This document shows positions 1 to 64,000 of a stretch of 64,000 nt of DNA, one piece after another (the first letter of the stretch is position 1; the number at the start of each line of letters is the position of its first letter). The position numbers were made by a program, and so were the translations under genes. This DNA comes from Tetrapyrgos nigripes (taxonomy: Eukaryota > Basidiomycota > Agaricomycetes > Agaricales > Campanellaceae). The stretch spans positions 211,035-275,034 of the forward strand of contig JAACJM010000108.1 in assembly GCA_013368315.1 (NCBI GenBank). Direction: 5' to 3'. Under the pieces are notes generated by a model. That model searched no databases. It was not told the DNA's origin and saw only the letters and a program-made list of their open reading frames with translations.

Positions 1-91
1 GTCGACGTCTTCTACATCCGCTTTCTTAGCGACGCTTACCGCTTTAATACTCTTTCGCACGCCGCTGGTTACTAATTCAGTCTCTGTCTAG

Positions 92-472
92 GTGACTATT
101 TCCCCGACTATAACGGCGGAGACAACTACGATGCTGCTTGCGAGTACCTGTTACACCGATTCGTCACTCTCAACCAGAGCGCAGCCACCAAGCAAATCTA
201 CGCTCACTATACTTGCGCAACGGATACGCAACAAATCAAATGTACGTGTTCCTCTATTGCGATTGCCGCTCTACTGATCATTTTTTTCATTTTTCTCTGT
301 ACCCCTGGCCTGCCGGATCACATTTACTCCCGTCCCTGCCACACGTGTCACGCTATCGTCACCACCCGGTCCATTGCTCCCGAACTCGTGGCCGCCGGAA
401 TTAACAGTCGTCTTAAGCGCCATCCAGGATATTCTGCTTCAAATCCATCTGAGGGAGTGTGGGCTACTATAG
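92..472 (+). CDS. G-protein alpha subunit, C-terminal exons (5' part outside window)
   Basis: Two exons, 92-241 and 408-472, joined by a GT-AG intron at 242-407, encode the C-terminal ~70 residues of a heterotrimeric G-protein alpha subunit. The first exon reads YFPDYNGGDNYDAACEYL and continues through QIYAHYTCATDTQQIK, which contains the guanine-contacting TCAT motif. The second exon supplies the C-terminal receptor-contact helix and ends in ECGLL before TAG (470-472). The codon for the conserved Phe is split across the intron, which confirms the splice sites. The protein would act at the plasma membrane in pheromone or nutrient signalling. Bases 1-91 look like the preceding intron (ACTAAT-like branch site, then AG at 90-91). 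The family call is secure; the fungal G-alpha subgroup is not determined. Confidence 0.93.
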
Positions 473-2211
473 ACATCTTAGACACGCACAGGACCCTGGC
501 TAGTTCCTCTTGTGTATTTTCAGGATCTGGTATGACTCTCGGTCTTTTCCGTCTCTGCTTCCGTTTCTTGTGTGCAGTTCTCACAAACGGTATTTATGTC
601 TATAATTCATTTTTCATCCCACCTGTTGTTTTTAGTCTTTTCTTTTTTCAGCCTCTGTGCATACGATACGATAGGTTACGACTGCTGCACTTATATACGC
701 AATTTTGCACCCTGCACCCCTAGCTCTAGCCCACACTCATACTCCTTTTTTCAGTAGTTCTAGTTCTTGTTTCTAGTTTAGTTGGTTGAATATCGTCCAT
801 TCTTTTGATCAATGTCTGTCCTTTCTCCTCCCGCTAATAGGATTACAGCTGACTCTTCTTGACTATGTACCATGACCAATTCCCCTAACTTCGGCTCGAC
901 CTTTTGACCACGCGTAGCAATCATGTGTACATATACCATTGACGTCTCTATTCAAGTCTTCGTTACCGTGGCTTTACCCTATTCCTGGTCCTATTAGTAT
1001 AGGCTATGGTTGTACGGTTGTACGGTGCTTGGTCATGGTACGGTGTACGGGCAGCGGGAGTTGCGTAATGTGTCGAGTTTTTGGCGGTGGGAGAGTATTA
1101 AAGAGGCAGCTGATCGGAATTCGAAGCGAAGTCGGAGAGTTAGAGCGATGTTGAGTTGTTGAGATTTCTTTTTTTTTCTTTTCCTCCTCCCTTCTTCTTG
1201 GTGTTGTTCTCTTTTTTAATGCATATCGGAAGGTTTTGAAGCTTTTTCAGAAGTTCTTTTTTTTTTTTGTGGAAGTACTACCTACACTTTAATTGTTACA
1301 ACTTACCGACATACTACCTTTACTACCTTACTGATACATGATACGAATATGCATGATTTTCTTACTCGTTTTTTGCATGCTACATACAATCTTGCGTGCG
1401 TACTACGCAAAATATTCATGCCACTGCTTGCAACGTTTGACTCTTGTGGTCCAGTGGCCTCCAGTTGCTCATGGATTCGAAAAGGACTAGTGGTAGATAA
1501 GTGTACCTGACTACTGTTGGAACCTCACTACTTCAGTAACTGCTAGTGTAGGGCCTGGACCTGGTCAGGACCAGTCGGACCCTAGCCGATGTTCACTTCC
1601 CATAATCCCTTGGATGCCCTTGAAGCAGCCCTTCGATGATTGTTAGGGCAGTTACGGACTTAAGGGAAGAGCAGTAACGCATTCGTGAACAAGCGCCGAA
1701 TTCAGTTTGCCCGGATCCTTTGATAACTTTGAATAAGTATAGCAAACTTAAGGTTCAGTGGCTAATATGATTGGTGTCTACCTTGAAAACCCCGAGCTAA
1801 ATACGGACTATACGGTACATACTCAGCTGGAATCCTTCCTTCTGGTATAGTACTACCTATTTCCGCTGCTCTCAGATTCTCATCATGATGAAGATCGAGA
1901 GTACAACATACTTGGTGAATGTCATCATGCTTATTATACGGGCCCCGAGAGATATCGCATCAAGTATTTGAAGGGTCAATCATTGGAGAAGCAGAGGTAC
2001 ACAGAGGTACAATGCAGGTATTCAAGTACTACGTCGAGATCCTGGCTCAGATCAGAGACACGCAGTCGAATGAAGATTCCTGTATTCAATACACTGGATA
2101 GCAACGTTGAGGAAGATTAGTTGAATGCACATGTACAAAGTACATAAGTTATGGCAAGCGTATTCGAAAGTATAAGCCTAAATTCAATCGGTGTCTCGTA
2201 TGGAGAGATGA
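473..2211. other. Intergenic, no gene recognised
   Basis: This is the 3' flank of the G-alpha gene running to the 3' end of the convergent DUF262 gene. It holds pyrimidine-rich stretches (for example 1165-1190 and 1255-1272) and a short patch rich in TACGGT around 1008-1045. The small open frames here have no recognisable domain and no clear splice partners. I see no RNA gene or mobile element. Confidence 0.6.
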
Positions 2212-4571
2212 TCAAGGCCTATTATGCGACGGCGCAATACCCATCATCTGGAATCCCAACACCTGCTGGGTCATCATAAAGTCCGGGTGCGAGGACGTCG
2301 GCGACGACAGCGAAGAATTGGCCGCTTCCCTCTTTATTTCGCGGTCAGTGGGAGCACCAGAGGCTGGTTGCTGTTGACCGTGTTTTTGGAAAGCAACAAA
2401 TGGAGAGAACGCTGAAGCCTGCTCAGGAGATGGTAGTCTCTGTGGATTTGGAGGCGAGTTCCTTCGGTGAAGTTCCCTGATTGAGAGACGATCGGCTCGG
2501 GGAGATGGAGGCGAGTCAGGCCTACTAGGTAGCGTCGCCCACGGAGGAGGAGGAGGTATCTGACGCACAGAGCTTTGACTTCCGGTCTGCTCCAACGCTG
2601 CGATTTTCCTCTTGAGTGTGGGTTTAGTAGGCGAGGAGGAAGGTGGATTATACTCTCCATCCCGGTGCGATATCGAGTTCGACTCGCGTTTGCATTTGTT
2701 ACTTGGATCGACAAAGACGGCTGAACCAGAGACAGACACACTCATGGGATCGTCATCCGTCTGCATGGGCATGGAAGGGAGTGTGGGCAAAGGGGTTTTG
2801 AAATTACGGATGAATTCAATCATGGTTTTCCCAACACGATCGTTCATTCGGATGTCCTTATGCACGGCGCGAACCTTTGCACGCATCTCCCCGATGGTGT
2901 TCGACAGCTGCTCAAGGGAGAGTCTTGCGTTGGCTTTTGCGTTGACGCCGTGAACAAAGATGAGAGTCGCGATGCAGATCATCTCGATCGGAGATACCTG
3001 TGAACAATAATGTAAGCTTGAAAATGTGTGGCTAAATCTTCAATTACCGACCTTTGGATTGTGAGGCAAATGGAAGACCTGGTTCAGTCTTTCCGTCTCT
3101 GCCAATTTTCCCAAAATCTCATACGTCTCTCTGACCTTTCGCGCAAAGGTTTCAGGGACCTCCGGTGCGTCCGTATAGTCGCCGTCGTTATCCTTCTCAT
3201 CGATCTCTTGTTCATCAATCTCGTCGTCTTGTTCCATAACCTTCACCTTGCGCGGCCTTCCTGGGCCTCGCTTTTTCTTCTGTGCACTAGCCTTCGATGT
3301 ATTATCATCTTTTCCTCGTTCGATAAGCCACCGTTCAACTTGTGGTAGACTTCCAGCTCCAAGAAGTGAGTTGCTGCCCCATTTTGACATCACGAAGACG
3401 GCTTGAGCAACGCATCTAAAGTCGGACCCACGGCTACGCTCCCATGGCATGTAGCGGGCATCGCCGAGAGAGTGTCCCTCGACATAAGACGATAGAAGAG
3501 AACGGATGAAATTAGCGCGAGGAGTGTTGATGACGTGGAGCTTCTCAGCTGGTGTGAGGGCCATACCGAGTTGAACGCGCTTTGAGTAAGAGAATTAGCG
3601 CCCGATATCTAGTATCAGATTACAAGAAAGGAAAGACATACTTGGAAGATATCCCGTTCATTGGCATCCGTCAGGTCTTGATATTCCACGCAGACGATTT
3701 GCTTATTGGCGAACAAGCGTCGATACTGATCAGGAAGAAGTCGAACCTTCCTGGTAGAATTTTGATGAGCCTCGGGGTTTCGTTTATACCAGAACTTCTC
3801 GTTCGTGCTTGGATCGCGATCTTCAAAAGAGAATCTTAGTTAGGCAAGGACGTCGAGAATGGAACTCAACGTACGGGGAATGAGCCCGTCCATGAACCTA
3901 TGGTCGCAGAATGATCAATAATTACATCGGTCTGATGGTCGGATCAGTACTCACTTAAACATGGAAGTAAGCCGCTGCTTTCCATCAATACACGTCTTTG
4001 TTTCGAAGCCGTCGTCAAACGCGTTCACGGCTGGGGACGAGAATGATAAATAACGTTGAGCTATTGAGAAAGGTTAGAAGAGCTACATACCAAATATGAT
4101 AGGAGGAATGTAGAAATTCCTCAGGATACTATCAATCAAACCTATTTGTTTTGATTCGGTCCAGACGACGTCTACGAGAACGTCAGCAAATCATTTCATA
4201 CTGAGAGTACATAGATAGCATAGCCCAGGAGGCAGTGGATAGAGGATAACATACCACGCTGGTACTCTGGTTCTAGGTCAATATCTCTGCTTTGGATTTG
4301 TTCTGAAGCAGTTGTATGGTCAATCCCCATAAAGAAAGTACCAAGAACAAAAGGGCAGACCATAAAGAGCTTGAGCTGTATACGTTGTCGCCCGAGGCGG
4401 CTTAAGGGCTTTCTGTAATTTATAGTCCTCTTCTAGACCATCCATCTCTACATCCCCGGACTTGTTTCGGTTGGCGGAAATTTGTCTTGCAGTGCCCATA
4501 GACCTATTCTGAGCATCTGCGAGAGTATATTCATCGTCCAAGTCATTCTTGGAGGATCGGGCTGCAGGCAT
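2212..4571 (-). CDS. DUF262 (GmrSD N-terminal-like, ParB-fold) domain protein, 8 exons
   Basis: Eight exons on the minus strand (4571-4361, 4302-4255, 4171-4091, 4030-3955, 3897-3875, 3820-3642, 3579-3052, 2997-2212) splice in frame to about 643 aa. All introns are GT-AG. After an acidic N-terminal ~70 residues comes a DUF262-type domain: EPEYQR, then TCIDGKQRLTSMFKFMDG (the equivalent of the DGQQR motif), then VQLGMALTPAEK. In bacteria this fold is the nuclease/NTPase half of GmrSD modification-dependent restriction enzymes. Fungi carry single-domain relatives whose function is not established. The last ~300 residues are low complexity, rich in Pro/Ser and basic stretches, including an AT-hook-like KKRGPGRPRK that suggests DNA or nuclear association. 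The start at 4571 is the first ATG compatible with exon 1. The exon chain is well supported; the biochemical role is inferred. Confidence 0.85.
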
Positions 4572-6582
4572 ATCCCTCAGGTTTCAAATATTCGGGGGAT
4601 GTTTGAAGGATGGTGGGAGAAGGAAAGGAAGGGTTTCTATACTTCAGCCGGTCCCCTGGCAGCTTATATTGAAGGCAGGTGGCATTTGAATTACTACCTT
4701 GGTCGTTCCGTTGTTCTGGGCCCATTTAAAATTAAACCCTGATCATCACAAAAGCTTAGGGTAACCTCAGGATTATTCGCACAGTTTGCAGGAATCCTGT
4801 TATTTGAAAGAATTCTAGTTATCTAAGAATGCTTTAATTGAGACGTAAAACAGCATTTCGACAACTACTTTTTTCCGAAATTTCTAGGATACTTATTCCT
4901 TACCAGCTGCTGTGAACTACAAAATTACAGCTACCCTGATTGTAGGCACCATTCAGCGCTATTTTCGGTTAAAGCAGTGTGTGTCATCCTTTACGACCAA
5001 ATGAATCATGCGGCAAGTCGGCCGCAATTTCTCTACCTCGAAGAAGGGACGCTATCATTGATATATGATAGAAAGTTGTGAGAAAGAAGGCAATGACAAT
5101 CAGATGGGCGTAAGCATGAGAATGACGAGAACATATTTAGCCACTGCCTGCCACACTGACTGTATGATGGTTAATTATTGAATCAACCGTTCAGCGTCTG
5201 TGTCAGCAATATTCCTGTGCAAAAGTGGCAGTATTCCTCAAATCTAATTGTAGAATTGTATAGATATTTAAACTCATAAATTGTCAGAATAAAGGCATTC
5301 ATCTCCATATTTTGCTTATGGAGATCAAAATTTACTCCAGCAAGCATGCCTTTTAAGGAGTCAATCAATTCTGATCAAAACCCGATTTAAACTGGTTTCT
5401 GCGGCATGTTTGAGTGGATAGCGCCTTTCAAGCTGCGATCACAGAAGCCAAATTTGAATTATGGAAATTATTTTTGACAGAAGCAAAAGGCAGCTGTCGC
5501 GAAGGCACGGACACGAGCACCGCACAGGAGCCGGACGCAAGGAAACAATTATATGCGAGAATCGGACATATATGTAAGCTCAAATTAGTCACAATCCGGG
5601 AACAAATTTTGGTATCAACTGATACGTCCCTGAAGAAGGACGTTAAGAGACGATACCAGCTTTGTAGGTCATTGGCCTTTCTTGCCACTCTCCTGAGTTC
5701 AGCGCAGATTAAAGTATTCTCAAACTTTAAATAAGTAAAATTAGTGTGTAAATATCCTCCAAAATGTAATATCAACAAGATAACTGAAAAAAAGATCCAT
5801 CAGGACCCTGATCCTATGGTTGGGACTTGTTTTTTGGGTGCTCGTTTCATGCACAATGTTCATGTTTTACAGGGAAGAATTGTTTGTCTACTATTAGATA
5901 TGGTTTCATCTATTATAAGACGGTTACTACCCTACTACTAATATCAGTGAAGGTATATTGTTACTACTCAAAAGCCACAGCCTACTGATTACATGCGGGA
6001 TATCATGAGAAAATTTTAATGTGAAACAGGCAGAAGCAGACCCTGTTTGGTAGTACCAGTAGTAGTTCCTGGTTCTGGATCTACTGCTGCTGTGCAAGGT
6101 TTTGATCAGGATTCAGACTTGCACTCTGGTTTGCATATCCAGGTTCATTACTTTAAAGTCAGGGATCCCTAATGGGACTGGAATAAAATTGACAGATATA
6201 GAGGAGATCAGGAAAGTAAAGATCCGCTGTCCAGCTCCCTCGCGGCTTCAGTGCAGTCTTTCAAAAGGCAAGTAACTCATCAAGTGACGAGCTGTCACTA
6301 TACTCATGACTGTGCCCCTGCCACCGTCAAGATGCCTGGGCACGCACATCATCACGTCTCTGATTAACAGATACATGATCCCCCTCAAAAACGGTAGGTA
6401 ACGCTGATAAAGACGGTATTGGTTTATTTGATGTGAACAACCGGGCTTTCCTTTCCTTTTCGCGAGCTTTCTTGTGGATCGATATCGTATTCTTCCGGGT
6501 ATATGGGGACTCAATACAGTATGATTTGTCGTCGCTCGTCAATGATCATAACCTAATTCACTGCATTTTCAGCCAAGATATA

Positions 6583-6769
6583 CTGTAGTATTTCGACCAT
6601 ATGAACGGCCACTTTGGTGCGTGACGAGATACAGGCTACAGCATGAACGATTTACTATATTAGGAAGGCTGCCGGCGAAGCCGACGCTCCCACAGCCCTT
6701 TTTTGGTAATAGAACACTCGAAAATGCCTCTGTGATGCGTTACGCGTTCATGTGGTCGAAATACTACAG
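6583..6769. mobile_element. Small Tc1/mariner-type MITE with ~25 bp terminal inverted repeats
   Basis: The sequence starting CTGTAGTATTTCGACCA at 6583 recurs as its reverse complement ending at 6769. The two arms match over about 25 bp with a single difference. Both ends are directly flanked by the dinucleotide TA (6581-6582 and 6770-6771), the target duplication expected of Tc1/mariner elements. The 187 bp interior has no coding capacity, so this is a non-autonomous element. Confidence 0.7.
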
Positions 6770-7183
6770 TAAACCTCGTAGACTGAGCTTTGTACAACAT
6801 AGGTAATCATACGAAGGTAGTGTCCGGAATTCTTGCAAATTTTGATCTTGGTAGCCTAACTCGTAGACCACTTGTATTTGTAAGTATACAACCATGAAGT
6901 GCACCTCCTTCACGGGTCCCTCCCCCAACCTCTCTTTCAACAGCTGCCCTCTCCACTTTCCACTAAACCATTCTTCTCCAAGACATAGCACCGCCCACCT
7001 AGTATTGTACTTATGCTAAATTTTTAGGATCAAACCCGGCGTCCTCCATTGCGATTCCTGTGATGGGCCTTGTTTGGTATCTTGGTCGTTGGGCTGGAGA
7101 TAAAGACAAGCGTATATATCAGGGTTTCCGGAACAGGTGTATTTGAGATTGATGCGGCTATACGACGATATGTACATATAGAG

Positions 7184-7226
7184 TATATACTAGTATTAGG
7201 TGTACATATATATACTAGTATTAGGT
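7184..7226. repeat. Short tandem direct duplication
   Basis: A ~22 bp unit containing TATACTAGTATTAGGTGT occurs twice in a row, differing by a few bases. It is probably replication slippage; no function is evident. Confidence 0.7.
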
Positions 7227-8146
7227 GTGCAAAATGATATGACCGCTTCCGATACAAAAACAGTGTTTATAAACCTGAATGCATCATTCCTGGTCTGTAC
7301 CAATTGCGTAGATTGTGCTTTTGTACGAACGCCGATGCTTGTATCCAGCGTGTCGCAGCAGTCAGTATATGTGGTGTACAAAATACGTATACGCGTCGTC
7401 TATATCACGGATAATACAAGATGCATCAAACACCATATATCCCTCTTGTATCAGGCGTACTTCAGGCATACACCTAGGCTGGATATACGGGAAAAAACAC
7501 AGTGATTGGGTTGACGTCCATTAGATGTTACCTGTCCTGTTTTATTTATTGTTTTCATTTTGCCCTTTTTCATTTGGATACAGTTCCTCTAGTCTATAGC
7601 TTGGAGAGACTTGCCAATGTATATGATCCAACTCAAGACCAGAGGAAAAGTACTGACTATTCCCACTTGCTGGCTGAGTAGACAATTAGATTTCATAGCT
7701 TAAATTTGTCTCCGAAAGCATGTTTTAAACCCTCAAGCGTAATATCGGAGTCAACAAGATTATAAGCTCGCTTTGGTATGCAGATGTGAATTTTGACTTT
7801 TTCTGAAGAGATTGTGAGATGATATGCGCGACCGACCGTCGAAACATGAAGGAAAGGCGTTTTCAGCCCCTAACTACGCCCTGATAAGCCTAAATGGGGC
7901 AAAGATAAGATAAAGATGCGGCACGTGAAATGACTCAATCGATCGAGGTGCGGTTGCATGGTACCGCTGTGTGACCAGGACCATCTACTTACTTTCTCTT
8001 TTTCTCTTACCATCACGACCTCTGCGACGACTAGAAAAGGCTACGACATAATTCTATCAAGCTACGACGGCGGCAAGCCCAAGCCCCACAACGGAACGCT
8101 ATAGAAGGCATCCCAGGACGGCGGATTACCCACCACAAAGAAACAA

Positions 8147-11100
8147 ATGGCGGAAAACATCTACAGCAGAGGCACTCGGGTATGGCTGGAAGATAAACAT
8201 GCTGAGGAAGGCTGGATAGCTGGAGAAGTTAAGAGTGTATCGAGGCTGGACGACGGACAGAAGTTTGAGATACATTTTGTGGATTCGGAAAGAAAGGTTT
8301 GTCGTTTGTTCTCTTGCTCTACAGAAACTCAAGCTTCTCAAGTCTAATCCTAATCTCTTCCATTTGGCTTAAAGGAAACAACTCTCTATGCTACTCCTGC
8401 AGAGATAACCTCCATTTCACCCCGACTACCTCCCTTGATGAACCCACCTTCCCAAGAAGCACCCAGCGAACTGGCTACGCTCACCCATCTGAATGAGCCT
8501 TCGGTCCTTCATGCTCTCAAGATACGGTATCTCCAGAAGAAGATTTATACCTACTCTGGTATCGCCCTCGTAGCGATAAACCCTTTCGAGCCGTTAGGTA
8601 TCTACGGCATGGATACTATTGAGAAGTACATGGGTGTAGGAGTGACAAAGCCTATCAAGCTGGAGACAGGAGACGAAGAGGAGGACAATGAAGAGGGTGA
8701 GGGTGAGCAGCTAGAAGAACTGGACCCGCATCTATTCGCAATTGCGAAAGATGCGTACATGGCCATGACGCAGGACAGGAAAGGCCAAACCATCATCGTT
8801 TCCGGCGAGAGTGGTGCTGGCAAGACTGAGACGGCCAAGTATATCATGCGTTACATGGCTGCTGTCAACGCCGTCAACTCTGACGGGACAACCTCGTTTT
8901 CTACACCCTCCCCTTCTCAAATCACTTTTCCGTCATCACTCGTTCCGCCATCCCCTGATGCTTCCTCTTCCCAATTCTCCTTGACGTACAAAGGAACTTC
9001 GTCAAGCTTTAACTCGCCACCTCCCTCCATAGAGCAACAAATCCTTGCAACCAACCCTATACTTGAAGCGTTTGGTAACGCAAAGACAGCGCGAAACAAC
9101 AACAGCTCCAGGTTCGGGAAATACATCCAAATCCTATTCGACGACGCGTCATCCACGAAAGCCGATCCCACAACACCCCGTTTCACGTCGACACGAGCTG
9201 GTCTTCCCAGTCAATCCCCGCATACCCAGTCCCTGACAAAGACCAAATCCAAATCCGACCTCACCTCTTCCCATCCCAAACACGTCAATAAACTCACACC
9301 TCCCAAGATAACGATAACCGGAGCTCGCATACGCACCTATCTCCTTGAACGGTCAAGAGTCGTTTTCCAACATGGCACCGGTGGAGAGCAGAATTACCAC
9401 ATCTTTTACCAGCTGTGCGCAGGGGTGGCTTCCACGTCGTTAGCTTCGCCTTCTCCCGATTTTCACTCCCAATGCATCGCCCATAGACGACTTGGACTTG
9501 GATTTAGGTCCTAATATGCGCTTTCATTATCTCAATTCGACATCATCTGCGTCTTCGTTGGCTGTTGGTGCAGGTTCCTCCATACGTTGGGCAGAGTATG
9601 CAAAGGATTTCGCGTCAACGCGGCAGGCGTTGGAGACAGTTGGGATTGGGAAGGAGAGACAAAGAGGGATATTTAGGTGGGTTTTCTGTTCTGACCTATT
9701 TCACTGTCTTTTCCTTTTTTCTTCTGGTTTGGCTTGAGGCTTCGGTGACGGAATTAGTTGATGGTATGCCCTAAAGAGCGATATCTTCCCCTTGATCATC
9801 GTTGGTTTAGATTTAGGGTTTGATAGGTGGTCAGTTGTTACCTGGGCGTCATCAATGACTGGCCAACATCTTGGATTTCGGCTGGTTTCGGGAATGATGG
9901 GCAGGCTATCTGGCAGTGCTTTCATTAGCCTTTCGTTCCATGCCTTCTTCACATCTTATTCTTCATTTCTGATTACTCCCTTCTTCATTCGCATTACTAG
10001 CCGAGACTGACGTTATTATTGCTTCTCTTCAGACTTGTCGCAGCAATCCTTCATCTCGGAAACGTCGAGATCATCCAAAAACGCGATGTCTCCACGATTC
10101 CTGACGATGACGAGGCTTTCGAGCGCGTCGTCCAACTGCTCGGAATCTCCCCTCCTTCTACGTCCATACCTCCATCTCAAACCGAAGGAGCGAAGCTCTT
10201 CAAGAAATGGCTTCTGAACAGACAAATCTCTACTCCTCAACGCCAGCAATCCAGGTCCGGTGCTGGAGGCGAAAAGTTCATCAAGGGTCTCAACAAGGAG
10301 CAGGCAATCAACGTCAGAGATGGGCTGGCAAAGTGGTTATACGCGTGTTTGTTTGAGTGGTTGGTTGGAGTCGTCAACTCCACGTTGACGGGTGTGGGCG
10401 TCGACGATGTTGCGATGACGAGCTCCGAGAAGGAAATGTTCATCGGCGTGCTGGATATCTATGGTTTTGAACATTTCGAGCAGAACCACTTTGAACAGTT
10501 CTGCATCAACTATGCCAACGAGAAGCTTCAACAACAATTTACGGCGCATATATTCAAGCTGGAGCAGGATACATACGAAGAGAAGGGATACCGTGGAGTT
10601 TTGTCGATTTTGTGGATAATCAGAAGTGTGTAGATGTTATTGAGAGTCGGTGAGCAGGGCGCTTTGTTTCATTTGGTGTCTTTTCGTACTAACTGACCTT
10701 TGACGGTAGATATCCACACCCGGGTATTCTTGCCTTGCTTGACGAGGAATGTCGGCTTCCCACTACAACGGACACATCTTTCTGTCAGAAGCTCAACGAT
10801 CTTTTGGGCGCTGGTCCTGCGGCCGAACTCTTCAAAGGCGTCTTCAACCCTGTGCGAGGATCTGCCCCAGCCATCGGCCCTCCTCCTCCAATTCCTTCTT
10901 CTAACCCTGCGCCTCATCGTCCAACAACACCAACATCAGCTCCAGCCATCCATCTTCGTCCTACTACGCCTACAGCTAATCATCATACCACAACCCATGG
11001 CCTTGGTCACAGTCATGGACATACCCTTGGACCCAACCTCGTTTCCTCGACAAGACAGACCAACCTACATGCCAACACTGCATTTACGATTGCGCATTAT

Positions 11101-13003
11101 GCTGCTGATGTGACGTATCAAGTGGATGGGTTCCTCGAGAAGAATAGAGGAGTGGTGCCTGATGAACAGGTGGAGGTTCTGAGGACATGGGGTGGGGAGT
11201 TGGTTAAGGAAGTGGTAGGAGAGGGTGTAGGAGAGGGAAGGGAGGGAGGCCTGATACCCGGGAAGGCCGTAGAGAAGGAGAAAGATGGTAAAGGCGTCAA
11301 TGGTGTTAGTAATGGGCATGCCGTTGGAGGGAAAACGGCGGTAGTCACTTCTGGTCAAAGGAAACCGACACAGTGTACGCTCTTCAAGCACTCTTTAAAT
11401 GCGTTGATGGAGATGTTGTATAGCACAAGGATACACTACATACGGTGGGTACTTCATTTCTTTACCCTTGAATGGTTCATTGATGTATGTCTGCTTCTCT
11501 TTCAGGTGTGTGAAGCCCAACAACGCCAAGATGCCTTGGTTATTTGATTCACCTCATGTTTTGGCGCAACTTCGAGCTTGTGGTGTGCTGGAGACTATTC
11601 GCATCAGTGCAGCTGGATATCCAAGTCGATGGAGTTATGAAGAGTTCAAGGAGAGGTCAGTACTTGTTTTTCACCCCCTGAAAGCATCTTTTTTAATTCC
11701 ACATCCACTCCTATTGACGATCATCGCTTTCTTTAGATACTCGCTATTTTTGCCCGAAGAACAACAACGCCGTCTCGGTACCGATCCGTCGTCTTTTGAC
11801 ACCCGGGACGTTTGCGAACGTATCTTACACATAACTCTCCCAGATAGTGATCTATCTCCTACCTCTGATCATCACGTACCATCACACCATGGTTCATCCA
11901 AGCTCTACCAACTTGGGAAGACAAAGCTATTCTTCCGGGTCCGAACATTAGCTCTTTTGGAAGGTCTGAGAACCAGGTTGCTGGTGGAGCAAGAAGAGAG
12001 GAGAGAACAAGCCACCCTGGACATACAGCGAGTCTTCAGGGGATGGCTCGCGAGGAAGCTGTACACAGAGATGCTCAGGGAATGGAAGTGGGCTGTGGGT
12101 GTACAATGTGCATCGAGGACGTGGTTAGCCAAGGAAGTCCTCGAGGAGCTGAAGGAGAAGAAGCGAGCCAGAGAAGAGCAGGAGAGGCAGCGTTTGCTTG
12201 CTGAGCAGAGAGAAAGGGAGAAAGCTGAGGAAGAGAAGATGGATGCTGAGGCTGTTGCTGTTACCGGTGCTGATGCCGTACCCGCTGTACCCGACAAACA
12301 AAACCAGGGTATAGTCACCGCAGCCGCTGTATCATCCTCGCCTCCGCCGCCGCCCCCAAAACCTCTACCGCGTACTAAAGATTCCGGTGTTAGTGACGGT
12401 GGTAGGCCCAGCGCTGATAGTCGCAGACCAAGTGGAGAGAAACGAGCTATATCTCAGGGAAAGACGAGCACAGACCATCCCCGTTCTTCATCTCGCGCTT
12501 CCAGAGCTCGCACTCCTTCACGAGCTCGTACTCCTACTTCACGCCCTCAGTCGCCTGGCGGTGATATCCAAACAATGTTTAACCTGCTCCGTCCTTTACC
12601 TTCGCTTGATCCCCACTTAGGGTCTGTGCCAAGCACTCCCAGCCGAGGGCGCACCACGAACTATCAAAGTCCTACGATGAGCAGCAGCACTAGAGCTTCC
12701 TCACGGCCACCTTCGAGATCCCAGTCCCGTGCCCCCACGCGAACGCAGTCGAGGCCTACTTCCCCGGTCGTTACCCCATCAAAGACGAAGAACAGGCTGA
12801 AGAAATTTGCTTTCTACAAGCATGGAGCATCCAAATCCGTTGATACGAAAAAGATGCCCGACGCTGACGTCTTTGGTGGCGACAGAGAAGACGAGGCTGA
12901 GGATGTCTCAACTCCTTTACCGGAGTTGAAGATATACAATCAGTTCATGAGGGGACGAGAGGGAGCGCCTACTCTGAATTTGAGGCCGAGGTGGAGATAC
13001 TAG
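8147..13003 (+). CDS. Unconventional (class V-like) myosin heavy chain without a globular tail; apparent frameshifts
   Basis: Exons 8147-8296, 8375-~9486/9676, 10033-10649, 10710-11444, 11506-11655 and 11737-13003 encode about 1,400 residues. An N-terminal SH3-like segment (TRVWLEDKHAEEGW) leads into an actin-activated motor: P-loop GESGAGKTE near residue 194, switch-I NNNSSRFGKY, relay-region DIYGFEHFEQNHFEQFC, and converter/reactive-cysteine region YIRCVKPNN. Ser/Pro-rich insertions interrupt the motor. Two IQ motifs (IQRVFRGWLARKL and VQCASRTWLAKEV) and a short Glu/Arg helix follow. The remaining ~330 residues are Pro/Ser/Arg-rich and disordered, with no long coiled coil and no DIL cargo domain. 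Two one-base frame changes are needed, near 9440-9490 and near 10577-10585, and neither is explained by a normal intron. The 356 nt intron 9677-10032 is unusually long for this gene. The motor call is secure; the class and integrity are uncertain. Confidence 0.85.
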
Positions 13004-13328
13004 CGGGTGGACATCTGATGTTGTGTTGTATCTTTTATTGGAGACTATCGTAATGTAGAAGTAATTACCCAGTCGGTTTCGGGCGTTTTATATAGTACTT
13101 CTTTTGCTTTGTGATACGTGTACCTAGTGCATTACTGACTCTTTACCCTTCTCTATCATGTGTATACACCTAGTCTCATACCCTCATTGACATTTTTCAC
13201 TCATCCTTTTTCGTCTTAGCCACATTTCTTCTTTCAATCTGCAACCTCTGTAGTACATAGTGCCTTCTGATAAATTAATTTGATCTGCTGTAATAGTGAC
13301 CGGTAATTTAGCTTATGGACTAGGATTC
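13004..13328. other. Convergent 3' flanks of the myosin and Hsp70-like genes
   Basis: This 325 bp gap separates two stop codons pointing toward each other. It is T-rich and presumably holds both 3' UTRs and polyadenylation signals. No further gene or element is visible. Confidence 0.6.
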
Positions 13329-15629
13329 TCAGCCAAGACCATCCGCGTCGCTATGTGTTTCGGCAAGCTCATACCCCTTCAACGCCTCCGCAATGATCCG
13401 AGACACTTCCTCCTGAGTGTACTGTGGAAGAAGCATGACCGAAGATACGGATCTGAAGAGATGGAGATTTGATGAAAATCCACTATCGCAGCATGAGCTG
13501 GGCAAACACAAATACCTGTTCGTCAAAACCTCCCTCGCCTCTACCGTGATAGCAGTCGCGTTGTCGTTGACTGACATCGTAAATTCGACCTCAGTAATTT
13601 CTGGATGACTAGATTCGGCAATGTCGTCTGGGAACACTGCGAAGGACGCTACATCAATTGTACCAACCATCTTCATGAACACCGAGTGATTTGTAAAACT
13701 TCCCGTGCCCTCAAATACGCGGACGATGCGTTGTGAGCTAGTCAAGTTGATTCTGTGTAGTGGAACAGGTCAGACGCAATGATAGCAAAAGTTGCAGTAA
13801 GCAAGACTCTGTTGCGCTCACGTTCTGCTCCTCCGCAAGGGATAAATAGAATTCCTCGTTATGATTGGGACAAAAAGCCTCCGGATCCCTGGCCTTCGTC
13901 CGAGTCGAGCAATTCTATGCCGATATCGACTGAAATCAGAGGCATAATGCACATATCTTCTTCTTTAGGGATCTTCATTATCCTTGAGCTGTAGAAAGAA
14001 AGACCAAACACGACGGCTTCTTCCTGACGCAAAGGATATGGTTGTTCATCGGCCAGTGCGTTTTCGGGGAAATACAACGAGGAGGGAAGGGAAGGCATGA
14101 AAGCTCCAGGAAAAGCTGCTGATAACAGCTCCTTGACTCTTGGATTTGAAGAGGACTTTCCTGAAAGAAGAATCTGTACGTGTTTATAAAAAGCCTGCAA
14201 ACAACGTACATGGCTAATGGCACATACCACATCGATAGCTCCGCTAAAATACTTCGGTTCCGCAATCAAAGAGTCATCATACGCTTTGAGAGACAGTTCA
14301 ATCGTTCGTTCCAGAGAAACCGCAGACTGTGCACCTCCTATGTCGACTTGGCTCTGCAGTGCAGGAGTAGGACCTGTACCCGCAGTTGATAACAGATCTG
14401 GATAGACATCGTCTAGGACATATACAGCCGCTTCAAATGTCTCGCCAAAGTCATACACGAGGATATTCAGATTTTGTTTATCTGCGAGTGAGCCATAAAT
14501 TGCTTCGTCTAGAGGAAGTTCGCCCAAGCCGTATGCTTTCAGGATGGCGTCTGATTCATCGATTACACGCAGTGCGTGGAGGTCAGCGAAAGACAAAGCT
14601 CTCCTGATCATGCCTCGCTGCTCGTCGTTGAAATCTTTCATGAATGAGTTGTAACGTCAGTTTATAGGCTTAAACTTGTGAGATTTTGGGACAGACACTC
14701 ACAAGCTGGAACAGAAATAATCACGTTGGAAATGCTATCACCGTAAAATTCCTCAGCCTTGCTTTTGAGCTGTTGGAAGAAGAACCCAACGATTTGCTCT
14801 GGACGCTAGAGTTGTACACATGAGTTGAGTCAGGCAAAGTGTAGATAATTCAGTGAAAGTAATCGAGACTCCAACTCACCAGCATCACCTCTGATCCATT
14901 GATGTTTGCTTGAATGCGGACGTCTATTCGCTCCGTGAAAGGCCTGCATCATTGCGAATGAAGGGATAAAAGACTCAGTGAAGGAAGAGACGTACAGTTG
15001 TCTATCGTCCGCAGCAGTTAAATCTTCCGAGGTTGATATCATCGACCCAGTAAGGAGCTGACAAAGATGAGAGATCGTCCTGCTTGAACAAGCACCATTT
15101 TCTTGTGCTTCGTGTCCAATTCTGCAAGTAGGATGCATGATAGTAAGATCGGCGTCCATTGCGTAGCACTCAAGCACGCAAAAGGATTAGGAGACAGATA
15201 TTTACACTTACAATATTTCGTCTAAAAAGCATATCTTCGTAGGTATGCTCCGTCTACCGCGAGTGTCTTGCATGATGTGTATCTCAGTTTCATTTGGCAA
15301 TTTCAGTCTGACATTCACAATTTGTCCAGCTCAGTAGGCAAATAAGATATTGAAAAGACATACCCAACTCTTGCGTTTCTAGTAAAAGCAGCACTGAATG
15401 AATAGTAATAGACGAAAACGCCGTTGTGAACTTACGCGGAACCGAAATCTACATCGACGTCGCAGTCAATGCAAAGAGATATACAAGTATTAGAGACCTG
15501 GTACATACCAATAGCAATGACCTTTCCATATTCCTCATTATAAACTGGTTTAGCTATGGATTTGGAAGGGTATATGGACAAGAGCTTGAGATTTACTGGA
15601 AGAATGAAGAGCCTCAGAAGCTTCCGCAT
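13329..15629 (-). CDS. Divergent Hsp70-like protein, 11 exons, one apparent frameshift
   Basis: Exons run 15629-15509, 15448-15436, 15393-15364, 15307-15212, 15121-14996, 14943-14880, 14805-14703, 14634-14228, 14173-13822, 13752-13516 and 13452-13329, about 557 residues. The order follows Hsp70: VIAIDFGSA where the family has IDLGTT; KAEEFYG...VIISVPAYFNDEQR; LVYDFGETF in place of DLGGGTFD; ILLSGKSSSNPRV in place of VGGSTRIP; then a substrate-binding domain with RIVRVFEGTG. The phosphate-binding loops are substituted, so normal ATP cycling is doubtful. The lid is short. The N-terminus (MRKLLRLFILPV...) is hydrophobic and could be a signal sequence. Exon 14173-13822 changes frame by one base near 13891-13897. 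Family membership is clear; function is unknown, and it may be a degenerating paralogue. Confidence 0.8.
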
Positions 15630-17286
15630 TACACAGCAAAGCCGTCTAGTGTGGAGGATTTTCGGCGTACGAAAGAGAGCAGAGGCACCTCTGGAGACGT
15701 GTCGAGACGTGTCAAGCCAGTGGTGGTTAGGTTGTGACAAACATCAATATGGTGGTTGAGAAAGGACAGACTGTGGGAATTTATCACTTACCCGCAAGTA
15801 CCCCTATCCCAAATTTCAAAACTCGCAGTCTAGACGTCTAGGAGAGAACCAACGTTCCTCCCTTTATCATCATGACTTTTTTAGCGTGCCACTTGTGTCT
15901 TCTATCAAGAACATGTATAAGTCCCACCCAAAATCTACTATCACCCTGATACCCATTGGATACCCATACTGGGAAAGATACCACTGCTTCCCACGGCAAA
16001 TTACGAGGCCCATTGATAAGTCAAGCAGTAAAACAGTTTTCGTATGCAGCAAAAAATTCTTTTAATTAGATATAGCTCAGTATCTAAAATGTAGTGGAGA
16101 TATGAGAAAATTTAAACCGGTGCTAGTACAAGAAGAATGAGGAGAAATACAGACTCAGCCAAGTCATTAATGAATCAAGTTGTTGAAAAGTTGAACAATG
16201 ATCATCAGGAAACAGGGACAGACTATTTTTCATGGGATGGTAAGAAACGGGGACATCCTTAGCGACGAGGACTGCCTACCAGACAATAGAGATACATAAG
16301 TGCGTGACAGCCACAGGACACACAGCGGCAGAGGAAAAAATATCGAGCTCGTTGTTTGTCGACGACGCAGAGAGGGTGAACGGTGATAACACCGTCTAAA
16401 AGTCGGCAAGGGCTGCACTCACGAGATGTCTATATACCAAGTTTGGTGGCCCTAGAGCGACAGGAAGAGGATGGATTGCAGTTTTAGGAAGAAGGCCGTT
16501 TTCAGGTATTGGGAAAGATAGAGAGGGGTGGATTGCGCTAGTCAGATTTTGAAGACAGCTATTTGAATGGTTCTGGACAAAGTTTGACGTCTGGCGGCGG
16601 CATTGTTGAAGGAAGGAGAGAGGCTTGAAGGCACTGGGGGCGCACTAGAAAGACAAAGGAGAAAGGAGGAAAGCATTAGACGTTGGACGCGTAATGGTCA
16701 AGTACATATACGCACTTGGAAAGTACCGAAAAAAATTTAAGGTAATAGGAGCCGAGTTCTTAACAAACGTTAAGAAAAGACGGTGTGTTTTAGAAGCGAC
16801 ACATAGACCATGCAGATTGCCTGTTTGGAAAGGATAGGGACAGAACGCGGGTCAAGACGCTTGAAGGAATACAGCAACTTCTCAGTGAGAGCTAAAAGGA
16901 TGGAAGAAGAGGGTCAAAGGGAGAGAAAGATACGCACCTGTTGTGCAGCCAAAGCGTCCTAATTTCCCCACAGTGCTCTAAACGACGCCTTTAAATGACC
17001 TTGGAAGAGGTAGAGGTAGCCATGGTGATGCAGAGAGCAGCTCTTGGCTTGTGAGCCGTTGAGTCAGCCTAGGGGAGACTAAGCTCTTGATGAATTTTGA
17101 CATCTGTTGAGGGAAACACGTTGTGTAGGAATGATGTGTCAGCAGTTGAAATGGCACTGGCAGTATTTCGGTCATTTCGGTCATTTCGGACCGCTGAGCA
17201 TCATGTGGCGTGCGACACACAGAACTAGAACGACATAAATTAACACTCGGCCTTGAAGGGCCTCGTAATATACTTCCCTCGAAACC
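15630..17286. other. Intergenic, repeat-bearing
   Basis: This is the shared upstream region between the Hsp70-like gene and the P450. It contains one copy of a ~270 bp repeat (15789-16049) whose partner lies beyond the P450. A triple TTTCGGTCA-like run sits at about 17166-17190. No credible gene or RNA was found. Confidence 0.55.
15789..16049 (+). repeat. Dispersed direct repeat, copy 1
   Basis: From ACCCGCAAGTACCCCTATCC to CAGTTTTCGTATGCAG this segment is about 85-90% identical to 20007-20302, in the same orientation. The pair brackets the P450 gene. It has no coding capacity and no obvious terminal repeats. It may be a short non-autonomous element or the trace of a local duplication. Confidence 0.8.
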
Positions 17287-19695
17287 ATGTCAACTCCAGG
17301 CACCAATACGCCCTTCAACATCCCCGTTCTACTAGCTAGCGTTAGCGTTCTGTTTGTTGTCTTCAAGCTATGGCGAGTCCGTGTCGAAATGGCTAAAGTA
17401 AATGTTTTCTGGGTTGTTATCATGCAGCCTGCCGTACTTACAGTTACAATCACTGCTTCAACTTGCTAGCTGGATGGAGTACCTACAGTTGGATCTACTG
17501 GATTTCTCGGCTCCCTCGTAAGTGGAATGCGGTTCGTTAAGCATGCTCGGGAGATAGTGAACGAAGGGTATGAAAAGGTGGGTCTCAACGATCTCCTTTA
17601 CTCAAGACAGCTTGTTTCCCAGTCAACCTCCTCCTAAAATCTATCCTGGGAATAATATTCTAATTGCTCTCCGAGCAGTACTACGGCCGACCCTTCAAAA
17701 TCCGTACTTCCGACCATTGGATCGTCGTTATCAGTGGTCCAACCTTGGTGAATGATATCAGGAAAGCTTCCGATGAGTACTTGTCTTCTAATGAAGCTAT
17801 TGGTGATGTCAGTTCCAGCACGATAATCCATGGTCTTAAGCCGCTGACGCCTTTGATAATTGATTTTTTCCTCGTAGGCCCTCCAATTCGAGTACACCCT
17901 TGGCAAATCCCAGCGTGAAAATGACTATCATGTCGGCGTCGTTCGAAACGCTCTCACAAAGAACATCTCCAATCGTTTTGATGATATACGAAACGAGATG
18001 ATGACTGCTTTTACGGATGAGGTTCCGGTAACTGATGGTCAGCCCGTGACATTCTTTCGAAATCTTTTCCAAATAGCACCAGATCTTATCCCTGGATTGA
18101 CTAGACTGGACCACCGTCAACGCGTACGACACTATCGCAAAAATCATTTGTAAGACTACCAACCGGTTCCTTGTGGGACTTCCACTCTGTACGTGGTACT
18201 TGGCATGCCACTCCCTATACACGGTTAAAACGGTTTATCATAGGCAGAGACCCAGACTGGATAGATCTCAACATCCAATTCACTATCGATGTCTTCGCAC
18301 GTTCAAGTATAATCAATCTCTTCCCTGATATTCTGAAACCGTGAGTTCTCGATCACCATGAATTCATCTCTCGAAATTGCCAGGTTTCTTAATGGAATGG
18401 ATATACAGGATCATCGGCAACCTCCTCAGCCCCAAAGGAGCCGTTCTAAAACGTGCACTTCCGCATATAGGACACGTTATTCGAGAAAGACTGGATAAAG
18501 AGGAGCAGTATGGGTGGGATTGGGAAGACAAACCTGTAAGCTTGCTTTATACGCTCGACGGACTTTCATGTACTTATTGGATTAAGAACGACCTAATATC
18601 TTGGCTCCTAGATGAAAACCCTGGAGGAAAATACCGCGCTGTGGAAGATATCACTATGCGACTTTTGGGGATCAACATGGCTGCAATACATACGACAGTG
18701 CGTAGATATTTTTACCACTTTTATCCTACCGGTACCGCAGGTTCACAACGTTGGTTCCTTAAATTCTCCTAGGCCATGGTATGTCTCCTGAGAATTCTTC
18801 TTCTTCTCTTCATGGGCAGACGTTCGTCTGTATTAACTTTTTTTACTAGGTATTCTCCATCGTCCTTAGCTACCTCGCCATCCAACCAGACTCAGTCATC
18901 AAAGCACTTCGAGAGGAAATTGAATCCGTCGTGGAAGAACATGGATGGAACAAAGTCTCTATGGGCTACCTCCGCAAGGTTGACAGTTTTATGAAGGAAG
19001 CTGCTAGGATGGTTGGAATAGCCCAAGGTGAGTACGTTGGTACCCACTGAGTTGGTATAAATGCGTGAAACTGATCGCCTATCTCTTGCATTCTATGTAT
19101 GTGCACAATTTACGGCCATTATCCATGGCATTCTTATAGTGAACTCTGACCGCAAAGTCCTGAAAGACTTTACGCTATCTGATGGGACACGTCTGCCTGC
19201 TGGATCCTTTGTGTCCATTCCTGTATCTGCTATGCATCATGACCAGGTGTGTACCCATTCAAAGCTACTATCTCTCACTAAAATATGCCGAATTTCAGCG
19301 CTACTTCAAAGACCCAAACGAATTCAAACCTTTCCGGTTCGCAGATATGCGAGATAGTGAAGAGAATGGGCATCTGAAACATCAAATGAGCAGTCTAAAT
19401 TCGGACTATTTTTTCTTTGGTTGTGGCAAACATGCTTGGTGAGATCGTCTCGTTCTTTCACGATCGGCAAGACACTGACGACTGGCCATATCTGGCCTGG
19501 TTCTCTCGCTCATTGTGAAGCCCCGGTCGTTTCCTCGCTGTCAATGAGCTGAAAACACTCGTCGGCCATACTTTACTCACATACGATGTCAAGCTCCAAG
19601 AATTCAAGAAGGAACTACCCGTGTTCTCATCGTTCGGAAATGCAGTGGTCCCGAATAGGAAGTTGAAGATATTGTTCAGGAAGAGAAAGTACTGA
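17287..19695 (+). CDS. Cytochrome P450 monooxygenase, multi-exon
   Basis: Confident exons are 17287-17397, 17470-17577, 17679-17807, 17878-18037, 18105-18188, 18244-18340, 18409-18535, 18587-18697, 18850-19027, 19140-19246, 19299-19438 and 19521-19695, giving about 500 residues. An N-terminal hydrophobic anchor (VLLASVSVLFVVF) places it at the ER membrane. The heme-binding signature FFFGCGKHACPG is assembled across the last intron, which splits the codon of the heme cysteine. The I-helix threonine region lies around 18650-18850. There the splice pattern is unclear: the phases allow a 6 nt micro-exon at 18773-18778, but the residues expected for this family are then short. The overall pattern (DGVPTVGSTG, ISWLLDE) resembles the ent-kaurene-oxidase-like group of basidiomycete P450s. 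The substrate is unknown, and no biosynthetic partners lie next to it. Confidence 0.85.
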
Positions 19696-19856
19696 ACGGA
19701 GCTTGATCTCTGTATGTCGTAACCACGCTGGAGGTACATGTCGAATAATTAGTATTTTCACAGATTTTCCGTCGAGACGGATTCAGAAGTAAAGAAAGGC
19801 ATTCGTACATTGTTACTACATGACCCAATTCTTAGTTCAAACTTAGTATGTTTCGA

Positions 19857-19969
19857 CTAAAGTCCAGCCTTCTCGTCCTTGATCAGAGCCTCAACTTCCG
19901 CTTTGATACTGCCCAGCATATCCGTTGTAGTCATTTTAGGCTGCCATCCGAGAACTTTCGCTTGAGTAG
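19857..19969 (-). pseudogene. Last-exon remnant of an NAD(P)-dependent epimerase/SDR-type gene
   Basis: The minus strand encodes AKVLGWQPKMTTTDMLGS and ends at TAG (19859-19857), about 37 codons in all. This resembles the C-terminal segment of fungal NAD-dependent epimerase/dehydratase proteins, where an LGW-P motif is followed by a TTxDML helix. A plausible acceptor AG sits at 19971-19970. No upstream exon was found: the next sequence is the dispersed repeat at 20007-20302, which probably replaced or interrupted the gene. The family call rests on a short stretch. Confidence 0.45.
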
Positions 19970-20006
19970 CTACACAACGACAGTTAGATCCAAGGACTCG
20001 AGCACA

Positions 20007-20302
20007 TACCCGCAAGTACCCCTATCCCAAATTTCAAAACTCGCAGTCTAGGAGAGAACTAACTTTCCTCCTCTTTATCATCATGAGTATACCAACTTGA
20101 AGTTAACATATCATGGGTCTCATGATTTTTTTAGCGTGCCACTCATGTCTTCTCTCAGGAACATGTATAAGTCCCACCCAAAATCCACTATCACTCTGAC
20201 ATCCGTTGGATACCAATACTGGGGAAAGGTACCACTGCTTCGCATGGCAAATTACGAAGCCCGTTGATAAGTCAAGCAGTAAAACAGTTTTCGTATCTGC
20301 AG
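20007..20302 (+). repeat. Dispersed direct repeat, copy 2
   Basis: Same-orientation partner of 15789-16049. It differs by scattered substitutions and a ~35 bp segment present only here (around 20082-20115). It lies against the truncated SDR exon. Confidence 0.8.
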
Positions 20303-20845
20303 TAGGGCCATGTGCCCCTCCCGTCGATTTTTATCTTTCATCTCTTTTCATGCGCAAAGCGCTGTACGCGTCCCTTTCCCGTTCTAATCATATAATCCAT
20401 TCCTAATTCGTACTACGCTGATCCTCCTATTCGTGTTCCTTCTTTCTCCTTCCAATATCCCGACGTCTGTCCACCTCTGACAGCTTCTCGTCCGTCCCAT
20501 CCTTCGCGCCGGTGCCTTGAGCAAGCACTGAGGGTCTGGGGCTGCCCCTTTTGCGCGTCGTATCTAACCTGATGGTTTACCGATGATGAGTTTGACGAGA
20601 TGTGCAGGTCTAGGCGTACCGAATTGTTCTCAACGAACACGGACACATATATACTTTTTTCTTATTTTCTTTCTTTTCGTTCCCTTCTCTTTTAGTATGA
20701 CATCTACTTACTTCTACCCCTATCCTACTTCTTAACTGCCAATCTTCTCCCCTTATCCTTACATACACGTCATCTTTTATATTCCTTTAGGTATTATAAG
20801 AAGAGAGTACTTGTAAGTAACGGTACTCAGGTTCACACAACATAG
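20303..20845. other. Intergenic, no gene recognised
   Basis: A pyrimidine-rich region between the repeat and the TIR element. Its last ~55 bp (from AAGAGAGTACTTGTAAGTAA, about 20803) recur at about 22813 on the other side of the element. Confidence 0.5.
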
Positions 20846-20882
20846 CATCAGGAAAAGCCTCATATACAACTTCATGCAATAA
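20846..20882 (+). repeat. Left terminal inverted repeat of the 1.93 kb element
   Basis: 37 bp, matching the reverse complement of 22737-22773 at 35 of 37 positions. Confidence 0.85.
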
Positions 20883-22736
20883 CTGCATAATTATGCGTTT
20901 TATGCGTAAAAATGCAAAAATTCACAAAACTTACACCGCGTTTTGCATAAAGTTTGAGACGAGTTGAATAATTATGCATTCATAGCAACTTTATGCACCC
21001 TAGTGCATAGCGCATGCTCGGAGTTGTATAAAAAAGCATACTGTCGAACACCTACATTCCACCCTTATGGCGCAATGTACAAGAACAACACTCACATGCG
21101 CATCATGGTAGCAAGACTACCAATTGCTCCATCTCCAGCTGAGGTTATTCTCCATGACTCTAAGTACGATCTAGAATCCTCCCATTACTCAACGATGGTT
21201 GAATTGGTTCAACGGAAAATGAAGTTAACCGCTTGAAGGATAGGGCTCACCCGGGCCACCGTTACCGTACATGGTTACAACCGTGTTCTTTACGGTCCTA
21301 CACGGTCATAGTAGGACCGTAACCGTGCTGTATGTACCCTTCCTGAGTCCCAAGACGGTACTGATACGGGTCGTAACTGGCCGTATCACGGTTACGGGAC
21401 AGCCCTGCGAGATTCTTACAGGAAGGGATTTGAAAGGCATGCAATCTCGAGCTGTAGAAGACTTTTTTGACTGTTTTGTGCACTAATACAATCGGTAAGA
21501 CCAGATTAAGCAGAGAATGTAAGGAATAGACATACCATACTTGTCCCCTATAATATCCTGACATGCCGATATATCATTTGAAGAGCCCGGGCCCTGAACA
21601 CAATCGGAGAATGAGCTTGATTGACGGCAGACTGAAGAATTCAAACTCCGATGGAAGAACTGTACAGTTGGTAGAATTTGACGTCGACAAACGGTCACCT
21701 GACCCATGTTGACTTCGTTTCTTTTCAACTTCGGACTTCAACAAGTCCTGCGTTCAACAACTCAAGGTAGCAGTGTTTCCCTGCAATCTCTTACCCCCCT
21801 ACATTCTTCCAACATCGCCCTCACTGCCTTCAGTCTGCAAGAGCAACCTTTGTTCGAGATTTTGCGCACATTGTACATCCCGACAAACCGCCTTTCTAAA
21901 GATGTACTCTTTATAAGTCGCCTCTTTGTATTCTGCATATGTCTGGCTGGTGGTGCACTATGGTATGTCTTCTGCTCATGTTCCACAGTGCAAAATGCTC
22001 ATAACCTCTCCACGTCCTACGTACAACGTCTGCAGGACTACCCATGACAAATGTCGCTCAGCCAGTACCCTTGATTGTTTTGTGCTCCGCATGGTTCGTC
22101 TCCTTTTTTTCTTATGCTTCTCTTCCACTGTCTGATAGTTTCTGTTGCCTTGTCGTTGGCCCTTGCTGAGCCATACCATTGGTCACCGCGCAGAAGGTCC
22201 CAAATCGTTTAGGTCAACAAGTCCTCGACGTGCGGATATCAAAGCGGATAACGACTCTTCGGATGACGAGGACGCCACACGTGTTCGGATATATCTTGCT
22301 GACCCCGACCCCCGCCTCTCGGTCTTATTGTACAGAGACCTCATATGCTTAGGTATGTGCGCGGCACTCCTTATCCTTTCTTCCTCACACTAATAATTCT
22401 TATGACAGGCTTTGTTTGATAATGTGTCCAGATTGTGTAGAGACTGCTTATAGATAGTGTAGCCTGTTGTTATGATTGTACTTCGAGTAGTTGCCAATAA
22501 ATTTCTTTCTATCTATTCATCTTCATTGTGTCAAACGTGATAACTAGGCAGATATCTGACTGCATATTGTTGAGTAGAGGAGTATAATCTATGCATATCT
22601 ATGCATTCTGTTGTGTAAGATATGCATAATTGTGCATAAATTTTGGAACTTGAGAAAGGACTTGCATGAGGAGCATAATATGCATAATCTTGCAATTTAA
22701 TGCATTCTTATGCATTTTTTGGTCTTTTTCATTCCT

Positions 22737-22773
22737 TTATTGCATGAAGTTGTATACAAGGCTTTTCCTGATG
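22737..22773 (-). repeat. Right terminal inverted repeat of the 1.93 kb element
   Basis: 37 bp, ending CTTTTCCTGATG at 22773; the inverse of the left terminus. Confidence 0.85.
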
Positions 22774-23477
22774 TAGTGGGAACAACTGTATTAAGTAGAC
22801 TACAATACCTGTAAGAAGAGAGTACTTGTAAGTAATGGTACTGTAGTAAATACAATGAAGTTAGTTATAAGTATATGGATGATATAGGTATAAGGGACAC
22901 ACCTCAGGTTCACACAATGTAGTGGGAACAACTGAGGTGTGTCGGACGAGATCGTACAGTATATGTGAGGCTTGATATGCATGGATCAAATACACAACCA
23001 AATAGATGAGTGGCACAAGGGGGTCTGAAAAAAATTTAGTGCCTCGGTCGAGGAACCTACCTACCTTACCTTCTATATAAGGTAAGTTCACACGAGTTTA
23101 CCTGCCAAATATAGTATGCACACATGACCTCAAGTCCCGTGCTTTGCCAGACAGTCGGAACCTTGCCCGGCTCGCACTCAGAGATACTGCGTAATTGTCA
23201 TAAAACATCTGATGAGCATATATTTATGTGTTTAACTTCACAGCTCACCAGATTGACACCCGCCAGCATGCTTGCCAGCTCCAAATTAGTCGGTAAAAAA
23301 AAAAATTTAAGGGCTTTGCCAGGGAACCTACCTACCTAGCCCCGGTATGGAATTCTCTGGCCCGGACCCCCTTGGAGTGGCAGACATGGGAGAAGGTAAT
23401 GATGATAGGGAAAAGGAATAGGAGAAAAATATAAAAGGAAATTACTTATAATAGATGTAGGGACTTGTTTCTTCAAC
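22774..23477. other. Flank with an apparent empty target site; probable copia 3' LTR sequence
   Basis: At 22909-22936 the string GGTTCACACAATGTAGTGGG and its continuation match the two sequences that flank the 1.93 kb element, joined without it. The arms CACACCTCAG and CTGAGGTGTG around this site could form a hairpin (22899-22942). The motif GGAACCTACCTACCT occurs twice, near 23054 and 23326. The segment just left of 23478 should be the copia 3' LTR on the minus strand, but its outer end could not be placed because no second copy is present. Confidence 0.5.
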
Positions 23478-23687
23478 ACTCCCCCTGAGTGCCTATGTCT
23501 CACCCTATAATGACAATGGTTTGTTTCTTCAGCACCTCCTAGTGCCTATGTTTCAACCCACAGTCAATCCCAACTCCTCTACAAATTTCTCCAATGCTGG
23601 TCTGGACAATGACTTCATCATAAGGTCTGTGATATTGTCTTTGGTAGGAATGTAACAGAATTCCAACTCCTTTGCCCTGACAGCATC

Positions 23688-24953
23688 TCAGATCCATGCC
23701 CATGATGTATCAAAATGCTTTGTGTGTCTGTGCTTCTTAGTCGTCTCAGTTAATGAAATAGAGCTGGTATTGTTCACAAAAATAGTGAAAGGATACATCT
23801 TCTCCATCCCAACACCTTTTAGGTATTTTGCCATCCACTCTGCCTGTTTCCCCACATTTACCATTGATAAGTATTCTGCCTCTGTTGTAGACAATGCGGC
23901 CACCTTCTGCTTTGAGGATGCCCATGAGACTGCTCCCCTGCAACCATGAAGATGTAACCCATTGTTGACTTGCGAGTTGCAAGACCGTTCTCCTCTTTCA
24001 CATCTGCATGTGAAGTGTCCACATATCCAATTGGCTTGAGCTTGTCTTCAGACTCCTCCTGATGACAACAGTATGTGAGCTGATAGTTGGCTGTGGTCTT
24101 GAGATATGCAAGTAGATGCATTCCCACTGCCCAATGGATTGGTCTGGGATCACTCACGTAATGTTGGAGTAAGGAAACTGAGAAGGAGATGTCAGGATGT
24201 GTGCCTTGGTTGGTGTAGTTCAGGGCACCAATGAGGCTGTAATAATTCTTGTTGATCATGAAGAGCTTGTCATTGACTGGGATAGACTCTGGTTGGCTAT
24301 CGATGAATTCAATTCCTGGAGAAAGAGGGGTGTATTTAGGTGCACAGTTCTGCATCCTGAAACACTCTAGGGTTTTCTCAATGAGGGGGCATTGGTGTAT
24401 AAAGATGGTCCCCACCTCCTTGTCCCTTCTAACTGTCATTCCAAGTATGACGTCCAGATCCCCATAGTCCCTGAACTCAAAACCTTCCACAATCTCTTTT
24501 CTTGCCCTCTTCCCATCTTCTTTTGTTGATGAGATGCCAGTAACATCATCTGTATATGTTACTGTGATGGTATATCCAGTTTCAGTTTGACAGTATTGTA
24601 CACAGAGGTCTGCTGGATTCGTGATGTATTCAAGTTTTTGATAGTACTCATCGAGCAGTCGATACCAGTTGTTACCAGTGTCCATGGTCCCATAGATGTT
24701 AATGTTCATCAATAGTACTGTCTCCTCTCCATCCATAGGCTATACTGATTCTCAAATCTTCTGGCAGTTTGAGGTAATTTACACCTTGTGGTTTTGCATT
24801 GAGATACACTCCTGTAAAGTTGCCTGACCATAGATTGAGTCCTTCATATGTGGCAATGGCAATAGCGAATCTTTCGAACTCATATTGTGCAACAATGGAC
24901 CATGTATCATCATAGTGGATCCCCTTTACCTGGTCATACCCCTTGACCACCAA
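23688..24953 (-). pseudogene. Copia reverse transcriptase and RNase H, broken
   Basis: Frames 24953-24699, 24736-23858 and 23982-23688 carry consecutive parts of a copia pol. They show the thumb/finger entry (QVKGIHYDDTWS), the catalytic YTDD at ~24557, FRDYGDLDVILGM, an RNase H start (GYVDTSHADV), and the C-terminal ALSTTEAEYLS and HRHTKHFD motifs. Stops and frame changes separate the segments. Substitutions such as Asp to Asn in SGNFTGVYLN fit transition decay. It cannot make a full enzyme. Confidence 0.85.
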
Positions 24954-25481
24954 TCTGGCACACCTCTCTGTGATCCTGCCTTCTCCATTGTATCGTAGTG
25001 AATATACCCATCACATTGTAATTGGTTTCATGTCTTTTGGTCGGGGAATAGCAGTGAAGGCCTTTCAGGAGTCCAATTTCATCAACTCCTTCTCCATCAG
25101 TGGCATCCACAAGTCTGGTCAGGTCATAGCTTTGGTATACAAGATTGGGATCCAAGTATTGTTGGGTTTGAGCACTGGGATTTGGGTGTTGTTTGTGGCA
25201 GCATGTATATTGTCATCAAACTCAGGTAGGAGCTCATGTTCCTCATCATTTGCCCATTCCTGACCCTGATCCTTTGACTCTTTCTCTCTATCCTCATACT
25301 CCTTGGACTGTATAAACTATTGGGTGAGGTTTTGAGCACAGGATGAAGTACGAGTTGGTTGGGTACCCCAGATCTCTTCTTGGGTTCAGCAGGTCCATTT
25401 TGGTTTTGGAGTGTCTGGAACCTGCAGTGGCATTATTTCTCAGTTTGGGGATTGTGGGGTTGATGCAGCTTGATCAAGGTT

Positions 25482-25845
25482 TCAGCTGTGATCGGCTGCA
25501 GTTTGATTGGGGGTCGATTTCAGGTTCTTGATGGTTTTTGGGGTTAGAAATTGCAAGTCTTCATCCTCTCCCTTAACCTTGGAAACACAATGCCCCTCAG
25601 ACCATTGCCATACCACATTGCTTGTATGGTATATTGCGTTCGACTCCCATTCCTTCACCACGTACACTTTCTGTCCTGCATATCCCACCATTTGGGCTTT
25701 AAATCCCCTTGCATCCAACTTCTTCCTACCACTCTTCTCTGGAATATTGATGAAGCTGATGGACCCAAATGGAATGAGATGGGATACATTTTGGGTGCTG
25801 GCCAGTCCAGAGCTCCTCTGGTACATGTCCTTTTGAGTTGGGAAA
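25482..25845 (-). pseudogene. Copia pol, linker between integrase and reverse transcriptase
   Basis: The frame reads KKLDARGFKAQMVGYAG, the post-integrase segment seen in fungal copia polyproteins. It is separated from the integrase by the solo LTR at 25846-26228 but lines up with it once that insertion is disregarded. Confidence 0.8.
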
Positions 25846-26228
25846 TGTAAGGGGACAGTTTCCTTTTCCTTTCTCTTCTCCTTTAGGACTTGTTTGTTCT
25901 TGTTTTATCTGAACTCCATTGACTTGTTTACCCTTGTTTCATTGTTTCATCATCCATCATTATTGTTCATCATTCTGATCTCCCATCATTCCACTTTTCT
26001 ATTACTTCGTTGCTGCTGTATAGTTTTGCAGATCTTTTCCCAGGCCTTCATACAAGTATATATGCCCCTTCCCTGCAGGCGAGTATCCTTGAGTTTTTCT
26101 CTTTGGATCTTCTCCTGCAGGTGTGTAGTATGTTAGTCTTGTATTGTCTAGCACTGATTTATATATACTTTGGATCTCCTCCTGCAGTTGTTGAGTGAGT
26201 GCCTCACGTGCCAGGAGTCGCCCTTACA
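25846..26228 (+). mobile_element. Solo LTR of the Ty3-I family, inserted in copia pol
   Basis: 383 bp beginning TGTAAGGGGACAG and ending GCCCTTACA, flanked on both sides by GGAAA (25841-25845 and 26229-26233), a 5 bp target duplication. The first ~65 bp match the LTR remnant at 28769-28833 and the last ~108 bp match 34191-34298, both as reverse complements, which identifies the family. The internal region has been lost, presumably by LTR-LTR recombination. Confidence 0.93.
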
Positions 26229-27033
26229 GGAAACAAGTTCTGGACATATGTGAATGACATGGTTGCATGACCCCACCATGCAGGAGGTAGACCCAAATCA
26301 AACAGTGCTGCTCTAGTGCCTTTGAGGAGGACTCCAATCCCATGCTCAGTGACTCCATTAGATGGTGATGTGTATGGCGCCGTGAACTCATGCTCAATGC
26401 CATGTTTCTTGGTCCACTCCCTCATAAGAGCTGATCTCCACTCTGGTGTGTTATCTGTCCTTATACACTTCAACTTCTTCCCTGTCTGGACTTCAGCTTT
26501 GCTTTTAATGCATCAAGAATTGCCACTATTGTCTCTGCCATTCAATTCTTCATCAACTCCACCAATTTCTTTGCTGTCCCAGCATCTATTCCCATGAGCG
26601 TATACAAGTTATCACCTAAGGATGTGACCTGGGCAGGTCCCCATATGTCCAGATACCATCAATAATTGGCATAAGTGACAATTTCAGTGCTGGTGGCATG
26701 GTGCTGTTTGTTGGTAGGTGCTTTTTTACAGTCCTCACACCATCCCATGATCTGTCTAAGTCCCTTTCCCAGGTCTGGCATTCCATCCAACATCTCTGAG
26801 GCCATCTTGAGTCTCTGGCATAATGTGACCAGCAGCACAATGGCAATATCTTGTACCACCATTGCCCCCACATTCTCCCCTGCCACCTCAATGTCTATCA
26901 TGTATATGCCCTTGTTCAACTTGGCTTTGCATGCCTCAACTCCTTCTTTTGATACCCATACCATTCTTCCTCCCTTTATGGTCACCAAGAAACCTAGTTT
27001 GTTGAGAACTTCAGTCAAGAGTAGGTTAGACAA
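26229..27033 (-). pseudogene. Copia integrase, broken
   Basis: The segment contains the pre-integrase region and the catalytic core: RTDNTPEWRS in place of the usual RSDNG-type motif, then PYTSPSNGVTEHGIG with the catalytic Glu region, in two frames (27033-26659 and 26473-26204). The break between frames and the adjacent solo LTR make it non-functional. Confidence 0.8.
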
Positions 27034-27706
27034 GACATTGGGTGTGTGGTAGGTGTTTCTCAGAATGAGGTATCAAGGCTTGCTGTTGATAACTGTCTTC
27101 AGACATACATCTCCCTTCCCCATGATGTCAAAGCTCGTTCCCTTCTTTGATCCATTTCCCTTTTCATTGTGGTGTTTGTACATATTGAAAACAGATCAAT
27201 CTTGGAAGAGATGGTGTGTAGCTCCTGAGTCAGCAATGAGTATGACCCTCTCCTTACTCCTGATGTCAATGTTGGATACATTTGTAGTGAGAGCGAGGAC
27301 TGGAATGGTATCACCGATGGTGGTGGTATTGGCAGATGGGGGTAATGGTATGTCTTTCTTTCCCTTCCACCATGATGGCTATTGACCCTGTTTTCCACTG
27401 CCTTCCCTGAAGCAGTTCTCGATGGTATGTCTGACCCTTTTGCACTTTGGGTTTGTACAGGTGACATTGGGATTTGCTGGGCCTTTTCTTGGTGCCTGAG
27501 CCTGGATGGCACCCATCTTCTCTGTTAATTCCTTCACCTGTGCTTGCAACACTGCCACCTTGTCACCATCATCACCTCCCATCAGCCTGACATGCTCTTG
27601 AAGTCATTCCACAGCAGTCCTGAACTCCAGACCCTTCTCAGATAACATCACACCAACAGTAGGAATCCATTCTGAGGTACGTTGAGACACTGAGTGTGGG
27701 GTTGAA
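27034..27706 (-). pseudogene. Copia gag C-terminus (zinc knuckle) and protease
   Basis: A CTNPKCKRVRHTIENC zinc knuckle, of the Cys-Cys-His-Cys kind found in fungal copia gag, lies at about 27440-27490. It is preceded by a short coiled-coil stretch. Downstream on the minus strand ADSGATHHLF (about 27210-27240) is the aspartic protease active site, followed within three codons by a TGA stop. The gag N-terminus could not be followed beyond ~27706. Confidence 0.75.
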
Positions 27707-28768
27707 GGCAAATGACTCAACCAACAACTACCTTCCACTCAAGACGAGGTGTATAGTTCAGGGATAGGGAGACGCTAAAACTCTCACAGTAGATCTAGAT
27801 GAACCAAATCTTCAAAGAAGAAGCGAAAGAAGTATAATCAAAGTCAAGACGAGATGGAGTAGCACTTCGACTGGGTGAAGACTAGTTCAGATGGGGGATA
27901 AAGACTAAAAGGATGTAAAAGGAAGGTGATGTGGAGGATCGGGAGGTGGTAGGAAGTAGGTAAAATGTGGGTAGGAAGATTATAGACGATGGAGAGAGGA
28001 TATATGGGTGCCCTGTGGTGATATGCCAACAAATACACAAAACAAAACTGGGGATGGGCAGAAGTGGATGGTAATACACTGCTTGAATAGGTGCAGCTAC
28101 CTCCGAAGACAAACTAAGCACAGGACAAAGGTGAAAACAAAACTGGCTCAGAATCGAAGAAGACTTAGTACACCTCTGCAAGGTACCACACAATATGACA
28201 AGTGACTATATGAACACACCTCTGCAAGGTACTGCTCAATACGACAAGTGGATCATTTGGTATGAAAAGACTGAGCACTGAGAAGACGAAGTTAAGTGGC
28301 TCAAGGGGTATGATGCCTCCCACTGAAGATGAACTGTAGACGACTACTTACTTTCCACAGGAACAATACTCGTATTGCTGTTGCACTGTATCTGTACAAA
28401 GGGAGTTACAAGCAGTTGTTGTATGATAAGGTAATTGAAGTGCACTTTTATAGTCAGCCACATGATTAGCTAAGTACTATATAGTAGTTTACTATGGTCC
28501 ATCAAGCCTCTGAGTCTGTATGCAGTTCATAGGTAATCATTGAGTGTTAGTAGGAGTCAGAGATTGTAAATACATATTGAATGCATCATCAATTGCAGTC
28601 CAGAGTAGTAAAACAAAGTCAGAAATCTGGTAAATGAACTGTTTTGTAAGTGACTGTATCCAAACAAAGGATAGTAAAGTCCAAGTGTGCTTTGACCAGC
28701 ATGTCACCAACTGCGTTTATGGTAAAACTCTTGAGATTAAACTAAATGAAAGCTTTCGTCTTAAAGGA
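27707..28768. other. Unassigned sequence between the copia and Ty3-I elements
   Basis: About 1.1 kb with no recognisable coding or LTR. A ~45 bp unit beginning ACACCTCTGCAAGGTAC is present twice in tandem at about 28170-28255. This is probably degraded transposon flank, but I cannot tie it to either neighbour. Confidence 0.5.
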
Positions 28769-28833
28769 AGATAAAACAAGAACAAACAAGTCCTAAAGGA
28801 GAAGGGAAGGAAAAAGGAAACTGTCCCCTTACA
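28769..28833 (-). repeat. Truncated 3' LTR of Ty3-I
   Basis: The reverse complement of this stretch matches the first 65 bp of the solo LTR at 25846; similarity ends abruptly at 28769. Confidence 0.85.
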
Positions 28834-29021
28834 TCACCCCCCTACTAGATCTGCAGTGACCTTGATGCAGCACACCAGTTCTTGGAATGATCAGCTTGCG
28901 ACACTTGCACCATTTTAACAGCATCAGGATGCCTTGCATAGAAGTCTGCCACTGCCTTTGGAGCATGTACCAAGTCCTCTGCATGCTCCCATGAGTCCTC
29001 TTGTGGCCCATAGCCTTTCCA

Positions 29022-30506
29022 TCAGACAAGGTATTGCAACTTTTTCCAATGTCCATAACGACGACTATCCAAAATCTCTTCAACTTCAAACTCTTCTTCA
29101 CCATCAATGATTTCAGGGTCAGGAGGTGGGTCAGGTCTACGACCAGGGATAGGATCGTCAGTGTAGCGGTCAACTTTGATGACAGGGAAGACTGGATGGA
29201 GGCGTTTCATGGACGGGGGAAGTTTCAGCTTGTAGGCACCCTTGCCGACTTCTTGAAGAACAGTGTAAGGCCCAAGCCAACGATGACTGAGTTTCTTTGA
29301 TGGACGGGTTGTGTTGATGTCAGAGCCATCCAACCAGACCTTGTCACCAGGGGTACGGCGATGGTTATAGTATTGGGCATACTCTGACTTGGCCTTTGTG
29401 AGTGCTGCCTGTGCCTCTGTCCAACCTGACTTGAGCTGATCAACAAAGTTGTTAACGTTCTCCATTTCTGACTGCTGTATGTGAAGCTCAAAACCCATAC
29501 AAGGGTTTCGACCAGTGTCAATCATGAAGGGAGTTTGCTGAGTCAACACATGGACCTTATTGTTGTAGGAGAACTCAGCAGTGGGCAGTAGCTCATCCCA
29601 ATCGTCCTGGTGTTGACCCATCCACTGATGCAGGTAACCTTCCAGCTCTTGATTGACATGTTCAGTCTGCCTGTCTGTCTGTGGGTGGTAGGCTGTAGAA
29701 GGTTCCTGTTTGACACCAGCCATCCTACAGAGTTCCTTCATGAAGTCTGTGACAAACTGTGGGCCACAGTTGGAGCGTGCTGATCTGGGCATTCCATGGT
29801 GCTTCCATACTTCCCTGAAGTAGATACGTGCAGCTCCTTCAGCAGTAACTGTTGTATGAGTCCGAAGGAAGTGACCTCTCTTGCCCAACATGTCTACAAC
29901 CACCATGACTGTGTTGTACCCATGAGCTTCTGGTAGTTCGACAATGAAGTCAACTGACACTGACTGCCATGGCTCAGTGGGAGTCTCAGAAGGGATGAGC
30001 TCTCCAATGGGGAGGTGACGACAAGTCTTGGTTTGCATACACAGATCACAAGTCTTGGTATACAGCCCAATGTACTGAGACATCTGGGGCCACCAGTAGT
30101 TCCTTGAGACAAGTTCAAGGGTTTTGAACTGTCCAAGGTGACCAGCGACCTTGGTGTCATGGTGTTGGGAGACTATGCGACGGCGGAGGTCATGGGAAGG
30201 GGGAACATAGATCTTGCCCCGGAAATACAGCAGCCCTTCACGTTCATCCCATTCTGCACTGTGAATAGAGCGAGTGTGGGACTTGCGCAAGGCTTGCACA
30301 GAACGCATGACTTGTTCCTCTAGCTCGTTTTCACGAACAGCAAAGCAGACGTCTCTCATGATCTCAACTTCTTCACCAGTCAAATCAATTGCAGTAGTGA
30401 CAGCAGCAATTGAGAACATCTCTGGCTTGAGTAGCACAATGTCTGAATTGTCATCGGCGCCAGTACCATGATCAGGTCGGTGGGACAATGCATCAGGCTT
30501 GCCCAT
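29022..30506 (-). pseudogene. Ty3-I integrase and C-terminal domain
   Basis: A 494-codon frame holds the HHCC zinc domain (HHDTKVAGHLGQFK ... CDLCMQTK), the first catalytic Asp (SVDFIVELPE), and the Glu region (TAYHPQTDRQTEHVNQE). The second catalytic motif reads SNCGPQF where active enzymes have SDRGPQF, so the catalytic Asp is lost. The C-terminal part ends with a chromodomain-like EFEVEEILDSRRYG start. It is long and open but catalytically dead. Confidence 0.85.
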
Positions 30507-30575
30507 AGTGCGGCCAGGGCAATGGTGTAACTGGAAGTCAAAACAAGAGAGGTACAGGGACCAACAAGCTTGACG

Positions 30576-32216
30576 TCAATTGAGCTTTTTTGCAGTTCGG
30601 AAGTACTCCAACTTTTTATGGTCTGTCCAGATTTCCACAGGAAAACGTCCTCCTTCAAGGAAGTGTCTCCATTCCTCGAGGGCTTGGATGATGGCTAGCA
30701 TTTCTTTATTGTGGATCTCATAGTTGCATTCAACAGCATTAAGACTCTTGGAGTAGAAGGCAATGGGGTGCCACTTGTCATCATCTGGAGACTGCTGGGA
30801 TAAAACTGCTCCTGTAGTGTAGTCAGAGCTATCTGACTCCAAGCGATATGGTCAAGAGTCGTCGGGCATGGTGAGGATGGGGGAGGAGGTGATTAGGGAC
30901 TTCATGATGTTGAAGGCATCCTGAGCATCCTTAGACCAATCAAACTTGATGTCTTTTCGGGTCAGTTCGAACAGTGGTTGTGCATGATGAGAGAAGTCCT
31001 GGATAAACCGACAGTAGAATTTGGTGAATCCAAGGAAGGAAAAGACCTCTCTCTTGCTTTCGGGTACAGGCCACTCTGCAACACCAGACACCTTGACAGG
31101 GTCCATTTCGACACGATTATGGGAGATAATGATGCCAAGGTACTCAATGTGAGTCTTCTCAAACTCACATTTGTCCGCTCTAAGGTACAGCTTGTGTTGC
31201 CGCAACTGGTCTAGGACTAGGCAAGTCACACAACGATGCTCCTCAACAGTCTTGGTGTAAATCAAGATGTTGTTGAGATAGACAGATACAACACCCTCCA
31301 TGATGAGATCATGGAGAATGTCATTCATCATCGTCTGGAAGGTCGCAGGGCTGTTGGTGAGGCCAAAGAACATGACAAGGGGTTCAAAGAGACCATGGTT
31401 GGTGTGAAAAGCTGCCTTCCACTCGTTGCCTTCACGAATCCAGATGTTGTTGAAACCCCAGCGTACATCCACTTTAGTGAAGTATCGTGCACCTTTGAGG
31501 TTATTAACAAGTTTGTTAATCAGGGGCAATGGATAACGGTTCTTAATCATCATCTCATTTAGCACACAATAGTCTTAGACGAGTCGGAGGTTTCCATCCT
31601 TCTTCTTTATGAAGAAGACTGGGGACACCATAGGGGATTTAGAGGGACGAATGTGACTGGTAGACAGATTCTCTGTGAGGAACTCATCAAGGGCCTTTTG
31701 TTCATTAGGAGCGAGTGGGTAGACCTTGCAATTGGCAGGTTTAGAGTCAGGGACTAACTCTACTGCATGGTCCCATGGTTTGTGGTCTGGCAGCACATTG
31801 AAAGAATCCTTGGAGAAGACATCTACATACTCATAGAAGTGATCAGGGAGGCTGTCATGAGGGTTCCTTGAAGCCTTGGCATGTGCTTCTGCTAGACGTT
31901 GAGAAGTGGTGCTTGTTGCTCTGATGAACTCTGACTCTGGAGGAACTGAGGTAACAAATATGCGATCACCTTCCTCAATAGAAATGTCGTCAGGGAAGTC
32001 ATCGCAGCCAAAGGTCCTGAGGTTGTTCATCTCATCTTCACCAGGGTCCAATTCAATAACGTGGGGAGATGGACCTTCCCGACAACGTTCCAGAGCTTGG
32101 TGTTGACGACGGGCAGTAGATAGAGATATTTGACGTTCCTGTTGTACTTCTTCATGACATGTAGAGCACTGCCTTGGGCATCGGCTGAGCTTAATGTTGC
32201 CATTGTCCCAATCCAC
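30576..32216 (-). pseudogene. Ty3-I reverse transcriptase and RNase H, with stops and lost active site
   Basis: Three frames (32216-31575, 31565-30852, 30842-30576) are one reading frame interrupted by stops at 31577-31575 and 30854-30852. RT landmarks are present: SPVFFIKKKDGNLRLV, FTKVDVRWGFNNIWI and MFFGLTNSPATFQ. The polymerase active site at 31280-31269 reads YLNN rather than YxDD. The RNase H portion has ESDSSDYTTGAVLSQQ. The element therefore cannot reverse-transcribe itself. Confidence 0.9.
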
Positions 32217-32231
32217 CTCAGGGTTATGGGC

Positions 32232-32951
32232 TCATAACCATCCAAAGCCAAGAATGACATCCTGGCTGCCAAGCTGAGTGACTGCGAGCTGGATGCGTTC
32301 AGAGTGATCCTTGAAACACAGGATAGTGTCCAAGATGTCGGTTATGGCTCCAGCCTCGTTAGGAGTGCCGTTGACATTGAAGACGGGGATAGGCTTCTGG
32401 AGTTTCCGGGTAGGAATAGAGTTCTTGGTGACAACCTCAGTGTTGGCATAACCCATACTAGTGGCTCCACTGTCGATGAGCGCACTGCCAGAGATCAGAG
32501 AGGCATTAGATGTGGACTCTAGCTCTATTGGGACCGTCAGGCAGCGGCTTCTGTTGGAGGAGATTACTAATTTGCAGGGCAGACGGCGTTCCCAATGTTT
32601 TAGATGGCACCAAGGAACTGGACGATGAATGGAAGGAATGGAAGGGGAAATAGAGGGGGCAGGGGGAGACACGACCGAGGCAATTACTTCACACATGGAC
32701 TCAGGGGCAGAGATACAATCGTTATCATTGGTAGAGTCTGTAGATAAACATGTGAAGTAATTATTTTTTGACCATGAGGGCGTGTCCATCACTCCTGGTC
32801 CTTGGCAAAATCCTCCTGAGCGGGCTCGTTCATCGGAAAGCCATGTATGCTTCTGCAATCTCCTGCCAGTCATCCACAGACATATCCACGACGCGAACAT
32901 GTTCACGTTAGCAGTCTGGACATGCTGCAGAGAAGTGACCGGTTTTGCCAC
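32232..32951 (-). pseudogene. Ty3-I aspartic protease region
   Basis: A 239-codon frame with ALIDSGATSMGYAN, the retropepsin-type DSGA active site, and QDVILGFGWL near its end (normally ILGxPWL). It lies between gag and RT as expected and is separated from the RT frame by a stop. Confidence 0.8.
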
Positions 32952-34155
32952 ATGTGTAGCAGGTGCAGCAGGCTAGGAACCTCTGCCTTGAAGCATCAAC
33001 TTCCATAGGAATGCCTTGGGGAAGGGGAGCTTGGGCAGGGGCTGGTGCACGAGGGGCAGGAATGGGGGCAGCAGCAGGGGTAGGGAACTGGATTGGGAAA
33101 AGGGAACGACCCTGAGGTTGAGCATGAGAGGGGAAAGTAGGCTTGGGTGGACCAGGGTGCACACTTCTCTGAGCACCATGGAAGATCGCATCTTCCCGTT
33201 CATGTTTATAAAACCTCTTGGCCAGGGAATACCAAGCTGCAATGTCCCATTCCTGTGGACGAGCCTCTGCCTCTGCAACCTTCTTCTCTAAAGCAGGCCA
33301 CAGTCCACATCGGAATTTGAGGACCACTGTCTGACCAACATGTTTTGCGTCCTCAAGTCGGGCCTTGATGATAGGTGCAGTAGGGTTCGTGGAGTAGAGG
33401 ACGGGTTCAACGTTAAGGCCAGCTATGGTGATGAGAGCACGGAAGTTGTCAATGTATTCGTCAACAGAAGCTGTGCCCTGGAAGTAGGAGACACCCTCTA
33501 GGGTGAGACTAGCCTGAGTGCGTTCGTCTTCTGGCATGAACTCCCTAATGAACTCTTTTTCAAACTCTTCCCAGGTATCAAAACGGGAGGAGCCATAGAG
33601 GTGGTTATGGTCGATGAGGCTTTGGTGGTAGGTGGCAGCATGACATGTCTGGAAGTAAGACAATGCCCACATGATCTTGGCGACGTCATCTTGGAAACGA
33701 ACTGTGCTGGCATAAATGATTGCACTAGTCCACCAGACTCAGCCATTAGAACGTTGACCGTCAAAGATGCCAGGTGGGGATGCCTTAGCATGTGAAGCTC
33801 CAGAAGAGTGATGAGAGGGAGGGGTAGAAGACAAAGCAGAAGATGGGGGTCAAGTGGGGTGTTGTGATGGGGATTGAGTAGGTGGAGGGGGATTTTGGCC
33901 TTGGAGGGCGGCGAGGATCTCAGTGAGTTGCTTGCTCTGACTCTGGGAAGCCTGCTCAAGATGGGCCAGACAAGCGTTGAAAGCTTCAGACATCATGGGG
34001 GACCCAGGTAATGAGGCAGAAGAAACAGAGGGTGGAGAGAACTGAGGAGTGGAGGAGGAGTCTTGGGGAACTGTAGGAGGAGGAGCAAGAGCAGTGTGAG
34101 CACTATCAGAGTCGCTCTCACTGGTATCTGGAGCTTGGAAAGAAATGGTTGCCAA
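32908..34155 (-). pseudogene. Ty3-I gag, in two frames
   Basis: 34155-33850 is a Ser/Pro-rich N-terminus with a short coiled coil (LAHLEQASQSQSKQL). 33672-32908 is a retrotransposon-gag domain (TWEEFEKEFIREFMPED) ending in a CCHC zinc knuckle, CYTCGKTGHFSAACPDC. The region between the two frames contains stops and shifts. Confidence 0.85.
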
Positions 34156-34190
34156 AGATGACTAGTCCACTTGATGAGGAGTTTTTCTAC

Positions 34191-34298
34191 TGTAAGGGCG
34201 ACTCCTGGCACATGAGGTACTCACTCAACAACTGCAGGAGGAGATCCAAAGATATATAAATCAGAACTAGAAAATACAAGGCTGACATACTACACACC
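34191..34298 (-). repeat. Truncated 5' LTR of Ty3-I
   Basis: The reverse complement of the last 108 bp of the solo LTR (25846-26228). It is cut off exactly where the Ty3-II LTR begins. Confidence 0.9.
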
Positions 34299-34826
34299 TG
34301 TCAAGGTTGTCGGTACACTCGATAACCACCCAAGTCACACAGTACGAGAAGTCCGATTCACAAGAGGATAGATTGATCAAAAAGATAGAGGGATAAAGAG
34401 ATAGAGAGAAAGTAAGCTGACTAGGCTCTACACTGCGTAGTAAAAGTACGGAGCGGAGACGAAGTGAACGAACTAAGGAATAGGTTACAAGGTCACAGGT
34501 ATATAAGTAAAATATGAACAGATGGGAAAGAGTAAGTAATAATAGACGGTATCATGTGGAAATGTCGAGGGCGAGAGAATAATGAGTCAAATATGGATAG
34601 ATGAAGGTACTAGATCATACGGAGTGATTGACAGTGAGAATGTCCATGGAGATAGGGATAGGAGATAGGGATCGGAGGAGATAAGAGTGTGAGTCATAGA
34701 TCTATGGAGATGGTAACTATAGACGATGATGAGAAATGGTTAGTATTTATGGGGTTAAAGTGGGAAATGGGTAGTAAAAGGAAAAGAATAGAAAGGAAAT
34801 GAATAGGCGGGAGACGATTCATGACA
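34299..34826 (-). repeat. Ty3-II 3' LTR
   Basis: 528 bp, TG...CA ends, a near-duplicate of 41611-42135. Confidence 0.95.
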
Positions 34827-34837
34827 TTACCCCCTCT

Positions 34838-35350
34838 TTAGGACGAGCTTTCACCGGAGCTCGTCAAGCTAGTTTTCCAATGCTCTGCCCATTGCTTGCG
34901 GAGCCGTCTGTCTACATCCCCCTGGCTCGGCCAATATCTGTTCCAATCTATAGTGCCGTCTCCAATTCTCCCATCTAGGGTCGTTCCAGTCGAAGTTTCC
35001 CCATTCTGTTGTGTTGGTCGCCGTTCCCCATCCTCCTCCATTATCGTCTGTGTTCCAGTGTATACTGTTGTCTGCCCCCAGATGCTGGCGCCTCCCCATC
35101 CCAGATTTCCTCTGTGTTCCGCCGTAGCGACGTCCATTGCACCACACAACGGGCTTTATGTCCTCTGCCAGTCTACAACGTCCTGGTCCATCCTCCCTAC
35201 CCCATGTGCATCGTTGACACCCGATGTGAGGTCCTGTGTGTTGTTTTGGCAGTCTGCATCGACGTTCAGACCGGCTTCCATAGCTGCAACGTCCCCTGTT
35301 AGTTGGGGCGTGTCGTTCGTGATGGTGTCGATGGAGGAAGTGGTTGACAT
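34838..35350 (-). CDS. Possible accessory ORF downstream of Ty3-II pol (one in-frame stop)
   Basis: Between pol and the 3' LTR the minus strand has an ATG-started acidic frame (MSTTSSIDTITND...). It runs 64 codons to a TAA at ~35156-35158, continues open to 34838, and would total ~170 codons if the stop were read through. An overlapping frame at 35483-34869 is also open. I recognise no domain and cannot say which frame is used, if any. Confidence 0.3.
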
Positions 35351-35484
35351 GGTTAGATGAAGGTGTAGTAGAGGGGAGCAGGTGAAACTGGTAGGATGTG
35401 GTTGAGTTCTGTCCTTCTTCGTTGTGGGAAGGGTCTTTTATACGTGTTTGTCTGTACGGAGAAAATTTTGAATGAACGGTCAAT

Positions 35485-38400
35485 TCACCCTAGGATGGTT
35501 TTGACAGTAAACGCCGTTAACGAGGGAATGCGATTGACGAGTGATGGCAGAATTCTGGTTCGATTGCCGAGTGGGGTGTGAAGGCGGGCATAGGATGCCA
35601 CGGTTCGTAACAGTGTTTCTCCTCGGAGTTGTGCTTTTGCCTGAAGCACCCGGGTACTTCGCCATATGTCTTCCATGGCGACGCCTAGTGAACGCACCGT
35701 TGTTCCCGGACGTATCAGGTTTTTGGGTCGATATGCGTCTGGATGTTGTTGATGGAAGGTCTCGATCATCTCTTTCACCTTCGTCAGTCCTGACGCTGGT
35801 TCCCATGAATTTTCCGAGTCAGCATAATCCAACCATTTGACAAGGTATTGTACTCCCCGTCGGTTTCTCGTTGGTTTTGAATCTAGAATTGCCTCCACAT
35901 CATATTCGTTGTCTTCGGGTAATAGCTCAGCAGGTTCTCCCGGGTAGTTCACTCCGTGGGCTTCGGTTTCTTTGTACGGCGATAGGAGTGAGGCGTGGAA
36001 CACTGGGTGAATGCGCCAGCCATTCGGTAATTTGAGTCGATAATTGACTTCACTGATAACGTCAGTGATTTCGAATGGTCCATGACGGCGATTTGCCAAC
36101 TTAGCTTTCGGTCTCGTCGTTTTCAGATTCTTCCCATCCAGCAGCACTTTATCCCCAACCTTAAACTTCACCCCTTCGTTCCGGTAGTCCTTGTTTTGCT
36201 CCTTCATTAGTTCGGCTGCTGTCGTCAGACTTGCTTTCAGTTCTTCTCGAACTGTATCCAAGTTCTGGAGGCGTTCCTCGACTTTTGGTACGTGTGAAGT
36301 TGGGTTGATTGAAGGGAATAGTCGTGGCAGAAATCCATGGAGTAATTCAAATGGTGATTTCCCAGTTGCTGAGTGAACCCGGGTATTATGACAGAATTCA
36401 GCGTATGGCAGGTATTTGACCCAATCGTCTTGGCGATAGTTACAGAAGGTCCGGAGGTATTGTTCCAGTTCTTGATTGAACCTTTCTGTTTCGCCGTCTG
36501 TCTGCGGATGGTAAGCGGTACTAAGTGCCGAAGTGATACCTAACTTAGCGTAAATGCCCTTCATCACTTGGCTTGCGAATTGAGGTCCGCGGTCAGATAT
36601 CATTTTATCCCACAAGCCATACCGTCGCCAGGTATTGTCGAACAATAGGTCGATTGTTCCGTCGCTGTCAATATCTTTTCTGCATGGGGAAATGACAACT
36701 GTCTTTGTTGAACGATCGACTGTGACGTGAATTGCATTGAAGCCGTCGCATTCTGGCAGGTCCGTGATGAAATCGGTCGTGATGGTACCAAAGGGTCGTT
36801 CCGGTATTTCGTTTGGGATTAAGGGTACGTGCGCAGGATGGTTGTCTGCCTTGGTTAACTGGCAGGTAGCGCACCCTTCAACGTAGTTGCGAACGAATAC
36901 TGACATACCGGGCCACCAGAATTCTCTACTGACGAGTTCATATGTTTTGAATCTTCCCGGGTGGCCTGCAGTAAGGCTGTCGTGATGCATTTTAACGATA
37001 TCCCGCCTGAGCTTTTGATCGTTTGGGACGTAGACCTTTCCTCGGAACAGGATAACCCCGTCTTCATAGTTCCATTCCTGCAAATTCTTCGCCAAAGCGC
37101 GGGGTCCGTTGTCAATGATAGTTCGTAACGCACTCACGACTTCAGCATCCTTATCCGGACATTCCTTTATTCGCCTTTTCAATTCCGCATCTCCTATTGC
37201 GGTTACTGTTCCTGGTCGCGTCGCTCGAATTCTGAAGAATCTAGGGTCAAGTAAGACCCTGTCCTTGTTGTCGTTTTCGACCCCCTCTTTATGATCCGAT
37301 CTTCGAGAGAGTGGGTCACTTCGATTCAGATTTCCCGGTTTATGGGTGAGCGTAAAGTCGAATCTGGTCAAGAACAAGGCCATCCTTGCTTGTCGTCGGC
37401 TGAGTTTTTGAGCCGAAGTAAAATATCTGAGGTTGTCGTGATCAGTCAGGATTTCGATGGTATGTGGTCCTCCTTCAAGGTAGTGCCGCCAGGCTTCAAG
37501 TCCTCGTATGATTGCTAGCAGTTCTTTGTCATGGATGTCGTAGTTTCGTTCGGTTTCGGACAACGCTTTTGACAGGTAGGCTACCGGGTGCCATTTGCCA
37601 TCCGATCCTTGTTGTTGCAGGATACCTCCTGTGGCATAATCTGACGCGTCAACTTCTACTCGGTACGGTTTAGAATGGTCAGGCATGAGAAGAACTGGTG
37701 AAGTTGTGAACGTATCTTTGAGTGCCTGGAAGGCCCTTTGAGCTTCTTCAGACCATTCCCATGGATGTTCTTTTTTCGTGAGATCGAACAGGGGTCGTGC
37801 GATTTTTGAGAAATCTTGTATGAAACGTCGATAGAAGTTTCCGAAGCCGAGGAATGACTGTACGTCCTTGACATTCCGTGGGACTGGCCATTTAGTTACT
37901 CCTTCGACCTTGATTGGATCCATCGCCAATGTGTTATGTGATACGATGAGGCCGAGGAACTCCACTGAGTCGGTTTCGAAGGTACATTTTTCCGGTTTAG
38001 CGTATAGGTCGTTATCATGGAGTCGTGCCAATACTTGTTTTACCATGTATCGATGTTCTTCTAGGGATTCCGTGAATATAAGAATATCGTCCATATAGAT
38101 CACGACTTTTCCAGAGTCGATCAAGTCCTTGAATAGGGTATTCATCATTGCTTGGAACGTGGCTGGAGAGTTCATAAGACCGAAAAACATCACCGTTGGT
38201 TCAAAGAGACCGCGGTTGGTTTTGAACGCCGCTTTCCATTCATCTCCCTTCTTGATACGCACGTTGTTATACCCCCATCTAAGGTCGATTTTGGAGAATA
38301 TTCGTGCCCCTTTGAGTTTGTCTACGAGTTCCGATATAAGCAGTAAAGGGTATTCGTTCTTGACGGTCCCTTTGTTTAGGGCGCGGTAATCCTGTACTGG

Positions 38401-39633
38401 TCGTAGTTTTCCGTCTTTCTTTTTTACAAAGAAGAAGGGACTTGCCATAGGAGACTTCGACGGTCTTATGTACCCTTTTTCCAAGTTTTCCTTGATGAAT
38501 TCGTCAAGTTCCTTTTGTTCATTTGGGGACAACGGATATGTTTTGCAAGGGCGTGGTGTAAAGTCCGGTTTTAACTCGATGGCATGATCCCATTCGCCAC
38601 GTTTCGGTAGTCTTTCTGAGGTTTGTTTGTCAAAGACTTGTAGGAACTGATGATACTGCGAAGGAATCTTATCTTTAAGAGGTACATCGACCTGAACGTT
38701 CTGAGCCGCTTCTGCGAGTTCTTGTGCTTTCGTAAAACCCGCACGGATGTTCAGATCCGGTCCTCCTGATGCTTCTTCATCGAATCTTTCCTCTTTCCCT
38801 AACAATTCTTCCATTACGTCCTGTTCCCACCGTTCTGGGATCGTGTCCCTCCCGTAGTCATCTTCGGCAAAGATTGCGGTTTCTTCTGAGTTTCGGTGGA
38901 AAGATCGAACAGGAATTCGACGTCGTCGTCCTGCAATTTTCGATTGGGCAATTGGTTTAAATCGTCCAACTGGTTCTATCCACCTGACTTGGTACTCCTT
39001 GTGATGGGTTCTCGGATCGATGACTGCAGGTTCCAAGGTTTTTGTTTTCAAGTGAAGAACGGGAGGTTTTGCCGTGATACATGTTTCTGGACATCGAGTC
39101 ATGTCTACCCGTGAGTCCGACCAGTCTATATCTGGATTATGTTCTTCCAACCAGTCGGTACCGAGAATTATATCATGATCCCCAATGTCCGTTACATAGA
39201 ATTCGGCCTGTTCTTCATGGTACGCCTTGCTGTCTCGAGAATAGATACGAAGATTTTGGATAGTGTATTCCCGTACCCATCCCATGGTGTTTTCAGAGCC
39301 GTCAACATTTCGAACTGGGAACGGGTTTTTGATAGGGAGGAGGGTAAGTTGGTTTATTCGTGCGAATTGACTGTTAATGATTATGCCTTCTGCACCGCTG
39401 TCTATTAGAGCGTTTGCGTCGATTTTTCTGCCAGTAATTTTGCCGATTAGTTCAGTTTTGAGTGTGATTGATGGTATCTGTCTATTGCGAGTGATTGCCG
39501 ACATTCTTATTTCTGAAGGAAAGGTTCGCTCACAAGAGGGGTATAACACACTATATCGATTGTTCTTTAACTGTCCGGTGTACTGTTTTACTCCTGCTGA
39601 CGACGTAGCAGAGGAGCGATTTAAAAATCCAAT
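35485..39633 (-). CDS. Ty3-II Pol polyprotein (protease, RT, RNase H, integrase, chromodomain)
   Basis: One uninterrupted frame from 39633 to the stop at 35485, with its first ATG at 39504. In order: aspartic protease (ALIDSGAEGIII), reverse transcriptase with catalytic YMDD (VIYMDDILIF), RNase H (VEVDASDYATGGILQQ), integrase HHCC domain (HHDSLTAGHPGRFK ... CATCQLTK), and a DDE core including TTDFITDLPE, ISDRGPQFAS and TAYHPQTDGETERF. A C-terminal chromodomain follows (YDVEAILDSKP ... YLVKWLDYADSENSWEP). The chromodomain marks it as a chromovirus, whose integration is usually guided by heterochromatin marks. The frame opens 12 nt before the gag stop in the -1 phase, so translation as a Gag-Pol fusion by -1 frameshifting is likely. 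All catalytic residues that I can see are present. Confidence 0.95.
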   Translation of the reverse strand: MGFLNRSSATSSAGVKQYTGQLKNNRYSVLYPSCERTFPSEIRMSAITRNRQIPSITLKTELIGKITGRKIDANALIDSGAEGIIINSQFARINQLTLLPIKNPFPVRNVDGSENTMGWVREYTIQNLRIYSRDSKAYHEEQAEFYVTDIGDHDIILGTDWLEEHNPDIDWSDSRVDMTRCPETCITAKPPVLHLKTKTLEPAVIDPRTHHKEYQVRWIEPVGRFKPIAQSKIAGRRRRIPVRSFHRNSEETAIFAEDDYGRDTIPERWEQDVMEELLGKEERFDEEASGGPDLNIRAGFTKAQELAEAAQNVQVDVPLKDKIPSQYHQFLQVFDKQTSERLPKRGEWDHAIELKPDFTPRPCKTYPLSPNEQKELDEFIKENLEKGYIRPSKSPMASPFFFVKKKDGKLRPVQDYRALNKGTVKNEYPLLLISELVDKLKGARIFSKIDLRWGYNNVRIKKGDEWKAAFKTNRGLFEPTVMFFGLMNSPATFQAMMNTLFKDLIDSGKVVIYMDDILIFTESLEEHRYMVKQVLARLHDNDLYAKPEKCTFETDSVEFLGLIVSHNTLAMDPIKVEGVTKWPVPRNVKDVQSFLGFGNFYRRFIQDFSKIARPLFDLTKKEHPWEWSEEAQRAFQALKDTFTTSPVLLMPDHSKPYRVEVDASDYATGGILQQQGSDGKWHPVAYLSKALSETERNYDIHDKELLAIIRGLEAWRHYLEGGPHTIEILTDHDNLRYFTSAQKLSRRQARMALFLTRFDFTLTHKPGNLNRSDPLSRRSDHKEGVENDNKDRVLLDPRFFRIRATRPGTVTAIGDAELKRRIKECPDKDAEVVSALRTIIDNGPRALAKNLQEWNYEDGVILFRGKVYVPNDQKLRRDIVKMHHDSLTAGHPGRFKTYELVSREFWWPGMSVFVRNYVEGCATCQLTKADNHPAHVPLIPNEIPERPFGTITTDFITDLPECDGFNAIHVTVDRSTKTVVISPCRKDIDSDGTIDLLFDNTWRRYGLWDKMISDRGPQFASQVMKGIYAKLGITSALSTAYHPQTDGETERFNQELEQYLRTFCNYRQDDWVKYLPYAEFCHNTRVHSATGKSPFELLHGFLPRLFPSINPTSHVPKVEERLQNLDTVREELKASLTTAAELMKEQNKDYRNEGVKFKVGDKVLLDGKNLKTTRPKAKLANRRHGPFEITDVISEVNYRLKLPNGWRIHPVFHASLLSPYKETEAHGVNYPGEPAELLPEDNEYDVEAILDSKPTRNRRGVQYLVKWLDYADSENSWEPASGLTKVKEMIETFHQQHPDAYRPKNLIRPGTTVRSLGVAMEDIWRSTRVLQAKAQLRGETLLRTVASYARLHTPLGNRTRILPSLVNRIPSLTAFTVKTILG

Positions 39634-41132
39634 TTAGACATAATATCCTTCAAGTAAACGGTTGCTTGTTCCTTTTCCTCCCCTTCTAATTCTTTAACCC
39701 TGTTGACTATATCAGAGATTTCCTTGATCGTATTTCGAGAAGAGGATGCCTGTGCCATCGTCACCGGTGGAGGGGATGCGGTTTCGGTTGTTCGAATGGT
39801 ACGAGGAGGGAAGGTTCGGGAAGTGTTTTGAGACGACGTTCTCGGGAATGTAGGACATTCGTTGCTCATGTGTCCGGTTTGTCTACATGCGAAGCATGCT
39901 CCTGCCTTTCGAAGTCGGTCCCTTTCATCAGGTGTCAGTTTAGGTGGCAGATTGAAAGACGAGTTAGCACCTGATCCCATGAGCGCATTGACGCTAGCCA
40001 CCGTTCTTCCTTGAGACGGGCCTGAACTGCTCCTTGACGTTGAAGTAGTCTTCCAGCGTCCTTGTCTTTCTCGTTCCTTCAACCACTCTAAGTGAAGTTC
40101 CACAGCTCTTTCCTGATACTGGTCGAAGTCCTTCCATTTCGGGTACGTCCTTCCAACTGCTTCTCGGAGTTTGGGTGGCAACCCGTCCTGATAGAACTCT
40201 AACAGCGCTGCTTCTCCAAATTCAGACTCCTCTCCATATGTGTCAAAAATGCTGTTATAGCTGCTGATATCCGTCCCCCTCATTCTGGCGAACTTGATCT
40301 TTGTTCTGGCCACATCTTCCGAGGCTAAAGGTTTGAAGTCCTTCTTGAATCGATCACGTATCTCTTTTAAAGTTATCCATCTCCGTTGATCTGGTGTATC
40401 TTTCAACTCCTCGTTTTCCTCGTCTATATCTCGTTCTGTCAATCTCTGCGTTGCCCAATCTCCTCCCTTTTCTCCCGCGAAGAATGACAGAAATAATGCA
40501 ACCTGACTTTCTTCGGTTGGGTACCTTCCTTGATTCATGCGCAAGTAGTTGTTAAACTGGGCCAACCATCGTTTTGCCTCGCTACGTTCTCCGTTGAAGG
40601 TATCCGGTTTTCTCCCTCGTTCAGAAGTTCCGTTTAACCCGATAGGAGGCGTGTCAGCCATGACTGAGTCGTTTGGGTCTGAAGGGTCTGGAGAAGGAGG
40701 TGTAGGGGGGCGACGAGGGGCTATGGATGGTCCTTCGGCGGATGGAATGATGGGCGAAGAAGGTGGGGAAGTGGGGTCGTTTGGTTCTGGTGGGTTATTG
40801 GAAGGTGTTTCTGGTACCGGGTTTGGTTCGGACAGCTGGTTGGTGGGCGTAGAAGTTTCTTGGCCCGATCTGGTTCTAGGTTTTCGATGTGCTTTCTGAA
40901 TTGCAAGTTCTTGGAGCTGGGTTATAACGTGTAGCCAATTCGGGAGTTCTACGTCGGTAAGTCGTTGAGTGTTATACCTGTTTAGGCAAGGTTGATCTTT
41001 ACACGAAACCCAAGGGTCGTCGCCGTTTTCAGGAATATAGCAGGCGTCTCGGTTCGATGCGGGGTGGAATACGTGTGGTCGGTTGGCACAACGGAGATTC
41101 GGATCTGCAGATGCGGACCGTCGCTCAGTCAT
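39621..41132 (-). CDS. Ty3-II Gag
   Basis: 503 residues from ATG at 41132. A Pro/Ser-rich N-terminal third precedes a retrotransposon-gag capsid domain (PDTFNGERSEAKRWLAQF ... GGDWATQRL). A CCHC zinc knuckle follows (CFACRQTGHMSNECP), then a C-terminal coiled coil (NRVKELEGEEKEQA). The frame is intact. It ends in TTT TAA at 39621-39626, overlapping the start of the pol frame. Confidence 0.93.
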   Translation of the reverse strand: MTERRSASADPNLRCANRPHVFHPASNRDACYIPENGDDPWVSCKDQPCLNRYNTQRLTDVELPNWLHVITQLQELAIQKAHRKPRTRSGQETSTPTNQLSEPNPVPETPSNNPPEPNDPTSPPSSPIIPSAEGPSIAPRRPPTPPSPDPSDPNDSVMADTPPIGLNGTSERGRKPDTFNGERSEAKRWLAQFNNYLRMNQGRYPTEESQVALFLSFFAGEKGGDWATQRLTERDIDEENEELKDTPDQRRWITLKEIRDRFKKDFKPLASEDVARTKIKFARMRGTDISSYNSIFDTYGEESEFGEAALLEFYQDGLPPKLREAVGRTYPKWKDFDQYQERAVELHLEWLKERERQGRWKTTSTSRSSSGPSQGRTVASVNALMGSGANSSFNLPPKLTPDERDRLRKAGACFACRQTGHMSNECPTFPRTSSQNTSRTFPPRTIRTTETASPPPVTMAQASSSRNTIKEISDIVNRVKELEGEEKEQATVYLKDIMSKLDF

Positions 41133-41141
41133 ACACTGGTT

Positions 41142-41560
41142 CTATGAAAGATAGTTGGGTCCTAGGATATAGGAAGATGCTAGGCCGTATTCGGGGGAGG
41201 GTGCAGATGGAGAGTAGTCGACGTGTTCTTTGAGGAATAAAGGTCCTTGAATCTGAACCACAGTTTCTCCTGTATCGAAGTCTTCTTTCACCGTTATGTA
41301 CGAGAATGTCGAGAGGACTACGTCACCTGATGTAAGTTTCCACACCCAACGTCTTGTGCAAACGAAGTGTCGGTCGAGACTCCAAGGATCCGTTCGTAGT
41401 TGTCTTCCGTGAGAGACCGCGTATTCGGAGTACAGGAGGTAGCGAGGGAGGGGAAATGGAATCCGTTCGTAGTCACGAGGGGTTTCAGGCGGTTCGATAC
41501 GAACTCGGGGACGTGAGGTAGACAGGATGAAAAGAGTTGAGAATAGAGGTGAACAGGATA
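41142..41560 (-). other. Open, coding-like leader frame upstream of Ty3-II gag, without an ATG
   Basis: Between the 5' LTR and gag the minus strand is open for roughly 130 or more codons. The translation looks protein-like (PPETPRDYERIPFPLPRY; WSLDRHFVCTRRWVWKL) and stops at 41144-41142, nine bases before the gag ATG. No in-frame ATG was seen. It may be the true gag N-terminus in an ancestral copy, a spliced or non-AUG-initiated product, or chance. Confidence 0.4.
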
Positions 41561-41610
41561 GAAGGAAAGGGACTCAAGTAGTGAGGTGGGTGTATGGGAG
41601 TTCGTTCAAG

Positions 41611-42135
41611 TGTCAAGGTTGTCGATACACTCGATAACCACCCAAGTCACTCAATACAAGAAAGCCGATTTACAAGAGAATAGATTGATCAAGAAAGATA
41701 GAAAGATAGAAAGATAGAGAGATAGAGAGAAAGTAAGCCGACTAGGCTCTACACTGCGTAGTAAAAGTACGGAGCGGAGACGAAGTGAACGAACTAAGGA
41801 ATAGGTTACAAGGATCACAGGTATATAAGTAAAATATGAACAGATGGGAAAGAGTAAGTAATAATAGACGGTATCATGTGGAGATGTCAAGGGCGAGAGA
41901 ATAATAAGTCAAATATGGATAGATGAAGGTACTGGATCACACAGAGTGATTGACAGTGAGAATGTCCATGGAGATAGGAATCGGAGGAGATAGGAATATG
42001 AGTCATAGATCTAGAGAGATGGTAACTATGGACGATGATGAGAAATAGTTGATGTTTATAGGGTTAGAGTGGGGAATAGGTAGTAAAGGGAAAAGAATAG
42101 AAAGGAAATGAATAGGCGGGAGACGATTCATGACA
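41611..42135 (-). repeat. Ty3-II 5' LTR
   Basis: 525 bp, TG...CA ends, a near-duplicate of 34299-34826. Confidence 0.95.
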
Positions 42136-44302
42136 CGCGTCGAATTTTTAGGTACCTCTTCGTGGACTTGTACTGAATCCTACTTTCCTCTTCAGGCATT
42201 TCCAAGTCATTGTGAGTTCCCTGCAAATGTCCTTCACTTCGTTCACTAACTGGTGCCGTTTCTAAGTCTAGATTTTGTATGCAAGTTCAATTTTTCATTT
42301 TACAACCACAAGGAGTGTATAGAGAAAGCAGGGAACGAGAATGAACGAGAACGAATGAGAGCCATTATACAATGTAATATTAAGTAGAATCAGAGTGAAT
42401 CAGAACGAACGTGTACATTAATTGGATCAGAACCAGAGTGAGCCAGAGAGAACCAGAGCGAGCACATCAATTAGTGCACCCTATTCAAACCAAACGGACG
42501 AGAGCGAATGAGAGCGAATATACTCAAAATCTTCCAAAAAATGCTCGCTCGGACTCAGTTTGACTCAATACAGATAATGAGCGGTGCACAATTTTGTAAC
42601 GAGAGCGAACACAGGCAAATCAGACTGAGCGTCTTTTGAACATTCGCTGGGGTTCGCTCTGGGCCCATTGACTTTTCACTGGGGATGAAGTCTCCCCCCC
42701 CAAAAGTATCTGGTGTACATAGTATTAGTATCCGGTATCATCGTACACGTCGACACGTCACGTCCTATGGGATTGGGTTCGGTTCTTCAACTCATCCTTA
42801 CCACCATCTCACCACCATCCTCTTCTTGCATATCGGCGATCCTCAAGTTGAATTATTACCTGCTGAAGCTGAAGAGATGAAAATTTTGTCTTCAGTGTTC
42901 TCAATTCCTTCCAAGTTCTTTCAACTTCTATCCATGTCAAGTCCACATTTTACTAGTACAGTACTGGTCTTACGGTCTTCGCGGGTGTTTAGGCAATGTT
43001 TAGGTGTTTAAATTTTCAGTATATGTTTGATATATACCTTCAAACAAGGACGCATGTCGCAATCAACCTACATTGAACCTATGAGTCCAATTGGGACTAC
43101 ACCTTGACTACTCCAAGACTCCTTACAGTACTCGACTGTCTCAGACTATCAACAGACCAATGCTAATAAGCAACCAATGAGTGACTTGGCCCCAAACTCA
43201 GCCTCTGAGGCTCGGACTCAGTGTCATTGTGTGGCTGCATTGCAAATTGTAGCTTGATTGTGGGAAGTATGTACCAATGGGATAAGTACTATTTTGGATT
43301 GAAGATTGGGGATTGAGATTCCAGGGTCGGGGTTGGAACTTCATTGCACCAATTTTGCATACTTAGCCTTAGGTTAGACTGTTCTGATTCCGGAGGCCTG
43401 AGGATTTGAATTTAGGACTCTGGAGACAGAGACAGAGATGGAGGGAGGATCAGATCTGGCTTGGGCACCACTGTGACATCCCATTACACTACCACTGCAG
43501 TTGCATTTACAAGTTCAAGGTCACATTCCCCTTCCCTTCCCTTTCTTTTCCCCTTCCCCCGCTACACTGCAATTCTGAATACTGGGTGTACTGGTATATT
43601 GGCATTTCACTAACATTTTCTCTCACTTCCAATTAGATTCCATGTCCCAGTGCCCACACTATTTAACAATAGTAATTACCAACTTCATTCTCCTGTATTT
43701 TCTCCCTCCCCCCTGACTCAGAGGAGTCAAAGAGGACCCAGATCTGGCCATGGACAAGATCTGAGGCTCGTACTGCCTTCAAACAAGTTGCCATCATGCT
43801 GGTCAGGCACCCTTCTTATGATCACTGAGAATCGAGATACTTATCTTTGAGATATCAACTTTCCTTGTTCCTTAGTACTTACGAGTTTTGGTTTTGTTGG
43901 TGGGGGGAGGGCCTGGCTCAGTAGCTACATATTGAAGTAATTCCTGAGGTTCCCTAGTGCTACCCAATGCCCATCGAAAAAAATCAGTATCAGAACTGAA
44001 CTACCAACCTTATTGCTAAATTAATTTGGAACAGTAAGACAGGATTTATACCTGAATCACACTGTTGAGATAAATATTTTTTTCATTTGTTACAGAAAAC
44101 TTGAAACCAAGAGTTAATAACCAAAAGCTATCTTACAAATCAAAATTGTTTATTGCCAAAAGCATCAGCACATTCAGTGTATAGCATGGTAATTTTAAGA
44201 GGAAACTACAATCTCAAAATTTTCCATATATGAGGTTTACTTTTAACTCAGTTACAGATTTTACACAATATTACAACAAAAGAAATTGCTGGAGCCAATG
44301 CT
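42136..44302. other. GA-rich tract and 3' flank of NLR copy A
   Basis: 42295-42660 is dominated by degenerate GAGCGAA/GAACGAG/CCAGAG units, a purine-rich low-complexity tract. From about 42697 onward the sequence is alignable, with many indels, to 59579 onward: this is the downstream half of the NLR duplication. No gene is recognised in it. Confidence 0.6.
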
Positions 44303-47300
44303 TCAGCTGATATCTCTAGCTTGCTCCAGATTGTCAAGGTAAGCTAGTTCATCATTACACATATCAACTTGATTCTGTGACTCTCCATGAGAATCAAAAG
44401 CATCTCTAGCCTCTTCAAACTTTCTTCTAGCCTCTGAATATTGATGTTCATTCATAAAAATCAAGCCATACTCATACAAACACCATCCAGCATCATAAGA
44501 AATTCCAAGACTCTGGAATTTCAAAGTAGCATCTGCAAGTGCAAATTTTCCATCTTCGTAGAGTCCCTGCTTTCTGTAGGATACTCCCAGGTAATACATA
44601 CACTCTGCAACTTCAAATGGGTCCCCAATCTTTTCAAACTGAGCTTTAGCCATAAGTAGCACTGCAACAGCCTGAGTATAATTGGCCTGCTTGTCATGGA
44701 TCATGCCCAGGCTTCGTATACATTGAGCAGCTCCCTGCTGATCTCCAATCTGTTCAAACTGATCTTTGGCTGTAGTCAGCATCTCAGCAGCTGCAGTGTA
44801 TTTGCTTTGCATTTGATAGATATCTCCCAGGCTTCGCAGACACTTAGTCACTCCCAGCTGATCTCCAATTTGTTCAAACTGATCTTTGGCTGTAGTCAGC
44901 ATCTCAGCAGCTTCAGTGTATTTGCTTTGCATTCGATAGATTTCTCCCAGGCTTTGCAGAGACTGAGCAGCTCCCAGCTGATCTCCAATTTGTTCGAACT
45001 GATCTTTGGCTTTGGTCACCATCTCAGCAGCTTCAGTGTATTTGATTTGCATTCGATAGATTTCTCCCAGGTCTTGCAGAGACTGAGCAGCCCCCAGCTG
45101 ATCTCCAATTTGTTCAAACTGATCTTGGGCTTTGGTCAACATCTCAGTGGCTTCAGTGTATTTGCTTTGCATTTGATAGATTTCTCCTAGCCTTTGCAGA
45201 GACTGAGCAGCCCCCCACTGATCTCCAATTTGTTCAAACTGATCTTTGGCTCTGATCACCATCTCAGCAGCTTCAGTGTATTTGTCTTGCAATCGATAGA
45301 TGTCCCCCAGCTCTCCCATCACTGTTGCATGAGATTTAAGATCATTTTGCATACTCTGTTCCATTCCTTTGGCTTCCATCTCAGCTTCTTGCCACATAGC
45401 TAACCACTTTAGCATATACAACTTCTTGAATCTTATCTCAACTTTGTGTGTCTCATTGAGTCCAGGCCATTTATCAAGGATATTATTGAGAATATCCAGT
45501 GTCAATGGGTAAAACTTTGTGAAACCAGTAAGAATATACACAGCTTCAACATCAAGTGTCTTAGCAACAGAGTTGGCCTGCTCCTTGAGTATCTTTGTGA
45601 TATTTAGAATATGAGGTTGAATCTGCTCTTGCTTTTCCTGCATTGTGCCAGAAAGCTGTTTGAGCCAAGACACATAGAAGGATTCTAGCAGTGCAATTCC
45701 TCTCTGTATATTCTTGCCAGTCCCATTGATATATTCACGAATAGGAGCCAATACCTTGATGGTTTTGGTTTGACTGTAAACCAGAGAGTTTTCCAATAAT
45801 GTATTGATCAACTGGTCTGAGTCCTCCCATCCTGCTAACATCTCAGAAAGATTCTCCACCCAATCAGGCACTCCATCAGGCAGAAAACATATAGTTGCTA
45901 GAAGCTCAGCTTCATGTGGCTCCAGCAGATTGGTAGACAGTTCAATTGAGTAATTAACACTGGTTAATCTCCCCTCAGCCTTCCCCTGCTTGAGAATTTT
46001 TGTTTTGCCTTTTTGCCACATTCTTAGCAGTGATTTGGGTGGGAAGGCCACAGCCCTCTTTGCGATAAGGGTAATGGCAAGAGGAACACAGTCAAGCTCA
46101 TTTAATATTGTTTCAACAATATCATTTTCTTCTTCCAATTCTTTCTTGCCAGAAATTTCCATAAAAACCCTTTTAGCTGATTCAAGGGAGAGAGGAGGGA
46201 TTGTTTCTGACCCCAGTCTTTTCCAGTGAAGAGACGCTGGACCTTTTGATCCTCTCATTGTGATGACCATTGAAACCAGATCAAATGAAGCCAATTTTCC
46301 TAGAAGGTTTTCAATACCCATTGGATCATTGTTCCAGGGGGTCTCAAAGTTATCCAATATCAGTAAGATTGATTGAGTGTTGAACCTGAAATAATCTTCC
46401 AACTTTTTGTGTTGACTTTCACCCTGTCCAACCTCAATACCCAACCTCTGAATAAGTCCTTGAAGCAATAACTTTGCATCTGGCAGCACTTCACAAGGAA
46501 GAAAGTATGATGCTTTTCTGTATTTGGTCTTAACTTGTGGAGCATTGTTGATATGCAGAGCAATAGATGTTTTCCCAATTCCTCCTGCTCCAAGGACAGC
46601 CAGAAATGCTTGGCTATTGTTGACCAGGTGATCAACTCCTTCAGCCACTAATTCTTCTCTGCCAAAGAACACTAGAGACACTGTAGGAGTGACTCTCTCA
46701 AGGTCACTTTAAAGAATGAAAAACAATAAGCATCATTTTGGAAACAGGTTTTAAAGAAAACTTACTCATACGTAATATTAGATTGATCATGCGTCTTGGC
46801 AATGCTAGCCATCATCTCCTTGATGTCTCCCCTGATATATTCTTGGCCTTTTTTGAGATGTCCATGGCCTTCCAGAAGCTCTCTGGTGTCTCCTATGATA
46901 TCTTCCTGGCCTTGCAAAAGCTCTCCAGTGTTTTGCCAAATATTGACATTTGCTTTGGTCTGCGGTTCAGGAAGAAAATCAAAGAATACCTATTGATGAA
47001 AGAAGATTACTTACATTGAACATGTCTGTATAATCCTTGATCTTCCCTTTGCATTCCTTTATAATTTCTGCATCACTAGTCACATGAAACTTTGTTTTAC
47101 GGTTGCTAATTTTGACCAATTTGGTTTTGATGATACCCAAATCACTGCAACAAGCACGTTCCTTAGACACTAACTCATTGTAAAAAGATATCTCCTACCT
47201 TTCAAGTTTTTGCACATTTTTCATCAGGATCTCATTTTGCTTGACATTCCTTCCTCTCTCCATAATATCCTTGATCACATCCAGCAAATCTGTGATATCT

Positions 47301-47572
47301 CTTGCAATACTGATGCAGTCCTCTTTGTTTTTCTTCATTGTCTATTGCCAACTTGAGCAAAATTGAAGCAGCAAATGGAAAACCAAATCTACCTCTACAA
47401 TTTCAATGATCTTTATTGCTATTTCAGCAGCTCCCTCGAGGTGAGAAATCCCTGCTGCCTTTCCAACACTGGCAGCCAGTGATAGAGCAGTCTTCGCATG
47501 GCTCCAATCAAAACCAGAAGGAATTGCGTCCTTCTGTTTTGGCTTAGGTTGTCTGCTGAAGATGTTTGGCAT
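44303..47572 (-). CDS. NLR-type STAND protein A: N-terminal helical domain, NB-ARC, TPRs
   Basis: Five exons (47572-47393, 47341-47199, 47144-47015, 46989-46766, 46706-44303) splice in frame to 1,026 residues. Residues 1-160 are helical (AAEIAIKIIEIVE, then NKEDCISIARDITDLLDVI), resembling the MLKL/HeLo-type four-helix N-termini of basidiomycete NLRs. A repetitive linker follows (GELLQGQEDIIGDTRELLEG). The NB-ARC ATPase has Walker A GAGGIGKTS at ~265-273, Walker B LLILDNFE at ~340-347, an ITMRGS sensor and CVPLAITLIAKRA. The last ~320 residues are eight 40-residue TPRs, six nearly identical (KYTEAAEMLTTAKDQFEQIG). These proteins are thought to act in non-self recognition and programmed cell death. 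All splice phases agree and no defect is visible. Start is the ATG that opens the conserved exon 1; a 5' UTR intron is possible. Confidence 0.9.
44720..45320 (-). repeat. Tandem ~120 bp TPR-encoding repeats in NLR A
   Basis: Five to six consecutive 120 bp units are nearly identical at the DNA level, each containing the complement of GATCTTTGGCT and CAGCTGATCTCCAAT. High DNA identity between units indicates recent expansion or gene conversion. Confidence 0.9.
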
Positions 47573-48472
47573 ATTCAACAATAACGCTATATGGCTCGAG
47601 TCAGCACTGCGCAGAAACCCAGAATTCGTTTTATAGATCAAAACAACGTACCTTGTAGACGTTGTGGTGGTTCAGTTCTTCGCGGTGCAGAAAGTTTCCA
47701 GAGCGCGTGACTTGGATTTGATCACTTGCGCGAAACTCAAAGTTTTGAAACCGGCGCCGAGCCGGCTGCCGATTGCTTCTATTCAGTTGAGCTGATGGCG
47801 CCTTTGCCGTTGACGGCATCATTTTGAGTGGTAGTGTTATATAGTTGAAGATGCATGGCTTTCAAGACGCAATTCTGATGGACGTCGATGGTCTTTGCAG
47901 CTGTACGTACTATGTATGGATTGTTGAGTCGTCAAGGTAGTTCGACTTTGAGGTATGAGTTGAGTTGTTGAGACGTTACGACGGCTCCAATTGTTGGCCA
48001 GCCACCGACCTGTCGGACGCGGTTACTCCTCGATATTTCGCATTTCGTATTTATCTACCTGCTCAGTCGGACTCGTGAACGCCAAGTTGACTTGGAAAGA
48101 CCAAGGAAAGGCTGTTCCGTGTCGTTCCGTAGATATCAACAAACAAGAGTCGGAGTGAGGCTCTCGAGCTCGACTTTGACGACGATTCAAGGCTTTTTTT
48201 TTGGTGGTTAGTACAAAGACATATTACACATTCTCGCAAAAACCAAGTACTATTCTAGGTATATGCGTAGGGATACAAACAGGTACAATAGAAGAAAGAC
48301 TACTGATAACTATTTGATGCAGACTAAACCATTTATTAACTTGGGGACCCATTAACGGTCACATTGAGGTTAAAATTCGAAATCATCTCCCATCCGAGTC
48401 ATTCTCCGAATCATAATGATAATCGTCAAAACCAGCGTCGATGGGCATATTTTTATCATCCCTCAGAGCCTT
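47573..48472. other. Upstream region of NLR A; no further gene
   Basis: Contains the probable promoter and 5' UTR of NLR A. An ATG-started frame at 47822-47631 ends near a GTACGT donor, but its phase does not fit the next exon, so it is at best a 5' UTR segment. The rest, up to the end of the Pol X remnant, shows nothing recognisable. Confidence 0.5.
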
Positions 48473-49615
48473 TCAATGCGCCTTTGAATTTCCAATTCCG
48501 CTCCCACTTGCCTCTACTTTCACCTCTACGCTCGAGCTCAAGGTCATACCTCGCTGGCCCCTCACAGGTTCAATATCCACACTCAGATTCCTCACTCTCT
48601 CGTGCGGTTCCTGCCATTTCACCTTCAAGTACTCGAAGATAGCTTGTTCGGTTTTGGCTGCGACTAGGATACCTGTTGGATAGGGTTGAAAGCGTCATGT
48701 CAGTAATCAATCCAAATGAATCAAAAATCCGAGTCACCCAAACACACAGGAGGCAACGAGGAGGAGAAGGATGTCGAAAGAACCCGTCGTCGCAGGAAGT
48801 GAAACTCACCATCATCCAACTTTTGTATTCAACTTTTTTCCGTCTTGGGATCCCGAATGACCTTTTCGTAGAGTTACTTTTGATTGAGCAAGCAGCCCAT
48901 AGGTCGAGCTTTGAGGTGGATTGAACGATTAAACTGGCCGGTCATCAATTGGTATAACACGTATGGTACCGAGTGATAAACCAAAAGCTAGACTCACCAA
49001 ATCATCTCCCCAGAGTAAAGTACACATACTGGTTAGCAAAACATGGCGCAAACGTCAAACGTCAACGCGCGGGCGAGCGTTGAGTGTTGGGTGGAGGGGC
49101 AGAGGAGTAGAGGAGAGTAAGATCATCAGTAAGCCACTGCTGACTCATATATGAGCTAAGAGTGAGCATTCACCGTACAATACAACAACGCTGCTCCTCC
49201 TCTTCCAAGGCGTACACAGAAATTTGATTCTCCTTTTCGCTCCAGGAAGATTGGGTAAGTGACATAATCTACGATATATCGCTTCCTCGTCGTCATAGTC
49301 CACGGGCAGAGCGATATCTTCAGTCAAGATGTTGGCTTGGGAGAGTTTTTTGGGGGGGCGTTTGAGGATTCCTGTTGATATGTAGGATTAGTCGATAGGA
49401 ATGTAGAAGTGAGAAAGCCAAACTGAAGAAATGCAACCACACACCTTGATGGGTTCTACCATCTGCAGTATCTCTAGTGATTGGAATACCGATGTCACTG
49501 TTGTATACATTGAGAACATAAGCTTGACGCGGCGTGCTCAAGTGCTCACCTCCAATAACTACCCATAATGTCCACGAACAAATTTGGGTTGAGGGACAGA
49601 GCTGTTCGAAGTGGA
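48473..49615 (-). pseudogene. Family X DNA polymerase (Pol lambda/mu/POL4-like), 5'-truncated pseudogene
   Basis: Consecutive minus-strand pieces match the palm and thumb of a family X repair polymerase. They include LSLNPNLFVDIMGSYWR (~49600-49550), TRDTADGRTHQG, the segment ILTEDIALPVDYDDEEAIYR (~49330-49270), RRIKFLCTPW, GAALLY, FNRSIHLKARPMGCLLNQ (~48920-48860), LYEKVIRDPKT, and a C-terminal ILVAAKTEQAIFEYLKVKW. Introns are still visible. The reading frame is broken by a TAA after LLNQK, by a shift in the poly-A run near 48815, and by another shift before GAALLY. The BRCT and 8-kDa regions are missing, because the CCC1 region begins upstream. The enzyme would have worked in non-homologous end joining or gap repair; this copy is dead. 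Confidence 0.8.
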
Positions 49616-50015
49616 GCAGTTAGTACGAAAGACTTCAGGACGTTGATGTCATTTGCCGCGGTAATGACAGCCTGGTGGCCACTGATTTGCTTCTTCCTCA
49701 TCGACGTCGCCGTCACGTCACTGTCAGCAGCGTGCTTACCTATTAACTTACAAAAGTCTCGAGTCTCTTCACCATGACACCAGCCTCGCTGACTTCACGG
49801 ACACCTTGTGCGGCACTACCACCGACCTCGTCAACTTCAACCAGAGCCGATCTTACTGTGAACGACATCACCAACACACACGCACCTAGCGTACCCATTC
49901 GCCGTCCCAACAAACCCAACAATCCAAACGTGGCACCCCCCCTATCGAAACTCTATCGCGGCCGACTCGGAAACAACACCACTCACAGCGAAATACGCAA
50001 GAAACTCGAGAGTAG
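49616..50015. other. Gap between the Pol X remnant and CCC1; possible N-terminal coding
   Basis: A plus-strand frame from ATG 49774 runs 85 codons (rich in Thr, Pro and Asn) and stops at 50031, overlapping the first CCC1 exon in another frame. It could be an original CCC1 N-terminus separated by an indel, or non-coding. No other feature is seen. Confidence 0.35.
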
Positions 50016-51098
50016 ATGGGATTTGTTGTAAAGAGCAGAAGGCAGACATTGGTTGATCTGGATGTTGTTAGGGATGTGTGAGTCGCTTTTTTGCCCTCCT
50101 CCATTCTGGCCGTTTTCGAAACCCTTACTCACCTGCCTCTTACCAGCATCATCAGCCTCTGCGACGGCCTTACTGTCTCCTTTGCCCTAATTGCTGGCCT
50201 CTCCTCCCGCCTCGTCGTCCTTGGCGGTGTAGCCATACTCATCACTGGAGCCATATCCATGGGTATAGGCGGATTCCTCGCTTCTTAAGCTGAGCACGAT
50301 CATTACCGGTATTTGAAAAACCACATAGCGGCTTGGGTAATCAGAAGTTGTGCTGGCGAGATGCTTGGGCCTGTGGGCGTTGATGAGGGGACTTGTAGGG
50401 CTGTTGCTAAGGCGTTGAGGTGGAGTAAGGATGTGGGTTTGACGGCGTTTTTGCTCAAGTTTGGGCAGGGGTTGGGTTGGTGTTTCTTCGTTGTTTTCCC
50501 TCTCCTTGTTACTAATCCTCTTTTCCGTTCGCAAGAAGTCCCCACCTCCCGCCTCTACATCTCTGCCTTCACCATCGGACTCGGATACCTCATTGGTGGA
50601 CTTGTCCCGCTGTTCCCATACTTCTTCATACCTCAAGCTTCGACGGTGTTGATTTACTCGCGTGTGGTGATGGGAGTGGTGCTGTTGGTGTTTGGTGCGA
50701 TTAAGGCTCAGGTAAGCGATCGGTATTTCTACTCTACTCTACTCCACTTACCGGTCCTCGTCTTGGTGCCTTTTTGTGTTTGTTGGGCCTTCGTTTTCTT
50801 CCCCTCTTTGCTTCCCCCTACCCTTTCTCATCTTTCCCGCCTTTATCTTGTTTATTCTCTATCCCCCCGCCCCCTTCCTGCCAAACCTTCATCTAACACT
50901 CACACTTCCACGCAAACTCAAACCCAAACCAACCGCTAACTCAACTTCAAACAGGTTACCGGAGCATACACATCCAACTCTACCCTCGGCGTCTGGAAAG
51001 GTATCGTTTGGGGTGCAGTGTCGACTCTACTCGTTGGTGGGTTAGCAGCTGGAGCAGCGCTTGGGATTGTAAAGGCTTTGGAGGGGGGTGGGGAGTAG
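50016..51098 (+). pseudogene. CCC1: CCC1/VIT-family vacuolar iron/manganese transporter with premature stop
   Basis: Exons 50016-50077, 50147-50475, 50536-50711 and 50955-51098 encode the CCC1 fold: VRDVIISLCDGLTVSFALIAGLSS (spanning intron 1), GAISMGIGGFLAS, HIAAWVIRSCAGEM, AFLLKFGQGLE, PTSRLYISAFTIGLGYLIGG, and a last helix pair ending GIVKALEGGGE. Five hydrophobic segments and the metal-binding region fit the family, which moves cytosolic Fe2+/Mn2+ into the vacuole. A TAA at 50286-50288 interrupts the conserved GFLAS-(Q)-AEHDHY stretch where a Gln codon is expected, so one C-to-T change truncates it. The MULE sits directly after the stop codon. Start at 50016 is the first ATG in phase; an upstream start is possible. 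Confidence 0.85.
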
Positions 51099-51106
51099 AT
51101 GTTTGG
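51095..51106. repeat. Left 12 bp target-site duplication of the MULE
   Basis: GTAGATGTTTGG, identical to 59206-59217. It includes the CCC1 stop codon TAG. Confidence 0.85.
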
Positions 51107-51756
51107 TATAGGTAAATCTGCGGGTACCCCCTGCGGGGCTGCGGGTACGGCCCAGGTACCAGTAATCATTTGAGTTCACCAATGTATGACATACATACGA
51201 GCATTTGTAACATAGTAGAGAGGCGTAAAAGTGTACATAAAGCTTGTAAATGGACTTCAACGAAGTGTAGTGAAACTCAAATGTACATGGATAAGCACAG
51301 CCACTTACTCCCATTCACATTAGAGTCTCATTGATAACTCAAGTATTTCTCCACAAAACAGCCTGGATATTATTGCTAAAAGCCTATTGCATGCAGTAGA
51401 GACTATTTTCATTCTTTGCATGCCAATATTCTATGAGTTATGTACCAAAATTACCCTTAGACTCGAAATGAAGCCTGCACATGAATAAAACTCTTCATAA
51501 TTCGCATTGTAAATGCAGTCTACTCATTCTAATACATCACTGAGCTAATGTTTCAAGTGTTTACTAAGGCAATTTGTAGATCCAATTCCTAGAAAAGTCG
51601 AGATCAATGTGAATTTAGCCTAAGATTTAGTAGAATTTATGATAGAAATTCATTTCTACACATTGAATATGTCAAGGTACTGGCTATTAGTACAGGAGCT
51701 ACAGCATTCCTTATTTTCAATCCATTAGAAGTGATTTAGATGTTGTGTGGATGCTG

Positions 51757-51885
51757 GTAATGCACCCGCATGGTACCCGCATGGTACCCGCAGTGGCTGT
51801 GCACATGCGGGTACCCATGCGGGCACCATGCGGGCACCATGCGGGTACCATGCGGGCACCTATGCGGGTACCTAGCGGATACTGT
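51757..51885. repeat. Subterminal GCGGGTACC array, left side of the MULE
   Basis: About ten degenerate copies of ATGCGGGTACC/GGTACCCGCAT in both orientations, with a shorter cluster at 51117-51165. Likely transposase-binding sites. Confidence 0.75.
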
Positions 51886-52233
51886 GTTTCTCGCCTTTAT
51901 GTTGTATGAGAGTCCGTTGGAAGGAACTAATGGTATTTGCACATATATACTACTGTCCTGGCATGAACGAAAGTTCAGTCTTTCTGACAAAAAAAAAATC
52001 CAAAAAAATCTGAAAAAAATAGAAAATGTCAAATCTGGCCTTAGCTTCTTTTGGCTGTGATGTGTGACTGAACTCTTATTCATGCTGAGACAGTAACCTG
52101 CCTGCTGTAGTAATATTCAGTATCATTCTCATGGATCTCATGATCAAAATTTCAGCAGGCTGATAACAAGGACTCTGTATCTACATTTATGACTCTGAAC
52201 TACTTAGTATGCCTCCCAGATCAGTATTCTAAA

Positions 52234-55200
52234 TTATTGTTTCCTTTGTTTCTTGGATTTTTTATTATTCTCTGTCTCCTCAGTCTCTTTTGTTTGATCT
52301 GCCACCCGCTTAGATCTACGCAACTGTGCATTCTCCTGGACTGTCTGCAATGTCTTAACTACTTTCTCTTTAGCAAGGTCAGGCCTTTCAGCTGTAAGTC
52401 CAGCTTCTTGTAAAGCCTTTTTACTACGTTCTGCTGCTTGTTCCTTGGTCAATGGCCTTGGTTTTGGCCGTGGAGGTGCATGGTTCTGCTTCTCTGCCTC
52501 CTTCTCCCTTACCTTCTGCTCCATCTTCTCTCTTTCAGCTTTACAAAATTCACTCTCCTAAACCACAGTTAGCAAGAACAATATTTAATAACGCCAAGAT
52601 AATACTGCACCTCAAGGTCAGATTCTGTAGCAACACGCAGATCTGGATCATTTTTCTCTGGACCATCATAAGGCCACCACAAATCCTCAGGAGGACCAAC
52701 ATCCAGGCCCCATTGTTCGCTTCCTGCCACACCAGCCTTCTGTGATCTATCAAACATGACTTTTTCCAGAATTTGGAGAGCCTCTCTATCAACATCTGCC
52801 TTCAATCTCTTCATTTTGCCATCCACAGTCTTCCCACTAAAATCAACCAATCGTTGCCATGCTTGGTGGAGAACTGACTGCTCTCTCTCCAGCTCTGACA
52901 ACCCTGCTTCAATACATCCCAAGAAAGTCTCACAGTGACAGTGAGCCAAAAAGAGAGTTCGTGCATGTGCAATGCATAGTTCAAAGTCTTTAGGTGGGGC
53001 TGATAAAAATGACTGCACATTGATGTGGAGCCAGTTCAAAATGCGAGCCTGATCATCTGTTGTGATCCCACCAGTAAAGTATGCAGGACAAGGACGTCTA
53101 AACAGTGTAACTGCTGTCATGTATTGGTGGTTTCTAAAAATTGCATATCCAGGATTACCTTCATTCAGGTACAAGGCAAGGGCTGGAACACTTGACACAG
53201 AAAGTGCAGAAAATTCAGAATTGATGGTATGATGCAAAATTTTTTGCAGCATAGCCTTGTGCTTGTACAGAGCGCGGTCTACTTCTGTGTTGTACTGATA
53301 TACTTGCCAATCAGAGGCAATATCTGCTGGATCACGCTCCTCATGTGTTCGGATGAACCTGCCCAACTGTTTAAATAATCAGTATGAAAAAAGATCTTAA
53401 AGTACTAGATTTTTTATACCCTGATTGATCGCCGACCCTCACGATCACCATACAATCCATCAACCAGCCTTTTCACAGAAATATTCTCCAAGACCTTGTT
53501 AGCGTTCTCATGCTTAATACCTCGCCACATTTTGATTGTCCATTTGCCTTTTTCCTGATGAAGAAGTCGGCCAGGATAATAAAACAATGTGTTGGCATCC
53601 ATCTGAACCAAGACAGTGCAGCCAGCACTATCACAAATTAGTCAAATGGAAGAACTGACAATGCAACACTACTTACTAGAGACGCTTAGCAACATTAGCC
53701 CGCAATTGAACACCTTGCTTCAGACTTTCTATGATTTGTGAGCTTGAAGTATCTAACATTGATGCAGGATCACAGACATGGCATAGAAATTCCCCTTTGA
53801 TTGTTGGTTCCATGCGGTTGACAAGGCAGGCCAAATGTGACCATCTGTGACATTTATCACATTGGACAGTGACCTGTTTGATGAGCTCACGATGGCCATC
53901 ATTCTCAACACCACATCGACAAAGAATGGGAAGGGGTGTTGAAGGTGGTGGGGAACTTGAGGGAATTGTCCGAAGAGGTGTAGTTGGAGATGGGCCTGGG
54001 GAAGGTGAGTAGGAGTGTGCTGGTTCAGGTTTAACCACTTGTCTGGAGTCAGAGTGGGTTTGTTGATACTCTGTGATAGAGATGTGTGGTTTCCAGTTCA
54101 CTGTTTCCTCTCTGGTCATTTCTCTATATCCTGGCTTTGTCAGAGTGGTTGATCTGGTCCCATCCAACTGCAGGTCCAGCTTCTGGAGGGCTATCTTCAC
54201 ACAATCTTCATGGAATTTTTCCTGTGCTACAATGCCACCTTTGAGGCTATAGACAGCACAGACTGTTTGGTAACCATCAGGCTGGTATCCTGTTGTTCCA
54301 GCAAGTAAATCTCCAATCTTCCCTTTCACAAGCTGACTGTAACCCATATTCTCCATTCCATCATATGAAAACACTGCTGATTGCCCACCTGTTGTTGGGA
54401 TCAATGTAACACACCGAAAGTGTGCTTTGTTTGTGAACATGCGTGCCACAAGTTTGTATACCACTCCATCTCTTGAACCTGAGGCTTTTGAGCCTGGGTA
54501 TAGTTCACGAGGGAAATCCCAATCTGGTTGATTGCCTTTTTCATCCATACCTGGTCGGATGATGAGTACAGATGGTATCCAGCTAATAAACTCCATTTTC
54601 TGGCACTGCCCATTGCAATAGATGTCTGGATCATTGGTGCCCTCCTTTGTGTGGCATCTCCAGCAACCCTGGATTTCCTGTGGAACCTCCATTGAGGATA
54701 GGTTGAAAATTGACTGGAACCAGTTCTCAATCTTCCCCCCAAACAGTTGGAGATATCTTGCTGCTGGCTCTTGCCAGGTGGAAGATGTGGTCCAAGGACT
54801 CTCAACTTGGTAATGGCCTTCACTGCAGCTTGAGAGCCTTTGTACTACAGGAAGAAAGAACTTAACAGCTTCTGGATTGACTGGTCCACCTCGTGGGCGA
54901 ATGAGATAATATAGCCAATACTGTAAATAATCAGTTGCCATGCTTGATAAATTGCACTATCCTTGACTTACTAGTGCAGAATGATATTCATGTTCCTGTG
55001 TTCATAAGCAATCAATATCTCTGATTTGTACTGTGATCAGAGTAAAACTGAATTACCATAGCATATGAGTTCTCTGCTATTGACAAGCAAAATGGAAGGC
55101 CTGCAAGGACATGTTTGAATGTATCACGTATGTTTTGAAGGATAACTGATTTTCCAGCTTTAGAGCCTGGAAAAGTGGAAAGAGGCCAAGCTCTGCGGTT

Positions 55201-58200
55201 GCTAAGGGTTTTGTGCAGGTGTGAAATTGGATAGGTTATGTCTGCAGCAAAACTTGAGAAGTCCTTCCAATGTCCATGACATGCCAAAGTCACATAAATG
55301 ATCTCCAATGATGCATCAAGCCAACAAGAGTTATTTGCCCATGGATAGCTAGCAAATTCCTTTGCAGCAGCAAGGTTAACTATTATGGATGTGAATGAAT
55401 CAGTTGGTCTGGTTTTCCCTGGAGAAAGCTCTTTGTAGCGACCCTGAGTTAACTGCTTGTCAACTATGTCTGGAGGAGAAGGTGATCCATCTTCTGATTC
55501 AGAGCTATTGGGGACTGTAATCTTGACTTGTTTTCGGGGCCGTTTCAGTGTAGACTGAGTGTCAGGAGCTCGACCTTCTCTGAGAGCAGATCGATCACGT
55601 TTTCGGGGAGATGGTTTGTGGCTATAACTCTGTCTTCTACGTCGAGGAATTTCTGTTAATGTTTCTGCCTCACAGCGCTCAAGCTGGTCCAGTTTACGCT
55701 GGCGTTGAGATCGACCATATCGAATGGGAAGTCCATCTGTCTCACAGATTAATCAAAGGTAAGTCCTTGAGACTGCAACTTACGAATGTATGAGTCATGC
55801 ATTCTTTGAAAGTGTCGCATAACCTTGAGTAATCCATCAAAGCCTTGGATAATATCCTTGTTTTTGCCTGTCAAATAATATCAGTGAATTATAATTAATG
55901 TAAGTATAGAAATGACTGCAAACCTGCTATTTGGTATATGACAGAGTGAACAGATTCCTCTGCATTGGTTGTATCAGGAAGCTTTGAGGCAAGTTTGCTG
56001 TCCATTTTTCGTTGGCTATGAAAAATCATACTTGCATGTTCTGGAGCCAACCACCAATTCAGCCATGCCTCCAGCCCTGGCCATGTTTCCTTCATGATCT
56101 TCACAACTCTATCAAACACAGCAGAATTCTCAGCTATAACCATCTGTCTGCACAGTTCTTCAAACTCAGCTCTGCTGTCAGGTGGCACATGGTTACTGAG
56201 TCGAGCCACACGTGTTACAGATTTTTCAAAGTGATATCTGCATCCCTTGATCAGTGACTGAGCAGCATTCTCTAGTTCAGTGCGTGTCCGAGTGTTGTCC
56301 TCTTGGCGGATGAAATAGTCGGTGAATGCAGAGATAAATCCCAAGCGCTGAGCATCACTGAAATCAACAACCTAATCAAAAAAATCAGCTTTTTTCAAAA
56401 CCATAGAAAATCTAGTGCCCTCACAAGTGCAAACAACTCATCAGTAATTTTCTCATTATGTTCATGTGCAGCTTCAGCAATAGCCTCAATGACAGCAGTG
56501 AAATGCCAATGGTAATGCTGAGTTGTAACACCATTTGCATAGCTGAACATGGAGGGAACCCATCTATCAATTACAGTATTGAATGTAGTAGTGGAAATCA
56601 ACACAGCATTGGGATCTGCCCAATACTTGTGTGCACCATCAGTCAGCATACCCTCTAATGGCAAAGGGCCTTCAACAAGCTCAGCTTTTGGCAAGAGTTG
56701 GTCCTGCATCCACTTTGAGTGAAATGATATGACACATTCAGGCTCCCTTCCTACAGTATTGATTCTGATTTGGACTTCATCTTCATGTTGCTGGATCCAG
56801 GAGTGAAACTGGTTGATGAATGACCATCCAACTTCTGCTGTAGCTCCTTTTGTCATTTTTTTAGTTTCATAACGGTAGGTTTCAATGTTTGCAAATTTCT
56901 GTGCCAACTGTGGTGCTGGTGGAGTTGGACCATCTAGAGTCTCTCCTCCTTCATATGACTCCAAGTGCTTTTTGTGCATGTTGTTCCCGAGATGCTGCCG
57001 AGTGTCTTTAGCCTCCTGTGCAGTGAGATGTTTGGTGTATGGAATCCGAGGATGATTGTGGCAACCAGCATGGATGTAATGATAAAGCCGTGTGGTGATG
57101 TCATCTCCCACCTGTGCATATTCAATAAGAAAAGACATTGCTCCACAGTCAAAATGTTCCAGTGAGAACCCACATATACAGTACTCATTTAAGCACTGTG
57201 CTTCCAGAATCTTTTTCTCAATTTTTGGCCGAGTAATGACTTGACACTGAGGATTAGTGCATCGTAAGACACCAAGACACTTCTTGTAGCTCTCCTTCCC
57301 CCCAGCTATTGTAGTAGCATGGATTGAACCCTTTTGATTTTTCTTTCCATTGTTTCCCTTGCAGTTCCGTGTAGCCCACTGAACAGCTAGCATTCCATGC
57401 TTCATGTATGTAGCATGATCAAGGTCAATGGCAAATTTTCCATTTGGCCATCCATTCCAGAAACCCTGTTCCAAATTGTCAACAGTAGTAAATTGCACAT
57501 TAACATCATGCCCATGTCGGCACTGTGGTTCAGGTTGAGGGTCCAGAGGAACAAAAGCAGTAAGCCGGGCAGGATCAGTGAGATCTACAGGGCAAGCAGC
57601 TTGATTAGTTGCTGGAGGTGGTAGTGGTGCAGTTCGAACAACTGCTGGAGGGTGTGATGAAGAGGGTGGTACAGTTTGACTAGCTACTGTGGTTGGTGGA
57701 CATAGTGGTTTTTGTAAGTTCCCAACTGAGTGACTGGTAGATTGCACTGAGGGCACAACTGCAGATTTGCTTGGTATCACATTGGATTGTGGATCTGTTG
57801 GAATGGTACTAGGCTGCACTGTAGAGGTAGTTAGCAAATAACTCAATGGTACAAAAAGATAGTCTCATACTGATGGAAGGGACTGAATTTTGATATGTCT
57901 GTAGTGCATGTGTATTGAATTGCATCTGGGATGTGTATCCTATAAGTATCAGAATAGAAGGTATTTAAATTGGTTGGAGAGAATCCAAATATGTGGCCTA
58001 CTTGCCTTCGCGATAGACTTGAAATTGAACAACTTCAGCGTTTGTAGCTGTAAAATCTATATGCATGCTATTCTCTTGTGGCAACCTGACCTGGGTTTCA
58101 TCTCGACGTGTAGGTAGGTGTTGCAGGCCTTATATTACAAGAAAGTCAGAAAGATAAATATTTTGAAAAGAAATCAGAATTAACCACTCTTGTCCTCGCA

Positions 58201-58867
58201 TGATTCATTTACGGGAGGCACTGGAATCAAGGATAACATGTAAGATCCTGCTGAACTGATTTCAAAACAATGGTACTCTTACTTGTTCTAACTTCTGGAC
58301 AACCCAGCTCTCCATTGTCTATATCCATGTCTGAGGCATTCCCTGGACAAATTCATGAAAGATATATCCACTACCAATGGGAAGTACATACCATTATCTT
58401 TCTCTTCCCCTGAATCAGGATTTCCTAGGTATTCTTCAGGTGCTATAGGGGATTCATGGTTAGTCCCTACAACTTAATGTGTTTGTGTCACTCACGGTGT
58501 ACAAAACAGTCATTATTAGGGGGTAAAGAAGTAGATACATTTGTATCTTAATCAAAATGGTATAAGGATATATTCAGATGTGGTGAATACATAAGACTCA
58601 CGTCTTGAAATTTCATCTTGATGTAATACAAGTGTATCTTCAGTATTGCCTGTATATCAGCTGTGAGTAGCGTGATAAACCTGCTATCAATGGACTGACT
58701 TACTGAATGTGAAATCAAAACTATCGTCACTTTCTGAATCACTCTCAGGGAAAATAGCATCAACAGCGGGGTGTATGATGCTTTTACCAAGCCATTTCTA
58801 CAAAAAGAATATTCTATGTGACTAAGGCTACATAACGTTGGATACTCATGCTTACAAGGAGTCCCAT
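52234..58867 (-). CDS. MULE transposase fused to a USP-type cysteine peptidase and a PHD finger
   Basis: Nineteen exons (58867-58856, 58797-58704, 58649-58602, 58546-58496, 58442-58392, 58342-58283, 58220-58185, 58128-58091, 58047-58002, 57939-57871, 57818-56425, 56371-55924, 55867-55784, 55736-55057, 54995-54972, 54920-53677, 53627-53420, 53366-52611, 52557-52234) keep phase throughout: 1,888 aa. After an acidic, Ser/Pro-rich N-terminus comes a WRKY-GCM1-type zinc domain (~284-430; WATRNCKGNNGKK, CLGVLRCTNPQC). The transposase core has D562 (MLTDGAHKYW), D636/D639 (VVDFSDAQR), the C677/H680 motif (GCRYHF) and E771/772 (TTNAEESVH). A peptidase follows, with Cys box NNSCWLDAS (C948), His box KAHFRC (H1212) and YDGMEN. 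A PHD finger lies at ~1379-1428 (CDKCHRWSHLACL) and a Lys-rich tail at the end. Exon 1 is only 12 nt, so the start is the least certain part. Confidence 0.85.
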
Positions 58868-59117
58868 TTGCAGAGACGGGCAAAGGCGAGCGCAGAGCAG
58901 GTCAGAAAGTGTCAATAATGGGTGAAGCTGAGCCTTACATATACCGCCTAATCCCATCATTTTGTATGAATGATTTTACGTAAATACCAACAGCATGTTC
59001 TATTCTTCGTGAAATAGCTATATAACAGGCTCTGCATTGTTAAAAGACTATCTACACAATAAAAGAGTAATTATAAGGCTTAATCAACTAAGATTGTACA
59101 TGATAAGCAAAGGATAA

Positions 59118-59190
59118 TGGGTACCCGCATGACCCGCATGACCCGCATGACCCGCATGTACCCGCAGTGTACCCGCATGACGTACCCGCA
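59118..59190. repeat. Subterminal ACCCGCATG array, right side of the MULE
   Basis: Four consecutive ACCCGCATG units followed by GTACCCGCAG-type variants, mirroring the left arrays in inverse orientation. Confidence 0.85.
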
Positions 59191-59205
59191 GATTTCCGAT
59201 ACCCG

Positions 59206-59217
59206 GTAGATGTTTGG
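59206..59217. repeat. Right 12 bp target-site duplication of the MULE
   Basis: GTAGATGTTTGG, identical to 51095-51106. What follows is the original CCC1 3' flank. Confidence 0.85.
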
Positions 59218-61087
59218 GGTTGGGTGTTTCTAACTGCGCAGTATGTTTTCTAGTGGTGGGGGGTAGATGGGAGATGGTTTGGTTGGACGTGGGTGATGGG
59301 GAGATAGCTGATAGGGGTACCCAGTAGAAGGATGGACGGCTGACCGTGACGATATGTGTATGCTATACTTTGGTCTTCTTTTTTTCTGTACATGTTTTGT
59401 GATTGTGACTTTCTTTTCTCTCCATCAGTAATGCGGAGTTACGAGGGGTTAACGTGCATGTTCCAAGCGTGTTACGACGTGCTACGCGTGGTAGCAGTAG
59501 TGTACATACGTAATGATAAACGAAACCGTTCTGAGAAACCAAATCACCCTGAGACGAGTGTGACCAAGTTTCAGCAGTTCCCCCAAAAAGTATGTGGTAT
59601 ACTTCAAATTACTTCTCTGGTAGAGTCATTGTATGTGTCGACGCGTCGTATCCTTTGGCTCTCTTCCTCAACTCTTCCTTCCTTATAATTACACATTTCA
59701 ATTAGTACTTGCTGATTCCTGAATAGCTGACTCGGAAGAGCTGAAATTCACTTTTCAGTGTTCTCAAATCTCAATTCATTCCAAGTTCTTTCGTCCACAT
59801 CAAGTGCACGTCTTGCAGGACCGATGGTCCGGTCTTATCATTTGCGGTCTTGAATCTTTGTGGGTCTTTAAATTTTCCGTATACGTTTGGTATACATTAT
59901 ATGTTATACTGGGACGCATTGGGGACCCTTGTCATGAGCACTAATACTTTTGCATTGAACCTACGCCAAGACTACTCGACTCAGACTATCAACAGAGTCA
60001 GACTATTCCTGAAGCGCAAGTTAGACGTTGCAAGACCAGTGGCCACTGGCTCAGCCTCAGAAACTCGGGCGATGGTTGCAAATTGTAGTATGTACCAGTA
60101 TGTATGAATAGAATCCTGGATAATTTGGAATTGGGTAACTTCTTTGCATCAACTTTGGATGCTTAGACTATTCTGGGGATTCAGACTCTGGAGACAGACC
60201 GAGATGGAATTGGACTTGGCATTACCGTGGCATTATATTACACAACCACTGTAGAAGTTGCATTTTAGTTTTTGGTCACATTGGCCTTCCCCCTCCCCCT
60301 CCCTACAGCATAGTTCTGAATATTGGTTGTATGTCAGCTTTTCGCTAACATCAATGCTCAAATTTCCTCTCAAGTTCCAATACAAATTCCACGTCATTTA
60401 ACATTAGTCATTACCAACTTGTTCCCTTAGATTTCCACTCTCCTAGATTTCCCCCCTCCCCCCCTGAGTCAGAGGAGTCAAAGAGGACCTGGAGATGGCC
60501 CCATGGACAAGATCATTGGGAGCCCCATATCACCTTGCCACCACTTTCCATGTCAACTTGCGATGCTGCCAGGGCCATGCTGGTTAGGCAGCCTTTTTAC
60601 AATTACTGAGAATCAAGATATCAACTCCTTCCTTCCTTTGTTCTAAGTTCCTTAGTACTTACCACTTTTAGTTTTGGTTTTGTTGGTGGGGGGGCTGGCT
60701 CAGTTACTACATTTTGAAGTAATTCCTTAACTGGATGGCCTCAATGGTGTTTCCCTTGTACTACCCATCTTATAAAAATCAGTATCAGACGTGAGCAACC
60801 AACCTTATTGGTGAATTTATGTACCTGAATCACACTATGAAGATAAAGATTTTTTATTTTTGACTCAAAACTTGAAACCAAGAGCTAACAACCAAAAGTT
60901 ATCACACAAATTGCAATTGTTTATTGCTAAAAGCATCAGCACATTCAGTTCATAGTATGGTAATCCAGTTTCTTTAAATTTAAACAGAAAACACAATCTC
61001 AAAATGTTCCATATATTCAGGTTTACTTTTACTCAGATACAGATTTTACACAATATTACAATTGAAGAAATTGCTGGAGTCAATGCT
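59218..61087. other. CCC1 3' flank, then 3' flank of NLR copy B
   Basis: The first ~360 bp continue the CCC1 downstream region. From about 59579 the sequence aligns, with gaps, to 42697-44302. It shares CCCCCCAAAAGTAT-like starts, the C-rich tract near 60290 and 60450, and a GAGGAGTCAAAGAGGACC block. No gene was found. Confidence 0.55.
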
Positions 61088-64000
61088 TCAACTACAATCT
61101 TGGGCTTGACCCAACTGATCCAGGTAAGCTAATTGCTTATTACACATTTCAACTTGATTCTGTGACTCTCCATGAGAAGCAAAAGCATCTAGAGCCTCTT
61201 CAAACTTCCTTCTAGCCTCTGAATATTGATGTTCATCCCTGAAAATCAAGCCATACTCATACGAACACCATCCAGCATCATCAGAATTTCCAAGACTCTG
61301 GAATTTCAAAGTAGCATCTGCAAGTGCAAATTTTCCATCTCCGTAGAGTCCCTGCTTTCTGTAGGATGCTCCCAGGTAATACATACAGTCTGCAACACCA
61401 TTTGGGTTCCCAATCTTTTCAAACTGAGCTTTGGCCATAAGTAGCAATGCAACAGCCTGAGTATAATTGGCCTGCTTGTCATGGATCATGCCCAGGCTTT
61501 GTAGACATTGAGCAGCGCCCAGCTGACTTCCAATTTGTTCAAACTGATCTTTGGCTGTAGTCAGCATCTCAGCAGCCTCAGTGTATTTGCTTTGCATTTG
61601 ATAAATGTCTCCCAGACGTTGCAGACACTGAGTCACTCCCAGCTGCTCTCCAATTTGTTCAAACTGATCTTTGGCTGTAGTCAGCATCTCAGCAGCTTCA
61701 GTGTTTTTGCTTTGCATTCGATAGATTTCTCCCAGGCTATGCAGAGACTGAGCAGCTCCCAGCTGATCTCCAATTTGTTCGAACTGATCTTTGGCTTTGG
61801 TCACCATCTCAGCAGCTTCAGTGTATTTGTTTTGCATTCGATAAATTTCTCCCAGGCCTTGCAGAGATGAAGCAGCCCCCAGCTGATCTCCAATTTGTTC
61901 AAACTGATCTTGGGCTTTGGTCAACATCTCAGTGGCTTCAGTGTATTTGCTTTGCATTTGATAGATATTGCCCAGCCTTCGCAGACACTGAGCAGCCCCC
62001 CACTGATCTCCAATTTGTTCAAACTGATCTTTGGCTCTGATCAGCATCTCAGTGGCTTCAGTGTATTTGCTTTGCAATCGATACATGTCTGCCAGCTGTC
62101 GCATCACTCTTGCATGAGATTTAAGATCATTTTGCATACTCTGTTCCATTCCTTTGGCTTCCATCTCAGCTTCTTGCCACATGGCTAACCACATTAGCAT
62201 ACCCAGTCTCCAGAACCTTAGCTCAACTTTGTGTTTTTGATCAAGTCCATCACATTTATCCAGAATATTATTGAGCAGATCAAGTGTCAATGGGTAAAAC
62301 TTTGTGAAATCAGTCAAAATATCCAGAGCTTCAATATCAAGTGTCTCAGTAAGAGAGCTGGCCTGCTTAGTGAGTATCTTTGTAATATTTAGGATATGAG
62401 CTTGAATCTGGTCTTGCTTTTCCTGTGTTGTGCCAGAAAGCTTTTTAAGCCAGGATACATAGAAAGATTCTAGTAGTCCAATTCCTATCTGGATATTCAT
62501 CCCAGTCCCATTGATATATTCACGAATAGGAGCCAAAGTCTTGATGGTTTTGTTTTGACTGTAAACTAGAGAGGTTTCTAGCAATGTGCTAATTGACTCA
62601 TCCAACTGTTTCCATCCTGACAACATCATAGGAAGATTTGCAGCCCAATCTGCAACCCCATCTGGTAGAAAAGATATGACTGCAAGAAGTTCAGCTTCAA
62701 GTGGCTTCAGCAGCCTTCTAGACAGTTCAATAGAATAATTAACACTTGTTAATCTCCCTTCTTGGTTTCCTTGTACCAGAATTGACGTTTTTCCTTGTTC
62801 CCACATTCTTAGCAGTGATTCAACAGGAACAGTCCTAGCCCTTTTAGCAATGAGTGTAATAGCAAGTGGAACATAGTCAAGGTTTTTCAGTATTGCTTGA
62901 ATACTATCCCCTGTTTTCTTCAGTTCTTGTTTTCCAGAAATTGCTGAGAAAACCTTGCTTGCTGATTCAGGTGTGAGAGGTGGAATTGAATCTTCCGATC
63001 CCAATGTCTTCCACTCAACAGGGCCTGGGCCATTTAATCCTCTCATTGTAACTATCATTGAAATCTGAACAAATGAAGCTAACTTTCCCAGAATATTTTC
63101 AATACCCAATGGATCACAGTTCCAGGGAGTCTCAAAATTATCCAATATCAATAGGATTGATTGAGTGTTGAACCTGAAATAATCTTCCAACTTTTTGTGT
63201 TGACTTTCACCCTGTCCAACCTCAATACCCAACCTCTGAATAAGTCCTTGAAGCAATAACTTTGCATCTGGCAACACTTCACAAGGAAGAAAGTATGATG
63301 CTTTTCCAAATTTGGTCTTAACTTGTGGAACATTGTTGATATGCAGAGCAATAGATGTTTTCCCAATTCCTCCTGCTCCAAGGATAGCCAGAAATGCTTG
63401 GCTATTGTTAACCAGGTGGTCAACTCCTTCAGCCACCAGTTCTTCTCTGCCAAAGAACACTGGAGACGCTGTAGGAGTGATTCTCTCGAGGTCACTTTAA
63501 TGATGAAAAAATAAGCACGATTTTGGATACAGCTTTTGAAAAGGGAAACTTACTCATACGTAATATTAGACTGATCATGAGTCTTGGCAATGTGAGCCAT
63601 TGCCTCTTTGAGATCTTCTTGGCCTTTCAAAATCTCTCCAGTGTTTTGCCAAATATTGACACTTGCTTTGGTCTGATATTTAAGATGAAATTCAGATAAT
63701 GTTTATTAATTGTTAATTGAGAATTACTTACATTGAAGATCTCCATATAATCCCTGATCTTCCCTTTGCACTCCTTTATAATTTCTGCATCACTAGTCAC
63801 ATGAAACTTTGTTTTACGGTTGCTAATCTTGACTAATTTGGTTTTGATGATACCCAAATCACTGCAACAAGCACTTTCCTTAGACACTAACTCATTGTAA
63901 AAAGATATCTCCTACCTTTCAAGTTTTTGCACATTTTTCATCAGGATCTCATTTTGCTTGATATTCCTTCCTCTCTCCATAATATCCTTGATCACATCCA
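61088..64000 (-). CDS. NLR-type STAND protein B, paralogue of A (5' end outside window)
   Basis: Exons 63494-61088, 63672-63554, 63861-63732 and one running from 63916 past the window edge correspond one-to-one to exons 5, 4, 3 and 2 of copy A. The NB-ARC domain keeps GAGGIGKTS and LLILDNFE, and eight TPRs of 40 residues follow. Exon 4 is 119 nt against 224 nt in copy A, because copy B lacks the repeated GQED/GHG/GQEY units of the linker. The frame is intact to TAA/TAG near 61088. Divergence from A is larger in the NB-ARC region than in the TPR block. It is presumably a functional paralogue acting in the same recognition and cell-death role; N-terminal exon 1 is not visible here. Confidence 0.9.
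61500..62100 (-). repeat. Tandem ~120 bp TPR-encoding repeats in NLR B
   Basis: Near-identical 120 bp units equivalent to those at 44720-45320, including long shared strings between the two paralogues. Confidence 0.88.

What the first reader, a model, noticed from the sequence alone, without database searches (positions are those of the whole stretch)
52234..58867. A single transposon gene joins a GCM-type zinc domain, MULE transposase, USP-like peptidase and PHD finger
Seen: 19 exons keep phase for 1,888 codons. D/D/CxxH/E motifs of a MULE core are followed by NNSCWLDAS and KAHFRC...YDGMEN boxes, then a Cys-rich CDKCHRWSHLAC segment. Known: plant Kaonashi-type MULEs acquired a ULP1 protease, and GCM/WRKY zinc domains are associated with MULE transposases. 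Inference: this fungal element carries a deubiquitinase- or desumoylase-like peptidase plus a histone-reading finger. It could remove ubiquitin or SUMO from the transposase or from silencing chromatin, and target insertion by histone marks. I do not know of a published description of this combination.
Basis: partly seen in the sequence, partly recalled or inferred. Interest (0 to 1): 0.88.

Follow-up and report, generated by a model that had tools for sequence, protein, structure and literature searches.

The report
Mushroom transposon carrying a deubiquitinase-like enzyme
A recently active jumping gene of a mushroom encodes one large protein that joins a DNA-moving enzyme to a ubiquitin-protease-like domain and a chromatin-reading finger, and relatives in other mushrooms keep the same plan, so it offers a concrete case for asking why a transposon carries its own deubiquitinase.

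The parts
51095..51103 (.). left copy of the 9-bp target duplication GTAGATGTT
   Evidence: same 9 bases at 59206-59214; L059, L060 and L061 show other matching 9-mers
51104..51127 (+). left terminal inverted repeat (GGTATAGGTAAATCTGCGGGTAC after one variable base)
51762..51872 (.). left subterminal cluster of GCGGG-containing repeats, about 11 bp apart; possible transposase binding sites (inference)
   Evidence: GCGGGTAC or its complement 11 times in the element (terminal repeats included), twice in the rest of the window
52234..58867 (-). single transposon gene, 18 exons, 1,901 codons
   Evidence: order supported by P0002, P0004, P0005, P0006
57013..57459 (-). GCM-like zinc region, residues 302-450
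   Evidence: profile from the family; Pfam GCM in 8 of 40 relatives, not in this protein
55860..56733 (-). DDE-type transposase core, residues 544-798: D575, D649, C690xxH693, E784
   Evidence: family profile in 41 of 41
54213..55353 (-). USP-fold cysteine peptidase-like domain, residues 952-1294: C961, H1225, D1245; C1090/H1094/C1144/C1160 as a likely zinc site
   Evidence: fold on two relatives
53772..53927 (-). PHD finger, residues 1390-1441, with CxC, CxxC, HxxC, CxxC ligands
   Evidence: (E 1.6e-4 and 9.1e-5, just under Pfam's cut-off)
53358..53626 (-). conserved beta-rich FYYPGR segment, residues 1474-1545, Tudor-like by eye only
   Evidence: strands in the model of relative P0030
52662..53090 (-). 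conserved helical tail, residues 1635-1777, no known family
   Evidence: helices in the model of relative P0030
59182..59205 (-). right terminal inverted repeat, ending ATACCCG
   Evidence: the 18-base end pattern was found in 17 loci and is followed by CG and then by unrelated flank in each; 16 distinct flanks
59206..59214 (.). right copy of the 9-bp target duplication

Best explanation
It is an autonomous, recently mobile DNA transposon of Mutator (MULE) type. Its one protein carries the cut-and-paste enzyme and, in the same chain, a USP-fold deubiquitinase-like enzyme and a PHD finger. Shown: the element, its ends and copies, one gene with this order, the USP fold in relatives, conserved catalytic residues, and purifying selection in the exons tested. 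Inferred: the GCM-like zinc region binds the element's ends and the DDE core cuts and joins. The USP domain, tethered to the transpososome, removes ubiquitin (or a ubiquitin-like protein) from the transposase itself or from chromatin at the donor or target, so that the complex is not degraded or blocked. The PHD finger helps hold it on nucleosomes and is an accessory, since related elements keep the USP without it.
Against: No Pfam UCH or MULE match in the window protein or 40 relatives. No PDB sequence match for the USP segment. Profile comparison with Pfam-recognised MULEs of the same genome is weak: probability 4%, score 24.7 against a best of 24.5 in 100 column shuffles; only CxxH lies in register, D649 is three residues off in a low-confidence stretch. 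The models have good local but low overall confidence (pTM 0.44 and 0.47) and are of relatives P0012 and P0030, not of this protein. The residue five before the Cys is Trp in 26 of 31 aligned members; in host USPs I recall Asn there, in the oxyanion hole, so activity cannot be taken for granted. PAN2, a pseudo-ubiquitin-hydrolase, is among the matches. Five loci (four distinct deletions) lack the USP Cys through the PHD yet have the element's right end, so a copy need not encode it to persist; two of the four deletions also take part of the transposase core. No transcript was examined.
Confidence: 0.58

Rival explanations
1. The peptidase acts on SUMO rather than ubiquitin, like USPL1, reversing SUMO-dependent silencing of the transposon or its chromatin.
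For: For P0030, USPL1-SUMO structures are among the top Foldseek rows (7zju_C rank 3, E 1.2e-9, TMt 0.61; 7p99_A rank 14). I recall that USPL1's Cys box also reads CWLD; no call shows it.
Against: USP46 (TMt 0.61) and USP18 (0.62-0.64, an ISG15 enzyme) match equally well. The family keeps Cys/His positions like a USP finger zinc site, which I recall USPL1 lacks.
Confidence: 0.22
2. The USP-fold domain is catalytically silent and serves as a ubiquitin- or protein-binding scaffold, like the PAN2 pseudo-USP.
Against: Cys is kept in 32 of 32 members aligned there and Asp in 35 of 38; Cys/His/Asp in 13 of 13. A pure scaffold would not need them.
Confidence: 0.2
3. The gene is a chance run of neighbouring genes or captured host fragments joined by my splice model.
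For: P0001's annotation of the same element differs at several exons; the window has many small 5' exons of uncertain use.
Against: Uninterrupted frames across both joints; same order in relatives of other genera; constraint in the five exons tested; none of the 26 listed Pfam UCH matches of the genome lies on an element copy, which speaks against a fresh host capture.
Confidence: 0.03
4. The transposase belongs to another superfamily (for instance a lineage near Rehavkus or KDZ) rather than to MULEs proper.
For: No Pfam MULE match; weak profile match with D649 out of register. Rehavkus, an outgroup to MULEs, also has a PHD finger and 9-bp duplications (PMC6446971, passages).
Against: 9-bp duplication; CxxH in register with same-genome MULEs and a score above 100 of 100 shuffles, by a small margin; no Pfam KDZ match.
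Confidence: 0.22

Closest known systems
Plant Kaonashi MULEs and other ULP1-bearing MULEs
   Same: Mutator elements that carry a ubiquitin-like-protein protease (PMC13317346 and PMC2528002, passages).
   Different: There the protease is ULP1 (another fold, recalled), a captured domain that in Kaonashi MULEs lies in the reverse orientation to mudrA; here a USP-fold domain is fused in one chain with the transposase.
Rehavkus (outgroup to MULEs)
   Same: 9-bp duplication, one ORF, a PHD finger (Table 1 of PMC6446971, passage).
   Different: Known from arthropods and annelids; the PHD is reported in the transposase domain; the terms peptidase, ubiquitin, ULP and GCM do not occur in that paper's main text.
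Host USPs (USP30, USP46, USP18, Ubp8) and USPL1
   Same: Fold, triad residues and a likely finger zinc site.
   Different: 10-18% identity in the VIA rows, no Pfam UCH match, Trp five before the Cys, fused to a transposase.
RAG1/RAG2
   Same: Transposase plus a ubiquitin-system enzyme (RAG1's N-terminal ubiquitin ligase, PMC10799480, passage) plus a PHD (RAG2, recalled).
   Different: Ligase instead of protease, two proteins, Transib-type transposase.
TET/JBP-bearing fungal DNA transposons (Kyakuja, Zisupton and others)
   Same: Mushroom and other fungal transposons that carry an enzyme likely to counter silencing (PMC12730594, abstract).
   Different: DNA demethylation enzyme; ubiquitin, peptidase, PHD, GCM, MULE and Mutator do not occur in that paper's main text.

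Membership tests
Mutator-like elements (MULE) | 8-11 bp (typically 9) target duplication (range recalled) | tested here: met
   9 bp in 4 of 4 copies with both ends in view
Mutator-like elements (MULE) | terminal inverted repeats | tested here: met
   about 24 bp with small differences; some MULEs lack them
Mutator-like elements (MULE) | DDE core with CxxH between second D and E | tested here: met
   motifs by eye and pattern; the core was not folded alone
Mutator-like elements (MULE) | profile similarity to known MULE transposases | tested here: inconclusive
   no Pfam MULE match; hhalign probability 4%, score just above 100 of 100 shuffles, CxxH in register, D649 not
USP (peptidase family C19) fold | overall fold | tested here: met
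USP (peptidase family C19) fold | Cys, His, Asp/Asn triad | tested here: met
   13 of 13 in A2; geometry not inspected
USP (peptidase family C19) fold | sequence profile match (Pfam UCH) | tested here: not met
   none; so it works like a USP by fold and residues, and I do not file it in the curated sequence family
USP (peptidase family C19) fold | deubiquitinating activity | not testable with these tools
   needs an assay
PHD finger | C4HC3 zinc ligands | tested here: met
   CxC read from the sequence; CxxC, HxxC, CxxC by pattern
PHD finger | profile match | tested here: inconclusive
   E 9.1e-5, 22.8 bits against cut-off 24 in the window; 19 of 40 relatives match at E 0.05; nearest solved chain, PHD of SET domain-containing protein 3, E 1.5e-5
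GCM domain | profile match | tested here: inconclusive
   none in the window; 8 of 40 relatives at E 0.05, best 6.1e-5; family profile 36 of 41
Kaonashi-type ULP1 MULE | ULP1 (C48) domain | tested here: not met
   no Pfam C48 match in the window's pieces or in P0001; the peptidase found has a USP fold

The most novel reading that the evidence does not exclude
A transposase, a deubiquitinating enzyme and a methyl-histone reader work as one machine. The PHD (closest in sequence to Set3 and Bye1 fingers, then PHF13 and MLL5) docks on active promoters, and the USP domain strips histone or transposase ubiquitin to open the target. It would be a mirror image of RAG, with a protease in place of the ligase, kept in many mushrooms and, for the transposase-USP part, in rusts.
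Probability: 0.2. Interest if true: 0.87.

Novelty: new variant of a known kind. Interest (0 to 1): 0.66.

Why it matters
What ubiquitin-family proteases do for the transposons that carry them is open; [quoted passage not shown] Here the protease is in the same chain as the transposase, the catalytic residues are conserved, and near-identical copies exist at many sites, so a single Cys-to-Ala change tests its role. Pfam sees neither the transposase core nor the peptidase, and the proteins are named hypothetical, PHD-type or GCM in the sources, so a lineage of mushroom transposons may be passing unseen.

Tried and rejected
Pfam on single exons and joined segments gave, for the domains at issue, only PHD; weak unrelated matches were ignored. 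PDB sequence search with a 13-row USP profile gave hits that I take as chance, and two Cys-box fragments found nothing useful; the fold had to be shown by models. A profile search with the five-protein alignment A1 returned only three proteins, probably because its words come from the variable N-terminus; the region search with P0005 gave 36. KDZ membership was considered because KDZ elements are common in mushrooms (recalled); no KDZ or CxC Pfam model matched. A ULP1-like look of the alternative C-terminus in L063-L066 was tested on rough joined pieces with Pfam and one piece against the PDB: no match, left as a lead. USPL1 is absent from the VIA lists; that excludes nothing. Babu 2006 and Iyer 2014, recalled as relevant to GCM/WRKY and KDZ transposases, are not held and were not read. 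Not-in-print claims rest on the listings of searches in an open-licence library and on passages of five papers; Repbase was not searched.

Rows dropped before counts: P0007 (a helicase) was left out of the 41-protein set. Of 30 proteins with the Cys-box pattern I cropped 14 and aligned 13 as A2 (P0020 left out). In one search the His column drifted in the automatic alignment, so His is counted only in A2. The domain counts come from profiles seeded with the window's own segments and iterated within the same 41 sequences, so they show relatedness, not independent discovery; several USP matches are partial, and some proteins are partial gene models. The right end was found by an exact 18-base pattern, so copies with a changed end were not counted. 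dN/dS covers exons 10, 11, 13, 15 and 17 only, against one sister copy, with dS from 0.87 to 1.52 and no significance test. After checking, I withdrew a statement that D2 lies in register with MULEs and raised the other-superfamily rival from 0.20 to 0.22.

Full report
The element. Comparing the window with other copies from the same assembly fixes the ends at 51104 and 59205, 8,102 bp. Copies L059 and L060 match over the whole length at 99.6 and 99.9%. The window copy is flanked by GTAGATGTT on both sides; L059, L060 and L061 have other matching 9-mers, so 4 of 4 copies with both ends in view show a 9-bp duplication. An exact 18-base right-end pattern occurs in 17 of the loci brought in by the protein searches, the window's own included; in each it is followed by CG and then by flank. 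Two share a flank, leaving 16 distinct sites. The assembly is that of Tetrapyrgos nigripes: annotated protein P0001 is 100% identical over the aligned part and its contig length, 161,001, equals that of contig C187.

The gene. On the minus strand a spliced gene runs from 58867 to 52234: 18 exons, introns of 47-66 bases, 1,901 codons. One intron begins GC, the rest GT. Exon 14 is only 24 bases long, but its eight residues recur in relative P0003. P0001, the existing annotation, differs in the 5' exons and reads another frame in part of exon 15, which loses the His box; my path keeps it.

Is it one gene? In the window itself one 426-codon open frame contains the USP His box and the PHD. In sister locus L063 one 431-codon frame contains the second half of the transposase core (E 1.4e-55) and the USP Cys box (E 1.7e-17). 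Relatives annotated in other genera have the same order.

Domains. Residues 302-450 form a GCM-like zinc region; Pfam GCM matches 8 of 40 relatives, best E 6.1e-5, but not this protein. Residues 544-798 carry D575, D649, C690xxH693 and E784, a D/D/CxxH/E set. No Pfam MULE model matches. A profile comparison with three MULE sequences of the same genome gives only 4% probability; CxxH lies in register, D649 is three residues off in a low-confidence stretch, and the score (24.7) is just above the best of 100 column shuffles (24.5). Together with the 9-bp duplication and inverted ends I place it with MULEs, provisionally.

PHD and beyond. Residues 1390-1441 have the eight ligands: CxC by reading, the other six by pattern. 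The Pfam score, 22.8, is just under the cut-off of 24. The nearest solved chains are the PHD of SET domain-containing protein 3 (Set3; E 1.5e-5) and Bye1 (2.4e-4), then PHF13 and MLL5 at 0.006-0.01, which I recall as H3K4-methyl readers or close to them. WSH, holding the Trp that I recall as part of the cage, is present in 19 of the 25 sequences listed with the six-ligand pattern. A beta-rich segment (1474-1545) and a helical tail (1635-1777) are conserved but unidentified.

Breadth. Among 41 proteins (40 relatives plus the window model) the family profiles match: DDE 41, USP 39, GCM 36, beta segment 30, PHD 29, tail 29; several USP matches are partial. The named sources include Lentinula, Mycena, Trametes, Gloeophyllum, Schizophyllum, Hygrophoropsis, Coprinopsis and Puccinia. 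Two of three Puccinia proteins keep the Cys and His boxes and none of the three matches the PHD profile. Within T. nigripes, the closest subfamily locus (L062) has every part, whereas L063-L066 have GCM, DDE and USP but no PHD, beta segment or tail match in the stretches fetched. So the USP is the more constant companion of this transposase and the PHD is optional; whether rusts and mushrooms share it by descent or by transfer is untested.

Selection and activity. Against L062, dN/dS is 0.28 and 0.19 for transposase exons 10 and 11, 0.22 and 0.22 for exons 13 and 15 with USP and PHD, and 0.16 for exon 17; dS is 0.87-1.52, so values are rough, and the other exons were not tested. Nine loci have the USP-His/PHD exon full-length and free of stops. 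Five loci, four distinct deletions, lack the stretch from the USP Cys through the PHD but have the right end; two of the four deletions also take the CxxH or E of the transposase. They look like non-autonomous derivatives, and show that a copy need not encode the peptidase to persist.

How it probably works. Shown: a mobile element whose transposase chain includes a USP-fold domain kept by selection. Inferred: in the transpososome this domain removes ubiquitin or a relative from the transposase or from local chromatin. I prefer this to a general effect on the host because the domain is in the same chain. The PHD would add chromatin docking in some lineages. The closest published parallels are the ULP1-bearing plant MULEs, Rehavkus for PHD plus 9-bp duplication, RAG1's ligase and TET/JBP-bearing fungal transposons; none has this combination in the passages and abstracts I saw. 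The listings of searches showed no description, but the library holds open-licence papers only.

Noticed in passing
L063 5546-6408, L064 (reverse strand) 135-1064, L066 5523-6560: More distant T. nigripes subfamilies have another C-terminal module where the window has PHD and tail. By eye it resembles a ULP1 protease (HL-IVD, YD, then QSGLYV or DRGIYAV where the Cys would be), possibly with the Cys replaced. No Pfam or PDB match.
   Followed up: partly
P0003: A T. nigripes gene model begins as a family-7 cellobiohydrolase (Pfam PF00840) and continues into a sister element, so a sister copy probably sits in that enzyme gene.
   Followed up: no
50289-51103: A VIT-family gene piece (PF01988, E 8.3e-15) lies just left of the element, and the next open frame ends with a stop at 51096-51098, inside the target duplication; the insertion may be at the very end of that gene.
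   Followed up: partly
51762-51872 and 59118-59189: Clusters of GCGGG-containing short repeats inside both ends of the element; the fuller motif GCGGGTAC is rare elsewhere in the window.
   Followed up: partly
model ma336e03b63e2: The best match in the viral structure library is an uncharacterised bracovirus protein (O92526, 571 alignment columns, E 2.3e-11), longer than the USP domain; it may hold a related transposase fold.
   Followed up: no
G000 C188:107409-108431 and C242:4056-5066: The beta segment and tail occur at 37-43% identity at two loci on contigs for which one search lists no transposase exon.
   Followed up: no
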